A program made the position numbers and the translations under genes. From Rhodospirillaceae bacterium (GTDB taxonomy: Bacteria; Pseudomonadota; Alphaproteobacteria; GCA-2731375), in contig JABJKS010000063.1 of assembly GCA_018660265.1 (NCBI GenBank), positions 1-44,268 on the forward strand: 44,268 nucleotides of DNA, read 5' to 3'. This document shows, one piece after another, positions 1-44,268 of this stretch. Positions within the stretch are counted from its first letter, which is position 1. Every line of letters starts with the position of its first letter. The notes beneath the pieces were generated by a model. It was not told the origin of the DNA. It made no database searches and was given only the letters and a program-made list of their open reading frames with translations.

Positions 1-664
1 CCCGACGCTTGCTGCCAAGGACCGATGCCGTACTGCCTGCATCTTCCGGATTGGCGGCAGCTGAATTAAGGTGGTCGCGCAAGCGCAGCAAGGGGGCCAG
101 AACAAAATGGCCAATGACCGCCATTGTCGCCAAAGTCACGAAACCCGTGATCAACAGAACCAAGCTTATAATTCGCCACAAAAAGGCTTTCAAATCGCCT
201 TCTATCCAATCGGCGCGAAGATTTGCCACGGTGTCGAAAGGCAGCTTAAGCGCCTTTCCCTCGTAGACGACAGCATATCGTTCACCATTCCGGCTGCGGC
301 TTTGTTTTTGCGCGCTGCTGGGTTTGAGAGCCGGTGCCTCGCCGAAAGTGCCGATTAACCTGCCGTCGGGCGCGTAAATTGCGCCGCCCGCAATTTCGGG
401 GGCCATCAACATTAAACGGCCCGCTGCGATGATATCGTCGGCACCATCGTGGTGGTCATTGCGCAGGCCGGCACCAACGACGGCACCGCCGACCTGGGCT
501 AGTCGAACCAATAGGTCGCGCTCATAATTACGATAAGACGGCACCAAAATGGCACCTTCGATAAGCAAAATGCTGCTCAACACCAGCAAAGCGACGTTGC
601 GGCACAGCCGGCAGGCCAGTACTTCCTTCAAATATTGAACGATCTCTCGGCGAAGCGATTCCAT
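1..664 (-). CDS. Membrane sensor protein with HAMP-like segment, N-terminal part (cut by window edge)
   Basis: The minus strand is open from an ATG at 664 to the window edge (221 codons, no stop). The protein starts with a short cytoplasmic stretch and a first membrane helix at about residues 20-40. About 105 polar residues follow, probably periplasmic, then a second long hydrophobic stretch at about residues 150-180. After this comes a HAMP-like start (LAPLLRLRDHL). Two helices around an extracytoplasmic sensor followed by HAMP is the architecture of histidine kinases, GGDEF/EAL proteins and membrane cyclases. The output domain lies outside the window, so the class cannot be decided. The upstream side is a long gene-free region, so this is probably the first gene of its transcript. 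Confidence 0.7.
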   Translation of the reverse strand, partial: MESLRREIVQYLKEVLACRLCRNVALLVLSSILLIEGAILVPSYRNYERDLLVRLAQVGGAVVGAGLRNDHHDGADDIIAAGRLMLMAPEIAGGAIYAPDGRLIGTFGEAPALKPSSAQKQSRSRNGERYAVVYEGKALKLPFDTVANLRADWIEGDLKAFLWRIISLVLLITGFVTLATMAVIGHFVLAPLLRLRDHLNSAAANPEDAGSTASVLGSKRR

Positions 665-1307
665 GCCGTCATACCCACGGGTTAGTGAATTAATCGGTTG
701 CCTCTCTGCCGGATCGGCAAACCGGAAACATCATCTATGGCTACATAATGCCAACTGGTTGATAATAAATAGTTACCGGAAACTGGGTCACGGCAAAATC
801 AAGTCTTAGTGTTTCACGAGTAGAGTTTGTTTGAGGTAGAGTATTCGAACAGTCTAATGCCGGGTTTCTTTAGGGCAACCAAGGCCGGTTCTTGCAATAT
901 CAGCGGCATGACTACGACAAATTGGCGATCAGTTGAGCGCCATCTGTAATTACCGCTTATAATAGAATTTTAAATTTAACTAACAATTATTTTGGCCGAA
1001 AAGTTCATCCAAGGACGAAAACCGCGCCGGTTTTTTCATAAGGTTTGTATTGCGCGATGACACGCGGTTAATATTGCCGGTTTTTAGGCCGCAGCAAGAT
1101 TGGCAGGATATGAAACATCTTGCCCATTGCTGACGAAGCTGCGAATTTGCAACACCCGTGATAGATTCGACACATTTTAGCCTCATAAGCTAGCCAACCA
1201 TCCTTGTCTGTGCTACGAAATTAGAGGATTCGTGTATGATCGCTGATTTCTATGGGTCGGGTTGAAATGGACTAGGAAATCCATGGAAACGTTTCACAAG
1301 ATATTCA

Positions 1308-1363
1308 GTTAAGACGTTTTGTTAAGGCTTTTTGTTAAGGCAATGGTTACGCCCCTAGGTTAA
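1308..1363. repeat. Iterated GTTA(A/C) motif at about 13-bp spacing
   Basis: GTTAAG begins at 1308, 1321 and 1334, exactly 13 bp apart. Related GTTAC and GTTAAA follow at 1346 and 1359. The first three units share the form GTTAAGRCNTTTT in part. The array lies about 70 bp upstream of the predicted mlaA promoter. The even spacing suggests a protein-binding array on DNA, but the binding protein cannot be named. Confidence 0.45.
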
Positions 1364-1433
1364 ACCGGTGTGGAACTAATAAGTTGGTTAGCCTGCGTGC
1401 CTGCGCATTAATGCATTGAAAGTATTGTTTAAC

Positions 1434-1461
1434 TTGATAGACATCGCTTTCAGGATAAAAT
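1434..1461 (+). promoter_or_regulatory. Predicted sigma-70 type promoter of mlaA
   Basis: A -35 box TTGATA (1434-1439) and a -10 box TAAAAT (1456-1461) are separated by 16 bp. Transcription would start near 1468. This places the ATG at 1462 upstream of the transcript start and favours the mlaA start at 1501. Confidence 0.5.
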
Positions 1462-1500
1462 TTGTACCTAAAATTCGCTGCCGTGAGGGACGAGTTGAAC

Positions 1501-2388
1501 ATGCGAGAGCAATTGATGACATTTCGCGCAAGAACATTGCGAGCGAATGCCAAAGTGATGGGGGCTAAATCGTCCTTGATCGCCGCCGCCGTTGTTGCAC
1601 TTGCGACTTTGGCAGGCTGTGCCACGCCACCGCCGGCAGGCGACAAGGAAGCGATGGCCGCATTCAATGATGCGAATGACCCGCTTGAACCCCTCAATCG
1701 TTATTTTTTCGAGGTTAATCGCGGCTTCGATCATTTACTGCTTCGCCCGATTTCTGAAATTTATCGCGGCGCACTACCTGATTTCGCCCGCAACTCTGTC
1801 CGAAGCTTTGTCAACAACCTGGAGACACCGGGAATTTTCGTACACGACGTCCTCCAAGGCGAACAGGACCGGGCGGCGGAAAGCTTTGCCCGATTTACCG
1901 GCAATACAGCCCTGGGCCCCCTTGGCCTAAATGATGTTGTCGCCGGCGATAATCCGAAAAATCCCGATGCGGGTATTCCGTTCCACAACGAAGATTTTGG
2001 CCAAACCCTTGCCGTTTGGGGCATGGCCCCGGGGCCCTATTTGATGGTGCCATTTGTAGGGCCGTCCAATGTGCGGGATGCATTTGGTTTAGCGGTAAAT
2101 TACTATATCAATCCAATAAATTATATTGTTCACGAGGACAAACGCTTCGCATTTTCCTTGGGGCGCACCATAGTTCGCGGTATTGATACCCGCTCTCGAA
2201 ATATTGAATCGTTTGATGAGATCGAACGCGGGGCAATCGATTTTTATGCCACGGTGCGAAGCCTGTATCGTCAATACCGTGCCTCGGAAATTGGCAACGG
2301 TCGTGGACCAGTGAACCCTCTACCGGAAATGTCCGAAGAATTAGAGGAAGACAACGACGCTGAGCGTGTCTCGTCAGCGATCAAATAG
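1501..2388 (+). CDS. mlaA: MlaA/VacJ family outer-membrane lipoprotein
   Basis: MlaA sits in the outer membrane and removes mislocalised phospholipids from the outer leaflet, handing them to periplasmic MlaC. After a hydrophobic stretch the sequence has a lipobox (LAGC), with the lipidated Cys at about residue 40 of this start. The family hallmark region follows: NDPLEPLNRYFFEVNRGFDH near the N-terminus and later GQTLAVWGMAPGPYLMVPFVGPSNVRD. The length of 296 residues is slightly longer than the E. coli protein, with an acidic C-terminal tail. I chose 1501 because GAGGG lies upstream and the predicted promoter rules out 1462. A later ATG at 1558 would give a more usual short signal peptide. 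mlaC follows 16 bp downstream, so the two are co-transcribed; mlaD, mlaE and mlaF are not in the window. Confidence 0.92.
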   Translation: MREQLMTFRARTLRANAKVMGAKSSLIAAAVVALATLAGCATPPPAGDKEAMAAFNDANDPLEPLNRYFFEVNRGFDHLLLRPISEIYRGALPDFARNSVRSFVNNLETPGIFVHDVLQGEQDRAAESFARFTGNTALGPLGLNDVVAGDNPKNPDAGIPFHNEDFGQTLAVWGMAPGPYLMVPFVGPSNVRDAFGLAVNYYINPINYIVHEDKRFAFSLGRTIVRGIDTRSRNIESFDEIERGAIDFYATVRSLYRQYRASEIGNGRGPVNPLPEMSEELEEDNDAERVSSAIK

Positions 2389-2404
2389 GCCTGGTTAAAC
2401 TTTC

Positions 2405-3061
2405 ATGGAACGCCGAGATGTCGTAAGCCTGCTTAGTCTGGCACTGGGTACATTCGGCGCGGCAGGGCCAATGCTGGCATCCGCGGCGTTGGCGAAATCT
2501 CAAGGTCGCGCGTTATTGCCTGGTGAGGCGAAGGCCCTGGTCAAATCCCTGGGTGATGCCGCAGTCGCCATGCTATCGGATAAGGGCTTATCGCGGTCTG
2601 AAAAAATCCGGCGCTTTCGCCATCTGCTAAACCAGAGTTTTGCAATGAAGGGCATAGCCCGCTTTGCGCTGGGGCGGTATTGGCGGCGGGCCAGCTTTCC
2701 CCAGCGTCGACGGTATCTGAAACTTTTCGAAGATTATATTGTCAATTCCTATGCCGCGCGCTTTGGCAACTATAGCGGCGAGATTTTCGTCATAGAGGAC
2801 GAAAAAATTGATGATCGCGGCTGGGCCACGGTCAGCACGCGCATTCAACGACCGGGCGGCGAGCCGGTCAAAGTGAACTGGCATCTGCGCGAACGGCTTG
2901 GTGCCGTCCTTATCGTCGATGTCGTGGTAGAGGGTATATCGATGTCCCTTACCCAGCGATCCGATTTCGCTGCTACAATTCATACCGCAGGCGGAGACAT
3001 CGATGCCTTCCTGGATATCCTTGAAGCTAAGGTCCGCAATGTAAAACAGGCAGCATCCTGA
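2405..3061 (+). CDS. mlaC: MlaC/Ttg2D family phospholipid-binding periplasmic protein
   Basis: MlaC shuttles phospholipid across the periplasm between MlaA and the inner-membrane MlaFEDB transporter. The protein is 218 residues with an N-terminal export signal. Its start has paired arginines (MERRDVVSLLSLALG), so either Sec or Tat export is possible. The mature part shows the typical helical front with FALGRYWRRAS and YLKLFEDYIVNSYAARF, then a curved sheet with GGEPVKVNWHLR and IVDVVVEGISM. It lies 16 bp after mlaA in the same direction. The ribosome binding site is weak, which suggests coupling to mlaA translation. Confidence 0.9.
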   Translation: MERRDVVSLLSLALGTFGAAGPMLASAALAKSQGRALLPGEAKALVKSLGDAAVAMLSDKGLSRSEKIRRFRHLLNQSFAMKGIARFALGRYWRRASFPQRRRYLKLFEDYIVNSYAARFGNYSGEIFVIEDEKIDDRGWATVSTRIQRPGGEPVKVNWHLRERLGAVLIVDVVVEGISMSLTQRSDFAATIHTAGGDIDAFLDILEAKVRNVKQAAS

Positions 3062-3090
3062 TTTGGAATGCCACCTGTCTTAATCTTCTT

Positions 3091-3193
3091 GAGCAATTCC
3101 GATCAAAAGAGAATCGCTTTGCGACTCTAAGTGATTGGAAATATTGCTCGATTCTTAAGAGTCTGAGCATTTCCTAGTCGGAAATGCTCTAGA
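3091..3193 (+). repeat. 103-bp palindromic dispersed repeat, copy 1
   Basis: This segment matches 43995-44097 in the opposite orientation at 93 of 103 positions by hand alignment without gaps. Its right end can fold as a hairpin (GAGCATTTCC against GGAAATGCTC) and its left half holds another short inverted repeat around GAATCGC/GCGACTC. It ends in TCTAGA. It lies in the convergent space between mlaC and petC and has no coding capacity. It resembles the small palindromic extragenic repeats that are frequent in alphaproteobacterial genomes. Confidence 0.85.
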
Positions 3194-3213
3194 AGCGCCT
3201 TAAGAACCGCCGT

Positions 3214-3236
3214 GGCATGTTTAAAAGATACATGCC
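3214..3236. terminator. Hairpin between convergent mlaC and petC
   Basis: A perfect 7-bp inverted repeat, GGCATGT (3214-3220) and ACATGCC (3230-3236), lies between two convergent operons. There is no T-run directly after it on either strand, so its role as an intrinsic terminator is uncertain. Confidence 0.35.
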
Positions 3237-3257
3237 CTAGGGGCACCTGATCGCGTC

Positions 3258-4034
3258 TCAGTGCATGTTGGCCCAAACCTTCCGTTTGACGCCGTATAGC
3301 ACCAGGGTCAGGATAATCAGATAGATGACCACCTTGACGCCCATGCGTTTGCGCGCCTCCAGCGTAGGCTCTGCCGCCCAGGCCAGGAAAGTAACCACAT
3401 CATGGGCTATCTGTTCCTTGGAGTTTTTGGTTCCATCCACATAATCCACCGCTTCGTCTTCAACGGGTGAGGCCATGGCGATTTGATGGCCGGGGAAATA
3501 TGGATTGTAATTCATCCCCTCCGCCACGGTTACACCCTCTGGCGCATCGCTATAGCCGGTCAGCAGGGAATAGAGGTAATTCTCCGCCCCGGGCCGAGCC
3601 TTCACCATAAGCGATAGATCAGGCGGCAAGGCCCCATTGTTAGAGGCCCGTGCGGCTTTTTCGTTATCAAAGGGCGAGGGCATATAATCAGACAGCTTGC
3701 CCGACCGTTCATACATTTCGCCGTCATTATTGGGGCCATCCATCACGGTATATTCAGCCGCAATGATTTTCGCCTGGTCCTCGCTTAATCCGATCTCCAC
3801 CAAATTCCGGAAGGCGATGTATTTCAGGCCATGACAACCGCTGCAGACGTCTCGATAGACCTGCAGGCCCCGCTGCGCAGCGGCACGGTCAAAGGTACCG
3901 AACGGGCCGCCATGGTTCCATTTAACTTCTTTCAGCGGCTCTCCACCACCACCAGACGCAAGAGCTGGCGATGAGATCAACAAGGGCGAGACAAGGGCGG
4001 TCGCGAGGACCGCTACAAATGATAAAATACGCAT
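3258..4034 (-). CDS. petC: Cytochrome c1 of the bc1 complex
   Basis: Cytochrome c1 takes electrons from the Rieske centre and passes them to soluble or membrane cytochrome c. The 258-residue protein starts with a Sec signal peptide (cleavage after about residue 26, ALA-S). The haem-binding motif CSGCH sits at about residue 65, and a likely sixth-ligand Met lies in the segment QIAMASPVED. A single C-terminal membrane anchor precedes the positively charged end. Its ATG overlaps the petB stop by one base (TGATG), which means translational coupling. It is the last gene of the petA-petB-petC operon. Confidence 0.96.
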   Translation of the reverse strand: MRILSFVAVLATALVSPLLISSPALASGGGGEPLKEVKWNHGGPFGTFDRAAAQRGLQVYRDVCSGCHGLKYIAFRNLVEIGLSEDQAKIIAAEYTVMDGPNNDGEMYERSGKLSDYMPSPFDNEKAARASNNGALPPDLSLMVKARPGAENYLYSLLTGYSDAPEGVTVAEGMNYNPYFPGHQIAMASPVEDEAVDYVDGTKNSKEQIAHDVVTFLAWAAEPTLEARKRMGVKVVIYLIILTLVLYGVKRKVWANMH

Positions 4035-5311
4035 CAGCCCCGATCCTCCGACTTAGCCGCAGCACCATCCGGTGCACCGCCGCTACTGCCACCACTACTT
4101 TCTAAAACAGCCGTGGCAATGGATTCCGGCAGCTTCTTAGGCCGTTCGAACCAGCCAATGAACGGCAATACCAGGAAGAACGCGAAATACAACGCCGTCG
4201 CCAGACGACCGCCGACTATGAAAATCCCTTCCGGCGGTTTTCCGCCGATATAACCCAGCACCAGGCAATCGATGAAGAAGGCCCAGAACAACATCTTATA
4301 GACAGGACGGAACCGCGCACTACGCACCTTGGAAGTATCCAACCAGGGCAATACAAAGAGGATTAGCAAAGACCCGAACATGGCGACAACGCCGAACAAC
4401 TTATCCGGGATAGCCCGCAGAATGGCGTAGAAAGGCAGGAAGTACCATTCCGGCACAATGTGGGCCGGGGTCACCAAAGGATTTGCCGGTATATAGTTGT
4501 CCGGATGGCCCATGTAATTGGGGGCGAAGAACAGCACGATGGCAAAAATAGTGCCGAAAACGCCCATGCCGTAAAGATCCTTCGCCGTGTAATACGGATG
4601 GAAGGGAATGGTGTCCTGTGGACCTTTGATGTCGATGCCCAGGGGATTATTCGATTTGCGATGATGCAGGGCCCAAAGATGGACAAAAACCACTGCGAAA
4701 ATCACAAACGGCAGTAGATAATGCAGGCTGTAGAAGCGGTTCAACGTCGGCTGATCGACCGAGAAGCCACCCCACAGCCAGGTCACAATCCCCTCACCCA
4801 CAATTGGTACGGCAGAGAACAAATTGGTGATCACCGTCGCGCCCCAAAAGCTCATCTGCCCCCAGGGCAGCACATAACCCATGAAGGCCGTGGCCATCAT
4901 CAGAATGAAGATGATAATGCCCATCCACCACAGGATTTCCCGAGGTGCCTTGTATGAACCATAATAAAGGCCGCGCAAAATATGGATATAGACAACGATA
5001 AAGAACATTGAGGCACCGTTGGCATGCATATAACGCAGCAACCAGCCATAGTTCACATCACGCATGATGTGTTCGGTGGAGGCAAAGGCCAAATCCGCAT
5101 GGGGCGTATAATGCATGGCCAATATGATGCCGGTAACAATTTGCACCACCAACATGATCCCGGCCAGGGAGCCCATGTTCCACCAATAGTTCAGATTTTT
5201 TGGAGTGGGATAAACCACCACGGCATCGTTGACGAAACTGAAAATCGGCAGCCGATATTCAATCCATTTTACGATGGCATTGTTTGTTTGAAAGCTTGAT
5301 TCGCCTGACAT
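4034..5311 (-). CDS. petB: Cytochrome b of the bc1 complex
   Basis: Cytochrome b carries the two b haems and the quinol oxidation and quinone reduction sites. The 425-residue protein has the expected eight membrane helices. It also has the signature [19 protein letters not shown] and the quinol-oxidation loop PEWYFLP. The His pairs that ligate haem are visible as MHYTPH and RYMHANGAS in the first half, and SLHYLLPF and HLWALHH in the second. The C-terminal tail after about residue 400 is rich in Gly, Ser and Ala and varies in the family. It lies 9 bp after petA in the same operon. Confidence 0.97.
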
Positions 5312-5320
5312 GTCTACCCC

Positions 5321-5848
5321 CTAGCCGATCTTGATATTGTTATCGTCGAGGAAGACATAGTCCGGCACCGGCAGATTAAGCGGCGCAGGACCCTTGCGAA
5401 TGCGTCCCGAGGTATCGTAGTGGGAGCCGTGGCAGGGACAGAACCAACCGTCAAATTCCCCTTGCTGGCCCAATGGTACGCAACCCAGATGCGTACACAC
5501 ACCCACCAGGATCAGCCATTCTGGCTTTTCCACCCGAGCTTCGTCGCTTTCAGGATCAGGCAGATCGCTCATGGGAACGGCCTCGGCTTCGGAGATTTCC
5601 GCCGCTGTGCGATGCCGGACAAAAACCGGTTTGCCGCGCCAGCTGACTGTAATGGACTGCCCGACTTCGATACCGGACAAATCAACCTCGATCGAGGAAA
5701 GCGCCAAAACATCCTGAGACGGGTTCATCGCATCAACCAAAGGCCAGACAAAGCCTGCCGCACCAACGACACCAAGGCCGCCAGCCGCTACATAAAGGAA
5801 ATCCCGGCGGCCGGGATCATGCCCGTCTCCGCCTGTACTATCCGCCAT
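5321..5848 (-). CDS. petA: Rieske iron-sulfur subunit of the bc1 complex
   Basis: The Rieske protein moves electrons from quinol to cytochrome c1 with a 2Fe-2S cluster. The cluster motifs are both present: CTHLGC and CPCHGSHYD, giving two Cys and two His ligands. The N-terminus has a twin-arginine pattern ([12 protein letters not shown]) followed by the membrane anchor, as expected for a Tat-exported, anchored subunit. The length of 175 residues is normal. It is the first gene of petABC; AAGGTGA upstream of the start serves as ribosome binding site. The promoter must lie in the 280-bp divergent gap shared with trmL. Confidence 0.97.
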
Positions 5849-6129
5849 GGTTTGATCACCTTATTTTGAAAATACTGGGAGAATTACAAGTCCCTGTTTG
5901 TCATGCTCGTGCGCATTTGTCCAGTCATGGGCGCTATGAAAAGCGCAGTTTGATCCTACCTGTGACATTTCGGACCGGGGCACTGGTGGGGTACTGGGCG
6001 AAGCGCATGTTTACATTATAAATGCTCCAAATTTTCAAATAAGGACAATTGAACCAATTACTTGGCTCACAATACCGATTCCGGTTAATTGAAAATTGCT
6101 CCAGCGGAAGTAATCGGCGATGCTGCGTT

Positions 6130-6609
6130 ATGCGACTTGCCCTTTATCAACCAGATATCCCCCAGAATACCGGTACCATTGTGCGCCTTTGTGCCTGCCT
6201 TGGGGTGCCCCTGGATATTATTGAGCCCTGCGGCTTTACCTTTACGGAAAAGCAACTGCGCCGGGCTGCGATGGACTATGCGGAACGGGCGGAACTGCGA
6301 CGGCATATTTCCTGGGAAGATTTCAAACCGGCCGTCAAGGGCCGGCTGATCCTGGCCAGTACAAAAGCGGCCATCGCTTATACGGAATTTTCTTTCCAGG
6401 CCGATGACACCATACTATTGGGGCAGGAACAGGCCGGCGTGCCGAACGAGGTGCATAATCATGCGGATGCGCGGCTGACGATACCCATGCAGGGCGATGC
6501 GCGATCATTGAATATTGCCGTTGCCGGTGCGATGGTTTTAGGTGAGGCTTTGCGTCAGACAGGCGGTTTTGCCACCACCGATTTAGACGCTTCAGACGAT
6601 TTAGAATGA
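6130..6609 (+). CDS. trmL: tRNA (cytidine(34)-2'-O)-methyltransferase TrmL
   Basis: TrmL methylates the 2'-OH of the wobble nucleotide in tRNA-Leu isoacceptors. The protein is a small SPOUT methyltransferase of 159 residues. It starts with MRLALYQPDIPQNTGTIVRL and has the knotted C-terminal half with LLGQEQAGVP and RSLNIAVAGAMVLGEALRQ. I start at 6130 because the family begins directly at this strand; the upstream frame to 6049 adds 27 residues without similarity. The stop lies about 15 bp before the next gene, which is probably co-transcribed. Confidence 0.93.
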   Translation: MRLALYQPDIPQNTGTIVRLCACLGVPLDIIEPCGFTFTEKQLRRAAMDYAERAELRRHISWEDFKPAVKGRLILASTKAAIAYTEFSFQADDTILLGQEQAGVPNEVHNHADARLTIPMQGDARSLNIAVAGAMVLGEALRQTGGFATTDLDASDDLE

Positions 6610-6623
6610 TAGGAGGGTTGGCC

Positions 6624-7202
6624 ATGATGCGAGCAATGGTGCGAGCAATGACGGGGCGTATATTACGCCGCTGTATAATATGGTGTGCTGTAATGCTGCT
6701 GTGGTCAGGTAGCGGTGCCAACGCCGCTGATCTGAATATCGCGGCTTTTCAAGGGGTTTGGCGGGGCAACGCGGTTTCGGAAAGCGATATCAGCGTCAAC
6801 TTCCAACTGACCAGCCGGGATATCGATGTCACCGTACGCAGTGACAGCAGCGGCGGTTTTACGATTGTCTGGAACACAGTGCAGCGGCAAAAGGGCGATC
6901 CTAACAACCCACGGGAAAAGTTGAAATCGACAGAGATGCAATTCGCCTCCCAGCGCCCCGGCGTTTGGCGCGGTATGTCGAACGGCGATCCTCTGAACGG
7001 TGCCAAGCCTTATGCCTGGGCCTATCTCAAGGATCGCAGTCTGAATATCATCACCTTGCAGATTTATGCCGATGGCCGCCATGAAACCCAGACCTATCGC
7101 CGAACCCTTTCGGGCACCGGTATGGTTCTAGATTTCATCCGAAATGTGGATGGGGAGCAAGTACGCCGAGCCAGCGGTCGCCTCATCAAGGTGGAAAACT
7201 GA
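6624..7202 (+). CDS. Exported protein of unknown function
   Basis: A 192-residue protein with a signal peptide: Arg-rich start, hydrophobic core around residues 15-28, and a cleavage-like site at ANA-A. The mature part looks like a small beta-rich domain, with many alternating polar and hydrophobic strands and Trp residues (FQGVWRGNAVSES, PGVWRGMSNGDP). I do not recognise a family with certainty. The start at 6624 is chosen because AGGAGGG stands 6 bp before it; the frame is also open from 6606. Lying between trmL and a HAD gene, it is probably an operon member whose job cannot be read from context. Confidence 0.75.
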   Translation: MMRAMVRAMTGRILRRCIIWCAVMLLWSGSGANAADLNIAAFQGVWRGNAVSESDISVNFQLTSRDIDVTVRSDSSGGFTIVWNTVQRQKGDPNNPREKLKSTEMQFASQRPGVWRGMSNGDPLNGAKPYAWAYLKDRSLNIITLQIYADGRHETQTYRRTLSGTGMVLDFIRNVDGEQVRRASGRLIKVEN

Positions 7203-7204
7203 TT

Positions 7205-7822
7205 GTGAGCCGCAAAGTCACCTTGGATACGATTGTATTTGATTTGGGCGGCGTTCTGATTGATTGGAGCCCGTATCATCTGTATCGCAAACTGTTCGAC
7301 AACGATGCAGACATCGCCAGTTTCCTTGAGGAAATCGACCTATACAATTGGCTGCGCGGCGTTGACGCGGACAAATCGTTCCAGCGCGGGGTGGAAGAAT
7401 TGTCGGCCTGCCTGCCCCACCACGCCGACATGATTGAAGCTTATTGGCACCGCTGGGCCGAGACATTGAACGGCACCCTGGACGACAGCCTGGCGATCGT
7501 CACTGAGTTGAAGGCGCAGGGCCGACCACTGTATGTCATTTCCAACTGGTCGTCTGAAACCTGGCATCATGCCACTGAACGCTTTGATTTTCTTGATATA
7601 TTTGACGGCATGGTGATCTCCGGCCTGGAAGGCATCGCCAAGCCGGAACCGGATATTTTCCACCTGGCCTGTGAACGTTTCGATATTCTGCCCGGGCAAG
7701 CGGTATTTATTGATGACAGGGCGGAAAATGTGGAAAGCGCCCGCAGGGTGGGCTTTCATGGCGTCCACTTCACCGACGCGGTGACTTTGCGACAAGACCT
7801 GGTCGCGCTGGAGATTTTGTGA
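7205..7822 (+). CDS. HAD family hydrolase (subfamily IA, haloacid dehalogenase/phosphatase type)
   Basis: HAD enzymes hydrolyse phosphate esters or C-Cl bonds through an Asp nucleophile. Motif I is FDLGGVLIDW near residue 12, with the first Asp as nucleophile. Motif II is SNWS, motif III is the Lys in KPEPDIF, and motif IV is FIDDRAENV. FDLGGVLIDW and the alpha-helical cap are typical of the YihX/epoxide-hydrolase-like group. The length of 205 residues is normal. It begins with GTG 2 bp after the previous stop and its own stop overlaps the next ATG (TGATG), so it is translationally coupled. The substrate is unknown. Confidence 0.88.
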   Translation: MSRKVTLDTIVFDLGGVLIDWSPYHLYRKLFDNDADIASFLEEIDLYNWLRGVDADKSFQRGVEELSACLPHHADMIEAYWHRWAETLNGTLDDSLAIVTELKAQGRPLYVISNWSSETWHHATERFDFLDIFDGMVISGLEGIAKPEPDIFHLACERFDILPGQAVFIDDRAENVESARRVGFHGVHFTDAVTLRQDLVALEIL

Positions 7823-8703
7823 TGAAACCAACTATCGGATTTATCGGCCTGGGCCTTATGGGACAGGCCTTTACCCAGCGCCTTTGCAGCCTTGACTATA
7901 CGGTCGTTGGCTATGATCTGGTGGCGGAAAAATTGGCCGCCGCCGCCGAACATGGCGTGGTGCCGGCCGCGACACCCGCCGACCTGACCGCCCGGGCTGA
8001 TCTGGTGTTGCTGTGTGTGACCTCGACTGATGCGGTGCAGCAGGTGGTCTTTGGCACCAACGGCGTGGCGGAAGCCGGCAGCAGCGAAAAATTACTGGTG
8101 GATCATTCCACATCCATTGTTCAGGCAACCCAGGACATGGCGCTGGCGTTGAAAGACCGGACCGGGATGGGCTGGATCGATGCCCCCGTTTCAGGCGGCC
8201 CGCCGGCAGCACTGACGGGCAGTCTGGCGATTATGGCCGGTGGGGCGGAGCCGGATATCGCCCAAGCCTTGCCCGTGATGGCCGATCTTGCCGCACAATT
8301 CACCCACATGGGTGCCGTAGGGGCCGGCCAGGTGACCAAGATGATTAATCAGGTCCTGGTTCTGAATAATTACGCCGTTCTGGCAAAGGCGTTGGCATTG
8401 GCGGAAGCAGGCGGCATCGACGCGGCAAAGATCCCCGAGGCATTGGGGGCGGGACATGCGGGTAGTTCCATGTTGACAGCCATATATCCGCGCATGCTGG
8501 CCCGCGACTTCGCGCCCGCTGGATTTGCCCGGCAGGTCCTGAAGGATTTGGACATGGTCCATGATCTGGCCAAATCCCTTGCCGTGCCCACACCCATGTC
8601 CAGCCAAACTGCCAGCCTGTATCGCATCCTCAATTCCAAAGGTCATGGAGAATTGGACGGCATCGCCGTGTTAAAGTTGTTTGACAAAAACGACAGTATT
8701 TAG
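7822..8703 (+). CDS. NAD(P)-dependent beta-hydroxyacid dehydrogenase (3-hydroxyisobutyrate dehydrogenase family)
   Basis: The family oxidises beta-hydroxyacids such as 3-hydroxyisobutyrate or tartronate semialdehyde, or reduces the reverse substrates. The N-terminal dinucleotide motif is GFIGLGLMG, a Rossmann domain runs to about residue 165, and the substrate motif DAPVSGGPPAALTG is at about 115-130. The catalytic Lys is in GAGQVTKMINQ at about residue 170, and a helical C-terminal domain follows. The length of 293 residues is standard. It overlaps the HAD stop by one base, so the two are translated together. The exact substrate cannot be told from sequence. Confidence 0.9.
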   Translation: MKPTIGFIGLGLMGQAFTQRLCSLDYTVVGYDLVAEKLAAAAEHGVVPAATPADLTARADLVLLCVTSTDAVQQVVFGTNGVAEAGSSEKLLVDHSTSIVQATQDMALALKDRTGMGWIDAPVSGGPPAALTGSLAIMAGGAEPDIAQALPVMADLAAQFTHMGAVGAGQVTKMINQVLVLNNYAVLAKALALAEAGGIDAAKIPEALGAGHAGSSMLTAIYPRMLARDFAPAGFARQVLKDLDMVHDLAKSLAVPTPMSSQTASLYRILNSKGHGELDGIAVLKLFDKNDSI

Positions 8704-8765
8704 ACTCCACAGTATCCATGCATAACCCGTTATGCGATTAATTATAATTTTTTAACTACTTTTAT

Positions 8766-8794
8766 TTGCAAACATAGTCCCGCGCGTTTATAGT
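8766..8794 (+). promoter_or_regulatory. Predicted promoter of the methyltransferase gene
   Basis: A -35 box TTGCAA (8766-8771) and a -10 box TATAGT (8789-8794) are 17 bp apart in a short AT-rich gap. Transcription would start near 8801, about 30 bp before the ATG at 8831. Confidence 0.5.
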
Positions 8795-8830
8795 TGAGAA
8801 GCCGCATCAACCTTAACGCGAGGTTTTCCT

Positions 8831-9664
8831 ATGACAGCTTTTACCCCTGAACGCATGAACAGTTATTGCGAGGCCGAAGACTTATGTCCCGATGCAAGGA
8901 CGGCGGAGTTGGCAAGTTTCCAAAAATTTCTCCATGACGGGGCCGGCAAGGTGGTGCTGGAACTGGGCAGCGGCAATGGCACCTTGACCAAATGCCTCAC
9001 GGACATGGGCTGGACCGTGGACACGGTCGATATCGCATTTCAGGCCCCACCAGGCGCGCGCCGCCACTACAATGCCGATATCGCCAATGGTTTGGGTTTT
9101 TTGCCAAAGGACGCCGCCTATGATGCTGTCGCCTCTCTGGCGGTGCTGCATCATGTGGCCTCTGACCCGAAGCGGCTGCCCACGCCCCTGGCCGACGACA
9201 TGGCCGCTGTGACAAAGCCAGGTGCCATGGTGATCCTGCAGGATGTGCCGGGCGATGCGGCCCTGCCACAAATGCCAAATAGCCCCGACGGAGCGGCCGG
9301 AGCGACCGGAGCGGACGGCGTGTACGGTGCCGCAACCACCACCCGCATATTTGCCGAATTGGTGGATCCGCACAGTACGCCAACCCACAACGGCATCTAT
9401 CTGCAAATGCCGGCTATCAGCAGCCAGCTAACGCAAAGCACCGGGCCGGAATTTGAACCAGTGGCTTGTTTTCACCATGCCTGTGACTGGCGCTTTCCGA
9501 ACCGGGATACGGCCATCCAATACGTTCAGTCACTGTTCAACCTGGACCTGGACCGAAACAGGATCGAGGCAGTTATCGAACCTGTCCTAAAGACTGTCGG
9601 TGCCCAGGGTGGCCAGATACATCTGCCCTGGGCCCTGGATTGTCTCGTCCTTCGACGCACCTGA
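8831..9664 (+). CDS. Class I SAM-dependent methyltransferase
   Basis: The protein has the SAM-binding glycine loop VLELGSGNGTLT at about residues 42-53, an acidic residue after strand 2 (VDTVDIA), and AVASLAVLHHV after strand 4. The PGAMVILQDVPG stretch fits strand 5. It resembles methyltransferase type 11/12 proteins that act on small molecules. The middle of the protein has a low-complexity GAAGATGADG segment. It has 277 residues, GAGG upstream of the ATG and its own promoter. The following Sel1 gene is about 105 bp away. The substrate is unknown. Confidence 0.85.
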   Translation: MTAFTPERMNSYCEAEDLCPDARTAELASFQKFLHDGAGKVVLELGSGNGTLTKCLTDMGWTVDTVDIAFQAPPGARRHYNADIANGLGFLPKDAAYDAVASLAVLHHVASDPKRLPTPLADDMAAVTKPGAMVILQDVPGDAALPQMPNSPDGAAGATGADGVYGAATTTRIFAELVDPHSTPTHNGIYLQMPAISSQLTQSTGPEFEPVACFHHACDWRFPNRDTAIQYVQSLFNLDLDRNRIEAVIEPVLKTVGAQGGQIHLPWALDCLVLRRT

Positions 9665-9769
9665 TCCCCGAGCGCTCCAGACCACGTTCAATTATCGTTA
9701 TTGCCTTGCCTTGCCACGGCTCTCGGGGCAGATTCGACCATATGTCGTAGACGAAGTTGGAGACGGCGC

Positions 9770-10306
9770 GTGGATCAATTCGGACTTGCCAAGCGGGCGC
9801 TTGTTGGCGGTAAGCATGCCACCGCATTGCGCCTGCTAACGCCCCTGGCCGAAGAGGGCCACGCCCCGGCGCAAACCAGACTTGGCGAATTATACCGCCA
9901 TGGCCAAGGTGTCGCCCGGGACCACGATGAGGCGCTGTCGTGGTTCCGCAAGGCGGCGGACCAAGGTGATGCCGATGCCCAAGGTATTCTGGGCGATATG
10001 TTCTATAGCGGCGAAGGCGTCCCCCGGGACGATGGCAAGGCGGCGCGGTGGTATCATCAGGCCGCCGATCAATCCCTGCTCGATGCCCAATTTAACCTGT
10101 CCGTCATGTATCATAACGGCCAGGGGGTGACCCAGGACAACATACAGGCGCACATGTGGGCCAATATTGCAGGCGTTCGGGGTCACAAGAAGGCGCGAGA
10201 AATCCGCGATGTCTTGGCCAAGCAAATGACCCTGGCGCAAATTGCTGAGGCCCAAAAAATGGCCCAAACATGGATGGCCAGTCATAGTGATCCTGTGGAA
10301 GAATGA
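9770..10306 (+). CDS. Sel1-like repeat (tetratricopeptide type) protein
   Basis: Sel1 repeats are helical hairpins that mediate protein contacts. At least three are visible: the motif A...LGELYRHGQGVARDHDEALSWFRKAADQG, then ILGDMFYSGEGVPRDDGKAARWYHQAADQ, then NLSVMYHNGQGVTQDNIQAHMWANIAG. The C-terminal helix (MTLAQIAEAQKMAQTW) is usual in these proteins. I start at GTG 9770, which has GGAGA 6 bp upstream; the frame is open up to a TTG at 9701. Neither start gives a signal peptide, although most relatives I know are exported, so the gene may have lost its 5' end. It is convergent with the next gene, with adjoining ends. Confidence 0.85.
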   Translation: MDQFGLAKRALVGGKHATALRLLTPLAEEGHAPAQTRLGELYRHGQGVARDHDEALSWFRKAADQGDADAQGILGDMFYSGEGVPRDDGKAARWYHQAADQSLLDAQFNLSVMYHNGQGVTQDNIQAHMWANIAGVRGHKKAREIRDVLAKQMTLAQIAEAQKMAQTWMASHSDPVEE

Positions 10307-11536
10307 TTAACCCAAAGCGAGCCGGACCCGTTCAGCGACGTAGCGGGCATCTTCCCCCACGCCATAGATGATGCCTGACTTGCGGGTATGCAGGTAATTC
10401 AAGCCCAGAAAGTAAAGGCCCGGCACCGCCGTTTCGCCGCGTGCGGTAACCGGATAACCGAAGCCATCAAAGACATCCGCCTTGATCCAGGCATAGTCAA
10501 AGCGAAAGCCCGTGGCCCAAATGACCGATGAAACGCCTTCATGGGCCAGGTTCAGGTGGAGGGGCTCTTCATACAGTTCCATGCTGGCTACGGCGGCATG
10601 TTCCATCTCGCCGTCATCCAATGGTGCCGTCAGACCGTTCTGCGCGATATAGTCGTCCACATCGCGACAAAAGTTCGTCGCGAACAGATCGGCGTTACGG
10701 ATATTTTCCTGTAAATCCTGTTTCAGGCCTAGAACCGATCCATCAACCCTCTCAACCCGCCCGACAAGACGAACGCCCTCGGAATGGAAATTCTGCAAGC
10801 TTTGAGTATGGCCACCGTCCCGCCCGGTCATAAGCGGCTCCCCGCCGAAGCGTTTACGCGGATCATCAAGGGCGGCGGCCGGACGATCGAGAAAGCCAAG
10901 GCGATTTTGCCAATCGATGGCATCCCGGTCCCGATAACGCCGGGGCACACGACCGGCGTGGCTGACACTCAAAATGACCTCCCGTCCGGCAATCCGCAGA
11001 TCCTCCACGATTTGCCCGCCCGACTGGGCTGAACCGACAACAAGCACACCACCTGGCGGTAATTGCTTGGGCGAACGATAGTCCGCTGCATCAAGCGACA
11101 AAACGCCGGCCTCCAGCCCAGCCGCGCATGGCGGCCGGTAGGGCGTCTGGTAGTTGGAGGTCGCAACAATCACGGCCCGGCACTTGATAGGGCCGTCCGT
11201 GGTCGAGATTTCCCAACCCCCATCGATAGGGGCCATCCCCGTCGCCGCCACAGGGCAACGCAGCGGCACATCGAAGTTCCTGGCGTAACGCACAAGGAAA
11301 TCAACAAAATCTCCGCCCTTCATAAAGCCATCCGGAGCCGCACCGTCGTAGGCCTGTCCCGGCAGACGAACGGTCCAATTCGGCGTCACCAGGCAAAAGC
11401 TGTCCCAACGTTGATGTCGCCAGCTTGCACCGATCTCCCGTTGCTCCAATACGATGTGATCAATGCCCTTTTGCGCCAGACAGACGCTGGCCGAAAGGCC
11501 CGCTTGTCCGCCGCCAATGACCACAACATCAGGCAT
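10307..11536 (-). CDS. Flavin-dependent monooxygenase-like NAD(P)/FAD oxidoreductase
   Basis: The protein is a two-dinucleotide-domain flavoprotein of 409 residues. The FAD motif VVIGGGQAGLSAS begins at residue 4. A second nucleotide motif VLVVGSAQSGGQIVEDL stands near residue 165; the glycine pattern GSAQSG fits NADPH binding. The segment VIWATGFRFDY near residue 340 is the ATG motif of flavin monooxygenases. VPGLYFLGLNYLHTRKSG at the end closes the FAD domain. Family members hydroxylate or S/N-oxygenate small molecules. It lies 3 bp after the DinB-like gene on the same strand. The substrate cannot be assigned. Confidence 0.87.
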   Translation of the reverse strand: MPDVVVIGGGQAGLSASVCLAQKGIDHIVLEQREIGASWRHQRWDSFCLVTPNWTVRLPGQAYDGAAPDGFMKGGDFVDFLVRYARNFDVPLRCPVAATGMAPIDGGWEISTTDGPIKCRAVIVATSNYQTPYRPPCAAGLEAGVLSLDAADYRSPKQLPPGGVLVVGSAQSGGQIVEDLRIAGREVILSVSHAGRVPRRYRDRDAIDWQNRLGFLDRPAAALDDPRKRFGGEPLMTGRDGGHTQSLQNFHSEGVRLVGRVERVDGSVLGLKQDLQENIRNADLFATNFCRDVDDYIAQNGLTAPLDDGEMEHAAVASMELYEEPLHLNLAHEGVSSVIWATGFRFDYAWIKADVFDGFGYPVTARGETAVPGLYFLGLNYLHTRKSGIIYGVGEDARYVAERVRLALG

Positions 11537-11539
11537 GCT

Positions 11540-12070
11540 TTAGGCGTCAGCCGGCGTCGTCACGAAAGCACCGTCCGTATCGACCCGGAATTCGATATAC
11601 CCGATGGGTGGCGGTGCCATGCCCGTCTGGCTGAGCATATTGTGCACCTGCCCCCGATGATGGGCCTGATGCTGGCAAAGATTGGTGAAGTAGATGTGTT
11701 TCGGAACCTCCCAACGATCAGGATTGTCCATCAAGGTCCAAAATCCGATCATTTCGTCCATTTTTTCAGGGTCGAGATCTTTGGTCAGCGCGATCCAGCG
11801 CCGGTCTTCCGCCACCTGATGGGCCGTGAGGCTTGCAAGGTCCTGATGCAGAAACTCATCCAACGTTTTGAAGCCGCTGTCCACGCCCTCAAGCCGTTCC
11901 CGATATAGAATATCCACCAGCAGAATATGGTTCAAAGTCTCCAGGATAGAGCGAAAGAAGGCCGCACGGTCCTCGGCCAACTGGGCCGGTGTCAATGTCG
12001 CGCAGGCCGCCGCCAAATGCCGATTGGCCCAGGCATTGTAATTCGCCAAGGTAGAGGGATGTGCAAGCAT
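11540..12070 (-). CDS. DinB family (DfsB-type four-helix bundle) protein
   Basis: DinB-like proteins are metal-binding four-helix bundles; some act as thiol-dependent transferases and many have no known role. The start ANYNAWANRHLAAAC and ETLNHILLVDILYRERL give the first metal-ligand His. CQHQAHHRGQVHNMLSQ at about residue 130 gives the other two in the family pattern HxxxHRGQ. The length of 176 residues is normal. It precedes the flavoprotein by 3 bp, so both form one transcript. No regulatory site is evident. Confidence 0.85.
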   Translation of the reverse strand: MLAHPSTLANYNAWANRHLAAACATLTPAQLAEDRAAFFRSILETLNHILLVDILYRERLEGVDSGFKTLDEFLHQDLASLTAHQVAEDRRWIALTKDLDPEKMDEMIGFWTLMDNPDRWEVPKHIYFTNLCQHQAHHRGQVHNMLSQTGMAPPPIGYIEFRVDTDGAFVTTPADA

Positions 12071-12167
12071 GAAATTATAGCACCTTTTGCCTGTTAAAAT
12101 GGACCACTGGCAATAGCCTAGTTTCGCGGTATCTCGGTGTCTAGCGTGACGCGGGTGCTTTACCGAA

Positions 12168-12479
12168 TTACGGCACTTCGCAGAACATTGAATAAAGCAC
12201 CGTCATCAGCGGTTCGACCCTGGTGCCTGACAAGCGGTAGAATTTTACCGTGCCCTCGCGGCGGCTTTGCACCAGGTCCTGGTCTTTCAGCCATGCCAGA
12301 TGCTGCGACAGATTGGCCTGGGTTATGCCCAGTTCCCGGCTAAGGTCACCGGCCGATTTTTCCGTGTCCATCAACTTGCACAACACCCGCAAGCGAACGC
12401 CGTTGGCGATCGATTTAAGGAATTCCGCAGCCCTTTCGGCGTTGGCTTCCATTTCATTTGGGTCAATTTCAAAATTCAT
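12168..12479 (-). CDS. ArsR family repressor of BigR/SqrR (persulfide-sensing) type
   Basis: A 103-residue winged-helix regulator with the recognition segment SAGDLSRELGITQANLSQHLAWLKDQDLV and the wing RREGTVKFYRLSG. Two Cys residues, in RVLCKLMD near residue 35 and in SMFCEVP near residue 100, match the positions of the redox pair in BigR and SqrR. Those proteins form a polysulfide bridge and leave DNA when sulfide or persulfide is present. The start LKSIANGVRLRVL is typical of ArsR proteins. It is divergent from the DUF2892 gene and the RND pump, which it probably represses together with itself. The sulfide link is an inference from the Cys positions and the DUF2892 neighbour. Confidence 0.85.
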   Translation of the reverse strand: MNFEIDPNEMEANAERAAEFLKSIANGVRLRVLCKLMDTEKSAGDLSRELGITQANLSQHLAWLKDQDLVQSRREGTVKFYRLSGTRVEPLMTVLYSMFCEVP

Positions 12480-12481
12480 AC

Positions 12482-12511
12482 TTGCAATTTAATGCAAATA
12501 GCAAATATATA
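12482..12511 (+). promoter_or_regulatory. Predicted promoter with overlapping ArsR operator
   Basis: A -35 box TTGCAA (12482-12487) and a -10 box TATATA (12506-12511) are 18 bp apart and face the DUF2892 gene. A perfect inverted repeat TTGCA-N6-TGCAA (12482-12497) covers the -35 box and also lies just before the regulator's ATG. A repressor bound here could control both directions. Confidence 0.4.
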
Positions 12512-12589
12512 CAAGATACAAATCGCCGATAGCGGAAAAATAGCGTTTCCAGCCATTGGCAAACCGAGATTGAAATGGAGGAGAATAAC

Positions 12590-12793
12590 ATGACATTGGA
12601 TAGAATGATTTTTGCGATCGCGGGCAGCTTTATTTTGTTGAGTTTGGCGCTTTCGCAGATTCACCATCCCTATTGGCTGTTCTTTACCGGCTTTGTCGGG
12701 TTAAATCTGCTACAGGCGAGTTTTACACGTTGGTGCTTGATGGCCACAATCTTAAAGAAGCTAGGTAGCCGGGCCGGCGCCGCGTTTGAGTAA
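12590..12793 (+). CDS. DUF2892 (YgaP-type) small inner-membrane protein
   Basis: A 67-residue protein with two membrane helices separated by a short loop (HHPYWLF). The start MTLDRMIFAIAGSFILLSLAL is the usual DUF2892 opening, and FTGFVGLNLLQASFTRWC gives the second helix with the family's conserved Cys. The same fold forms the membrane part of the rhodanese YgaP. Family genes often sit next to BigR-type regulators in sulfur-stress operons. I start at 12590, preceded by GGAGGA; the frame is open from 12575. It is probably the first gene of the transcript that includes the downstream RND genes. Confidence 0.88.
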   Translation: MTLDRMIFAIAGSFILLSLALSQIHHPYWLFFTGFVGLNLLQASFTRWCLMATILKKLGSRAGAAFE

Positions 12794-12874
12794 AAGTCGT
12801 CACGAGCGGGCCAGCGGCCCAACCGCCCAACCGCCCGGTCTGGGGCAGCAAACCGACGGAGCATTGTGTGAACC

Positions 12875-13885
12875 ATGCGTCTTTTCATTCCAACGGCCTT
12901 CTTTCGACGTCTGGCACTCGTCGTCGCGGCGTCTGCCGCCGTAGCACCGGCAGCTGCGCAGGACGAATATTATGTCAGCCCGCATACGATTGAAGATCAA
13001 AAATCGGTCTATGCCACTGTCCAGGCAATCGACACGACGACGGCGCGGGCCAGGATCGCCGGTACGATAGTTGACCTTGCCGTCGATGAAGGCAGCGCCG
13101 TTAAAGAAGGACAGGTCATTGCGCGGATCCTCGATGCAAAGCTGGCGCTTGGCTTGAAGGCGATTGATTCACGAATTCAAGCAATGCGCTCGCGGGCCAA
13201 GCTTGCCGACGTTGAACTTGAACGGACGCGCACGCTTCTCCGGAAAGGCACCGTTAGCCAAGCTCGACTCGACAAGGCGGAAACCGCCCGCAAGGTGCTG
13301 GGCCGCGATCTTTCGGCGATGCAGGCCGAACGCGCAGTGATAGCCCAGCGTCAGGTTGAAGGCCGGGTTCTGGCCCCCGCGGCTGGTCGGGTCCTCCGTG
13401 TCAATGTGACCAAGGGCAACGCTGTACAGGCGGGCGACACCATCGCCACCATTACGGCGAACGCCTTTGTCCTGCGCCTGCAACTGCCGGAACGGCACGC
13501 CCGTCTCATAAAACGAGGCGAGACGGTTCGCCTGGATCGCGCGCGTTCTGGGTCCGTGACCAAAGGTGTCGTACGCCAAGTCTATCCGGAAATTCGCCAT
13601 GGCCGCGTGGTTGCCGACGTAGATGTTCCTGGCCTGGGCCTGGGCAACTTTTTCGTCGGTGAACGCATCAAGGTCCAGATCTCAGCCGGCGCACGACAAG
13701 GATTTTTGGTGCCCGCGAAATATCTATTTCGCCGCTTCGGTCTGACGTTCGTCCGGTTGCAGGATGCCGGCGATATCGTGGTTCAGATCGGTGCGATGAC
13801 CGAAGGCGGGGTCGAAATTTTATCCGGTTTGCGTCCAGGCGACCGCCTGGTGATGCCGCCGCAGGAACGCAAGGAAAAACCATGA
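12875..13885 (+). CDS. RND efflux periplasmic adaptor (membrane fusion protein)
   Basis: The adaptor links the inner-membrane RND pump to an outer-membrane channel. The 336-residue protein has a signal peptide (cleavage near APAAA-Q). The first half of a biotinyl-lipoyl domain follows (ARIAGTIVDLAVDEGSAVKEGQVIARI), then an alpha-helical hairpin (about residues 85-155), the second lipoyl half (RVLAPAAGRVLRVNVTKGNAVQAGDTIATI) and a beta-barrel region. Its last codons overlap the start of the pump gene by 4 bp. No outer-membrane channel gene is in the window. Confidence 0.93.
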   Translation: MRLFIPTAFFRRLALVVAASAAVAPAAAQDEYYVSPHTIEDQKSVYATVQAIDTTTARARIAGTIVDLAVDEGSAVKEGQVIARILDAKLALGLKAIDSRIQAMRSRAKLADVELERTRTLLRKGTVSQARLDKAETARKVLGRDLSAMQAERAVIAQRQVEGRVLAPAAGRVLRVNVTKGNAVQAGDTIATITANAFVLRLQLPERHARLIKRGETVRLDRARSGSVTKGVVRQVYPEIRHGRVVADVDVPGLGLGNFFVGERIKVQISAGARQGFLVPAKYLFRRFGLTFVRLQDAGDIVVQIGAMTEGGVEILSGLRPGDRLVMPPQERKEKP

Positions 13886-16800
13886 GATTGGGTCTCTCCG
13901 GTGCCTTGACACGGGTCGCCATCAATTCTCCGCTGACACCGCTTTTCCTGTTGATCTCGTTGGCGCTGGGCAGCATGGCGCTTTATGCCCTGCCGCGGGA
14001 GGAAGAACCCCAGATCTCGGTTCCCATGGTCGATATCCTGATCGACGCAGACGGCCTAAGGGCGGACGATGTCGTCGAACTGGTGACGGAACCACTTGAG
14101 GACATCATCAAAAGCATCGACAGCGTTGAACATGTCTATTCGCTGAGCGAGGACGACCGCGTCATCGTGACCGCCCGCTTTCTCGTCGGCACGGACGAGG
14201 ACCGCGCTACATTTCGGGTGCATGAAGAAATCCGTGCCAACCTGATGCGCCTGCCAACCGGCATACCGGAGCCGATCATCATTGGCCGGGGCATCAACGA
14301 TGTGCCGATCCTGACCCTTACCCTGACCCCCAAGGCCAACGCCGGCGAGCGTTGGAGCGGCAATAGCCTGAACGGAATTGCCGAGGAACTGCTGCATGAA
14401 ATCGGCAAAGTGGCCGATGTTGGCCTAACTTCGCTGGTCGGCGGACAGCCTGATCAGATCCGGGTCGAACCTGACCCTGAGCGATTGTCCCTGTACGGCG
14501 TGACGCTGATACAGCTGGTTGAAAAGGTCCGTAACGCCAATCGATCCTTTTCAGTTGGCGCATTGCTTGATGGCAACCGCTCCCTCCCGGTGGTGGCCGG
14601 ACAGACCCTTTCGGGTGTACCCGATATAGGCCTGCTTTTGCTGACCACCCGCGATGGCCGACCGGTTTATGTCAGGGATGTCGCCGACGTCGTGGTTGGT
14701 GCCCGGCCCGGCGCAAACCGGGCCTGGCATTTGACCCCGAACGGCGAAGGCGCGCTGGAACAGCGGCCCGCCGTCACCCTGGCCGTGGCCAAGCGCAAGG
14801 GTGCCAATGCGGTGCTGGTCGCCGAACAGGTGCTGGAGCGGCTGGAACGGATCAAGGGCCGTCTGGTGCCCGCCAATATTGATATCATTACGACCCGGAA
14901 TTACGGAGAAACCGCGGGCGAAAAGGCCGACGAACTGCTTTTTCACCTGCTTGGCGCGACCGTAACGATCGTCCTGGTCATTGCCGTCTTCATCGGCTGG
15001 CGCGAGGGCATTGTGGTCCTGGTGGTCATCCCCACCACCATCCTGTTGACCTTTTTCACGGCGTGGCTGCTGGGCTACACGATCAACCGGGTTAGCCTGT
15101 TTGCGCTGATCTTCTCCATCGGCATCCTGGTCGATGATGCAATTGTGGTGGTTGAGAACATCGTCCGCCATTGGCGCATGAACGACGGGCGCAGCCCGGC
15201 CCAGGCAGCCATTGAGGCGGTCGCCGAAGTTGGCAACCCGACGATCATCGCCACTTTGACCATCATTGCGGCGTTACTGCCGATGATGTTCGTGTCCGGC
15301 CTGATGGGCCCCTATATGAGCCCTATACCGGCCAATGCGTCGGCGGCCATGGTGTTTTCATTCCTGGTCGCGGTGTTGCTGACGCCATGGCTGTTGCTGC
15401 GCCTACGAGGCGGCCAGGGGGGCGGCCAGGGGGGCGGCCAGGGGGGCGGCCAGAAAAATTCCGGCGGCGATACACCGCAGGGGGATGACGGCGGAGCCAT
15501 GGGCCGCGCCTATCGCCGCCTTGCCACGCCGTTATTGGCCCATCGGTCCCGTGCCTGGGGGCTTCTTGCTGCCGTGGGTGCGGCCACGGTTGCCGTCTGC
15601 ATCCTGTTCGCGACACGTGACGTTACGGTTAAGCTGCTGCCATTCGATAACAAATCCGAAGTGCAGGTGGTGGTTGACCTGCCCGAGGGCTCTACCCTGG
15701 AAGCCACCGAACGGTTGCTGCGCGCGGCAGCTGAAGCTTTGCGCGGGCTGCCCGAACTGGCCCACATCCAGCTGTATGCCGGCACCGCCGCACCATTCAA
15801 CTTCAATGGTTTGGTGCGGCACTATGATATTCGTCGCAAGCCTTGGCAGGGTGATTTGCAGGTCAACCTGAAGGCCAAATCCGAACGCGACCGGCAGAGC
15901 CATGGAATCGCCCTGGATATTCGCCGGCGCATCGCCAGCCTGCCGGCTCCCATGGGTACCGCAATCAAGGTCGTCGAGGTACCAGCCGGCCCGCCGGTGA
16001 TCGCCACCCTGCAGGCCGAAATTTACGGCCCCGATCACGTCAGCCGGCGGCAGGCCGCTGCAAAGATTAGAAAAGCCTTTGAAAAAGTCGATTTCATTGT
16101 TGATATCGATGACACCATGGGCCTGCCGCCAGAGCGGCTGCGCTTTGAAATCGACCAGGAAAATCTGGAATTCCACGGCGTCCAGGAACGCGATCTTTTC
16201 GATACCATCAAGGTTTTGTTGAACGGCGAACGGATAGGTTATTCGCATCGTGGGGCCGGGACCAACCCGGTTGAGATTGTCATCCGCCTGCCCAAATCGG
16301 GCCTGACGCCCGGCGAACGTCTGCTGTCCACGCCCGTCGCCGCGCCGGGCGAGGCCGCCGACAGTGGTGCCATCGTTGAAATCGGCGATGTGGTCCGGTT
16401 GCGGCGGGAAAAAAGTTCTCATGCCGTGTTCCGCCACAATGGCCGTTTCGCCGAGATGGTCACCGCTGAGTTGGCCGGTCGCTTCGAGGCACCGGTCTAT
16501 GGCATGCTGGCGGTCAATGACGAATTGGCTGCGATGACGTGGCCGGACGGCATGGTGCCGAAAATCGCCTATCACGGCCAACCCGACGACGAAACCGGCA
16601 TCACCATGCTGTGGGATGGCGAATGGGAAGTTACCTACGTTACCTTCCGCGACATGGGCCTGGCCTTCTTCTTCGCCATGCTGGGCATTTACATTCTGAT
16701 TGTCGGCCAATTTGGCAGTTTCAAATTACCACTTGTCATCATGACACCCATCCCGCTCACCCTGATCGGCATTGTGCTGGGCCATTGGGCTTTCGGCGCG

Positions 16801-17139
16801 CCCTTTACCGCAACCTCGATGATCGGCTTCATCGCGCTGGCCGGGATCATGATCCGAAATTCGATCCTGCTGGTCGATTTCATTCGCAGCCGACAGGTTG
16901 AAGGTGCCAGCCTGCGCGCAGCGCTGCTGGATGCCGGCGCGATCCGCTTCCGCCCGATCTTTTTGACTGCGGTAACGGCGATGATCGGTGCCGCCTTCAT
17001 ACTTACCGATCCGATTTTCCAGGGCCTGGCAATATCAATGGTATTCGGCCTGGCGTCATCAACAGCGCTGACATTGTTGGTCATTCCGGCGATCTATGTC
17101 TGTTTTCGCGACGACGGCAAGGCGACGGAGGCCGCTTAA
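13882..17139 (+). CDS. RND efflux permease (AcrB/HAE-type)
   Basis: An inner-membrane proton-driven drug or metabolite pump of 1085 residues, typical for AcrB-like proteins. It has a first helix near residue 20, two large periplasmic loops and two groups of membrane helices. The proton-relay motif ILVDDAIVVVENIVRH lies at about residues 414-429, followed by a GNPTIIATLTIIAALLPM helix. The second half ends with GIMIRNSILLVDFIRSR. Between the halves, near residues 510-525, there is a Gly-Gln repeat (LRGGQGGGQGGGQ) coded by a 12-bp tandem repeat. It overlaps the adaptor by 4 bp. Its substrate may relate to the ArsR/BigR-like regulator, but this is inference. The island junction begins 66 bp after its stop. 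Confidence 0.94.
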   Translation: MRLGLSGALTRVAINSPLTPLFLLISLALGSMALYALPREEEPQISVPMVDILIDADGLRADDVVELVTEPLEDIIKSIDSVEHVYSLSEDDRVIVTARFLVGTDEDRATFRVHEEIRANLMRLPTGIPEPIIIGRGINDVPILTLTLTPKANAGERWSGNSLNGIAEELLHEIGKVADVGLTSLVGGQPDQIRVEPDPERLSLYGVTLIQLVEKVRNANRSFSVGALLDGNRSLPVVAGQTLSGVPDIGLLLLTTRDGRPVYVRDVADVVVGARPGANRAWHLTPNGEGALEQRPAVTLAVAKRKGANAVLVAEQVLERLERIKGRLVPANIDIITTRNYGETAGEKADELLFHLLGATVTIVLVIAVFIGWREGIVVLVVIPTTILLTFFTAWLLGYTINRVSLFALIFSIGILVDDAIVVVENIVRHWRMNDGRSPAQAAIEAVAEVGNPTIIATLTIIAALLPMMFVSGLMGPYMSPIPANASAAMVFSFLVAVLLTPWLLLRLRGGQGGGQGGGQGGGQKNSGGDTPQGDDGGAMGRAYRRLATPLLAHRSRAWGLLAAVGAATVAVCILFATRDVTVKLLPFDNKSEVQVVVDLPEGSTLEATERLLRAAAEALRGLPELAHIQLYAGTAAPFNFNGLVRHYDIRRKPWQGDLQVNLKAKSERDRQSHGIALDIRRRIASLPAPMGTAIKVVEVPAGPPVIATLQAEIYGPDHVSRRQAAAKIRKAFEKVDFIVDIDDTMGLPPERLRFEIDQENLEFHGVQERDLFDTIKVLLNGERIGYSHRGAGTNPVEIVIRLPKSGLTPGERLLSTPVAAPGEAADSGAIVEIGDVVRLRREKSSHAVFRHNGRFAEMVTAELAGRFEAPVYGMLAVNDELAAMTWPDGMVPKIAYHGQPDDETGITMLWDGEWEVTYVTFRDMGLAFFFAMLGIYILIVGQFGSFKLPLVIMTPIPLTLIGIVLGHWAFGAPFTATSMIGFIALAGIMIRNSILLVDFIRSRQVEGASLRAALLDAGAIRFRPIFLTAVTAMIGAAFILTDPIFQGLAISMVFGLASSTALTLLVIPAIYVCFRDDGKATEAA
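15409..15453 (+). repeat. 12-bp tandem repeat coding for a Gly-Gln linker in the RND permease
   Basis: The unit GGCGGCCAGGGG occurs 3.75 times without a mismatch. It keeps the reading frame and codes GGQG repeats in the cytoplasmic linker between the two pump halves. Copy number could vary between strains without a frame change. Confidence 0.85.
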
Positions 17140-17205
17140 TACCTAGGTGCGGTAGATACGAATTTGCCGGCACTACCAGGGTGGGATTGCAGCGTCTCGG
17201 CCAAA

Positions 17206-17312
17206 GAAAAAGGGGTCAGCCTTGTTCAGGCTAACCCCTCATCTACTCACCGGAGTGAAACTTTGGTGGAGCCAGGCGGAATCGAACCGCCGACCTCTTG
17301 AATGCCATTCAA
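17206..17312. repeat. Left copy of 107-bp direct repeat (probable attL), with tRNA-Ala 3' fragment
   Basis: Identical to 24569-24675 except for one base (C at 17217, A at 24580). It holds the 3' part of tRNA-Ala on the minus strand from the anticodon arm to CCA (17264-17312), a 24-bp spacer and the tRNA terminator (17207-17239). The match ends inside the anticodon stem. The fragment has no D arm or 5' acceptor strand and cannot form a tRNA. Confidence 0.9.
17207..17239 (-). terminator. tRNA-Ala intrinsic terminator, left (displaced) copy
   Basis: On the minus strand AGGGGTTAGCCT and AGGCTGACCCCT form a 12-bp stem with one G-U pair and a five-base loop, followed by five T residues. It is the counterpart of 24570-24602. 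Confidence 0.75.
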
Positions 17313-17334
17313 CGAATAACACCTGCGCCAACTA

Positions 17335-17710
17335 TTGTCACATGACGCGAAGCTACCGAAAACAGCCGATCACGACGACTTGTTCAAAGCTCGTCTCGAT
17401 CAGATCATCAACATGAAACACGAGCTCGTCGCCTTGGCTGACAAGATCGATTGGGCCTGGCTGGATGAGCAGATTGCGCCTTATTTTCCGATGAAGGACG
17501 CCCTGGCGAGCCGGTACGGTTCATGCTTGGCATGTTCATTCTGAAGCACACCTATGGCCTGTCCGACGAGCAGGTCTGGGACCGCTGGGTGCATGATCCC
17601 TATTTCCAATATTTTACCGGCGAGGAATTCTTCCAGCATGAACTACCCCATGAACGCTCCGGTATGAGTCACTGGCGCAATCGCATCGGCGAGACCCTGG
17701 ACATTCCTAC
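17335..17710 (+). mobile_element. IS5-type transposase remnant (5' part, frameshifted)
   Basis: Two frames together give the N-terminal part of an IS5 family transposase. The first frame (17335-17544) has FKARLDQIINMKHELVALADKIDWAWLDEQIAPYF. The second frame continues with PVRFMLGMFILKHTYGLSDEQVWDRW, then the family-typical YFQYFTGEEFFQHELPHERSGMSHWRNRIG. A frameshift lies near 17495-17520. Coding for the rest of the transposase, including the DDE catalytic core, is missing. Similarity stops near 17705, where CqsA-like sequence begins in the same frame. The remnant starts about 20 bp after the left repeat. I see no intact terminal inverted repeats. Confidence 0.8.
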
Positions 17711-18938
17711 GCCAGGGTCGCCAAGCGGGCTGCGATTAAGCGCTGAACTATCGGGCAACGACTATCTCGACCTTGGCGGGCATTCGGCCATCACCGAGGC
17801 GAAAGTCGCGGTCATGCAGGGCGGCGGTGATGATGTCTATATGTCGGCAGCTTTCCTGACCGACGGCACAATGCAGCGTGCCGTGGAACGAAAGATGGCG
17901 GCCTTCCTTGGGACCGAGGACGCGGTGCTGTGTCAATCAGGCTGGTGCGCGAATTTGGGTCTGATGCAAGCGATTTCGGACCAGGAAACCCAGGTTTATG
18001 TTGATGCCGGCGTCCATGCCGCGATTTGGGATGGGGCCCGCAGCGCTGGCGCACAAATACGCCCCTTCCGCCACAACAGACCGGAAAGCCTGGAAAGAAA
18101 GATTCGGAACCACGGCGTCGGCATTGTCGTCGTCTCGGCCGTCTATGGCGTCGATGGCACAATATGTCCCCTGGCCCAGATCGCCGATATTGCCGAACGG
18201 CATGGCTGTGAAATTGTTGTCGACGAGACCCATTCCATCGGTGTCTACGGTCGTCAGGGTCAGGGTTTGGTTTCTGACCTGGGCCTCCAGGATAAAATTA
18301 CGTATCGGACTTTCAGCCTCTCCAAGGCCATGGTGACCCGGGCCGGCATGGTCACGGGGCCGGCCAGGATTATGGATTTTTTCCGTTTTGAATCCCGCCC
18401 GGCAATTTTCAGTTCGGCGGTTCTGCCGCATGAGGTCGCCGGTCTTGGCGCGGCCTTGAATGTCATCCAGGAGGAAGACTGGCGTCGGGAACGTTTGCGC
18501 CACAATACAAGTCTGTTGCGCATCCGGTTGGCAGATCTGGGGTTCGATGTGGCGGTCAGCGGTTCGCAAATTATTGCCCTTGTCGCCGGTGTGGAAGATG
18601 TGGCGATAGCATTTCGCGATGCCCTGGAACGTCACCACATATTCGGCACTTTGATCAGCGCACCGGCAACCACGCGGAATGGCGCCCTGGTTCGCCTTTC
18701 GGTCAATTCGGGGCTGGTAGAGGAGGATTTGCGGCGCATCGCATGGGCCTGTACCTGCGTTCGTGATGAAATACCCATAAGCCGTTGGCCCTTAACCCTG
18801 CGACGGGGCGTCCCCGCGATTGTTGGCCGTGACGCTGCAGATCTACCGATTGTGCCGGATGATGAAACCGAAACCGACGCCGTTACTGAGGCGGCAACTG
18901 CAACACCGCCCAGCGAAGAAAAACGGCGGGCAAGCTAA
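17523..18938 (+). CDS. CqsA-like alpha-oxoamine synthase, N-terminus replaced by transposase sequence
   Basis: The frame codes 471 residues. About the first 60 are IS5 transposase sequence. From about residue 70 it is a PLP-dependent alpha-oxoamine synthase very like CqsA, which joins an acyl-CoA to an amino-acid derivative to make the CAI-1 precursor. Visible features are GNDYL (N79), LCQSGWCANLGLMQAI, the PLP-stacking His (H165 in VHAAIWDGA), VDETHSIG (D234, H237) and the Schiff-base Lys K268 in SLSKAM. One family Asp in the VVVD segment is Ser here (S205). The tail after about residue 435 is acidic and disordered. The native N-terminal arm is missing, so activity is uncertain; an inner ATG at 17667 could also serve. 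Its stop overlaps the next ATG by one base. Confidence 0.8.
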   Translation: MLGMFILKHTYGLSDEQVWDRWVHDPYFQYFTGEEFFQHELPHERSGMSHWRNRIGETLDIPTPGSPSGLRLSAELSGNDYLDLGGHSAITEAKVAVMQGGGDDVYMSAAFLTDGTMQRAVERKMAAFLGTEDAVLCQSGWCANLGLMQAISDQETQVYVDAGVHAAIWDGARSAGAQIRPFRHNRPESLERKIRNHGVGIVVVSAVYGVDGTICPLAQIADIAERHGCEIVVDETHSIGVYGRQGQGLVSDLGLQDKITYRTFSLSKAMVTRAGMVTGPARIMDFFRFESRPAIFSSAVLPHEVAGLGAALNVIQEEDWRRERLRHNTSLLRIRLADLGFDVAVSGSQIIALVAGVEDVAIAFRDALERHHIFGTLISAPATTRNGALVRLSVNSGLVEEDLRRIAWACTCVRDEIPISRWPLTLRRGVPAIVGRDAADLPIVPDDETETDAVTEAATATPPSEEKRRAS

Positions 18939-21900
18939 TGACGTTCAAACAAATGGCGCTTAGCCCATCAATCCAACGCTATGGCGAATTTCTACTTCGT
19001 CACCGCATATTGGTTGTCGTCCTCTCCGTGGTGATATGCCTCGCCATCAGCTCCGGCGCGCTGCATTTGCAGACCACGCCTGACAATCGCGTCTTCTTTG
19101 GATCGAGCAACCCCGACCTGAAAGCGTTCGAAACATTGGAAGCGGCTTATCGGGAAGGTAACGATGCATTGATCGCCCTGGCACCAACAAGGGGCGATGT
19201 TTTTACGGTTGAAACCTTGGCAACGGTTCGTGAATTGACCGAGGCGCTGTGGGCCGCACCTTACGTTACGCGCGTAGATTCAATCGCGAACTTTCAGCAT
19301 TCACAAGTCAGTGGTGATGAGCTGATTATCGACAATTTGATACCCCTGGATCTGGCGCTTACGGAACCAGCCATTGCGGACATCCGCACGGTTGCTTTGA
19401 CGGAGCCGGCCTTGGGTGGATTACTTATTTCCCGGGACGGCCACGTCACGGGCATCGCGGTCAATTTTCGCCTGCCGGAAAAATCACCGGAGGCGATCCG
19501 CGAGATTGTTGCCCATCTACGCGAGCTGGAAAAGAATATTGAAGCCCGGCATCTCAACATCAACATTTATATGACCGGCAACATCATGTTGATGTCGGCC
19601 TTTGACGAAGCCAGCCTGGACGACCTATCCACCCTGATCCCTGCCATGTTTGTCGCCATCGTGGTGGTCATGGTTTTATTGGTGCGCTCCTTCGCGGGGA
19701 TGGCTGCGGTCATGCTGTTGGCCTCCTTATCCTCCATGACAGCTATGGGCGTTGCCGGTTGGTTCGGCGTTGTAATCAATGCAGGGTCTTCGTCCGCCCC
19801 GCTGATCATCATGACCATGGCGTTGGCCTATGGCGTTCATTTGGTGACGAAGTTTCTTGCCGATTTCGGCTCCGGCTGGACCAAGCGGGAAGCCATCATT
19901 AATTCAGTTGAATTCAACCTGTCACCTGTTTCCTTGACCTCCGTGACGTCCGCCATCGGCTTCCTGTCCATGAATGGCAGTGATGCGCCGCCCTTTCATG
20001 ATTTGGGCACCATCGTCGCGGTCGGGGTGACCACGGCCTTCATTTTGTCCTTTACCTTTGTGCCGGCTTTCCTGGGCATTATGCGTATAGCAAAGCCGCG
20101 TAGGCGGGTCTTTGGCCAACGCCTTACCATCTCCTTGGGCAGCTTCGTGGTCAGTAATCGGCGCTGGGTTTTCTGGACCATGTCCGCCCTGATCGTACTG
20201 TTGGCGACGGGCATTTCACGCATCGAACTTAATGACGACTGGGTGGGCTATTTTGACAAGCGATACGAATTCCGCCACGACACCGAGTTTATTCTGGAAA
20301 ATCTGACCGGTATTGATCTATTGGAATACTCAGTCGCTGCCAAGGGTGAACAAGGCATTTACGAGCCGTCTTATCTGAAAATGCTGGACCAGTTCACCAC
20401 ATGGCTGCGCCAACAGCCCGAAGTCGTGAATGTACAATCACTCTCCGATGTTATGAAGCGCCTGAACCGGGATCTGAACGGCGGTGTGGAGACGGCCTAT
20501 AAACTGCCGCAAGAGCGGGAGCTGGCAGCACAATATCTGCTGTTGTACGAAATGTCCCTGCCCCGCGGACTTGATCTGAACGACCGGGTCAAGATTGATC
20601 GATCGGGCAGTCGCGTCAGCGTTATGTTGCGGCGGGACGGCGCGAACCTACCCTCGAAAGATCTGCGGCCATTGGCCATGCGTATCGATACCTGGCTGGC
20701 CCGCAATGGTGATACGGCCCAGGGCGCCAAGGGCAGCAGCATATCCTTAATGTTCGCCTATCTTTCCGAACGCAATATTTCGGCGATGTTGGTCAGCACC
20801 GCCATTGCGCTGCTGTTAATCTCGGCCATTCTGGTTTTGGCCCTGCGCAGCATTAAGATTGGTATCGCTTCATTGGTACCCAACTTTGTCCCGGCAATCA
20901 TGGGCTTTGGCCTGTGGGGATACTTGCAAGGTGAGGTGGGTGTTGCGGTTTCCGTGGTGGCGGCGATGACCTTCGGCATCGTGGTAGATGACACCATTCA
21001 TTTCCTGTCGAAATATCTACAAGGCCGCAGGGAACTGGGCAAAGGCCCGGAAGAGGCCATTCTGTATTCCTTCCGCTCTGTCGGAACGGCGTTGCTGGTA
21101 ACGACCATGGTGCTTGTGGCAGGCTTTCTTGTGCTTGCCACCTCCGGCTTTAAGGTCTCCAGTAGCCTTGGCCTGCTGACGGCGATTGTTCTGGCGCTGG
21201 CGCTGGTCGCCGACTTTTTGTTCTTGCCCAGCCTGCTGTTACAGTTTGACAGGGTCGCCAAGGATGTCGCCGGGGACTTGGATGTTTTGGCCGATGCCAC
21301 CCATTCCATTGAACTGCCGGGGCTGACCCAACGGGTGCTGAAATATCTTGACCGCATTCGGGACGGCCATCCCCTGCGTGGCAAACCGCCGGGCGAAGGG
21401 GCGATTGAACTATGGAGTAATGACTATCTCTCCATTGCCGGGCATCGCAGTATTGTAAACGCACAATCGGATCTATTGCGCGGCAATCGGGAGAAGCCGT
21501 TCATGTCCGCCGCCCTGCTGGCCAACAACCCCCAACAGCGGAGCGTCGAGACAAAGCTGGCGGCCTTCCTAGGTGTGGAAGACGCGGTGCTGTGCCAATC
21601 AGGCTGGTGCGCCAACATCGACCTTTTACAGACTATCGCTGACGAGAGCACACCAATTTACCTCGACATCTATGTCCATGCCTCTCTATGGGAGGGCGCG
21701 CGGATGTCAAAAGCCCCGATCCATCCGTTTCGCCACAACCAGCCCGACAGCCTGGCTGCGAAGGCAAAGCGCCATGGCCCCGGCATTGTTGTCGTGGATG
21801 CCGTCTACAGCGCCAACGGCAGTGTCTGCCCCATGCTGGAGATCGTCGAGGTAGCCGAGCAATATGGCTGCCTGCTGGTGGTTGATGAAAGCCATTCGGT

Positions 21901-22513
21901 CGGCACTTATGGTGAGTATGGCGAGGGATTGGTCGCCACCTTGGGACTGACCGACCGGGTTCATTACCGTACTTTGAGCCTCTCCAAAGCTTTTGCGACC
22001 CGGGCCGGCCTAGTGGCCGGGCCCTCACGGGTCATGGACTTCTTTCGTCATGAAGCACGCTCCATGCTGTTTAGTTCTGCCATTCTGCCCTACGAAATCG
22101 CCGGCCTGCAGGCCACTTTGGAGGTGATCCAGACCGAGGGTTGGCGTCGTGAAAAACTGTGGCAGCGAACGGTGTACTTGCGCCGGCGGCTGACCGAGCT
22201 TGGCTATAATGTTGATGAGAGCGACAGTCAGGTTGTTGCCCTGGAAGCAGGTCCGGAATATCGCAGCATGCAGTTGCGTGACGCCCTTGAAAGTGCCGGC
22301 ATATTTGGCGCCGTCTTCTGCGCGCCTGCAACGCCGCAAAATCGCTCGCTGATCCGCTTGTCCATAAATGCGGCACTCACTGATGCCCAGGTCGAGCGGA
22401 TCATTCGCGTTTGTGCCGATGTTCGTGATGCCGTCGAACTGGAAACCTGGCCGTCCAGCATGCGCCGCCGCAAGCGGCACAAACCAGATCGCGACGAGGT
22501 ATTTGCGACTTGA
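18938..22513 (+). CDS. Fusion of MMPL/RND exporter with CqsA-like alpha-oxoamine synthase
   Basis: The 1191-residue protein has two parts. Residues 1 to about 780 form an MMPL/RND lipid-type exporter: helix 1 near 25-45, a periplasmic loop, five helices to about 385, helix 7 near 410-430, a second loop, and five more helices. The second half has the relay motif GIVVDDTIHFLSKY (D684, D685). The matching place in the first half reads MALAYGVHLV, without the usual Asp. Residues about 800-1180 are a complete CqsA-like PLP synthase with SNDYL (828-829 Asn-Asp), FMSAALL, QSGWCANIDLLQTI, H914 in VHASLWEGAR, D954, VDESHSVG (D983, H986) and K1017 in SLSKAF. The synthase would face the cytoplasm. No frameshift joins the parts; they share one frame. 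Likely role: making and exporting a hydrophobic aminoketone or hydroxyketone signal or lipid (inference). Confidence 0.85.
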   Translation: MTFKQMALSPSIQRYGEFLLRHRILVVVLSVVICLAISSGALHLQTTPDNRVFFGSSNPDLKAFETLEAAYREGNDALIALAPTRGDVFTVETLATVRELTEALWAAPYVTRVDSIANFQHSQVSGDELIIDNLIPLDLALTEPAIADIRTVALTEPALGGLLISRDGHVTGIAVNFRLPEKSPEAIREIVAHLRELEKNIEARHLNINIYMTGNIMLMSAFDEASLDDLSTLIPAMFVAIVVVMVLLVRSFAGMAAVMLLASLSSMTAMGVAGWFGVVINAGSSSAPLIIMTMALAYGVHLVTKFLADFGSGWTKREAIINSVEFNLSPVSLTSVTSAIGFLSMNGSDAPPFHDLGTIVAVGVTTAFILSFTFVPAFLGIMRIAKPRRRVFGQRLTISLGSFVVSNRRWVFWTMSALIVLLATGISRIELNDDWVGYFDKRYEFRHDTEFILENLTGIDLLEYSVAAKGEQGIYEPSYLKMLDQFTTWLRQQPEVVNVQSLSDVMKRLNRDLNGGVETAYKLPQERELAAQYLLLYEMSLPRGLDLNDRVKIDRSGSRVSVMLRRDGANLPSKDLRPLAMRIDTWLARNGDTAQGAKGSSISLMFAYLSERNISAMLVSTAIALLLISAILVLALRSIKIGIASLVPNFVPAIMGFGLWGYLQGEVGVAVSVVAAMTFGIVVDDTIHFLSKYLQGRRELGKGPEEAILYSFRSVGTALLVTTMVLVAGFLVLATSGFKVSSSLGLLTAIVLALALVADFLFLPSLLLQFDRVAKDVAGDLDVLADATHSIELPGLTQRVLKYLDRIRDGHPLRGKPPGEGAIELWSNDYLSIAGHRSIVNAQSDLLRGNREKPFMSAALLANNPQQRSVETKLAAFLGVEDAVLCQSGWCANIDLLQTIADESTPIYLDIYVHASLWEGARMSKAPIHPFRHNQPDSLAAKAKRHGPGIVVVDAVYSANGSVCPMLEIVEVAEQYGCLLVVDESHSVGTYGEYGEGLVATLGLTDRVHYRTLSLSKAFATRAGLVAGPSRVMDFFRHEARSMLFSSAILPYEIAGLQATLEVIQTEGWRREKLWQRTVYLRRRLTELGYNVDESDSQVVALEAGPEYRSMQLRDALESAGIFGAVFCAPATPQNRSLIRLSINAALTDAQVERIIRVCADVRDAVELETWPSSMRRRKRHKPDRDEVFAT

Positions 22514-22979
22514 TGAATACCGTCGCGATCAAAAGTCGTGCTCATCCCGCCATCCTAGTCAATGAAACAGAACGATAGCTTTTGAAGCTGTGGACTGCTC
22601 CCGCCCGTCGTCATCTAGGTAACGTCCATTAGAGGATTCTAACAGTCTTCAATTGGCACTTCTCGAGCATCAACCGGTTACCTGCCGATGTCCGCTAAGC
22701 CTACAGCTTCGCGCTTTGACAAGGGTTCGATAACCGTGGTTATCATACCCACACCTTTGCCCCAGATGGCCCAAATAAGCAGCCGTTGCGCATTTGACTG
22801 GAGGAGCCATTGCCATCATGGTTGCCCATAATCGCCATGACGATCCCAACAGATAGCGTAAAACCCTAGTGGACTAACGTTTTATCAAATGGCTCTGAAT
22901 GCTGCTCGGGAAGACCAAATTGGATTTCAGCCAGAAGCGAGTACAAGCTCTTTGGACAAGAATTCGGGATGGGATTTTT
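22514..22979. other. Gene-free stretch after the exporter-synthase fusion
   Basis: About 465 bases with no convincing gene, RNA or terminator. A short sequence (GCATTTGACTGG followed by a form of GAGCCATTGCC, near 22791-22815) recurs in altered form near 23409-23433, on the other side of the lipoprotein gene. The GC content is lower than in the neighbouring operon. Confidence 0.5.
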
Positions 22980-23354
22980 ATGAAAGCTATAGCTGCTGTT
23001 GCCGCCATTTTGTTGGCTGGGTGCGCGTCTCAGATTATGAGCGAGTACGTAGGAAAGCCAATATCGGAGATTGTCGCTGATTACGGAATGCCAGCGGGCG
23101 CATACGACGTGGAGATAGGTAAGAGAGCGTTTGTGTGGCAAATGGATAGCACAGTTATTGTGCCCGGCACGTCATTCACCAACGCTAGCGTGATAGGCAA
23201 TCAAGTATTTGCGAACACCTATACGTCACCTGACTATGCCAGCACTAGTAGATGCTCGTATGTAATGTTTGCTACGAGAACGCGGACAGATATAGAGGGG
23301 CCCGCTGCCTGGACAGTTTCGGGCTTTCGCAAACCCCGCCTCGACTGCGAATGA
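22980..23354 (+). CDS. Small lipoprotein with BamE/SmpA-like domain
   Basis: A 124-residue protein with a short signal peptide and lipobox (LLAGC, Cys at about residue 14). The mature start, GKPISEIVADYGMPAGAYDVEIGKRAFVWQ, follows the BamE/SmpA pattern in which a helix ending in a GxP turn precedes a Trp-bearing strand. Small lipoproteins of this form are frequent in phage and island DNA and have no common function. I start at ATG 22980, directly before the signal peptide and preceded by GGGATGGGA; the frame is open from 22899. It stands alone inside the island. The C-terminal half (Cys-containing, RCSYVMFATRTRTDIEG) is not familiar. Confidence 0.65.
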   Translation: MKAIAAVAAILLAGCASQIMSEYVGKPISEIVADYGMPAGAYDVEIGKRAFVWQMDSTVIVPGTSFTNASVIGNQVFANTYTSPDYASTSRCSYVMFATRTRTDIEGPAAWTVSGFRKPRLDCE

Positions 23355-23526
23355 AATAGAATTTCGGGTTTACTGACCGCACGCACCACTAACCTTTGCC
23401 CGGTGTTCGGCATTTGACTGGCGAGCTATTGCCGGCGCATCACCTACCTAACGCAACCTATTAACAAGGCAGCATCCCAACATTGCCAGCCAATTTCTGG
23501 ATGGATCTGCGGCCCGCCGTTCCCAA

Positions 23527-24442
23527 ATGGCAAGAATGGTAATTCGCTACTTCGCATTTCTTGATGACGGCTCGATTAGACCAATTCCCATCCGCGTTAT
23601 GGATGGCCTCGCAAGAGGCTATGACTGGATACCTGATATGGCCGACAAGGCCCTTCGTGTCGTAGAGGTCATATTGGCCCTCAAGGCCCACCGACATTCG
23701 TGTGCTGTCGGGCTCTATCCTGCATTTCGACGAACTAGGCGGGGTGCAGAGGTCTCTGGCAGTTAGCGCCATGGAAGCCTGGGAAACCGCAGATGAGCTA
23801 GATCGCGAAGATTTCCCCAATGATATCGCCGAAGCCTCGGCAAAATTACGACGGCGGCGTTGGGAAGAGGCCAACCGGTGGATGCCGACCCCGGCTGACA
23901 TCACCCGGATCGTCGAAGCGATATGGCCGGGCACGACGGGCCGCCCGTCCGAAAAAGGCAAATACCGAACTGGAACAAGGAAACCGAGGCCACAAATGAC
24001 ATATGAATCACGTGAATCGCTGCAATCCCTCGAGAGCCCAGCCGTTAGCATTCAATTTGCGATGCAGGAATTGAAGCCCAAATCTCTCAAAGCACTGATC
24101 TCCGCTATTAAAGAGGATCGCGAGAGCATCCCAGATCGTTTCGATACCTTCGTTTGGGAGGGCATTCGCATTGCCGCCGAGAAGACGCTGGCCATCAAGC
24201 AGGATCAGGGACGGAAGTCAGGCAAGTGGATCGCCGTGGTTCGCGCCTTCGTCGTCCATCCCGACTATGACAGCAGGAATGTTCGACGGCTTGATGACCT
24301 TGAGACTATGGAGTGCAATGGTCGAGACGCGGCGGTCGCCACCTGCCGGGAGTACCTTAGAAAGTATGCGGATCACTTCGATTATGGCACTGAGATTGAG
24401 GCAACGGTTTACCCTGCAGGCGAATATGCTCCGCTGGAATAG
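23527..24442 (+). pseudogene. Unknown protein, probably one gene broken by a frameshift near 23680-23700
   Basis: A first frame (23527-23766) starts MARMVIRYFAFLDDGSIRPIPIRVMDGLARG and runs to LRVVEVILALK. The next frame, open across this point, continues PTDIRVLSGSILHFDELGGVQRSLAVSAMEAWETAD and runs to 24442. The join makes a natural protein of about 300 residues, whereas the end of the first frame (after LALK) is Arg-rich and unlike protein. The second frame could also be read alone from GTG 23702 or from ATG 23996. No domain is recognised; the centre has a helical Arg-rich segment (KLRRRRWEEANRW). A sequencing error or a programmed shift is possible. It lies next to the right repeat of the island. 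Confidence 0.5.
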
Positions 24443-24477
24443 CTATAGAGATGAAGTGCGATTTGCCGTCACGAAAT

Positions 24478-24568
24478 ATCCCGCTATATCCCGTCAAATC
24501 CCGCTGCCGTGGCGACTTAATGGTGACTTAATGGTGACTTGAATGGTGACTTGAATGGTGACTTGAAT

Positions 24569-24569
<1 letters not shown>
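24478..24569. repeat. Two adjacent short tandem arrays touching the right island repeat
   Basis: First comes a 10-bp unit of type ATCCCGYYNN repeated three times (24478-24507). Then comes GACTT(G)AATGGT repeated about five times (24514-24569), as two 11-bp units, two 12-bp units and a partial unit. The array ends exactly where the 107-bp right repeat begins. Such clusters near a tRNA attachment site can be binding sites for an integrase or excisionase arm domain; that role is inference. Confidence 0.65.
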
Positions 24570-24702
<133 letters not shown>

Positions 24703-24747
24703 ATAAATTCTTGTCGTCTACCCATCGGACCGGTGCGCGACGGGCGG

Positions 24748-24776
24748 AACCTAGGGTGCAGCGGCGGTCAATTCAA
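24748..24776 (-). promoter_or_regulatory. Predicted promoter of tRNA-Ala
   Basis: On the minus strand a -35 box TTGAAT (24771-24776) and a -10 box TAGGTT (24748-24753) are 17 bp apart. Transcription would start near 24741, about 39 bp upstream of the tRNA. Confidence 0.5.
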
Positions 24777-24849
24777 GACCTATCTGCACACAAGGTGAAT
24801 TTTTCTAGTAATCCCCAAGTTTAGCGCCTCGGTGGACTACAAAATCGGA

Positions 24850-25227
24850 TTATTCCTCGGAAATGCCGGCCTTGTTGATGTCGGCTTCCGCCAGAACGTC
24901 CTCATCATCGTCGTCGTCGTCCGCCAATGTCGCGATGGCATCATCTTCGTCATCTTCGTCATCGACCAGATCATCAACCCCTTCCACAAGGGCTGCGTCT
25001 TCATCATCAGCCGATACTGCCGCATCAGCAGCAACAGCCTTTGCTGCAACTGGCGCTTCCGCCTTTGTTTCGACCTTGCGCACACGCCGTGTCCGACCCG
25101 GTGCCACTACGGCAACGGGTGCCTCACAGGCCGGGCACGTGATCGGGCTACGGCCCATGTCGTAAAATTTTGCGCTACAGCTCGCACAAGTATGCTTAGC
25201 GCCCCATTCTGCCTTAGCCACTGTCAT
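24850..25227 (-). CDS. TIGR02300 family zinc-ribbon protein with acidic tail
   Basis: A 125-residue protein. The start MTVAKAEWGAKHTCASCSAKFYDMGRSPITCPAC is the family signature, with two CxxC pairs that form a zinc ribbon and the FYD segment after the first pair. A Lys/Arg-rich stretch follows (GRTRRVRKVETK), then about 60 very acidic residues with Asp runs. The family is restricted to alphaproteobacteria, has unknown function and is regularly found next to aroA, as here. I start at 25227, where GGGAGATA precedes the ATG; the frame is open 26 codons further upstream without family similarity. It is divergent from aroA. Confidence 0.93.
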   Translation of the reverse strand: MTVAKAEWGAKHTCASCSAKFYDMGRSPITCPACEAPVAVVAPGRTRRVRKVETKAEAPVAAKAVAADAAVSADDEDAALVEGVDDLVDDEDDEDDAIATLADDDDDDEDVLAEADINKAGISEE

Positions 25228-25448
25228 TATCTCCCAACAAATCCGCCGCTCAGGAATATCGATTTTCGGCGCATCCCAATAGAGAACATGCGGTGGCCCT
25301 GTCAACTAGGTTTCCACTGTCGCTGAAAAATGACCCTGCCGCCACGAATTTTTCAGGCCGCCGTCTGGCGATGCCAGCGCCTTTATGTTAGGCAGATCAG
25401 CCATTTGCAGAACTTAGCTGGCCAACCCGAAGGAAGTATGTACCGACC

Positions 25449-26795
25449 GTGTCTATTCTCGTCGCCCATCCCGCCGCCACGACAGCGAGCCGCCTGAATG
25501 GCACAATTGCTGTCCCAGGTGATAAATCAATCTCCCATCGGTCACTGATCCTGGGTGCTCTGGCAGTTGGAGAGAGCACGGTTCATGGCCTGTTGGAAGG
25601 TGCCGATGTGCTGGCGACGGCCCAGGCATTGCGGGCCTATGGCGCCGACATCCGGCGTGGAGATGACGGTGTGTGGCGGATTTTCGGCCTGGGCGTCGGC
25701 GGTTTGATGGCCCCTTCCAATGTCCTGGACCTGGGCAATTCCGGAACAGGTGCGCGCCTGTTGTTGGGCCTGGCGGCATCCCACGGCGTGACATCGATCT
25801 TTACAGGTGATGCCTCACTGCGCCTTCGGCCTATGGAGCGGGTGATGACGCCGTTGCAGCAAATGGGCGCAAAGTTCCAGGCGGCGGAGGGTGGACGCTT
25901 GCCGATAACAGTCATGGGCACAAATGGGGCGCTGCCCATTGAATATCGCCTGCCCGTAGCATCCGCACAGATCAAATCCGCCGTTTTGCTGGCCGGACTT
26001 AACGCTCCGGGGCAAACAACGGTGATTGAACCCCGGCCCAGCCGGGATCATACGGAGAATATGCTGCGTCACTTCGGGGCGGAGGTCAGCATCGGCGAAG
26101 ACGACGACGGGGCCCGCCGCATTACCCTGACCGGCCGGCCGGAATTGCAGCCGCAGAATATCCACGTCCCGGGCGATCCGTCGTCGGCGGCTTTCCCCAT
26201 CGCCGCCGCTTTGATGGTGCCGGGATCGGAAATCACCGTCACAGGCGTTGGCCTGAACCCCTTGCGCGCAGCCTTGTTTGATACCCTGCGCGATATGGGT
26301 GCACAGATTACGGAACGAAACCGCCGTGCTGACCTGGGCGAGCCTATTGCAGATCTGGTTGTCCGGGCCGGTCCGTTGAAAGGTATAGAGGTGCCCCCCG
26401 AACGGGCCCCTGCAATGATCGATGAATATCCGGTTCTCGCCGCCCTGGCGGCATTTGCCCAGGGACCAACAGTGATGCGGGGCATCGCGGAATTGCGGGT
26501 CAAGGAAAGCGACCGCATTGCGGCAATGGTCAAGGGTCTAAGTACCCTGGGCGTCAGGGTGGAGGAGTTGCCCGACGGCATGGTGGTACACGGCCACAAC
26601 GGGCCCGCGCCGGCCAACCCAGGCGTTTTGATCGACAGCGAAATGGACCATCGCATCGCCATGTCGTTCCTGGTTTACGGCCTGGGTGCCCGGAACCCGG
26701 TTCGGGTAGACGGCTGCGATATAATCGAGACATCTTTTCCCGGCTTTGCCGACTTAATGCAGACCTTAGGCGGACGCATCGAGGCCCCGGCGTGA
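25449..26795 (+). CDS. aroA: 3-phosphoshikimate 1-carboxyvinyltransferase (EPSP synthase, class II)
   Basis: AroA joins phosphoenolpyruvate to shikimate-3-phosphate, step six of chorismate synthesis. The 448-residue protein shows the class II (CP4-like) signature motifs GDKS (GDKSISHRS), SAQIK (SAQIKSAVLLAGLN) and RDHTE. ELRVKESDRI and MDHRIAMSFLV give the second-domain active site. In place of the CP4 motif NPTR it has NPLR, and where CP4 has GNAATG (the Ala linked to glyphosate insensitivity) it has GNSGTG. The start is GTG 25449. It overlaps cmk by 4 bp. Confidence 0.96.
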   Translation: MSILVAHPAATTASRLNGTIAVPGDKSISHRSLILGALAVGESTVHGLLEGADVLATAQALRAYGADIRRGDDGVWRIFGLGVGGLMAPSNVLDLGNSGTGARLLLGLAASHGVTSIFTGDASLRLRPMERVMTPLQQMGAKFQAAEGGRLPITVMGTNGALPIEYRLPVASAQIKSAVLLAGLNAPGQTTVIEPRPSRDHTENMLRHFGAEVSIGEDDDGARRITLTGRPELQPQNIHVPGDPSSAAFPIAAALMVPGSEITVTGVGLNPLRAALFDTLRDMGAQITERNRRADLGEPIADLVVRAGPLKGIEVPPERAPAMIDEYPVLAALAAFAQGPTVMRGIAELRVKESDRIAAMVKGLSTLGVRVEELPDGMVVHGHNGPAPANPGVLIDSEMDHRIAMSFLVYGLGARNPVRVDGCDIIETSFPGFADLMQTLGGRIEAPA

Positions 26796-27451
26796 CGGAA
26801 AAAAACATGACAAAAAGTATTGTGGTTGCAGTTGATGGTCCGGTTGCGGCGGGCAAAGGCACATTGGGGCGGCGGTTAGCAGCCCATTTCAACTTTGCCT
26901 ATCTGGACACTGGCGGGCTGTATCGGGCCGTGGCCCTGCGTCTGTTGCGCAATCAACAAGCCCTCGACGAAATAGAGACCATGGTCGCCCAAGCCGGAAA
27001 GATCAGTTTGGCCGATCTGGCGGACCCTGCCTTGCGTGATGAAGAGGTCGGTGAAGCCGCCAGCGTCATTGCACCACAGCCGGAATTGCGCGCTGCCTTA
27101 TTAGAATATCAACGGGCTTTTGCCGCCAATCCACCTGATGGCGCTGCGGGTGCCGTCCTGGATGGCCGGGATATAGGTACTGTTATCTGCCCTGACGCCC
27201 AGGTGAAACTTTTTGTTACCGCATCGGTGGAAGCCAGAGCGGAGCGGCGATTTACGGAATTGGCGGGCCGGGGCGAAGACGTCGATCTGGCCACAATTCA
27301 GGCCGATGTCGCCGCCCGCGATGCCCGCGACAGCGCGCGTGCCGCATCCCCCCTGACAGCCGCCGAAGATGCGCACTTGCTCGATACCACAAAAATGGAT
27401 ATAGAGGCCGCGTTTCAGGCTGCACAGAAGATTGTCGCTGCCTGTATGTAA
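26792..27451 (+). CDS. cmk: Cytidylate kinase
   Basis: Cmk phosphorylates CMP and dCMP to the diphosphates. The 219-residue protein has the Walker A-like loop VDGPVAAGKGTLGRRLA near residue 14 and the CMP-binding segment YLDTGGLYRAVALRLL. VLDGRDIGTVICPDAQVKLFVTAS gives the central strand with RDIGT. The lid has RAERRFTEL, and DARDSARAASPL gives further phosphate-binding Arg residues. It begins with GTG overlapping the aroA stop (GTGA), or with ATG at 26807, which is nearer to the usual family start. aroA-cmk-rpsA is a conserved alphaproteobacterial order. Confidence 0.95.
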   Translation: MTEKNMTKSIVVAVDGPVAAGKGTLGRRLAAHFNFAYLDTGGLYRAVALRLLRNQQALDEIETMVAQAGKISLADLADPALRDEEVGEAASVIAPQPELRAALLEYQRAFAANPPDGAAGAVLDGRDIGTVICPDAQVKLFVTASVEARAERRFTELAGRGEDVDLATIQADVAARDARDSARAASPLTAAEDAHLLDTTKMDIEAAFQAAQKIVAACM

Positions 27452-27671
27452 GACTAAGCACTGTTTTGGTGTCCTTCGGCGTCGTTTATCCAAGCGCCAG
27501 GGTCACTGTCATTGTTTCCCAGATGCGTTATGGACGTCCCGGTTGGTGAAAATCTGCCGGGAAGGACCTGTGTTTTGCGCTGCACGACGGGGAATTCCCT
27601 TGGCTTAAAGCCGCCCTAAGACCGCCGGATACAACCGGTTGGCCGACAAAGATAATGGAAAGAGACTTTTG
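27452..27671 (+). other. Leader region of rpsA
   Basis: About 220 bases without a gene before rpsA. It should hold the rpsA promoter and leader, which in other bacteria bind S1 protein for autoregulation. No clear -10/-35 pair or structured motif is visible to me. Confidence 0.4.
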
Positions 27672-29588
27672 ATGACTGACGTAGATAGCGGCGCCGGAAT
27701 GGGCGCGGATGACGATTTCGAGGCCCTGCTGGCCGAGAGCTTTATTTCCCAGGAACAACTGGAAGGCCGCGTTGTGCATGGCACCGTGGTAGCAATTGAA
27801 AACGACAACGTGGTGATCGATGTCGGCCTGAAGACTGAAGGCCGCATTTCCACCCGTGAATTTGGCAAGGTCGGTGAAGAGATTGCCGTCGGCGATGCCA
27901 TTGAAGTTTTTCTGGAGCGGATCGAAAACGCCCTGGGTGAAGCGGTCATCAGCCGCGAAAAAGCGCGCCGTGAAGAATCCTGGAACCACCTTGAAGTGGC
28001 CTACGATAAAGCCGAACAGGTCGATGGTTCCATTGTTGGCCGGGTCAAGGGTGGCTTTACGGTAGATCTTTCAGGCGCGGTGGCATTCCTGCCGGGCAGC
28101 CAGGTTGATATTCGCCCCATTCGCGACATCACGCTGCTGATGGGTATTCCCCAGCCTTTCAAGATTTTGAAAATGGATCGCCGTCGCGGCAACATCGTTG
28201 TCTCCCGCCGGGCCGTTCTGGAAGTTACCTTGGCCGTACAACGGACCGAGTTGGTCTCCAACCTGGCCGAGGGTCAGGTGCTGGAAGGCGTGGTCAAGAA
28301 CATCACCGATTATGGTGCATTTGTTGATCTGGGCGGCATTGACGGTCTGCTGCATGTCACCGACATGGCCTGGCGTCGCATCAATCATCCTTCCGAGGCC
28401 CTGACCATCGGCGAGACGGTCAAGGTTCAGGTGATCCGTGTCAACGCGGAAACCCAACGCATCAGCCTTGGTATGAAGCAACTGCTGGAAGACCCATGGG
28501 AAGGCATCAAGGTGAAATACCCATTGAATGCCAAATTCAACGGTCGGGTCACCAACATCACGGATTACGGCGCATTTGTGGAACTGGAGCCGGGCGTCGA
28601 AGGCCTGGTCCACGTTTCCGAAATGAGCTGGACCAAAAAGAACATCCATCCTGGCAAAATCGTTTCGACCTCACAGCAGGTCGAAGTGATGGTGCTGGAC
28701 GTGGATCCAGAACGGCGTCGGGTCAGCCTTGGGCTGAAACAATGCATGGAAAATCCTTGGGAAGAGTTCATTGCAGCCCACCCCGTCGGCAGCGAAGTTG
28801 AGGGCGAGGTTAAGAACATCACCGAATTCGGTCTGTTCATCGGCTTGGCCTTTGAGTTGGACGGCATGGTCCACATGTCCGACATCGATTGGGACAAAGC
28901 CGGCGAAGAGGCCATGAAGGCCTACGCCAAGGGCGACATGGTCAAGGCCAAGGTGCTGGATATCGATATCTCCAAGGAACGCATCAGCCTGGGCATCAAG
29001 CAGATGAGCGGCGATCCGTTCTCCGAAGCCGATACCATGAAGCGTGGCAATGTTGTGACCTGCACCGTCGCTGCGATCCTGGATCGTGGTATCGAAGTCA
29101 CGGTAGGCGATGGCCTGCGCGGCTTCATTCGCCGGGCCGATTTGTCCCGGGATCGTTCGGAGCAGAAACCGGAACGCTTTGCCGTTGGTGACAAGCTGGA
29201 TGCGCAGATCACCTCGATCGAGAAAAACACCCGCCGCCTGGCCCTGTCCATCAAGGCACGTGAGATCAAGGAAGAGAAAGAGGCCGTGCAACAATACGGC
29301 TCCTCTGACTCCGGTGCCTCCCTGGGCGATATTCTTGGCCCAGCCATGGGCCGGGCCCGGGAGCTGGCCGATGCGGATGAAGACGAGGATGATGACGCAG
29401 AGCCTGACTACGGCGATACGCAGGTAGAGCCCATCGTCGAAGCCGAGGACGCAGCACCCGAAGTTGAAGCCGAAGCAGCGGAGCCCGAAGCGGCGCCCGA
29501 GGCCGAAGCCGCACCTGAGGCAGAAGCTGAGCCGGAAGCTGAAGCCGAACCCGCCGCAGCTGACGACGACGAAAAGACGGAAGACTGA
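27672..29588 (+). CDS. rpsA: 30S ribosomal protein S1
   Basis: S1 binds mRNA and helps to load it on the 30S subunit. The 638-residue protein contains six S1 (OB-fold) domains. The repeated pattern VKNITDYGAFVDLGGIDGLLHVTDMAW is seen in the third, VTNITDYGAFVELEPGVEGLVHVSEMSW in the fourth and VKNITEFGLFIGLAFELDGMVHMSDIDW in the fifth. The C-terminal 80 residues are Ala/Glu/Asp-rich and repetitive, longer than in E. coli but common in alphaproteobacteria. I start at ATG 27672, preceded by GGAAAGAG; the frame is open from TTG 27639. Confidence 0.96.
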   Translation: MTDVDSGAGMGADDDFEALLAESFISQEQLEGRVVHGTVVAIENDNVVIDVGLKTEGRISTREFGKVGEEIAVGDAIEVFLERIENALGEAVISREKARREESWNHLEVAYDKAEQVDGSIVGRVKGGFTVDLSGAVAFLPGSQVDIRPIRDITLLMGIPQPFKILKMDRRRGNIVVSRRAVLEVTLAVQRTELVSNLAEGQVLEGVVKNITDYGAFVDLGGIDGLLHVTDMAWRRINHPSEALTIGETVKVQVIRVNAETQRISLGMKQLLEDPWEGIKVKYPLNAKFNGRVTNITDYGAFVELEPGVEGLVHVSEMSWTKKNIHPGKIVSTSQQVEVMVLDVDPERRRVSLGLKQCMENPWEEFIAAHPVGSEVEGEVKNITEFGLFIGLAFELDGMVHMSDIDWDKAGEEAMKAYAKGDMVKAKVLDIDISKERISLGIKQMSGDPFSEADTMKRGNVVTCTVAAILDRGIEVTVGDGLRGFIRRADLSRDRSEQKPERFAVGDKLDAQITSIEKNTRRLALSIKAREIKEEKEAVQQYGSSDSGASLGDILGPAMGRARELADADEDEDDDAEPDYGDTQVEPIVEAEDAAPEVEAEAAEPEAAPEAEAAPEAEAEPEAEAEPAAADDDEKTED

Positions 29589-29609
29589 TCGGGGCGGTTT
29601 TCCCCGATC
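29587..29609 (+). terminator. Hairpin after rpsA
   Basis: A perfect 8-bp inverted repeat, GATCGGGG (29587-29594) and CCCCGATC (29602-29609), overlaps the rpsA stop codon. There is no T-run after it, so it may reduce rather than end transcription into sppA, or protect the mRNA end. Confidence 0.5.
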
Positions 29610-29629
29610 TGTAACACGACAGGAGAGGC

Positions 29630-30523
29630 ATGGACGCCGACGCCATATTGGACCGCAGACGGCTAAAACGCCGTCTGGTCATATGGCGGTCCATCGCCGC
29701 CCTGGCGGTAATGGCGTTGATCGCCGTTGGCGTCGGCAAATATATCTCCTATGGGGAAACCCATGTCGCGCGCCTGTCCATCAATGGCTTCATCTCTGAA
29801 GATATTGAGCGTGGAGAGGCGATTGATAAGCTGGTGAGCCGGGACGACGTAGAGGCGGTTATCGTCCGTATCAATAGTCCCGGCGGCACCACCGCTGGTT
29901 CCGAACAGATCTATCATGCCCTGCGCCGGGTCGCGAAAAAGAAGCCCGTGGTCGCTGTTATCGGCACGATCGGGACATCCGGTGGCTACATTGTCGCCAT
30001 CGCAGCCGATCATATTGTTGCCATGGAGACGTCGTTGACCGGTTCCATCGGGGTCTTGTTCCAGACAGCGGAATTTACCGGCCTGATGGAAAAGCTGGGC
30101 ATCAAACCCTTCACCTTGAAAAGTTCGCCCCTAAAAGGCCAGCCCTCGCCCGTGGAAACCGTCACTGAAGAGGTCAGGGTTGCCATGCAGGCCTTGTTGA
30201 AAGACAGCTACGAATGGTTTACCGAGCTGGTTCAAAAGCGCCGGGATTTCAATAGTGCCGAACTGCACCGTGCCACGGACGGTCGGGTTTTCAGCGGTCG
30301 GCAAGCGATTAAGCTGCGATTGATTGATGCCTTGGGCGGCGAACGCACGGCACGGCGCTGGCTTACCGACGAGCACGGCATTTCCGCCGACCTGCCAACG
30401 CTGGAAGTGCGCTGGGGAGAAAAATCAGGTCTCGTTGCCCGAACGCTTGACACGGTAAGCGGAAAACTGTTTAAAAATGAACGACTTACCCTTGACGGGT
30501 TATTGTCGGTTTGGCAACCTTAG
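29630..30523 (+). CDS. sppA: Signal peptide peptidase SppA (short form)
   Basis: SppA digests signal peptides left in the membrane. The 297-residue protein has one N-terminal membrane anchor (about residues 20-42) and a single protease domain, the short form found in many bacteria. The catalytic Ser is in GTIGTSGGYIVA and the general-base Lys in SSPLKGQPSP, about 50 residues later, the Ser/Lys dyad of the S49 family. VRINSPGGTTAGSEQIY gives the oxyanion loop. It has GGAGAGGC before the ATG and follows rpsA by 41 bp. Confidence 0.93.
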   Translation: MDADAILDRRRLKRRLVIWRSIAALAVMALIAVGVGKYISYGETHVARLSINGFISEDIERGEAIDKLVSRDDVEAVIVRINSPGGTTAGSEQIYHALRRVAKKKPVVAVIGTIGTSGGYIVAIAADHIVAMETSLTGSIGVLFQTAEFTGLMEKLGIKPFTLKSSPLKGQPSPVETVTEEVRVAMQALLKDSYEWFTELVQKRRDFNSAELHRATDGRVFSGRQAIKLRLIDALGGERTARRWLTDEHGISADLPTLEVRWGEKSGLVARTLDTVSGKLFKNERLTLDGLLSVWQP

Positions 30524-30671
30524 GGCGTGTATTAATTTGCTATTTCAAGGCTCATTTCAGAATGGGCACGATTTCTTAGGAAAGTTGTTGTCAATATCCT
30601 GTCGCGACCGTCATTAAATCGAACCAGCCTGGTATGTGGGCAACCTGGAATGCAGGAAAGTTGAACCGAAG

Positions 30672-31016
30672 ATGATAAAATCAGAATTGATCGCCCGTCT
30701 TGCGGAACAAAACCCCCACCTCTATCAACGGGATGTGGAACGCATTGTGACAACGGTTTTTGATGAAATTACCGATGCATTGCGCCACGGTGACCGCGTT
30801 GAATTGCGCGGTTTTGGTGCCTTTTCCGTGAAACGGCGACCGGCCCGTATCGGGCGCAATCCGCGCACGGGTGAATCTGTTTCAGTGGCGGAAAAATTCG
30901 TGCCCTTCTTCAAAACCGGTAAGGAACTGCGCGAACGCCTGAATATTGACGGCACGGGCCAAACAAGTGCTACGCCTGGGGCCATGACAGGTTCCGCTTC
31001 CGACGCCGACGATTAA
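30672..31016 (+). CDS. ihfB: Integration host factor subunit beta
   Basis: IHF bends DNA strongly at specific sites and acts in recombination, replication and transcription. The 114-residue protein opens with [17 protein letters not shown] and has the HU/IHF signature [28 protein letters not shown], with the intercalating Pro in RNPRTG. The C-terminal 20 residues are a Ser/Ala/Asp tail beyond the usual 94-residue core. I start at 30672; the frame is open from 30636. Its alpha partner is not in the window. It is followed by the LapA-like gene at 16 bp. Confidence 0.95.
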
Positions 31017-31032
31017 CTGGGCGGGTGCTAAA

Positions 31033-31344
31033 GTGAAATTACTCCTTTGGCTGTTACTGTTACCTCTAATTTTGATTTTTGTCGCCTTTGCCGTGTCCAA
31101 TCGTCATGGGGTCACGATATCCCTTGACCCGACACCGTTGAGTATCGAAGTACCCGTCTATAGTCTGGTCTTTGCCGCCATATTCGTCGGCTTGGTTGTG
31201 GGTGGATTGATCGCCTGGATGCGGGCCGGGCGCTGGCGTCGTCAACTGCGGGCGGAACAACGCACAGTCCGCCGCCTGGAAGACGAATTGCAAAATGGCC
31301 CAAGCGCCGCCGCGCCTGAGGTGCCGACGACCAAAGCAGCCTAG
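31033..31344 (+). CDS. LapA family (DUF1049) membrane protein
   Basis: The 103-residue protein has two membrane helices: residues 3-20 (LLLWLLLLPLILIFVAFAV) and about 42-62. The family pattern SNRHGVTISLDPTPLSIEVPVYSLVFAAIFVGLVVGGLIAW lies between and within them. The cytoplasmic tail is basic then coiled (RWRRQLRAEQRTVRRLEDEL). In E. coli the related LapA takes part in control of LpxC turnover with LapB. Here LapB is absent. It starts with GTG and lies between ihfB and trpF, the usual alphaproteobacterial order. Confidence 0.88.
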   Translation: MKLLLWLLLLPLILIFVAFAVSNRHGVTISLDPTPLSIEVPVYSLVFAAIFVGLVVGGLIAWMRAGRWRRQLRAEQRTVRRLEDELQNGPSAAAPEVPTTKAA

Positions 31345-31378
31345 ACAAACGAGACCTCTCATGCGGATTTTGTAACCT

Positions 31379-32026
31379 ATGACCGTTGCGGCAAAAATCT
31401 GTGGCCTGAACGACCCGGCGTCTGTGGATGCCGCGGTGGTCAATGGTGCGGCGTATGTAGGATTTGTATTCTACCCCCCCTCCCCGCGGGCCGTGACGCC
31501 GGGACAGGCACATAGTTTAGCTATCCCCATACCCGCGACAATCACAAAGGTTGGCCTGTTCGTCGATCCGGATGACAGCCTCCTGACATCCGTTCTGGCG
31601 GAAGTATCGCTGGATATGATCCAGCTGCATGGTGGCGAAAGCCCGGCCAGGGTGAGGGAAATTAAGAACCTGACCAAGCGTCCCATTTTGAAGGCCATCA
31701 AGATTGCCAAGGCTGACGACTTCCATGCGGCCCATAGCTTCGAAGGCGCCGCCGATATGTTGTTGTTCGATGCCAAGGCACCAAAGGATCTGGCGGATGC
31801 CCTGCCGGGCGGCAATGGCCTGGTGTTCGATTGGAACCTGCTGACGGACCGGCAATGGCAGTGCCCCTGGATGTTGTCAGGCGGCCTGGATGCGGGCAAC
31901 GTAGCCCAGGCGGTGGAGATTTCCGGTGCCAGGGCTGTAGATGTCTCATCCGGGGTGGAGCATCGCCCCGGCGTGAAAGATCCCGTTCGGATCAAAGCTT
32001 TCCTTGACGCCGTAGGGGCGCTCTGA
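31379..32026 (+). CDS. trpF: Phosphoribosylanthranilate isomerase
   Basis: TrpF converts phosphoribosylanthranilate to CdRP in tryptophan synthesis. The (beta/alpha)8 barrel has 215 residues. The catalytic Cys is in AAKICGLNDP near residue 8 and the catalytic Asp in VFDWNLL near residue 140 (family FDW). VGFVFYPPSPRAVT and IQLHGGESP mark the first half; LSGGLDAGNV and AVDVSSGVEHRPGVKD give the phosphate-binding end. It is the first trp gene here, 17 bp before trpB. Confidence 0.96.
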   Translation: MTVAAKICGLNDPASVDAAVVNGAAYVGFVFYPPSPRAVTPGQAHSLAIPIPATITKVGLFVDPDDSLLTSVLAEVSLDMIQLHGGESPARVREIKNLTKRPILKAIKIAKADDFHAAHSFEGAADMLLFDAKAPKDLADALPGGNGLVFDWNLLTDRQWQCPWMLSGGLDAGNVAQAVEISGARAVDVSSGVEHRPGVKDPVRIKAFLDAVGAL

Positions 32027-32043
32027 CATAGCATTAATCCATC

Positions 32044-33255
32044 ATGTCAAAGCCAAATTCCTATAGAACCGGGCCTGACGGGGCTGGCCGTTTCGGCAGC
32101 CACGGCGGTCGATTTGCAGCCGAAACCCTGATGCCTTTGATCCTGGAGCTGGAGGACGCCTATCGCGCCGCCCAGGCGGATCCATCCTTTCGCGAGGAGC
32201 TGGATTATTACCTGGAGCACTACGCAGGCCGACCCAGCCCGCTGTATTTTGCAGAACGCCTGACAGCGCATTTCGGCGGTGCCAAGATCTATTTCAAGCG
32301 CGATGAGTTGAACCATACGGGCAGTCACAAGATTAACAATTGCCTGGGCCAGATCCTTTTGGCCAAGCGTATGGGCAAAACCCGGATCATTGCCGAGACA
32401 GGCGCGGGACAGCACGGCGTCGCCTCGGCTACCGTATCCGCCCTGTTTGGCCTGCCCTGCACGGTCTATATGGGCGAAGTGGATGTGGAGCGGCAACAAC
32501 CGAACGTCTTCCGCATGAAATTGCTGGGCTCTGAAGTGATCCCGGTCAGTTCCGGCTCCCGCACCTTGAAGGATGCTCTGAACGAGGCCATGCGTGACTG
32601 GGTCACGAACGTGGCCGACACATTCTATATTATCGGCACCGTGGCCGGACCTCACCCCTATCCGGAATTGGTACGGGATTTTCAATCCGTCATCGGCGAC
32701 GAAGCGAAAGAGCAAATTCTAAAAGCTGAAGGCCGCCTGCCCGATACCCTGGTCGCCTGTATTGGCGGCGGTTCCAACGCCATGGGGCTGTTTCATCCAT
32801 TTCTGGATGATGAAAGCGTTAAGATTGTCGGCGTGGAAGCTGCCGGCGACGGCATCGAGACCGGACGCCATGCGGCCTCCATCACCGGGGGACGGCCCGG
32901 TGTCCTGCATGGCAACCGCACCTATTTGCTGCAGGATGAAGACGGCCAGATTACCGAAGCACATTCCATCTCCGCCGGGTTGGATTATCCCGGCATCGGC
33001 CCCGAACACGCCTGGCTGCATGATGTTGGGCGGGTGGAATATTCATCTGCCACGGATGCCGACGCCCTGGCCGCCTTCCAGCTTTGCAGCAAACTCGAAG
33101 GCATCATTCCCGCCCTTGAACCAGCGCATGCCTTGGCCCATGTCGCCAAGATCGCCCCGGACCTGCCCAAGGACCATATCATTGTCATGAACATGTGTGG
33201 CCGGGGCGACAAAGACATCTTCACGGTGGCTGAGATGCTGGGGGTGAAGATATGA
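32044..33255 (+). CDS. trpB: Tryptophan synthase beta chain
   Basis: TrpB joins indole and serine with PLP. The 403-residue protein has the Schiff-base Lys in [16 protein letters not shown] at about residue 99, the segment [14 protein letters not shown], and the phosphate loop [10 protein letters not shown] at about 240. The C-terminal [11 protein letters not shown] completes the active site. It forms the alpha2-beta2 complex with the next gene product. The stop overlaps the trpA ATG (ATGA), so the two are translated in fixed ratio. Confidence 0.97.
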
Positions 33256-34097
33256 ACGATTTGGTTACGGGGCGCGCCCGGATCGATGCCCGCTTCGAGA
33301 AATTACAGGCTGAGGGCCGGGCCGCGTTGGTGACCTATGTGATGTCCGGCGACCCTGACCAGGAAACATCGGTCGAGATTATGGCCGGATTGCCCGCAGC
33401 CGGTGCGGATATCATCGAACTGGGCATGGCCTTCACGGATCCCATGGCCGACGGCCCCTCCATCCAGGTGGCTGGGCTGCGTGCCTTAAAGGCCGGCATC
33501 ACGTTGGAGAAAACCATGGCCATGGCAGCCGCGTTTCGCCGCCATGACACAGAGACGCCGATCGTGCTGATGGGTTACTACAATCCCATCCATGCCTATG
33601 GCGTGCCGGCGTTCCTGGCTACCGCGAAGACATCGGGCATCGACGGTCTGATCATTGTTGATCTGCCCCCCGAAGAGGATGCGGAATTGTGCCTGCCCGC
33701 CATCGAGGCCGGCCTAAGCTTTATCCGTCTGGCGACACCGACCACGGACGACGCCCGCCTGGTCAAAGTTTTGCAGAACACCTCCGGCTTTGTCTATTAT
33801 GTTTCATACACGGGCATCACGGGGGCGGGATCGGCGGACGCGGATACGGTTGGCAAAGCCGTCAGCCGCATTCGCCGCCACACAGATTTGCCCATCGCGG
33901 TAGGCTTTGGCATTCGCACGCCGGAACAGGCGAGGGGCATAGCCTCGGTTGCGGACGGTACGGTCGTGGGCAGTGCCTTTATCGATGCCCTGCGCAACAG
34001 TTTGGATGCGGACGGTACAGCGACGGCGACCACGGTTTCGGCGGTACTGGATTTGACCCGGGAGCTGGCGGCAGGCGTTGCAGCAGGGAAAAAATAG
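33252..34097 (+). CDS. trpA: Tryptophan synthase alpha chain
   Basis: TrpA cleaves indole-3-glycerol phosphate and feeds indole to TrpB. The 281-residue barrel has the catalytic Glu in [19 protein letters not shown] near residue 55 and the catalytic Asp in [11 protein letters not shown] near residue 135. The motif is slightly unlike the common ELGVPFSDP (Met-Ala for Val-Pro). [14 protein letters not shown] and GFGIRTPEQ give the phosphate site. It overlaps trpB by 4 bp and is followed by accD at 9 bp. Confidence 0.97.
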
Positions 34098-34106
34098 GGG
34101 AATGTC

Positions 34107-35060
34107 TTGAACTGGCTTAGCAATTATGTCCGGCCGAAAATTCAGGCCCTGGTACGCAAGCGCGACGTACCCGACAACCTATGGACCAAGTGTCCCAACT
34201 GCGGACAGATGATCCACCACAAGGAAGTCAAACAGCGTCAGTTCGTCTGCCAGCATTGCGATCATCACCTACGGATCGGACCCAACGACCGTTTTCCCCA
34301 CCTGTTCGACGATGGCGAATACACCACCATTGAATTGCCAGGCGTCTTGATCGATCCCCTGAAGTTTCGCGATGAAAAGCGTTATTCCGACCGCCTAAAG
34401 GAGTCCCAGAATAAAACCGGGCAGCAGGATGCCGTCGTTGTCGCCCACGGTAAATTGGGTGGCCATAGCGCCGTGATCGCAGTGCAGAATTTCGCCTTCA
34501 TGGGCGGCTCCCTCGGCCTGGGCGCGGCGGAGGCAATTATCTCGGCCGCCAAGCTGGCCGTACTACAAGATGCGCCCCTGATCATATTCTCTGCCGCCGG
34601 CGGGGCCCGCATGCAGGAAGGCATTTTGTCTCTGATGCAGTTGCCGCGCACCACCATTGCCGTGCAGATGCTGCAGGAAGCAGGCCAACCCTATATTTCC
34701 GTAATGACTGACCCGACCACGGGCGGGGTAACCGCCAGTTACGCCATGCTGGGCGATGTCGCCATATCGGAGCCGGGGGCCTTAATCGGATTCGCCGGGC
34801 CGCGGGTGATCGAGAACACTATACGCGAACGCCTGCCGGAAGGTTTCCAGCGGGCCGAATATTTGCTGGAACACGGCATGCTGGACATGGTCGTCCATCG
34901 TCACGAGATGCGCGAAACCTTGATCCGGGTCGTGGAATTGCTGGGCAATCACCCGCCAACGGGGGAAGTGATCAGCCTGCCCCAGCCGGACCTGGAAATT
35001 CCAGCGCCAAAAGACGATGGCGAAAATGGCATCATAGAAGGCCGCGACGGTGGGCAATAA
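34107..35060 (+). CDS. accD: Acetyl-CoA carboxylase carboxyltransferase subunit beta
   Basis: AccD with AccA transfers the carboxyl group from biotin to acetyl-CoA, starting fatty acid synthesis. The 317-residue protein has the N-terminal four-Cys zinc ribbon ([12 protein letters not shown] and [10 protein letters not shown]). The crotonase-like fold carries [13 protein letters not shown], the oxyanion segment [12 protein letters not shown] and [18 protein letters not shown]. The start [22 protein letters not shown] is typical. The order trpA-accD-folC is normal in many proteobacteria. Confidence 0.97.
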
Positions 35061-35062
35061 GC

Positions 35063-36409
35063 ATGGGCCTGGCGGCACATCCTGACGCACCCGGCCCAAC
35101 GCCGCCCACCGAGGCGATTTTAGCAAGGTTGATGCATCTGCATCCAAAGCTGATTGATCTGTCCCTGGGCCGCCTGCAGCGGCTGTTGGGCAAACTGGGC
35201 AACCCCGAACGACACCTACCCCCGGTCATCCATGTCGCCGGCACCAATGGCAAAGGCTCCACCATCGCTTATATGCGCGCAGCACTTGAGGCGGCGGGAC
35301 TGCGGGTCCACGTCATGACTTCGCCACACCTGGTTCGGTTTAATGAACGCATTCGCCTGGCCGGGCAATTGATCACAGACGATAATTTGACGGCTGTCCT
35401 GAACGCCTGTGAACAGGCTAATGGGGATGATCAGATCACGTATTTTGAAGTGACCACGGCAGCCGCATTCCTGGCCTTTCGCGATTGCCCGGCAGATATT
35501 CTGTTACTGGAAACCGGTCTTGGCGGGCGTCTGGATGCCTCCAACGTGATCGAACGCCCGTTGTTAACGGCGATCACCAGCGTATCCATGGACCATCAGA
35601 ATTTTCTGGGCGACAGTCTGGCAGGTATAACCCGCGAAAAGGCCGGCATTCTGAAACCCGGCGTCCTGGGCGTGATCAGCCGGCAAAACCCGATTGCCGA
35701 ACAGGTTATTGCACTGGAGGCGGCGAAGGTCGGCGCGCCACTATTGTGCCAGGGACTTGATTGGCAGGTACACGCACGGCTAGGCAAGTTGGAATTTCAG
35801 TCAGTTGAAGGCACGTTGCATCTGCCCCTGCCAAATCTGAACGGCGTGCACCAGCTTCAGAACGCCGGTCTGGCCCTGGCCTGCCTACAGAACATGGAGG
35901 GGTTTTCGGTGCCCCAACGGGCCCTTGCCCAGGGCCTAACGGAAGCAACATGGCCCGGACGCCTGCAACGCCTTAGCCAGGGGCCGCTGCATGACCAGCT
36001 TGGCCCGAGGGGTGAATTGTGGCTGGATGGCGGTCATAACCCGGATGCCGGCGCTGCCCTGGCCGAAACCCTGGGGGATTGGCAGACCACGGATGCGGAA
36101 CAACGCCCCCTGCACCTGATCATGGGCATGTTGGCGAACAAGGACGCCGTTGAATTTCTGGCACCGTTCAAGCCCTTGGCAGCAAAAATCCATGCGGTTC
36201 CCATCCCCTATGAAGAGGCTGCAATGGCACCGGCGCAGATTGTCGAGGCGGCGGCGGTCCATAGCCTGGATGGGCGCGCCGTCGACGACGTTCCAGCCGC
36301 CCTTGCCTCAATCATCGAGACACAGGCAGACGACGCAACGCCCCGCGTACTGATCTGCGGTTCGTTGTATCTCGCGGGCAGCGTCCTAGCCACTAACCCG
36401 CAGGCATGA
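35063..36409 (+). CDS. folC: Bifunctional folylpolyglutamate/dihydrofolate synthase
   Basis: FolC adds glutamate to dihydropteroate and to reduced folates with ATP. The 448-residue Mur-ligase-type protein has the P-loop VIHVAGTNGKGSTIAYMRA near residue 60. It then has SPHLVRFNERIRL, YFEVTTAAAFLAF, LLLETGLGGRLDASN and SMDHQNFLGD, all in family order. The C-terminal domain contains LDGGHNPDAG. It starts only 2 bp after the accD stop and is convergent with trxA, with 6 bp between the stops. No terminator is seen in that gap. Confidence 0.95.
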   Translation: MGLAAHPDAPGPTPPTEAILARLMHLHPKLIDLSLGRLQRLLGKLGNPERHLPPVIHVAGTNGKGSTIAYMRAALEAAGLRVHVMTSPHLVRFNERIRLAGQLITDDNLTAVLNACEQANGDDQITYFEVTTAAAFLAFRDCPADILLLETGLGGRLDASNVIERPLLTAITSVSMDHQNFLGDSLAGITREKAGILKPGVLGVISRQNPIAEQVIALEAAKVGAPLLCQGLDWQVHARLGKLEFQSVEGTLHLPLPNLNGVHQLQNAGLALACLQNMEGFSVPQRALAQGLTEATWPGRLQRLSQGPLHDQLGPRGELWLDGGHNPDAGAALAETLGDWQTTDAEQRPLHLIMGMLANKDAVEFLAPFKPLAAKIHAVPIPYEEAAMAPAQIVEAAAVHSLDGRAVDDVPAALASIIETQADDATPRVLICGSLYLAGSVLATNPQA

Positions 36410-36415
36410 TGTAAT

Positions 36416-36742
36416 TTAGGCTTTGATCGTTTCCTCGATCCATTCCTGGATCTTGCCTTTGGGCAACGCCCCGACCTTCATGGAGGCGACCTCACCGTCC
36501 TTGAAAAGCATCAGGGTCGGGATGCCGCGCACGCCATATTTGGCCGGTATGGACGGATTATCGTCTATATTGACCTTGGCAATCGTTACCTTGTCGCCCA
36601 TTTCGGTTGAGATTTCGTCCAACGCCGGGGCGATTTGCTTGCAGGGTCCACACCATTCGGCCCAGAAATCAACCACAACAGGCCCATCGGCGTTAAGTAC
36701 GTCGCTATCGAACGTGTCGTCGGATACGGGTTTCGTGGCCAT
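36416..36742 (-). CDS. trxA: Thioredoxin
   Basis: Thioredoxin reduces protein disulfides in the cytoplasm. The 108-residue protein carries the active site [15 protein letters not shown] at about residue 30, the conserved cis-Pro in [14 protein letters not shown], and the [14 protein letters not shown] segment. No signal peptide is present. It lies downstream of addA, separated by about 150 bp, so it may have its own promoter in that gap. Order addB-addA-trxA-folC is common in alphaproteobacteria. Confidence 0.97.
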
Positions 36743-36896
36743 AATATTTTCCAGTTCTCTGTAACGGCACCAAAAGCGGTCTCAGCAACACTTGAGCGGT
36801 TTAGTACAGGCAATAAGACAGACCTGTGGCGACCGCAGCTTCACTACGCTAATAATACACCTTGATATAAAAACTTAGGTAGCCGGACCCTGTACG

Positions 36897-39800
36897 TCAA
36901 GGTGCATATGGCGTCAGAATGGCCTCATCAATCGCCATCAGATTTGGCCCATCTGTCCACAAAAGCGCGCAACGGACTGATTTTTCCGGGTAAATCGCCG
37001 TCAGCGCGGCGCGATACGATGCTAATTGACGTAAATAAGCAACCTCAACATCTTCAGGACGGCGGGGCGGCGGGCGGTTTGTTTTGTAGTCAATCACAAG
37101 AATCTGCGAATCAGTCAGCAATAAGCGATCAACCTGACCACTGACCACCCGACCGGACAATAACGCCGTCAACGGCACCTCAGCACGGGAGCCGGGGCCA
37201 AAAATCGCGGCAAAATCCGGATCCTGCAAAACAGCCATGGTCTCGGCCAATATTTCCGCCTGTCGTCCTGGTTCCAAAACATGGGCCGGCAGGGCCAGAT
37301 AACGGGCCGCCGCCGCCGCCCGCTCGACCTCCGGCAGATCAGGCAGGCTTTGCAATAATCGGTGGATATGGTTGCCCCGTTGGAAGCGGGCCTGGCCACC
37401 ATTTGCCAGGGGGGACGCCACGCTGGGTTCGGGATCATCACTGCGGGAGGGAGCCAGGGGACGGGGGGGCACGGGTTCCACGGGGGCTGGTTGATGGGCC
37501 CAATTGGGCAGGTCATCGCGAGCGGCGGTCCTTGCAGGGACCGCTTGCGCCACCGGTTTGCCCTGTGGATTGCGCAAACACAGGCCGCCGGCCAATTCAT
37601 CCGGGGCCTCAATTCCCGGCAGATCAGCCAGGGCGCGCCAGGCCATATCGTACCAGCAATGATCCTTGCGCCCTGTCTTGCCTTCAAAGCCACAGATATA
37701 CAGCCGCTCTGCCGCCCGGGTCAGGGCGACATAGAACAGGCGGCGATATTCCCGGTCCCGGTCCCGCGCCGCATCCTCACGAGCCTGGCGCATGACGTCT
37801 TCTTCCATAGCCCTGATGGGCGCCCATAAGGGCGTTGGCGCATCGTCACGGGCTTCAGGCCACAACAAGGCCGGGGTTTTATCCGGCGCGCGAACCGTAT
37901 CCGCCAGAAAAACGATGGGCGCTTCCAACCCCTTGGCACCATGCACGGTCATCACCCGGACTTCATTTTGGCCCTGATCCAGATCCCGCTTAACCTCCAC
38001 CTCGCCCCGTTCCAGCCAATGCAGGAAACCCTGCAGACTGGGGGCATGGTCACGCTCGTAGGCCAGGGCCAGATCAAGGAATTCATTGAGGGGGTCATTG
38101 GCATCAGGGCCCAGACGTCCCAGAATTTTTCGCCGCCCCCCGCCGGCCCCCAGCAGTTCGGCGAAAAGTTCAAATGGCGGCGCAAAATCGACTTTGGCCA
38201 GCAACCCTGCCAGCGCTTGGTAAGCTGTCGATGCAGGACGTTGACGCAAGGCATCCCACAGGCTGCCCTGGCGGCCATGGGCCAGATCGAACAGAGCATC
38301 ATCGTCCCAGCCTATCAACGGCCCCTTCAAGACCACGCCTAGGTTCAGGTCATCCTCGGGCAATAACAGAAACCGCCCCAGGGCAATCAGGTCCATAACC
38401 GCCAGCTGTTCGGTCAGCACCATGCGATCAACGCCCGCCACGGGTATGCCACGGCGTTTGAGGGCCCGCACCATGGCTTCGACAAAAAGGGCCCGGCGCT
38501 GCACCAGGATCAGAATATCCCCCGGGCCCACCGGTCGTCCCTGGGCCTCCAATATCTCCTTTGATTTCAGCCAATGATCAATTTGGTCGGCGATCCGTCC
38601 GGCCAGACGGGCCACGGGGCTGTCGAGGTACAATTGTTTGACTGGCGGGGTCCAGGCCTGTTCAGGTTGCCCATCGCCGGCATCCACAGGCTGCTCGGTC
38701 GGCCAAATCTCCACCAGGCCCGCATCCATGGTGCGGTTGGGGATATGGCGAACGGGCAAATCCCGGTCGTCGAAGTTCAGGCCGTCACGGGCGTCCGCCG
38801 CCGCAAATATGGCATCGACGGCTTGCAGAACAGCGGGGGTGGAGCGGAAGGACAAGGTCAGCTCCACCGGGTGCCAACGACGCTTTGCCGCACCAACGCG
38901 GGCTGCGAAATGATCACGCATGTCCTGAAACGCAGCCGGATCGGCCCGTTGAAAGCTGTAGATGGATTGCTTCACATCACCCACCGCAAACAGGGTCCGG
39001 CCCGTGGCCATCAGGCTGTCGTCCTGATCTTCAAATGCGCCTTCGCCGGTAAAAAACTCATCCGCCAATGTACGGACCACCTGCCATTGTTCGGGATTGG
39101 TATCTTGGGCTTCATCAATCAGGATATGATCCAGGCCACCATCCAACTTGAAAAGCACCCATTCCGTCGACGTGCCTTTCGATAGCAGACGACCGGCCTG
39201 CAGCACCAGATCATCATAGTCCAGCAAGGCCAGGCGTTTTTTCTCGGCCCCATAAGCGGTGATCAGACGGTCCCCAAGGCGCAACAGCAATTCCGTGGCG
39301 GCGGCGACCCGTGTGGCATTTCGCCGTTGCCGCACGTCTTCCAGGCGCAGGCATTCTTCGCCAAGGATATCCAAGGCATCCGGCATGGCTTCCATGGTCT
39401 TTTTCGTCAACGGTTTGGCATAGGGCGTGCCTTGGCCGTCCTTGGTAAAAAATCCAGCCAGATAGGCATCAAAGCCGCGCGCTCTATCATCGGGGGCAGC
39501 AAGCCAATTCGCAATAGCCTGGCCATGCCGGCTTTCGTTTTTGCCGCCCGCCAACATTAATTCCACGACCCTGATCAGACCCTGTTTGTCGAAATTCTCT
39601 TCCGCAGCAGCCTCGAGCAAGATCGAGGTTTCGTCCGCATCCACGGCCAGTCCCAAGGCACGGCGGACATCGCCAAGTAATCCGTCAATACCGCCGCCCC
39701 GTTCCAACAGTCGTTGCAATCGGCCCCGATCAGAAGACAAATTGGCCATCAAATTTGTGAAGGTTTCCTGATCCACCAGCGCCGTCAGACCCGCAACCAA

Positions 39801-40307
39801 GGGATTGGGATCATCTGCATCCTGTTCCATCACCCGGTCCAGGGCACTGCGCAGGACCTCCCTGGCCTGGCGTTCCTCCATGACCTGGAAATGCGGGGCC
39901 AGGCGCGCCTCCAAGGGAAAACGGCGCAACAACGCCTCGCAGAACGAATGAATGGTCTGTACTTTCAGCCCGCCAGGGGTATCGAGGACGCGGGCGAACA
40001 GACGTCGGGCCAGGTTCATCCCCCGGGCATCAAGGGACAGGCCGGTCAAATCAACCAGTTCCTGGCCCAGCGTATCATCGTCCGCCACGGCCCAGGTACC
40101 AAGGCGGTGATGCAGACGATTGGCCATTTCCGCCGCCGCTGCCTTGGTAAAGGTCAGACACAAAATGCGCTCCGGCGGGCAGTCCTGCAACAACAGGCGC
40201 AGAACCCTATCGGTTAGAACATGGGTTTTTCCGGTCCCGGCGGAGGCCGTGACCCAGACCGAGGCACCGGGATCAGCGGCCAGACGTTGATGATCGGTGG
40301 CGCGCAT
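36897..40307 (-). CDS. addA: Double-strand break repair helicase-nuclease AddA
   Basis: AddA is the UvrD-like helicase and nuclease subunit of AddAB, which resects double-strand breaks for RecA. From the start at 40307 the protein has 1136 residues. Walker A is VTASAGTGKTHVLTDR at about residues 20-35. Other SF1 motifs are LCLTFTKAAAAEM, ILIDEAQDTNPEQW (Walker B), FAVGDVKQSIYSFQRADP and VMTVHGAKGLEAPIVFLADT. The nuclease motif VSGQVDRLLLTDSQILVIDYKTNRPP is at the C-terminus. I do not use the upstream start at 40442, because the extra 45 residues overlap addB and resemble nothing. It lies 4 bp after addB. Confidence 0.95.
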   Translation of the reverse strand: MRATDHQRLAADPGASVWVTASAGTGKTHVLTDRVLRLLLQDCPPERILCLTFTKAAAAEMANRLHHRLGTWAVADDDTLGQELVDLTGLSLDARGMNLARRLFARVLDTPGGLKVQTIHSFCEALLRRFPLEARLAPHFQVMEERQAREVLRSALDRVMEQDADDPNPLVAGLTALVDQETFTNLMANLSSDRGRLQRLLERGGGIDGLLGDVRRALGLAVDADETSILLEAAAEENFDKQGLIRVVELMLAGGKNESRHGQAIANWLAAPDDRARGFDAYLAGFFTKDGQGTPYAKPLTKKTMEAMPDALDILGEECLRLEDVRQRRNATRVAAATELLLRLGDRLITAYGAEKKRLALLDYDDLVLQAGRLLSKGTSTEWVLFKLDGGLDHILIDEAQDTNPEQWQVVRTLADEFFTGEGAFEDQDDSLMATGRTLFAVGDVKQSIYSFQRADPAAFQDMRDHFAARVGAAKRRWHPVELTLSFRSTPAVLQAVDAIFAAADARDGLNFDDRDLPVRHIPNRTMDAGLVEIWPTEQPVDAGDGQPEQAWTPPVKQLYLDSPVARLAGRIADQIDHWLKSKEILEAQGRPVGPGDILILVQRRALFVEAMVRALKRRGIPVAGVDRMVLTEQLAVMDLIALGRFLLLPEDDLNLGVVLKGPLIGWDDDALFDLAHGRQGSLWDALRQRPASTAYQALAGLLAKVDFAPPFELFAELLGAGGGRRKILGRLGPDANDPLNEFLDLALAYERDHAPSLQGFLHWLERGEVEVKRDLDQGQNEVRVMTVHGAKGLEAPIVFLADTVRAPDKTPALLWPEARDDAPTPLWAPIRAMEEDVMRQAREDAARDRDREYRRLFYVALTRAAERLYICGFEGKTGRKDHCWYDMAWRALADLPGIEAPDELAGGLCLRNPQGKPVAQAVPARTAARDDLPNWAHQPAPVEPVPPRPLAPSRSDDPEPSVASPLANGGQARFQRGNHIHRLLQSLPDLPEVERAAAAARYLALPAHVLEPGRQAEILAETMAVLQDPDFAAIFGPGSRAEVPLTALLSGRVVSGQVDRLLLTDSQILVIDYKTNRPPPRRPEDVEVAYLRQLASYRAALTAIYPEKSVRCALLWTDGPNLMAIDEAILTPYAP

Positions 40308-40311
40308 GGGT

Positions 40312-43239
40312 CTAAAAATCCCCCGGGCCGCCGGCGGACCATTCCTTGATCCGGGCCAGATGATCGTAGTCGGAAAACCGTGGCGCAATGGCCGGGCGGG
40401 GGCGGGACCGATAGGGTGTTTCCAGGTCATCAAACTGGGCAATCAATTGAAGCAAGCCCTGCTCCGCCATCCGCCCCAGTTCACTGCCGTCGGATTTTAT
40501 ATCCCGGATTTCACCGGCCTCCCGTCCACCCGATACCCGCCAATAACTCAAGGTCGAGACCAGCCCCGGTGGCAGGTCCTTAAAGCCACCGGACAGGGCA
40601 ATGGCCGCCTCCAAAGGCAGCTGCGGCGCTTCACCGCGCAGCAGCTCGCTCTCTGTGGGTGCCACGCCGGTTTTGTAGTCAATGATACTGAGGCTGCCGT
40701 CAGCCAGGCGATCAATACGATCGGCAATCGCATTCAAGGTGAAGTCGCCCGCGGGGCCATTCAGCGTCATGCTGCCTCGCGCTTCTGTCACAAGCGGCAG
40801 AATATCCGGTCGGCGCTCTGCCTCCCTCGCCAGAAACCAGACGGCGATACGCTGAAACCGGGGCCACCAAAAGGCCCGCACGCCGGGGCGGTTCAGCAAT
40901 TCGCCAAACGCCGCGCGGCCCAATTTCAGCAATGTATCCAGGCCATCATCGGGAATGCCCACGGGGTATATCTTGGCAAATTGTTCCAGGGCAGCATGCA
41001 CCGCGTTGCCATAGTCAGCGGCGGCAGGGTCGGCCGCAATCGGGTTCAGGGCCCGTAGACCGAGGATACGGCGGGCGTAAATGCCATAGGGATCCCGGAT
41101 CCAGGTCTCCACCTGGGTCACCGACATCTCCCGTGGGCGGGCCGATACGGGTGGGCGGCATTCAGGGGCCTTAATAGGCTGTGGCGTGCCCGCTGCATCC
41201 AACTGTTCATACCAGGCACGCAACGCCGCCGGTGATTTATGATCCAGGGCCAGACCGCCGGCGGAGAGCACCTGTTCCAGCCGGGACAGCCAGCGGGACG
41301 GTACCGTCGGTGTGCCTTCAACCTTTGCCGCGCGGGTCAATATGACCTCTCCCCCACAGGCGGCCTGGGCAAAATCATGCGCCGCCAGACCGATCCGCCG
41401 CTCTGGTGCGCCAAGGCCAAGTTGCGCTGCCATGGGGCGGCTTAGCCAGGCATCCGCATCGGCACCGGCAGGCCAGGTGCCTTCGTTCAAACCACCCAAC
41501 AAGACCAGATCGGCCCGTTGCAAGCGGGCTTCCAACGGCCCCCAAATATGCAGTCGGGGATGCAGACCAAAGGCCGGGCGGACGGCCTGCCCCAGCATCA
41601 GGTTGTTCAACAACGTGCCATAGCCGGACCCTGCCATGGTCGGCAAGCCAACGGCTGCAGCTAACAGGTCGGCGACAAACCCCATGGCCGCCTCCCCCGC
41701 CTCACCGGCCCACAGATGGCATTGACCTTCGCTGTCCGTGGCCAGCCATTCGGCAAAGCGAATGTGCGCCGTCAATAGATCGGTTAGAGACACATCAGCC
41801 GCGCGGCACAGATCCAACGCCTCACCGCCATGGGCTGTCAAATCATCCAACAAGGCAAGCGCCCGATCGGGCATATGGCGGGCTGCACCGATGGCTGCGG
41901 CCAGACCGGGAAAGCCGGGCGCCGGGCGTGGGCCGCGCAGGGCCAGTCGATCCATGTCCCGTGCCGCCGCCTTCAAGGCACCGGGGTCTCGCCCGGCCAG
42001 CGCCAGGGGATGTTTCAAGGTTGCCAGCAAATCAATGGGGTTCAGGCCGCCGATCAGCATTTCCGATGTCAGACGCAAAAAGGAACCGGGCGGTGTCGCG
42101 GCAAGGGGTTGGCCGGCGGAATCATCGACCGCAATGCCCCAACGTTTCAACTCCACCGCCACCCGACGGGCCAGGCCACGATCCGGCGTAACCAAGGCTG
42201 CCGTTCGTTCCGCCCCCTCCAAGGCTTGGCGCATACACAGGGCGATGACCCCCGCCTCTTCAATTGGATCCGCGCAATCAACCCGGACCAGGCCTGCCCC
42301 GGCCTCCATGGGCAAGGGCGGCAGTTGACGCCAAAGCTCGGTCGTTTCCGTGGGCCGCAATGCCTCCCGCAACAAATGATGGCGCGGGCTTTCAGGGGCA
42401 TCGTGCAGCCAGGGCATAACCTGGTCCCGGTCAACGTCAATACGTTGTAACAGCTGACGCAGGCCGAATTGGGCATGGCTTTGATCTACCGCGGCCCAGG
42501 TTTCCGGGTCCGAAAATGTGTCCAGTCCGGGCAACACAACCGCGCCCTGGGGCAGTTCGGCGACAACCGCAATCAAGCTTGCCGTGGCGGGGATGGAGCC
42601 TGTGGAACCGGCCACGATCACGGGGTCATGCGGGGGATCTGCACGCCAACGATCAGCCTGGGCGCGGAGGAGGACGTTCCGCCGCTCGCTCGGGTCCATG
42701 CAGCCCTCCGCCGCCATCAACGACTGCCATGGATCTGCCAAAAGGTTCAGGAACTCCAACGTTTGCTGCCAATGGGCCGCCAAATCGTCGGGTACCAGAC
42801 CGGCCAGGGCAGACAGGGGCACATCCTCGGTCTGCAGGCGGTCCAACAGATCCGCCAGTTCCTTTGCCAAGGGGGCCGCCTGGGAGGGATCGATATCCCG
42901 ATTGCGGGCAATCAGATGCAACAACAATAGCTGTCGTCGCAGGTCGGTGATTGCAGGGGGCAGATGCAGCAGATCGCGACCAAAGGAGGGGTCCAGCAGC
43001 AATTCATCCTCGTCCACATCGCCGATGGCCTGCATCCCCGGCAATAACATGGCCCGGCCACTGCTTTGTCGCAGAAAGCTGTCCCGCACGGCCCGCATAC
43101 TACGCCGGGTCGGCAGCAACAGGGTAACCCGACTTAGGGAAAGAGGGTCGCCCCCAAAGCGTTGCAACAGACCGTCCACCAGACGGTCGGAAAAACTTTC
43201 GCCGGCGACGATTGTGAAAACCTTGGCGCTGGCGGTCAT
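40312..43239 (-). CDS. addB: Double-strand break repair protein AddB
   Basis: AddB is the partner of AddA. The 975-residue protein has a first domain with a helicase-like fold that lacks a normal Walker A; LLPTRRSMRAVRDSFLR is the degenerate region typical of alphaproteobacterial AddB. It has LGGLNEGTWP near the middle. The C-terminal nuclease (PD-D/ExK) contains AIADRIDRLADGSLSIIDYKTGVAPTESELLRGEAPQLPLEA. It lies 4 bp after murU and 4 bp before addA, so the three form one operon. Confidence 0.94.
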   Translation of the reverse strand: MTASAKVFTIVAGESFSDRLVDGLLQRFGGDPLSLSRVTLLLPTRRSMRAVRDSFLRQSSGRAMLLPGMQAIGDVDEDELLLDPSFGRDLLHLPPAITDLRRQLLLLHLIARNRDIDPSQAAPLAKELADLLDRLQTEDVPLSALAGLVPDDLAAHWQQTLEFLNLLADPWQSLMAAEGCMDPSERRNVLLRAQADRWRADPPHDPVIVAGSTGSIPATASLIAVVAELPQGAVVLPGLDTFSDPETWAAVDQSHAQFGLRQLLQRIDVDRDQVMPWLHDAPESPRHHLLREALRPTETTELWRQLPPLPMEAGAGLVRVDCADPIEEAGVIALCMRQALEGAERTAALVTPDRGLARRVAVELKRWGIAVDDSAGQPLAATPPGSFLRLTSEMLIGGLNPIDLLATLKHPLALAGRDPGALKAAARDMDRLALRGPRPAPGFPGLAAAIGAARHMPDRALALLDDLTAHGGEALDLCRAADVSLTDLLTAHIRFAEWLATDSEGQCHLWAGEAGEAAMGFVADLLAAAVGLPTMAGSGYGTLLNNLMLGQAVRPAFGLHPRLHIWGPLEARLQRADLVLLGGLNEGTWPAGADADAWLSRPMAAQLGLGAPERRIGLAAHDFAQAACGGEVILTRAAKVEGTPTVPSRWLSRLEQVLSAGGLALDHKSPAALRAWYEQLDAAGTPQPIKAPECRPPVSARPREMSVTQVETWIRDPYGIYARRILGLRALNPIAADPAAADYGNAVHAALEQFAKIYPVGIPDDGLDTLLKLGRAAFGELLNRPGVRAFWWPRFQRIAVWFLAREAERRPDILPLVTEARGSMTLNGPAGDFTLNAIADRIDRLADGSLSIIDYKTGVAPTESELLRGEAPQLPLEAAIALSGGFKDLPPGLVSTLSYWRVSGGREAGEIRDIKSDGSELGRMAEQGLLQLIAQFDDLETPYRSRPRPAIAPRFSDYDHLARIKEWSAGGPGDF

Positions 43240-43243
43240 TGCA

Positions 43244-43963
43244 TCAATCCGCGAGGGCCCGCTCGGCCGCGGCCAGGCCTTCGGGACGATTTAACTCCAT
43301 CCAGTGCCCCTGGTGACGTAGACCGAAAAGACGGCCCTGTTCGGCTGCCTTGTCATAAATCTTGTTAAGCGAGAATGCGCCCTGGGGACAGTCCTTGAAA
43401 ATATCCGGGTGCAGGATTTGAATGCCCGTATGGACGAAAGGCGTGACGTCCTTTTCCCCGCGACGGAATAATTGCCCATTCGGGGCCATGCTAAAATCAC
43501 CAATACCACCATAGCCGACGGCGCTGACCGTGGGCTGCAGCAACAAAAGAGCATCCATCTGCGCAACCTCAAACCGGGCCGCCAAGGCGTGCAGGGCATT
43601 GCCCATACCATCGATCCACATGACATCGCCATTGATGACAAAAAAGGGCTCCTCCCCCAGCAGTGGCAAGGCCTTGGCGACACCACCGCCCGTGTCCAGC
43701 AGGGCATCGCTTTCGTCGGAGAAATCCAAGGCGGGCTTTTTCCTGCTATCGAGATGCCGGCGCAGCAATGCCGCCCCATAGTGCAGGTTGATCACCGCAT
43801 GGCCTATGTCAGCCTCAACAACACGGTCAAGCACGTGGTCAATAATCGCGCGGCCACCTACTGCCAACAAAGGTTTTGGCCGGCTTTCAGTCAAGGCACC
43901 CATACGACGGCCCAAACCGGCCGCCAGGATCATCGCGGTATTTGGTGTTTCCACAGTATGCAC
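43244..43963 (-). CDS. murU: Nucleotidyltransferase, MurU-like N-acetylmuramate-1-phosphate uridylyltransferase
   Basis: MurU makes UDP-N-acetylmuramate from MurNAc-1-phosphate in cell-wall recycling, bypassing MurA. The 239-residue protein has the nucleotide loop AMILAAGLGRRMGALTESRPKPLLAVGG near the N-terminus. It also has VINLHYGAALLRRHL, the metal site VINGDVMW, and TGGGVAKALPLLG. The order murU-addB-addA is conserved in alphaproteobacteria. The kinase AmgK, normally upstream, is not seen in the last 305 bases. A relative, mannose-1-phosphate guanylyltransferase, cannot be excluded from motifs alone. Confidence 0.85.
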   Translation of the reverse strand: MHTVETPNTAMILAAGLGRRMGALTESRPKPLLAVGGRAIIDHVLDRVVEADIGHAVINLHYGAALLRRHLDSRKKPALDFSDESDALLDTGGGVAKALPLLGEEPFFVINGDVMWIDGMGNALHALAARFEVAQMDALLLLQPTVSAVGYGGIGDFSMAPNGQLFRRGEKDVTPFVHTGIQILHPDIFKDCPQGAFSLNKIYDKAAEQGRLFGLRHQGHWMELNRPEGLAAAERALAD

Positions 43964-43994
43964 TATCCAACAAGCCTAAGGATCTAACCGAAAA

Positions 43995-44097
43995 TCTAGA
44001 GCATTTCCGATCAGGAAATGCTCAGACTCTTAAGAATAGAGCAATTTTTCCAATCACTTAGAATCGCTACGCGATTCACGTTGGATCGGAATTGCTC
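43995..44097 (-). repeat. 103-bp palindromic dispersed repeat, copy 2 (inverted)
   Basis: Reverse-complement match of 3091-3193 with 93 of 103 identical positions and no gap. The hairpin GAGCATTTCC/GGAAATGCTC is better preserved here, with the centre GATC forming a near-perfect palindrome. It stands upstream of murU. Confidence 0.85.
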
Positions 44098-44118
44098 TAA
44101 CCGAGAATCAGGAGAGGA

Positions 44119-44263
44119 TTGTGCGGCCTTGGATGATCTTGGACAAGTGCGGAATGGTCCTAGTGACCTGGTTCAGAGATACGCCGTATTTAGGACGGTC
44201 TAAGAGGCCCCTCGGCTAGGCGTGTGGCCCGTCGTGATGTGTTGCATCATGAGGGCCGCACAA
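44119..44263. repeat. Segment bounded by a 10-bp perfect inverted repeat
   Basis: TTGTGCGGCC (44119-44128) and GGCCGCACAA (44254-44263) are exact reverse complements 145 bp apart. Inside the right end, 44222-44261 forms a long hairpin (about 16 pairs with one bulge, loop TGTTG). This could be a small MITE-like element or chance inverted repeats; the window ends 5 bp later. Confidence 0.4.
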
Positions 44264-44268
44264 CGACG

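Follow-up and report, generated by a model that had tools for sequence, protein, structure and literature searches.

How long-chain ketone signals leave the cell that makes them is unsettled. The known synthases of the CqsA/LqsA family are, to our knowledge, free enzymes. For LAI-1, the secretion route was not known as of a 2023 paper, which reports, in its accessible part, release in outer-membrane vesicles and leaves room for other routes (PMC10692735). The question is raised by a single gene on a contig of a Rhodospirillaceae bacterium (JABJKS010000063.1; the window hereafter refers to the whole stretch of DNA analysed, 44,268 nucleotides), in which a synthase of this family appears to be built into a membrane transporter. 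Is the fusion real, what would its product be, and is it part of a signalling system? The gene and the features surrounding it are listed in Table 1.

Table 1. Features of the window around the fused gene, in order of position
Feature	Position	Strand	Remarks
110-base repeat with 3' part of tRNA-Ala	17203..17312		98% identical copy at 24566-24675
IS5-type transposase remnant	17312..17732	+	Frameshifted, truncated; frame runs into partner synthase (ORF 17523-18938; DUF772 residues 1-59)
Partner synthase	17733..18938	+	NF005526, 439.3 bits; without N-terminal part of intact relatives; stop overlaps ATG of fused gene by one base
Fused gene, MMPL transporter + CqsA/LqsA-family synthase	18938..22513	+	1191 aa; single unbroken frame, ATG at 18938, stop at 22513
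Transporter half	18938..21307	+	Residues 1-790; MMPL PF03176; nearest NCBIfam transporter model HAE3 TIGR00921, below cut-off
Synthase half	21308..22510	+	Residues 791-1191; H914, D983, H986, K1017 present
tRNA-Ala (ggc)	24627..24702	-	With repeat 17203-17312 brackets the fused gene, a stretch of about 7.4 kb

An earlier note on this DNA had proposed an MMPL/RND exporter of about 780 residues followed in one frame by a complete CqsA-like synthase, and this was borne out by the open reading frame, by Pfam and by the curated model NF005526. The transporter domain covers approximately residues 1-780 and the complete synthase domain residues 800-1175, the two being in frame with only a short linker (about 20-30 residues) between them. 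Pfam MMPL (PF03176) matched two stretches of the protein, the best at residues 59-391, with 106.7 bits against a gathering score of 20.5, and Pfam Aminotran_1_2 matched residues 823-1157. The motif VVDDTIH (682-688) in the transporter half is invariant in seven of seven fused proteins aligned (see below). The MMPL domain is common to this protein and to HAE3, HpnN and other MMPL/RND transporters, for which a lipid-type cargo is expected, but the scores stayed below the cut-offs of both the HAE3 model (182.8 versus 351.9 bits) and the HpnN model (105.3 versus 751.85 bits).

The identity of the synthase half was examined with curated models and a tree. NF005526, the model of alpha-hydroxyketone-type autoinducer synthases with a curated equivalog cut-off of 428, gave 498.6 bits on residues 809-1173, and five further fused proteins (L083-L087) all exceeded the same cut-off (501.7-530.7 bits). 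The models of BioF (244.4 bits versus a cut-off of 426.45), glycine C-acetyltransferase or Kbl (210.5 versus 460), 5-aminolevulinate synthase or HemA (175.2 versus 338.55), and three of serine palmitoyltransferase or SPT (212.2 versus 500, 208.6 versus 640, and 168.9 versus 670) all remained below their cut-offs. In a tree of 55 synthases, the split between the CqsA/LqsA family and the HemA, Kbl and SPT sequences had support of 100/100; no row of this tree is a confirmed BioF, and the separation from BioF is by score only. The curated cut-offs rule out that the synthase half is a BioF, Kbl, HemA or SPT, and the tree does so for the last three; the comparison that had been suggested beforehand as a check, i.e., against these profiles and in a tree, came out on the side of CqsA/LqsA. 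The closest PDB structures for residues 801-1162 are entries of the CAI-1 autoinducer synthase, CqsA. The four residues given for the synthase half in Table 1, the PLP lysine and an active-site histidine, aspartate and histidine, had been placed correctly from the letters alone; they are invariant in seven of seven aligned fused proteins and align with the same positions of CqsA (3hqt) in a profile of 11 synthases. Judged by its sequence, the synthase half is a member of the CqsA/LqsA family, all the sequence tests of membership being met, while its product is inferred. Prediction of the structure of the fusion, also set as a check beforehand, gave a model too poor for a fold search (mean pLDDT 57), from which contacts between the domains cannot be read.

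The window comes from a draft genome of 121 contigs, and a fusion seen there could in principle be an artefact of assembly or of frame. This possibility can practically be dismissed, since it is contradicted by the recurrence of the fusion in seven assemblies, i.e., in six others down to 48% identity, by the grouping of the fused transporters in one clade, and by the low dN/dS of both halves (about 0.06-0.07; see below). A search of 96 whole genomes of relatives, with up to seven candidates scored per genome, listed at least three matches to both halves (the window's own, G003 with 87% and G005 with 86%). In addition, genome contigs were scanned with the alignment of 11 synthases, and the best 80 of 150 relatives represented 77 distinct loci. 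A total of six among these 77 loci carried MMPL matches, and in all six (L082-L087) the MMPL gene was fused to the synthase; two separate neighbouring genes, the arrangement that would have refuted the fusion, were therefore rejected. This count rests on tblastn because picking of the longest ORF missed the synthase in several G+C-rich loci. The overall identity to the window protein is 59% for L084, 49% for L085, and 48% for both L086 and L087. Since the scan retained only the best 80 of the 150 relatives, rarer or more remote fusions may be absent from this set. Loci L082 and L083 are on the same contigs as the matches in G003 and G005, and belong to the Rhodospirillaceae metagenome-assembled genomes (MAGs) SI072_bin164 and SI072_bin90. 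The presence of MAGs among the seven fusion-bearing genomes remains a caveat against the explanation favoured below.

In a tree of seven fused and nine unfused transporters, from which the partial rows L042 and L043 were left out, the fused halves formed one clade (100/100), and for this reason two independent fusions are not favoured. In the tree of 55 synthases, the seven fused and six free partner synthases likewise formed one clade (99/97), within which the two kinds are mixed, the free partners clustering with fused synthases from the same lineage. From the tree alone, this mixing fits duplication or gene conversion within the clusters, and more complex histories are not excluded. With a threshold of E 1e-95, members of the synthase family were found in 6 of the 15 genomes from the order, in 8 of 385 genomes drawn from the class and in 16 of 398 drawn from the phylum (up to four candidates per genome being scored in the latter two); these sets overlap and each includes the window's genome. 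Among the matches listed in the three sets, an open frame of more than 1000 residues was present only in G000, G003 and G005. No plasmid among 72,556 records held 80% of the fusion in one place, 626 of them giving any match at all.

In L082 and L083, the cluster runs from a CqsS-type sensor (HK0) through a protein of 434 residues (P434), a LolA-like protein and a histidine kinase (HK) to a free synthase, which is followed by the fused gene. L084 shares this core, but its HK0 gene is on the opposite strand, and L086 has the order of free synthase, fusion, LolA-like protein, P434 and hybrid sensor, which is also that of L085. LolA-like and P434 matches adjoin the fusion in all six loci outside the window, and the LolA-like assignment was confirmed by Pfam (LolA_like) for L084-L087 and for L034, which is on the same contig as L082. 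A free second synthase is present in five of these six loci; in L087 none was seen within the stretch taken around the fusion. With the starts as picked, the partner and fused genes overlap by one base in the window, by four bases in L082 and L086 and by 25 bases in L085, and are 36 bases apart in L084.

P434 matched no Pfam or NCBIfam family. Its predicted structure, of medium confidence (mean pLDDT 65.5), includes 18 strands after an N-terminal helix and is that of a beta-barrel. By title, 48 of the 50 matches listed by Foldseek are outer-membrane proteins, among them porins and AlgE, and the other two are artificial metalloproteins; the TM-scores of 0.38-0.57 therefore support the class of fold only. 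A comparable set is AmeABCD of Castellaniella defragrans, in which an HAE3-type RND pump works with a LolA-superfamily protein and an outer-membrane protein and raises tolerance to apolar monoterpenes, as described in the accessible part of its report (PMC6394551). Genes for such partners of the inner-membrane pump, a LolA-like protein and a predicted outer-membrane barrel, were seen in the six fused loci outside the window and were not found in the window's genome. AmeABCD includes, as far as the same part of the report extends, a further periplasmic protein, AmeC; its outer-membrane protein belongs to the DUF1302 family, whereas P434 matches no Pfam family, and it is not described there as enzyme-fused or tied to signalling genes (PMC6394551).

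LolA-like and P434 genes also accompany 6 of 10 unfused MMPL relatives (for some loci only 1.5 kb of flank was available; the count excludes L022 and L023, which are fragmentary, and L042, a piece at a contig edge). The exporter set of LolA-like protein, MMPL transporter and barrel also occurs without a synthase and is therefore not tied to the fusion, so that the exporter could serve other cargo; from these gene neighbourhoods, the set is probably older than the fusion. MMPL and LolA-like proteins often serve lipids, and enzymes of the CqsA/LqsA family belong to one superfamily with serine palmitoyltransferase. Accordingly, one might suppose that the synthase makes a structural or signalling lipid for the outer membrane, a sphingoid-like compound or another long-chain aminoketone, that the MMPL transporter, LolA-like protein and barrel form a lipid line, and that the CqsS-like sensor monitors envelope lipid. 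We regard this as improbable, given that the SPT models scored far below their cut-offs, that SPT sequences fall in a separate clade, and that no sphingolipid gene was found among the few neighbours scanned (those of the window and L034).

The sensor gene was found unbroken in five of the six fused loci outside the window, while in L085 its match seems to be divided between two frames. Compared alone, the sensor part of HK0 of L082, which lies in the membrane, resembles the corresponding part of a kinase of Vibrio europaeus (31% identity over 178 aa, E 2e-25, in a single comparison), and the sensor part of L086 resembles that of a kinase of V. penaeicida (30% identity, E 2e-20). The V. europaeus kinase adjoins an NF005526 synthase (565.2 bits). 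Since no NCBIfam model names this kinase at E 1e-85, the label CqsS-type rests on gene position and domains. The CqsA/CqsS system of Vibrio and the LqsA/LqsS system of Legionella share with the fused protein the synthase family, as defined by the curated HMM, and the clusters of the relatives encode in addition a kinase with a membrane sensor that, in the two loci compared (L082 and L086), is homologous to those beside Vibrio synthases. They differ from it in that the fused protein joins the synthase to a pump and is mostly paired with a second synthase.

Alternatively, the enzyme could make a secondary metabolite or an antimicrobial ketone, with the kinases merely regulating the cluster; alpha-oxoamine synthases do occur in natural-product clusters, and the window's copy retains both synthase and pump although a sensor was not found in its genome. 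This reading seems quite improbable to us, because the operon genes scanned included no further recognisable biosynthetic gene, the sensor belongs to the CqsS type, and unfused relatives of the synthase also adjoin sensor kinases.

Among 16 aligned CqsS-type kinases, the phospho-acceptor histidine is kept in ten and lost in six, being replaced by R in L082 and L084, N in L083, Q in L088, and K in L095 and L116. Five of the six histidine-less proteins are encoded near a second kinase of the HK type, the sixth (L088) being on a contig of only 5.4 kb, and all 11 aligned HK-type kinases keep the histidine. From these five loci we infer that where the CqsS-type protein lacks the histidine, the second kinase probably performs the phosphorylation. 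No response regulator was identified in these clusters; the sensors of L086 and L087 carry their own REC and Hpt domains beside HisKA and HATPase.

These observations altogether make it probable, in our judgement, that the cluster is an alpha-hydroxyketone or aminoketone signalling system in which the synthase forms part of a trans-envelope exporter, although the product, its export and the signalling are inferred. The proposal that a CqsA/LqsA-type signal synthase is coupled here to export is supported by the family scores, the tree, the fusion in relatives and the CqsS-type sensors, whereas the nature of the product, the direction of transport and the signalling role remain inferences. The C-termini of MMPL proteins are expected in the cytoplasm, where acyl-CoA is located. 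There the C-terminal PLP domain would condense a fatty acyl-CoA with an amino-acid-derived substrate, as inferred from its family and active-site residues, giving a hydrophobic amino- or hydroxyketone. CqsA enzymes, in the accessible parts of two reports, convert acyl-CoA and SAM or 2-aminobutyrate to amino compounds that are then turned into CAI-1 (PMC3376566, PMC3285556). The product of the fused enzyme may be handed directly to the linked transporter, carried across the periplasm by the LolA-like protein and released through the co-encoded beta-barrel, the latter two parts being those seen in relatives. The CqsS-type membrane sensor of the same cluster would read the signal, its homology being demonstrated and its ligand inferred.

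Enzymes of the CqsA/LqsA family form dimers, and mixed dimers of the fused and the free partner synthase are hence possible. Only tentatively, and without being convinced of it, do we suggest that here, for the first time, a quorum-sensing synthase is physically a component of its own exporter and feeds a dedicated line of three proteins that takes a hydrophobic ketone signal through both membranes; that the receptor is split, a histidine-less CqsS-type sensor acting via a second, live kinase; and that the fused synthase may form mixed dimers with the free partner.

The enzyme family is known, and exporters resembling this one have been described; a combination of the two with a CqsS-type sensor is undescribed in the open literature searched. 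Keyword search of 5.39 million open-access PMC papers, which leave out most subscription papers and bioRxiv, found neither a synthase-MMPL fusion nor such a union. The author of the earlier note knew of no described signalling system with this architecture. That the fused gene recurs next to a sensor and an outer-membrane pore points to an export route built into the system for an oily signal, and the cluster makes the question of exit directly testable. If true, this would be, within the open literature searched by keyword, the first dedicated active export route for this class of signals, and release, not only synthesis, could be under selection. The histidine-less sensor beside a live kinase provides a second testable idea, a receptor of two proteins.

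The window's own copy stands in a different setting. The second synthase upstream, joined to an IS5 fragment, was absent from the earlier note, as was the sensor, carrier and barrel setting of the relatives. In the ORF 17523-18938, the first 59 residues are a piece of an IS5-type transposase, and homology to the intact partners begins only at about residue 71. In the window's genome, P434 and the LolA-like protein had no match, HK0 had kinase-core matches only (best E 2e-9, none at E 1e-10), and all matches of HK started at residue 146 or later (best 50% over residues 225-463). The searches with P434 and HK0 recovered G003 and G005 as a positive control, while that with the LolA-like protein was without such a control. 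As far as this 97%-complete draft shows, the front of the operon is missing; with sensor, LolA-like protein and barrel not found, the system there looks incomplete.

The locus of the window organism might then be a decaying relic without present function, whatever its role in relatives, which would be compatible with the signalling system proposed above. To the truncation of the partner synthase by the IS5 fragment and the parts not found may be added the sister genome G008, in which, as judged by eye, the N-terminal part of P434 continues in the same frame as the transporter from about residue 94 onwards. Nevertheless, we consider a relic unlikely, if a serious possibility, because the frame of 1191 codons is intact and the Nei-Gojobori dN/dS ratios against its two nearest relatives, L082 and L083, indicate constraint on either half at about 0.06-0.07 (transporter, 0.055-0.066; synthase, 0.065-0.071), with the reservations that recent loss would not yet show and that synonymous sites are near saturation (dS 1.36-1.50). 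The copy may still make a signal, may export with other partners, or may be an early relic. Comparison of the flanks did not reveal an earlier site of the locus. The junction of P434 with the transporter in G008 is apparently a separate loss. As to the RND pump encoded upstream in the window, its best match in G005 is located on a contig different from that of the fusion.

A 110-base repeat, which includes the 3' part of tRNA-Ala and the flank downstream of it, brackets the fused transporter-synthase gene in the window. By analogy, the two copies resemble attachment sites flanking an integrated island. Among the ORFs searched in the interval, which were not all of those present, none was recognised as an integrase.

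Coordinates of the repeat and of related features in other assemblies
Feature	Position	Remark
110-base repeat	window 17203-17312, 24566-24675	two copies, 98% identical
N-terminus of P434 joined in frame to transporter	L042:2-1411	G008, contig 97; transporter from about residue 94
Additional synthase, N-terminally short	L046:9048-9896	G005; 282 aa, kinase adjoining; L118 is the same site
CqsS-type sensors, phospho-acceptor histidine lost	L082:1128-2531, L083:1176-2579, L084:10019-11500, L088:1595-2968, L095:4302-5789, L116:11245-12609	
N-terminal acyltransferase-type part fused to PLP enzyme	L121:8699-11068, L124:8612-11098, L148:8453-11047	

In G008, the junction between the predicted outer-membrane barrel P434 and the transporter is apparently a separate event in which the front of the operon was lost; the contig stops short of the synthase part. 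The short synthase of G005 suggests decay of another signalling locus within the same genus. In other genomes of the same class, the MMPL, LolA-like and P434 genes form a set with no synthase alongside (L012, L013, L015, L043, L044 and L045).

Among the CqsS-type sensors, six carry R, N, Q or K at the position of the phospho-acceptor histidine, and five of these are accompanied by a second, intact kinase nearby. Synthase relatives also occur in L094 and L105, from MAGs that bear the labels Chlorobiaceae and Chlorobium, and the synthase of L094 adjoins a kinase with a CqsS-type sensor, of which the histidine is intact.

Within the enzyme superfamily of the synthase, three further fusions were seen, the N-terminal part matching GNAT acyltransferases in all three and also FemAB-like acyltransferases in two.
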